Below are positions 1 through 10,231 of a stretch of 10,231 nucleotides of DNA, one piece after another. The notes beneath the pieces are model-generated. The model ran no database searches. It was given only the letters and a program-made list of their open reading frames with translations, and was not told where the DNA came from. The stretch's first letter is position 1. Each line of letters opens with the position of its first letter. Position numbers and translations under genes: made by a program. The DNA lies in NCBI GenBank assembly GCA_029258695.1, contig JARIBR010000217.1:1-10231 (forward strand). The letters are read 5' to 3'. Origin of the DNA: Quadrisphaera sp. (GTDB taxonomy: Bacteria > Actinomycetota > Actinomycetes > Actinomycetales > Quadrisphaeraceae).

Positions 1-1
1 G

Positions 2-598
2 GTCTCGGGCCTCAACGCCGTCCGGGGCCGTCGACGCCTGGCCGTGGCCCGTGAGCTGTGGACCGCGCGCGACGAGCTGGCGCGGGAGCGCGACACCGCC
101 CCCGGCCGCGTCCTGCCCGACCGCGCCGTCGTGGACGCCGCCGTGAAGCTGCCCTCGGACGCCGCCGAGCTCGCCGGCCTGCCGGTCTTCTCCGGCCCCG
201 CGCAGCGCCGCCAGGGGCGGCGGTGGATGGCCGCGATCGACCGCGGACGCTCCCTGCCCGACAAGGACCTGCCCACGACGTCCCAGCGCGCCAGCGGCCC
301 GCCGCCCGCGCGCGCCTGGCGGGACCGCGAGCCGGCGGCGGCCGCCCGGCTCGCCGCCGCGCGTAGCGCGCTGGCCGACGTCGCGGAGCGCGTCGACGTC
401 CCGGTCGAGAACCTCGTCGCCCCGGACGCGGTGCGCCGCCTCTGCTGGGAGCCGCCGGACGCACCGGGCACGGCAGCGGTCGCCCGGGCCCTCGAGGCCT
501 CCGGCGCGCGGGCCTGGCAGGTCTCCCTGGTCGCGGGGCCGCTCGCCGAGGCGCTCGCCGGCGCGGCCACCGCGCAGGGGGGCCCGCCCGCTCGGTGA
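2..598 (+). CDS. rnd: Ribonuclease D, C-terminal part (HRDC region), 5' end outside window
   Basis: Only the last 198 residues are visible; the frame is open to the left edge, so the DEDD 3'-5' exonuclease domain lies outside the window. The visible part starts just before an RRRLAVARELWTARDELA segment, the typical beginning of the HRDC nucleic-acid-binding domain (about visible residues 10-85, including APGRVLPD). A second helical segment follows with PARAW, then DVPVENLVAPDAVRRLCWEPP, which is the usual C-terminal domain of actinobacterial RNase D. RNase D enzymes trim 3' ends of tRNA and other structured RNAs in the cytoplasm. The gene ends at TGA 596-598 and converges on the next gene across 75 bp. 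It looks like flanking housekeeping chromosome. Assignment rests on motif recognition, and the missing catalytic domain prevents confirmation. Confidence 0.82.
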   Translation, partial: VSGLNAVRGRRRLAVARELWTARDELARERDTAPGRVLPDRAVVDAAVKLPSDAAELAGLPVFSGPAQRRQGRRWMAAIDRGRSLPDKDLPTTSQRASGPPPARAWRDREPAAAARLAAARSALADVAERVDVPVENLVAPDAVRRLCWEPPDAPGTAAVARALEASGARAWQVSLVAGPLAEALAGAATAQGGPPAR

Positions 599-665
599 GC
601 GTCCGGTCAGCCGACGACCGGGCCGGAGCAGCCGAGGACCGCCCCGCGCAGCGGGCGCCGGACGA

Positions 666-687
666 GCCGATGATCAGCCGATGATCA
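666..687. repeat. Perfect 11-bp tandem duplication at a stop codon
   Basis: GCCGATGATCA occurs twice head to tail (666-676 and 677-687). The copies straddle the stop codon (complement of 674-676) of the minus-strand class V enzyme, so one copy encodes the terminal LIIG and the other carries the stop. The same 11-mer occurs once more at 10163-10173, upstream of the third universal stress protein. Function unknown; replication slippage is the simple explanation for the tandem pair. Confidence 0.6.
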
Positions 688-1774
688 GGTCCTGCAGCGC
701 GCGGGCGGCGAGGTCGGCGTCCCGCTCGTCGTTGTTGACGTGGAAGGCCAGCCGCAAACGGCCCTCGCGCACCGATGCCGCGATGCCCTCGCGCACCAGG
801 AGCGGTCCGACGTCCCCGGACGTCGCGAGGCTCACCACCGCCGAGGGCCCCGGCTCCAGGTCGACCGCCGCGCGGAACCGGTTGGCCAGCGCCACGGCGT
901 GGGCGTGCAGCCCCGCGGCCCCCACCTCCAGCAGCAGCTCCAGGGACGCGGCCTGCGAGACCCACGACAGCCACGCCGGGGAGACGTCGAGGGCCCTCGC
1001 GCCCTCCGCGAGCCTCAGCGGCGCCCCGTAGAGGCTCTCCCACCGGTCGGCCCCGGCGTACCACCCGGCGTTGGACGGGCGCAGCCTCGCGGCGGCCTCG
1101 TCGTCGGCGACGGTGAACAGGCAGGTCCCCCGGGCGGCGAGCAGCCACTTGTACCCGCTGGTGACGGTGTAGTCGACGCGCGAGGCGTCGAGCGGCAACC
1201 ACCCGACCGACTGGGTGCCGTCCACGAGCACGCGCGCACCGACCGCCGCGGCGGCGGCGGTGATCGCGTCGAGGTCGGCGACCGCGCCGTCCGAGGACTG
1301 CACCGCGGCCACCGCCACGAGAGCGGTGCGCTCGCTGACCTCCTCGGCGAGGGTGTCCAGCGGCACCTCGCGGACGCTCACCCCGCGGTCGGCGTGGACG
1401 AGGAAGGGGAAGACCAGCGAGGTGAACTCCCCCGAGGCCATGAGCACCTCCCCGCCGTCGGGCACCGCGCCCGCGACGAGGCCGACGAAGACCGAGGTCT
1501 GCGGCCCCACGGCGACGCGCTCGGGCGTGGTGCCCACCAGCGTCGCGAAGGAGGTGCGTGAGGCCTCCAGCGGCTCGTCGTAGTCGGGGGGCGCCGCGGT
1601 GCCGGTGCGCCAGCTCTCCAGCGCCGCGGCCAGGGCGTCCGTGGCGCGGCGCGGCGGCAGCCCGAGGGAGGTGGTGTTCAGGTAGACGCCGTGGGCGTCG
1701 AACTCACCGCGCACGGCGGCGACGGCGGCGCGCTGGTGCGTGGTGGGGGGCGCGGGGATGGTCCGTGGTGGCAT
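674..1774 (-). CDS. Class V aminotransferase-fold PLP-dependent enzyme
   Basis: A 366-residue cytoplasmic enzyme of the class V (NifS/isopenicillin-N-epimerase/EgtE-like) PLP fold. Visible family marks are [13 protein letters not shown] near residue 30, the cofactor-binding Asp and Gln in [15 protein letters not shown] (D185, Q188), and the SGYKWL signature with Lys209 as the expected Schiff-base lysine. It is slightly shorter than many relatives. The substrate cannot be read from sequence: sulfoxide lyase, desulfurase-like and epimerase-like members all share these motifs. The ATG at 1774 is chosen because homology begins soon after it. There is no clear Shine-Dalgarno; CAGAGT lies 6 nt upstream of the ATG and could be a leaderless -10 element. 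It is divergent from the response regulator gene, with 84 bp between them. A link to the dormancy genes is possible but not shown; it may simply be flank. Confidence 0.85.
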
Positions 1775-1807
1775 GGCACCACTCTGGCGCAGGGGCTCGC
1801 GGCACGC

Positions 1808-1821
1808 GCCGGGTATCCGGC
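1808..1821. repeat. Imperfect palindrome in the dosR upstream region
   Basis: GCCGGGTATCCGGC is palindromic at 12 of 14 positions (GCCGG arms around a TA centre). It lies about 40 bp upstream of the dosR start, in the divergent intergenic region. It could be an operator or chance in GC-rich DNA. It does not match the DosR box form seen elsewhere in the window. Confidence 0.25.
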
Positions 1822-1846
1822 GCGCCGGGCGGGCGAGCAGCATCCC

Positions 1847-1858
1847 TAGGCTCCCCCC
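1847..1858 (+). promoter_or_regulatory. Candidate leaderless promoter of dosR
   Basis: TAGGCT (1847-1852) fits the actinobacterial -10 form TANNNT and is followed by exactly six C residues before the ATG at 1859. That spacing would put transcription start on the A of the start codon. No Shine-Dalgarno is visible in the run of C residues, which supports leaderless translation. No convincing -35 is seen. Confidence 0.5.
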
Positions 1859-2497
1859 ATGACGGTGCGCGTCTTCCTCCTCGACGACCACGAGATCGTC
1901 CGTCGGGGCGTGCGGGACCTCCTGGAGGCCGCCGGCGACATCGAGGTGGTCGGTGAGGCGTCCAGCGCGGCGCAGGCCCTGCGCCTCATCCCCGTCGTCC
2001 TGCCCGACGTGGCCATCCTCGACGCCCGGCTGCCCGACGGCTCGGGGATCGACGTCTGCCGCGACGTGAGGTCGCAGCACCCGGAGGTCTCCGCCCTCAT
2101 CCTCACGTCCTTCGACGACGACGAGGCGCTGTTCGCGGCGATCATGGCCGGCGCCGCGGGCTACGTGCTCAAGCAGATCCGCTCGACCGCGCTCGTGGAC
2201 GCGGTGCGCCGGGTGGCGGCGGGCGGCTCCCTGCTCGACCCCGCCGTGACCGCCCAGGTCCTGGCACGCGTACGGACGGGGCCGCCGGAGGACCCGCGCA
2301 TCGCCCGCCTGACGCCCAGCGAGCGCCACGTGCTGGACGGCATCGCCGACGGCCTCACCAACCGTCAGATCGGCGAGCGGCTGTTCGTCGCGGAGAAGAC
2401 GGTCAAGAACCACGTCACCTCGCTGCTCGCCAAGCTGGAGATGGAGCGGCGCACGCAGGCCGCGGTCTTCGCCGCCCGCCTGCCCCGCCAGGGCTGA
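1859..2497 (+). CDS. dosR: DosR/DevR-type NarL-family response regulator
   Basis: A 212-residue two-component response regulator. The receiver domain (about 3-120) starts [16 protein letters not shown], has the phospho-acceptor D55 in [16 protein letters not shown]83 in LILTSF and K105 in GYVLK. A LuxR/NarL helix-turn-helix follows (about 149-208): [29 protein letters not shown], and [15 protein letters not shown]. The last block is nearly the same as in M. tuberculosis DosR as I remember it. K180, K183 and N184 match the residues reported to contact the DosR box (K179, K182, N183), so binding to the same GGGAC-type palindrome is expected. The likely partner is the GAF-GAF kinase at 4094-5806. 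The protein should activate genes under low oxygen or NO. Start: ATG after a leaderless-type promoter. It converges on the PNPOx-like gene 22 bp downstream. DosR is preferred over generic NarL because of the whole-length resemblance and the gene context. Confidence 0.9.
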
Positions 2498-2519
2498 CGT
2501 CGCGCCGCGCGGGCCGGCC

Positions 2520-2975
2520 TCAGCGGGACCAGTCCGGCTCCCACACGTCCGGGAGGCGGTCGGGCAGGACCTGGCGACCCGTGACCCCGTGGGGGATGAG
2601 GCGCTTGAGGTGGGCGCGCTCGCCCGGGGCCCAGGGTGAGACCCCGCTCGACGCCGTCCGCGCTGCCACCTCGGGACGGTGGTCGGCGCCGACCTCCTCC
2701 ACCAGGCCGCGTACGAGGACGCTCCAGCCGGTGCGCAGCCCGCGGTCCATCGCATCGACCTGGAAGGTGACGTTCGCGTGGTCCGCGGCCGCGGACACCG
2801 CGCCGGCGCCCATGCGCAGCACGACCACGTCACCGTCCATGGCGAAGTTGACCGGCACGATCACCGGGTACCCGTCGACGACCACCCCGAGCCGTCCCAC
2901 GACCTGGGTCGCGACCAGCGCCCAGCACTCCTCGGCGCTCAGCACGTCCACCCGCCTATCCTCCGGTGTGCTCAT
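2520..2975 (-). CDS. Pyridoxamine 5'-phosphate oxidase-like flavin-binding protein
   Basis: A 151-residue protein of the PNPOx-like split-barrel family. Visible marks are the N-terminal [38 protein letters not shown] (read in parts across residues 12-49), [25 protein letters not shown] (about 51-75, central strands) and a late [11 protein letters not shown] strand. Such proteins bind FMN, F420 or haem, and their substrates are often unknown; it is not expected to be true PdxH. Start: ATG 2975 has an excellent GGGAGGAG ribosome site 6 nt upstream, so a longer frame beginning at 3191 is rejected. The gene is divergent from the first USP and convergent with dosR. PNPOx-like proteins belong to the mycobacterial DosR regulon (Rv0080 from memory), which fits the context. 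No clear DosR box was found upstream. Confidence 0.85.
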
Positions 2976-3036
2976 GGAACTCCTCCCGCTCCGCGTGCCG
3001 TCCCTCGTCTCGCCCAGCCACCCCAGCCCACCGCAG

Positions 3037-3048
3037 GTGCCCTGGCAC
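3037..3048. repeat. Short palindrome GTGCC-CT-GGCAC between divergent genes
   Basis: GTGCC and GGCAC arms are separated by CT, in the intergenic region shared by the PNPOx-like gene and the first USP. It sits roughly where an activator site would lie for the USP but does not match the DosR box form. Possible operator; weak evidence. Confidence 0.25.
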
Positions 3049-3091
3049 GCGGGGACCGCGGTAGGCCATGATCGCCGTGGAGGTGGTTCCC

Positions 3092-4042
3092 ATGACGACG
3101 CAGGACGCGTCCCCCCAGCACCAGGCCCACGACGAGAGGGCCAGCACCGCAGGCGCCGCACCGGTCGTCGCGGTCGCCTACGACGGCTCACCGGCCGCGA
3201 CGACCGCGCTGACGTGGGCGGCCCGGGACGCCGGCTCGCGCGGCGCGCGGCTGCGGGTCCTCATGGCCGCGGACGTGGGGCCCGGTGACACCGGCGGCGC
3301 CGCCGCCCTGGCGGAGGCCGGGCGCGAGGCGGGCGTGAAGCTGACGCGCGAGGGCGCCGAGTGGGCGGCGACGGTCGAGGGCGGCCCCCCGGCGGAGTCC
3401 ATCGAGACCGACGTGCGCATCGGCGACCCCACCGCCGCGCTCGTCGAGGCCTCCCGGGAGGCGGACCTGCTCGTCATCGGCAACCGCGGACGCGGCGCCG
3501 TCACCGGTGCGCTGCTCGGCTCGACGGCGTTCTCCGTCACCGCTCGGGCCGCCTGCCCCGTCGTCGTCGTGCGCGGGGACACCGAGCTGCGGGTGGGGGT
3601 GAGCCACCCCGTCGTCGTCGGCGTCGACTCCTCCGAGTCCGCGCTGGCCGCGGTCGCCTGGGCCGCCGACGAGGCGGCGACGAGCGGGGCACCGCTCGTG
3701 CTGATCGCCGCGTGGACGCCCCCCGACACCCTCGCCGCCAGCTACGGGACGTCCCACCTGCCCGAGATGCTCCGCAGGGCCGAGGCGCACGCCCGTCACG
3801 GCGCCGACGTGGCCCTCGCCCGCGCGCACCAGGACCACCCCGACCTCCGCGGCGAGGTCCGTCTGGTCCGCGAGAAGCCCGCCAAGGCGCTGGTCGCCGC
3901 CTCGCAGGACGCCGGGCTCGTCGTCGTCGGCGCACGCGGCCTGAGCAGCGTCGGCGGGCTCTTCCTCGGCTCGGTCAGCCACGCCACCATCCACCGCGCC
4001 GCCTGCCCGGTCGCCGTGGTGCGCGAGGCAGCCCACCGCTGA
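3092..4042 (+). CDS. Tandem universal stress protein (USP1)
   Basis: A 316-residue cytoplasmic protein with two UspA domains (about 25-162 and 173-312). Each domain begins with the usual VVAVAYDGS / VVVGVDSSE strand and Asp. Each ends with the ATP-binding G-2x-G-9x-G(S/T) loop: GNRGRGAVTGALLGSTAFSV (from 130) and GARGLSSVGGLFLGSVSHAT (from 280), both followed by ACPVVVV/ACPVAVV. Both halves look competent for nucleotide binding. In mycobacteria several tandem USPs belong to the DosR regulon and are linked to arrest of growth. Start: ATG 3092 has GGAGG 8 nt upstream (3079-3083); an in-frame ATG at 3068 lacks this and is rejected. The initiation region is almost the same as that of USP2. No good DosR box is seen upstream, only a GGGAC half-like stretch at 3052. 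It converges on dosS, 51 bp away. Confidence 0.92.
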   Translation: MTTQDASPQHQAHDERASTAGAAPVVAVAYDGSPAATTALTWAARDAGSRGARLRVLMAADVGPGDTGGAAALAEAGREAGVKLTREGAEWAATVEGGPPAESIETDVRIGDPTAALVEASREADLLVIGNRGRGAVTGALLGSTAFSVTARAACPVVVVRGDTELRVGVSHPVVVGVDSSESALAAVAWAADEAATSGAPLVLIAAWTPPDTLAASYGTSHLPEMLRRAEAHARHGADVALARAHQDHPDLRGEVRLVREKPAKALVAASQDAGLVVVGARGLSSVGGLFLGSVSHATIHRAACPVAVVREAAHR

Positions 4043-4045
4043 GAC

Positions 4046-4060
4046 CACCGGGTCCCGGTG
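4046..4060. terminator. Candidate terminator hairpin between USP1 and dosS
   Basis: CACCGGG-T-CCCGGTG is a perfect inverted repeat just after the USP1 stop. As RNA it would fold with a stem of about 5 bp (CACCG/CGGTG) and a GGTCC loop. There is no T-tract. Its place between two convergent genes is right for a bidirectional terminator, but the short stem makes this tentative. Confidence 0.35.
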
Positions 4061-4069
4061 CGCTGACCC

Positions 4070-4121
4070 GGCACGGTCACCGCACCGGCACGGTCACCGC
4101 ACCGGGACGGACCACCGCACC
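4070..4121. repeat. 17-bp tandem repeat overlapping the dosS stop codon
   Basis: GGCACGGTCACCGCACC occurs at 4070-4086 and again, identical, at 4087-4103. A third, imperfect copy follows at 4104-4121. The dosS stop (complement of 4094-4096) lies inside the second copy, and the third copy encodes part of the terminal RWSVPVR of the kinase. This looks like local duplication of the dosS 3' end. Confidence 0.75.
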
Positions 4122-5806
4122 ACGGAACCTCCGCCGAGCGCGTCCGCGACCTCGAGCGAGCCACCGCGCGCGGTGGCCCGCTCCTCGAGGTTGGCCAGGC
4201 CGCTGCGCCGACCAGGGCCGCCCGTGCCGCGGCCGTCGTCGCGCACGCTGACGCTCACGTCCTCGCCGACGGCGACGACGACGTCCACGGCGGAGGCTCC
4301 GGCGTGACGGGCGACGTTGGACAGCGTCTCGCGCAGCACCGCGAGGACGTCGGCGCGCAGCGAGAGCGGGAGGTCGTCGAGCACGCCCTCCACGTGCAGG
4401 GCCGGGGTGAAGCCCAGCTGGTCGGCGGCGACGGCCAGCTCGTGCTCGACGTCGGTGAGCACGTCACCGCGCCCGGCGCGGGCGTGCAGCGAGAAGATGG
4501 TGCGCCGGACGTCGCTGATGGTCTCGTCGAGCTGGTCCACCGCCGTTTCGAGCCGTCGCTCGAGCCACCGGGGCAACGACTGCGGCCCGGCGGCCTGCAG
4601 CGACAGCCCGACGGCGAAGAGCCGTTGGATCACGAGGTCGTGCAGGTCACGGGCGATCCGGTCCCGGTCCTCGAACACCGCGAGCCGCGCACGGAAAGCC
4701 TGCGCCCGGGCCGCCTCGAGGGTCAGTCCCACCCGCTCGGCGAAGTCCACCACCTCGTCGGCCTGGTCCAGCACCGCCGCGGCCGCGCGCGCGGAGTCGA
4801 AGGTGAGCACCAGCAGACCGAGCACCGCGTCGTCCGGGACCTGGGCTCCCTCGACCGGGGAGGCCGCCGGGGCGCGCTCCGCCGTGCGCTCGCGGGGGCC
4901 CTGTCGCGGGCCCACGCGGGCGAGCACGACCCGGCCCTCCCCACGGGCACCCAGCCGCTCCGCGAGCCCGGGCCCCGCGAGCGCCAGGGCTGGCGCGTCG
5001 TCGTCGAGGACTCCCCCCACCTCGCCCGCCGAGAGCTCGTCGCCCGGGGCCAGCGCCAGCTCACCGTCCACCCCCTCGACGAGCAGCGGGGCGGTCGGGG
5101 AACCGGCGGGGCCCAGGACCAGCGCCCCGCCGCGGGCCACCGCGGCGACCCGCGCGAGGCGGGCCACCTGCGCGGAGCCGGCGGCGCGCCCGGCCGGCAC
5201 CAGCGCCCTCGACGCCCCGGCGGAGGCCGAGACCCACCGCTGCCGGGCGAGGGCCTGCTCGTAGAGGCGGGCGTTCTCCACCGCCACACCCGCAGCCGCC
5301 GCGAGCGCGAGGAGCATCTGCTCGTCCGCCTCGGTGAACCCCTCGTCACCGTCCGAGCCGTCCTCGACCTTGTCGGTGAGGTAGAGGTTGCCGAACACCG
5401 CGTCGCTGGTGCGGACCGGCACGCCGAGGAAGGAACGCATCGGCGGGTGCCCGGGCGGGAAGCCGACCGAGCTGGGGTGCTCGCGCAGGTCCCGGAGCCG
5501 CAACGGCTGCGGGTGGCGCACGAGCTCGCCCAGCGTCCCGAGCCCCCGGGGCAGCACCCCGATCGCGGCGCGCTGGTCGGCCGTGATGCCCGAGGTGATG
5601 AAGTCCTCGAGGGACCCGTCGGGGCTGAGCACGCCGATCGCGGCGTACCGGGCACCGGCGAGCTCACGCGCGGCGTCCACGAGCCGCTGCAGCACCGCGT
5701 GCAGCTCGAGGTCGCCACCCAGCTGGGCCAGGGCGTCGAGCAGCGCGCTCCACCGCGTCGTCAGCGCATCGGCCTCGACGCTCGGGAGCGGTCCGGGATC
5801 TTCCAT
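4094..5806 (-). CDS. dosS: DosS/DevS-type GAF-GAF sensor histidine kinase
   Basis: A 570-residue soluble sensor kinase without membrane segments. GAF-A (about 35-185) holds FPPGHPPMRSFLGVPVR and FGNLYLTDK; H120 in this motif aligns with the haem-ligand H149 of M. tuberculosis DosS, so haem-based sensing of O2, NO or CO is inferred. GAF-B (about 186-370) is divergent, with a Pro/Ala/Arg-rich stretch near 298-326. The HisKA_3 domain has DRDRIARDLHDLVIQRLFAVGL with phospho-acceptor H389. The HATPase_c domain has an N box RETLSNVARHAGA (N497), DDGRG (523-527), SGLANLEERA and GGGSVVRWSVP. The likely partner is DosR at 1859. ATG 5806 is preferred over GTG 5833: TAGCGT ends 8 nt upstream of this ATG with no Shine-Dalgarno, a near-leaderless arrangement. 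It is divergent from USP2 across a region with two DosR-like boxes, so autoregulation is possible. The second GAF is the least certain part. Confidence 0.92.
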   Translation of the reverse strand: MEDPGPLPSVEADALTTRWSALLDALAQLGGDLELHAVLQRLVDAARELAGARYAAIGVLSPDGSLEDFITSGITADQRAAIGVLPRGLGTLGELVRHPQPLRLRDLREHPSSVGFPPGHPPMRSFLGVPVRTSDAVFGNLYLTDKVEDGSDGDEGFTEADEQMLLALAAAAGVAVENARLYEQALARQRWVSASAGASRALVPAGRAAGSAQVARLARVAAVARGGALVLGPAGSPTAPLLVEGVDGELALAPGDELSAGEVGGVLDDDAPALALAGPGLAERLGARGEGRVVLARVGPRQGPRERTAERAPAASPVEGAQVPDDAVLGLLVLTFDSARAAAAVLDQADEVVDFAERVGLTLEAARAQAFRARLAVFEDRDRIARDLHDLVIQRLFAVGLSLQAAGPQSLPRWLERRLETAVDQLDETISDVRRTIFSLHARAGRGDVLTDVEHELAVAADQLGFTPALHVEGVLDDLPLSLRADVLAVLRETLSNVARHAGASAVDVVVAVGEDVSVSVRDDGRGTGGPGRRSGLANLEERATARGGSLEVADALGGGSVVRWSVPVR

Positions 5807-5814
5807 CGCCGCCG

Positions 5815-5820
5815 ACGCTA
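5815..5820 (-). promoter_or_regulatory. Candidate near-leaderless -10 element of dosS
   Basis: On the minus strand TAGCGT (complement of 5815-5820) fits TANNNT and lies 8 nt upstream of the ATG at 5806. Transcription would start 0 to 2 nt before the start codon. No ribosome site is visible, and no -35 was recognised. Confidence 0.4.
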
Positions 5821-5888
5821 GACGCCGCGCCACGGGCTCGCGCGACGGCCCCCGGCGCTGCTGGCGGCGGCCGCCGGCTGCTCCGCGT

Positions 5889-5902
5889 GGGCCGTAGGTC
5901 CC
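5889..5902 (-). promoter_or_regulatory. DosR-box-like palindrome, distal site of USP2 operon
   Basis: Read on the minus strand the site is GGGACCTACGGCCC, agreeing at all fixed positions with the DosR box form GGGACYTNNGNCCY as I recall it from mycobacteria. It lies in the dosS-USP2 divergent region, with its centre 23 bp from the next site, roughly two helical turns. DosR commonly binds paired boxes. Confidence 0.62.
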
Positions 5903-5911
5903 GGGAGACCG

Positions 5912-5925
5912 GGGACCTCTGGTCG
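5912..5925 (+). promoter_or_regulatory. DosR-box-like palindrome, proximal site of USP2 operon
   Basis: GGGACCTCTGGTCG matches the DosR box form except at two positions of the second half. Its centre is 55.5 bp before the USP2 ATG. If it lies at -42.5, as is usual for DosR sites, transcription starts near 5961. GAGGCT at 5949-5954 would then be a correctly placed -10 element and the message would begin at the ribosome site. Confidence 0.55.
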
Positions 5926-5948
5926 AGTCGCCGCGGGGACGCCACCGC

Positions 5949-5954
5949 GAGGCT
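5949..5954 (+). promoter_or_regulatory. Candidate -10 element of USP2-hmp operon
   Basis: GAGGCT is one change from TANNNT. It sits where the proximal DosR-like box predicts a -10 element, 7 nt before the GGAGGTGG ribosome site at 5961-5968. Activator-dependent promoters often have weak core elements. Confidence 0.3.
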
Positions 5955-5973
5955 GTCGACGGAGGTGGTCGCC

Positions 5974-6963
5974 ATGACGACGACGCAGCAACGCGCGCAG
6001 CGCCACGACGGCCGCGGGAGCCCGCGCCCCCAGGTGGTGGTGGGCTACGACGGCTCCGCGGGCTCGGTCGAGGCGCTCACGTGGGCCACCGTCGAGGCCT
6101 CCTCGCGCGGCGCCGACCTCACGGTGCTGGCAGCCGCCGACCTCTCCGCGGTGGCCTCCGCCGGGGCCCCCTCCCTCGTGGACGGCGTGCGGGCCGGGCA
6201 GCAGCACCTGGCCGCCGAGGGGGTCGCGTGGGCGGTGCGGGTCGTCGAGGACCTCGGCGGGCACCGTGCCGCGACGGTCCGGGCCCAGGTCACCCTGACG
6301 AGCCCCGCCCAGGCCCTCGTGGACGCCTCGGAGCGCGCCGACCTCGTCGTGGTGGGCAACCGTGGCCACGGCCGGATCGCCGGAGCGCTGCTCGGGTCCG
6401 TCGCCTTCTCGGTCACCGCCGCGGCGAGGTGCCCCGTGGTGGTGGTGCGCGGCGACGCGCAGCGCCGACCAGGGCCCGCCGCCCCCGTGGTGGTCGGCGT
6501 CGACGACTCCCCCGGCGCGGGCGACGCGCTCGCCCACGGCGCCGACGCCGCCCACCGCGCGGGCGCGCCGCTCGTGGTCCTCGCGGCGTGGTCCACCCCC
6601 GAGGTGAGGGCCGGCGGCTACGCCGAGCCCTACGGCCGCGAGCTGGTCGCCGGGGCCAGGCGCACCGCCGCGGCCGTCGCGGACCTCGCCGCCGACCGGG
6701 CGCGGACGGCCCACCCCGGCCTCCCGGTCACCACCCGGGTGCTCGAGCAGCGCCCTGCCGGAGCCCTCGCGGACGCCTCCACCGACGCCGGCCTGGTCGT
6801 GGTCGGCGCCCGTGGTCGAGGGGGGATCGCCTCACTGCTCCTCGGTTCCGTCAGCCACGCCACCGTCCACGCCGCCCGCTGCCCCGTCGCGGTCGTGCGA
6901 CGACCAGCCCTGACCGCCACCGCTCCCCCACCCCCGCCCGAAGGAGATCTCCGTGCTGTCTGA
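5974..6963 (+). CDS. Tandem universal stress protein (USP2)
   Basis: A 329-residue protein with two UspA domains (about 20-160 and 171-311). Both carry intact ATP-loop motifs: GNRGHGRIAGALLGSVAFSV (from 128) and GARGRGGIASLLLGSVSHAT (from 278), each followed by RCPVVVV or RCPVAVV. The first strand is VVVGYDGS. ATG 5974 has GGAGG 8 nt upstream. The Pro-rich tail (about 316-324) is encoded by the sequence that also carries the ribosome site of the next gene; the stop at 6961-6963 lies 11 bp inside hmp, so the two are translationally coupled. Two DosR-like boxes upstream suggest induction by hypoxia or NO. It is a paralogue of USP1, with almost the same initiation region. Confidence 0.93.
   Translation: MTTTQQRAQRHDGRGSPRPQVVVGYDGSAGSVEALTWATVEASSRGADLTVLAAADLSAVASAGAPSLVDGVRAGQQHLAAEGVAWAVRVVEDLGGHRAATVRAQVTLTSPAQALVDASERADLVVVGNRGHGRIAGALLGSVAFSVTAAARCPVVVVRGDAQRRPGPAAPVVVGVDDSPGAGDALAHGADAAHRAGAPLVVLAAWSTPEVRAGGYAEPYGRELVAGARRTAAAVADLAADRARTAHPGLPVTTRVLEQRPAGALADASTDAGLVVVGARGRGGIASLLLGSVSHATVHAARCPVAVVRRPALTATAPPPPPEGDLRAV
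6941..6946 (+). promoter_or_regulatory. Ribosome-binding site deciding the hmp GTG start
   Basis: AAGGAG, 6 nt before GTG 6953, is a near-ideal Shine-Dalgarno inside the end of USP2. It settles the GTG start and indicates an operon with USP2. Confidence 0.75.
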
Positions 6964-8218
6964 CCGTTCCCGCCCCGTCATCGAGGCGACCCTGCCCGTC
7001 GTCGCCGAGCACATCGAGGAGATCGCGCAGCGCTTCTACGCCCACATGTTCGCGGGCAACCCCGAGCTGCTGGACGGGGTCTTCAACCGCGGCAACCAGG
7101 CCGAGGGCACCCAGCAGGTCGCGCTCGCCGGGTCGGTGGCGGTCTTCGCCAGCTCGCTGCTCGCCACGCCGGAGCAGGTGCCCGAGCGGCTGCTCTCGCG
7201 CATCGCCCACAAGCACGTGTCGCTCGGCATCCGCCCCGACCAGTACCAGATCGTCCACGACAACCTCTTCTGGGCGATCGCCCAGGTGCTCGGCGAGGCC
7301 GTGACGCCCGAGGTCGCCGCCGCGTGGGACGAGGTGTACTGGCTGATGGCCTACGCCCTCACCCACCAGGAGCGGGGCCTCTACAGCTCCCGCGGGGTGC
7401 GCGCCGAGACGGTGTGGCGCCCGTGGCGGGTGGAGGAGAAGATCCGCGAGACCGACGACGTCGTGACCTTCGTCCTCGCGCGCACCGACGACCGTCTCGT
7501 CAAGACGTCCCTGCCCGGGCAGTACGTCTCCGTCCAGGTGCTGATGCCCGACGGCGTCCACCAGCCCCGGCAGTACAGCCTGACCCGCGCCGACGACGGC
7601 CAGCACCGGCAGATCTCCGTCAAGCGGGTCCGCGGCGACGGCGTCCCCGACGGAGAGGTCTCCAACCTGCTCTTCGACACCGTCGAGGTGGGTGACGAGC
7701 TGACGATGTCGCTGCCCTTCGGTGACGTCGTGCTCGACGACTCGGGGCGGCCCGTGGTCCTCGCGAGCGCCGGGATCGGCATCACCCCGATGGCCGGCAT
7801 GCTCTCCCACCTGGCCGCCGCCGGCTCGCGCCTGCCGGTCACCGTGCTGCACGCCGACGAGGAGGAGTCCGCCGTGGCGCTGCGGCGCCAGGTCCTCGAC
7901 GACGTCGCCTCCCTGGCGGACGCCCGGGCGCACGTCTGGTACGAGCGCGGCGCGGAGTCCTCCCTGCCCGTCGACGGCGTGCACGAGGGGTTCATGGACC
8001 TCGACGACGTGGAGCTGCCCGAGGGAGCGGTGTACTACCTGTGCGGCCCGCTGCCGTTCCTCAAGGCCACGCGCAGCTCCCTGATCGAGCGCGGGGTCCC
8101 GGCCCGGGACGTCCAGTACGAGGTGTTCGGCCCCGACCTGTGGCAGGCCGACGCGATGACCGAGCCCTCCCCCGGCGCCACGGCCGCGGAGCCCGCGGCC
8201 GCGGGCACCCGGGCCTGA
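6953..8218 (+). CDS. hmp: Flavohemoprotein, nitric oxide dioxygenase
   Basis: A 421-residue cytosolic enzyme that oxidises NO to nitrate with O2 and NAD(P)H. The globin domain (about 1-145) keeps the catalytic set known from E. coli Hmp: distal Y29, Q54 for Gln53, proximal H88 in IAHKHVS, and the Y98/E140 partners. The FAD domain (about 153-262) has RQYSLT (206-211) and LPGQYVSV. The NAD domain (about 266-395) has SAGIGITPM (272-280), YLCGP (362-366) and YEVFGP (389-394). About 25 Ala/Pro-rich residues follow the usual end. GTG 6953 is set by AAGGAG, and the start overlaps USP2 by 11 bp. Control is probably from the DosR-like boxes at 5889-5925, so NO sensed by the DosS-like kinase could induce the enzyme that removes NO. 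Identity is secure; the regulatory link is inferred. Confidence 0.95.
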   Translation: MLSDRSRPVIEATLPVVAEHIEEIAQRFYAHMFAGNPELLDGVFNRGNQAEGTQQVALAGSVAVFASSLLATPEQVPERLLSRIAHKHVSLGIRPDQYQIVHDNLFWAIAQVLGEAVTPEVAAAWDEVYWLMAYALTHQERGLYSSRGVRAETVWRPWRVEEKIRETDDVVTFVLARTDDRLVKTSLPGQYVSVQVLMPDGVHQPRQYSLTRADDGQHRQISVKRVRGDGVPDGEVSNLLFDTVEVGDELTMSLPFGDVVLDDSGRPVVLASAGIGITPMAGMLSHLAAAGSRLPVTVLHADEEESAVALRRQVLDDVASLADARAHVWYERGAESSLPVDGVHEGFMDLDDVELPEGAVYYLCGPLPFLKATRSSLIERGVPARDVQYEVFGPDLWQADAMTEPSPGATAAEPAAAGTRA

Positions 8219-8279
8219 GCCGAGCGGCCGACGTGAGGGACGTCCTCGACCACGGCCAGACGGGCGGTCGGTCGGTCGA

Positions 8280-8293
8280 GGGACCAAGGTCTC
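8280..8293 (-). promoter_or_regulatory. DosR-box-like palindrome upstream of cupin operon
   Basis: On the minus strand the site reads GAGACCTTGGTCCC, matching GGGACYTNNGNCCY at all fixed positions but one (A at position 2). It lies 62 bp after the hmp stop, in the 233-bp gap before the cupin gene. If placed at -42.5, transcription would start near 8329, leaving a leader of about 120 nt before the cupin ATG. Confidence 0.52.
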
Positions 8294-8380
8294 GGGAGCC
8301 CGGGGCTTCCAGCCGGTCCGCAGGCCACACGAGGCGAGAAGGATCACCGTGGCGGGACCCGCTCACCAGCGGTCCGCCCC

Positions 8381-8406
8381 TCGGGACGGCTCATGGACGG
8401 TCCCGA
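8381..8406. repeat. Inverted repeat TCGGGAC-N12-GTCCCGA in cupin leader
   Basis: Two perfect 7-bp arms (8381-8387 and 8400-8406) flank 12 nt, about 46 bp before the cupin ATG. In RNA it could form a hairpin in the cupin leader; in DNA the GGGAC/GTCCC halves resemble DosR half-sites at too wide a spacing. It could also act as a terminator for hmp, though no T-tract follows. Confidence 0.4.
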
Positions 8407-8451
8407 CCTCCATCGAGGGGAACGGCCACGACTCCGGAGAGGCAGGACCGC

Positions 8452-8784
8452 ATGGACCCCGCACCGTTGAACGGGTTGGCCCACGAGCACCTCGAGCGAG
8501 CACGCTCGGCGTCGAGCGGACGCAGCGCGCGGACCGTCCAGGGCGGGGCTGGCACCGTGCTGCGCCAGACCCTCATCGCCCTGGCCTCGGGCCAGCTCCT
8601 GCACGAGCACGAGAACCCCGGGGAAGCCACCGTGCAGGTGCTCCTCGGGAGCGTCCGGCTCGGTGACGCGGACGCCTCCGTCGACGGGAGCGAGGGTGAC
8701 CTGCTCGTGGTCCCGGACCGCCGGCACTGGCTGGAAGCGCTCGAGGACGCCGTCGTCCTCCTGACGGTGGCCAAGCACTCGTGA
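8452..8784 (+). CDS. Small single-domain cupin protein
   Basis: A 110-residue protein forming one cupin barrel. Metal-motif 1 is seen as LLHEHENPGEATVQVLLGSVRL, with H51, H53 and a later acidic residue (E58). Motif 2 is GDLLVVPDRRHWLEA, with P88 and H92 but an Arg where the usual PxG Gly is. The C-terminus AVVLLTVAKHS is typical of a family of about 110 residues that databases often label simply as cupin, or wrongly as LuxR regulator, as I recall; there is no helix-turn-helix. Role unknown; metal-dependent small-molecule binding or sensing is possible. ATG 8452 follows AGGCAGGA (8440-8447). The same frame is open upstream, but that part lies over hmp and the gap and does not look coding. It probably forms an operon with the next gene, 34 bp on, behind the DosR-like box at 8280. 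Confidence 0.85.
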   Translation: MDPAPLNGLAHEHLERARSASSGRSARTVQGGAGTVLRQTLIALASGQLLHEHENPGEATVQVLLGSVRLGDADASVDGSEGDLLVVPDRRHWLEALEDAVVLLTVAKHS

Positions 8785-8818
8785 CCGGAACACTGACGAC
8801 GACGGGAGATGGTCCTTC

Positions 8819-9115
8819 GTGATGCCGCACCACGACACGCTGGAGATCGAGCCGCAGGGAGACCACGAGTACGTGGCGCGCCTGTCCGCGGGAGGTGTCG
8901 ACGCGGGGTCCTGGATCAGCGTGACGCCGGACGTGCTCGACGAGCTCGGCGTCAGCGCTGCTGACGAGGAGGACCTGGTCCGCCGCACGGTCGCGTTCGT
9001 CGCCGACCACCAGAGCCTGGCCGACTTCCCCCCGATCATCGCGCTCGAGGACGTCCTCGCCGCCTACGAGGACTACGCCGACGCCATCGCGCCGCGCGGT
9101 GGCGCCCCGGGGTGA
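8819..9115 (+). CDS. Conserved-looking small acidic protein of unknown function
   Basis: A 98-residue acidic protein that I cannot assign to a named family. It opens with alternating strand-like text (TLEIEPQGDHEYVARLSAGG), then TPDVLDELGVSAADEEDLVRRTVAFVADHQ, which looks helical, and ends with an acidic segment ALEDVLAAYEDYADAIA. No signal peptide, membrane segment or cysteine pair is seen. GTG 8819 is chosen since GGGAG (8804-8808) lies 10 nt upstream; the next codon ATG 8822 is an alternative with 13 nt spacing. The gene follows the cupin by 34 bp on the same strand, so co-transcription is likely. I recall similar short hypothetical proteins beside usp genes in other actinomycetes, which is only a hint. 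Codon usage fits the neighbouring genes. Confidence 0.72.
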   Translation: MMPHHDTLEIEPQGDHEYVARLSAGGVDAGSWISVTPDVLDELGVSAADEEDLVRRTVAFVADHQSLADFPPIIALEDVLAAYEDYADAIAPRGGAPG

Positions 9116-9165
9116 GCGCCACGGCGGGGCGACGGTCTCCCTCCAGCCACCGGGGGTGAGGAGCC

Positions 9166-10146
9166 TCAGGCCCGGACGAGCGCCTCGTCGGCGCGAGGTG
9201 CGAGAGCTGGCGCCCCGGAGCGGCCGGGCACGCCGCGCAGGTGGTCACCCACGTCCCCGTCACGGACCATCGCGACGGGGCACGGCGCGTGGTCCAGCAC
9301 CCCCATGGTCACCGCGCCCGGCAGCAGCCCCAGGCGTCCCTCGCCGGAGCACCCGCTGAGCACCAGGAGCTCCGCGCCGCGGCTGCGCCGGACGAGCCCC
9401 ACGACCGGTTCCTCGCGCACGAGGTGCGTGACCACCACCACGTCCGGGTGTCGCTCGCGGAAGCCTGCCAGCAGCGTGGCGACCATGGCGCGGCGCTCCG
9501 GCCAGCCGCCCTGCCGCTCGTCGGGTGCCGCGCCGGGGGCCGTCGGGGGCCAGGCGTGCACCGCCTTCAGCTGCGCCCCGCGGGAGCTGGCCTGCGTGAA
9601 GGCCAGCTCCAGCGCCCCGCGACCCGCGTGCGTGCCGTCGACGCCCACGACCACGACGGCGCGCTCGGACATCTGCCGCGGGTGCGCCGGCGCGGGAGCG
9701 TCCGCGGCGTCGTCGCCGCGGGGCACCACGACGACGGGGCACCGGGAGCGCATCGCGAGGAGGACCGCGACCGGTCGGCCGGGCCGGCCAAGGGCCGCGC
9801 GCAGGAGCGTGTCACCGAGCACCACGAGGTGTGCGCCGCGGGAGAGGTCCACCAGGTGGGGCACGACGGGCTCGGTGACGGTGGTGACGCCGGCGCCGGG
9901 AGCGAGGTCGGCGGTGAGCGCGCGGACGCTCGCGCGAGCGGCGGCGGTGTCATCGTCCCTGGCGTGGACGAGGTGGAGCGGGCGGTGCGCGGCGCGGGCC
10001 CGCTCCACCGCCCACCCCAGCGCCGCGCGGTCGGCGGGACCGGCGTCGAGCGCGACCACCACGGCTCCGCGAGGCACGGAGGGGGCGTCCCACGACGAGG
10101 CGGGGCCCCGGACGGGCGAGGCGCTCGGGCGCTGCGAGGCAGGCAT
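9166..10146 (-). CDS. Tandem universal stress protein with degenerate first domain (USP3)
   Basis: A 326-residue protein with two UspA-like domains (about 28-142 and 163-294). Domain 2 has VVVVGVDGTHAGRGALELAF and a recognisable nucleotide loop in SGCSGEGRLGLLPGAVTMGV, ending APCPVAMV. Domain 1 keeps the first strand and Asp (VVVALDAG) and the CPVVVV strand, but its loop region GDTLLRAALGRPGRPVAVLL lacks the G-2x-G-9x-G(S/T) pattern, so it probably does not bind ATP in the usual way. It is much more divergent than USP1 and USP2. Start: ATG 10146 is the best choice, though GGAG is only 2 nt upstream; a later start near residue 24 is possible because the first 25 residues are Ser/Pro/Arg-rich and precede the fold. 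A strong DosR-like box lies at 10182-10195. It converges on the 98-residue gene across 50 bp. Confidence 0.88.
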   Translation of the reverse strand: MPASQRPSASPVRGPASSWDAPSVPRGAVVVALDAGPADRAALGWAVERARAAHRPLHLVHARDDDTAAARASVRALTADLAPGAGVTTVTEPVVPHLVDLSRGAHLVVLGDTLLRAALGRPGRPVAVLLAMRSRCPVVVVPRGDDAADAPAPAHPRQMSERAVVVVGVDGTHAGRGALELAFTQASSRGAQLKAVHAWPPTAPGAAPDERQGGWPERRAMVATLLAGFRERHPDVVVVTHLVREEPVVGLVRRSRGAELLVLSGCSGEGRLGLLPGAVTMGVLDHAPCPVAMVRDGDVGDHLRGVPGRSGAPALAPRADEALVRA

Positions 10147-10181
10147 GTCTCCAGGCTGCCTCGCCGATGATCACCCGTCGA

Positions 10182-10195
10182 GGGGCGAAGGTCCC
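10182..10195 (-). promoter_or_regulatory. DosR-box-like palindrome upstream of USP3
   Basis: Minus-strand GGGACCTTCGCCCC agrees with GGGACYTNNGNCCY at every fixed position. Its centre is 42.5 bp before the annotated ATG, so at the usual -42.5 position transcription would begin at the start codon itself. That means either a leaderless message or a translation start further in. Confidence 0.6.
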
Positions 10196-10231
10196 GGAGC
10201 CCGGCCGAGGGCGTCACCCGCCTGGCCAGCG

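Follow-up and report, generated by a model that had tools for sequence, protein, structure and literature searches.

The targets of DosR in Mycobacterium tuberculosis are spread across many loci. DevR/DevS islands as a class are already known in mycobacteria and Streptomyces, and the OsdR/OsdK region of Streptomyces coelicolor is a published case (PMC5069765). The window analyzed here, a stretch of 10,231 nucleotides, holds a DevR/DevS island whose closest likeness is to that published region. Nine genes stand in a row between 1859 and 10146, encoding a DevR-type regulator, a PNPOx-like protein, three Usp proteins, a DevS-type kinase, the flavohemoprotein Hmp, a cupin-like protein and a small protein. 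Gene calls and family searches bore out the run of nine genes put forward in the original prediction, as well as its assignment of regulator, PNPOx-like protein, Usp proteins, kinase and Hmp, but the cupin is weakly assigned and the small protein belongs to no family. We consider it quite probable that the whole is a chromosomal DevR/DevS (DosR/DosS, OsdR/OsdK) island of a Pseudokineococcus-related actinobacterium, in which an oxygen-gated kinase would act through the regulator on boxed genes. The unusual element of the island is Hmp, which overlaps a boxed Usp gene.

The regulator (212 aa, 1859..2497, forward strand) carries the Pfam domains Response_reg and GerE, and its top match among solved structures was M. 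tuberculosis DevR (226 bits), followed by VraR (148 bits). A tree was built with one best regulator per locus. It placed the window regulator in a clade with M. tuberculosis DevR (support 100/99) that takes up 29 of the 54 rows and, since ISL_L005 and GEN_L106 are one gene, the former cut short, 28 genes. VraR and 24 other regulators fell outside, the 24 being those paralogues with a locus from the DevR search and not all paralogues. The regulator thus groups with DevR instead of with the non-Dos NarL regulators. Searches with M. tuberculosis DevR agreed with the tree in supporting the DosR type: the top match was the syntenic regulator in genome G174 (235 bits; next 137) and the island regulator in genome G062 (234 bits; next 126). 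The protein is predicted to bind a DosR-type palindrome, which the placement of the boxes (below) supports. Within the DevR clade, the window regulator and M. tuberculosis DevR occupy separate sub-clades (94/97 and 97/94, respectively), and at least one genome (G003) holds several DevR-clade regulators, with 67, 55 and 52% identity to DevR. Both observations would suit a system built on a DevR-family paralogue that responds to some other input, such as redox state or the cell envelope, and gives a general stress output; its Usp proteins would then be effectors of growth arrest with no link to oxygen or NO. We regard such a system as unlikely, in view of the kinase and of the boxes in relatives.

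The kinase (570 aa, 4094..5806, reverse strand) matched the Pfam families GAF_2 and HisKA_3, with HATPase_c slightly below the cut-off (25.1 against 26.4). Its layout is a haem-type GAF-A (residues ~30-185), a second GAF (~207-346) visible in the predicted model only, HisKA_3 and HATPase. The GAF-A is DosT-like, with the ligand His, the distal Tyr and the Gly85-type Gly, and has Leu at the position of DevS His89; the Gly at 87 in the DevS row of the alignment stems from chain 2y8h, which is an E87G mutant. The same His/Tyr/Gly set is kept in all 21 kinases with an alignable GAF-A (the L074 kinase, missed by the gene caller, lies outside this count), which speaks against the paralogue system. 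Among 27 other GAF loci in G174 and G062, some of them probably read in the wrong frame, a single one had His and Tyr together (a further locus, L085, gave no row). A scan of genome contigs with the kinase also gave at least four loci with no alignable haem GAF (L001, L003 and L004 too short, L002 unlike). The kinase was searched against solved structures, and best-match searches with the DosT GAF-A were run in four genomes; the top matches were the syntenic kinase in G174 (130 bits; next 21) and, in G062, a match of 166 bits (next 58). The 12 control genomes include no mycobacterium or Streptomyces, so the family search is without a reference there. The predicted model of the kinase matched the DosS and DosT GAF-A chains with target TM values of 0.88-0.97. 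The DevS/DosT type, and with it the haem-type kinase originally proposed, is supported by search, haem-pocket residues and predicted fold.

The kinase is predicted to bind haem and to sense gas (O2, NO or CO). We infer its partnership with the regulator from their neighbourhood, because the two genes are not adjacent. In the mechanism we propose, haem would be held in the first GAF by the His of GHPPMRSFLG, and bound oxygen would keep the kinase off. On a drop in oxygen the kinase would phosphorylate the DevR-type regulator, which would then bind GGGAC-N4-GTCCC boxes and activate Usp B-Hmp (perhaps also the kinase), cupin-small protein and Usp C. Induction of the island by NO is uncertain. NO lowers the autophosphorylation of S. 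coelicolor DevS, according to the accessible part of PMC4766573, and this disfavours a simple model in which NO turns the kinase on.

Each of the three Usp proteins has two Usp stretches. The best solved matches were 3cis and 2jax for Usp A (3092..4042, forward strand) and 2jax for both Usp B (5974..6963, forward strand; 115 bits) and Usp C (9166..10146, reverse strand), 2jax being TB31.7, which we take to be Rv2623. Only in this two-domain sense is each protein tandem: the "three tandem USPs" of the original prediction misdescribe the layout, as the kinase lies between the first two genes and Hmp, cupin and small protein between the last two, and one gene is on the opposite strand. The PNPOx-like flavin protein (151 aa, 2520..2975, reverse strand) matched Pyridox_ox_2 with 78.6 bits (cut-off 27). 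The small cupin-like protein (110 aa, 8452..8784, forward strand) reached Cupin_2 with an E-value of 0.006, below the cut-off. For the small protein (97 aa, 8822..9115, forward strand) a single relative was found, in Geodermatophilus (53% identity), and there was no match in the related locus L056. That locus keeps the order hypothetical gene-aminotransferase-island as far as the cupin gene, with identities of 68-90%, in line with the expected synteny; its cupin-like gene is 78% identical and lies 12 bases 3' of Hmp.

The motif GGGAC-N4-GTCCC, with one mismatch at most, occurs at three places in the window: GGGCCGTAGGTCCC (5889..5902; one mismatch) between kinase and Usp B, GGGACCAAGGTCTC (8280..8293) with its centre ~165 bases 5' of the ATG of the cupin gene, and GGGGCGAAGGTCCC (10182..10195) with its centre ~43 bases 5' of the Usp C start codon. 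With up to three mismatches allowed, the window had no match to the complete M. tuberculosis consensus of 20 bases, which was rejected; the three places hold the 14-base core with one mismatch. By number alone, these could be chance matches in very GC-rich DNA. The three boxes compare with a mean of 2.04 in shuffles, 62 of 200 of which reach three; the seven in L056 were reached by 24 of 200; and with two mismatches allowed the window has 16 matches against 22.8. Box count was rejected as evidence, as window and L056 match their shuffles. Position is another matter. All three window boxes are intergenic, in a window with an intergenic share of 9.1% (p about 8e-4), as are 8 of 10 when L056 is added (p 6.7e-7) and 50 of 73 in 20 other related loci (p 2e-23). 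In the G062 set the figure is 8 of 15 (p 4e-4), or 7 of 13 without doubles, since L057 and L163 overlap by ~8 kb and one intergenic and one coding site are counted twice. The 19 permuted half-sites used as a control gave nothing comparable: in the 20 other loci their highest count was 17 of 60 and their best p 0.005 (12 of 34). In 15 of 69 boxes the nearest start codon is 41-46 bases away, a count that includes loci L165-L176, chosen for holding a box and kept out of the 20-locus placement count. The relatives' genes were called by a codon-score script that overextends some starts, which makes the intergenic fractions and the distances to start codons approximate. The aminotransferase of the window is an example of a start so overextended. 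We hold the boxes to be real because of their intergenic position, not their number, and a chance origin to be very improbable. Of the "several DosR-like boxes" predicted, then, three near-consensus sites stand, all intergenic, but their number is at chance level and the 20-base consensus is unmatched.

The boxes are conserved in the relative. In L056 the kinase-Usp B gap holds GGGCCCTTGGTCCC, the counterpart of GGGCCGTAGGTCCC, and the block GGGGACCTC(T/C)GGTCGAG 3' of the 5889 box is conserved. There GGGACCTTGGTCTC occurs twice, ahead of two Usp genes (compare GGGACCAAGGTCTC in the window), and GGGTCGAAGGTCCC takes the position equivalent to GGGGCGAAGGTCCC before Usp C. The site at L056:5349, GGGACCTTCGGCCC, is identical over 14 bases to OsdR sites listed at SCO0167, SCO0216 and SCO5979 (Table 1, PMC5069765); the accessible text of that report has OsdR binding the SCO5978-SCO5979 site. 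In the window neither the gap 5' of the regulator nor the PNPOx-Usp A gap contains a box with two mismatches or fewer, though the latter gap is boxed in L056. The view that sensor, regulator and targets sit together is supported by three intergenic boxes, but a good box is absent at the regulator, PNPOx and Usp A genes. Nor is there support for a "compact" or "minimal" regulon, as had been supposed: of 85 box-adjacent genes in relatives, 8 are of the PNPOx-like family and 5 are cydA, and boxes also precede an arginine deiminase and further Usp genes. The boxes ahead of cydA (five genomes) and of an arginine deiminase point to low oxygen, again at odds with a paralogue system of other input, and suggest low-oxygen energy metabolism together with Usp proteins as an old output of the system. 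With box definition and placement upheld in 20 further actinobacterial loci, regulons become predictable in relatives.

Hmp (6953..8218, forward strand), of the NO dioxygenase type, is full length, with globin, FAD and NAD domains; its best NCBIfam model, 'NO-inducible flavohemoprotein', scored 334 bits, below the cut-off of 432. Its start overlaps the end of Usp B, with a good ribosome site (GAAGGAG) 5' of the GTG start. L056 has Hmp in the equivalent place (90% identity), with 60 bases separating it from Usp B. The usual controller of Hmp is NsrR, an iron-sulphur repressor. Of 394 genomes, 105 had a match to Hmp, and we compared the best 30 of these loci (G174 among them). An Rrf2 (NsrR-like) gene precedes Hmp in at least 10 of the 29 others, and all 10 upstream neighbours tested, chosen from the 29 loci for same strand and fitting size, were of the Rrf2 family. 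No DevR box lies within 400 bases upstream in 26 of the 29 (for L204, ~107 bases were available). In the five closest of these (L178-L182; identity 64-77%), Hmp is preceded neither by a box nor by a gene of NsrR size on its own strand. In the window no NsrR-like gene adjoins Hmp. A query labelled NsrR-like (the L195 protein; Rrf2 in Pfam) had no match in G174, a possibly incomplete genome, and weak matches in G062 (32 bits), G558 (38) and G372 (23).

Hmp, as part of the island, may now be under DevR/DevS control. More specifically, the lineage could have shifted NO detoxification from NsrR to the haem kinase DevS, with Hmp in a DevR-boxed operon and NsrR lost; a single sensor would then read O2/NO and at once drive the enzyme that clears NO, which closes a feedback loop. 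We put this forward tentatively; an NsrR-like neighbour is missing from the five closest Hmp loci outside the island too, and this lowers the odds. It is conceivable to a like degree that Hmp is a passenger, transcribed from a separate promoter within Usp B or governed by a regulator encoded elsewhere. The 60-base spacing in L056, the scarcity of boxes at other Hmp loci and the five loci L178-L182, which allow for other control of the Hmp branch, favour a passenger; the overlap with Usp B and its ribosome site, the gene order kept in L056 and the empty NsrR-like search of G174 favour DevR control. If Hmp is truly driven by DevR, it would be an example of a bacterium swapping one NO sensor for another. 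Titles and abstract openings from part of the matching papers, subscription papers excluded, contained no DevR-controlled Hmp or cydA, which is not proof of absence.

The island would add one more lineage with a DevR system, beside mycobacteria and Streptomyces. With M. tuberculosis DosR/DosS/DosT it shares the regulator clade, a two-GAF kinase (haem being predicted here), TB31.7-type Usp proteins and the palindromic core GGGAC...GTCCC; it differs in that the kinase has the DosT-type Gly and the 20-base consensus is unmatched. To our knowledge, Hmp is not a DosR target in M. tuberculosis. With actinobacterial NsrR-Hmp modules the island has the NO dioxygenase family in common, but its Hmp has no adjoining NsrR-like gene; in S. 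coelicolor, Fhb is controlled by NsrR, as stated in the accessible part of PMC4766573. As far as the available text of PMC5069765 describes the OsdR/OsdK region (SCO0167-SCO0219), osdR and osdK form one operon there, whereas regulator and kinase are apart in the window, and nitrate reductase, nitroreductase and dikinase genes lie nearby where the window has Hmp, cupin-like and small proteins. Common to the two regions are a pair of the DevR/DevS type, Usp genes in a cluster, a PNPOx gene (in S. coelicolor SCO0214, which has a site) and a closely similar box, GGGACCTTCGGCCC being found both in Table 1 of that report and in L056.

Nine consecutive genes lie at 1859-10146, as originally predicted; a partial hypothetical gene and one for an aminotransferase come before them, and the GC content of the window is 71-82% (500-base steps over 10,231 bases). 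The three universal stress protein (Usp) genes encode double-domain proteins, yet they do not adjoin one another as the tandem layout of the original prediction had it. The cupin assignment (8452-8784) is weak (E 0.006). The small 97-aa protein (8822-9115) is a near-orphan, with one relative detected (Geodermatophilus, 53%) and no counterpart, in a search with the window proteins, in the syntenic locus L056 of genome G174.

The best solved relative of the regulator (1859-2497) is M. tuberculosis DevR, at 226 bits, compared to 148 for VraR. In a tree of 54 rows, the predicted DosR grouping was borne out. A 100/99 group of 29 rows united M. tuberculosis DevR, the window regulator, 25 island-locus regulators and two G003 regulators (one of these being a gene that is also among the island rows), apart from the remaining 25 rows, namely VraR and 24 regulators from G174, G062, G003 and G118. 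Likewise, with M. tuberculosis DevR as query, the island regulator ranked first in G174 and G062, by a lead of approximately 100 bits. The window regulator and M. tuberculosis DevR fall in separate sub-clades (94/97 and 97/94, respectively). Thus, membership of the DevR family is firm, while strict orthology to M. tuberculosis DevR is beyond the support of the tree.

The kinase (4094-5806) has its closest relatives, among the genomes searched, in G174 (70%) and G062 (61%), and its first GAF domain is nearest to those of DosT and DosS. The haem-ligand His, the distal Tyr and a Gly at the DosT Gly85 position were found in all 21 aligned kinases, an alignment that leaves out L001-L004 (GAF-A not alignable) and L074 (kinase not extracted); of a further 27 GAF_2 loci from G174 and G062, just one had His and Tyr together. 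The roles of these positions (His149/His147, Tyr171/Tyr169 and Glu87/Gly85) are as given in PMC4082495, which reports disagreement between laboratories on the ease of DosS oxidation and associates Gly at the Gly85 position with a stable oxygen complex. Because of this Gly, an oxygen-sensing, DosT-like kinase seems more likely than a redox sensor. The predicted model (mean pLDDT 83) contains a second GAF domain, missed by Pfam, that spans roughly residues 207-346 and in which the loop at 304-322 is predicted poorly; this domain is absent from the DevS-type kinases (382-386 aa) of L059-L063 (G118, G090, G010, G146 and G104, of the family of G174). As to the signal, the M. tuberculosis kinases are switched on by loss of bound oxygen, and for DosT, activation by NO through oxygen displacement has been reported (PMC5069765), whereas NO lowers autophosphorylation of S. 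coelicolor DevS (PMC4766573). Genes around osdR in S. coelicolor rose under low oxygen as well as on treatment with an NO donor, according to work that PMC5069765 cites. We therefore take low oxygen as the probable signal of the window system, a reading that does not extend to NO.

Several DosR-like boxes had been predicted. Three 14-base cores with at most one mismatch to GGGAC-N4-GTCCC are found, at 5889, 8280 and 10182. Their number is ordinary (shuffle mean 2.04), but their positions are not, as all fall in the intergenic 9.1% of the window. Five of seven L056 boxes are also intergenic, giving eight of ten for both loci (p 6.7e-7), as are 8/15 in the G062 set (7/13 without doubles) and 50/73 in another 20 loci, each included for a relative of the kinase (p 2e-23), these p values assuming independent sites. 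Nineteen permuted half-sites, used as control, reached at most 17/60 (best p 0.005). The nearest start codon was 41-46 bases from the box centre for 15 of the 69 boxes with a downstream gene, a spacing suggestive of leaderless transcripts whose box lies near -43, as for the window Usp C; distances of 65-66 accounted for 6/106. One L056 box is identical over its 14 bases to three S. coelicolor OsdR sites (Table 1 of PMC5069765), among which in vitro OsdR binding is stated there for the SCO5978-SCO5979 site.

A whole-genome scan with GGGACCWWGGTCYC, allowing one mismatch, gave 16 strand matches in G174 versus 2 for the reversed control, and 17 versus 11 in G062, a weak contrast. The box-adjacent genes, including those of the window and L056, numbered 85 (87 found, 2 doubles removed), with Usp (16), GAF_2 (12), Response_reg (10), Pyridox_ox_2 (8) and cytochrome bd subunit I (cydA; 5) among their families. 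The five cydA boxes (L001:3698, L003:3306, L004:2635, L063:11205 and L163:7822) are centred 64-66 bases upstream, in Umezawaea, Amycolatopsis, Actinosynnema and two members of the family of G174; the papers listed by our literature search included none on DevR control of cydA. In G174, an arginine deiminase gene is preceded, at a distance of 132 bases, by an exact box, GGGACCTTGGTCCC (L170:7977 = G174:C122:35976). With boxes at such genes, the system in relatives is not restricted to the compact island originally envisaged. Other genes of the 85, such as that of a solute-binding protein, may be box-adjacent by chance.

The flavohemoprotein (Hmp, 6953-8218) is full length and begins shortly before Usp B ends, so that the two genes overlap. 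L056 preserves the order Usp B-Hmp-cupin, where 60 bases separate the first two genes and 12 the last two; in the window, the latter gap measures 233 bases (8219-8451) and contains a box of its own. Among 24 loci queried with the proteins of the window (stretches no longer than approximately 21 kb, E cut-off 1e-5), L056 alone has Hmp. At 26 of the 29 best-matching other Hmp loci, no box lies within 400 bases upstream of Hmp; the exceptions are L194, L195 and L197, each with one or more. From these 29 loci, 10 upstream neighbours were chosen for same strand and NsrR size, and all were of the Rrf2 family. In the five that are closest, L178-L182 (64-77% identity), both such a neighbour and an upstream box are absent. 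Searching with an NsrR-like protein gave no match in G174 or G221 and only weak matches in G062, G558 and G372; all five of these genomes may be incomplete. Together, the locus comparison and this search make it plausible that Hmp moved from NsrR to DevR control. At L195, an NsrR-like gene and hmp flank three DevR-type boxes together with an AT-rich operator-like stretch (1260-1500), and double control is possible there.

The island belongs to the DevR/DevS class, already published in Streptomyces; it is a variant of that class in its built-in Hmp and in having the regulator and kinase genes apart.
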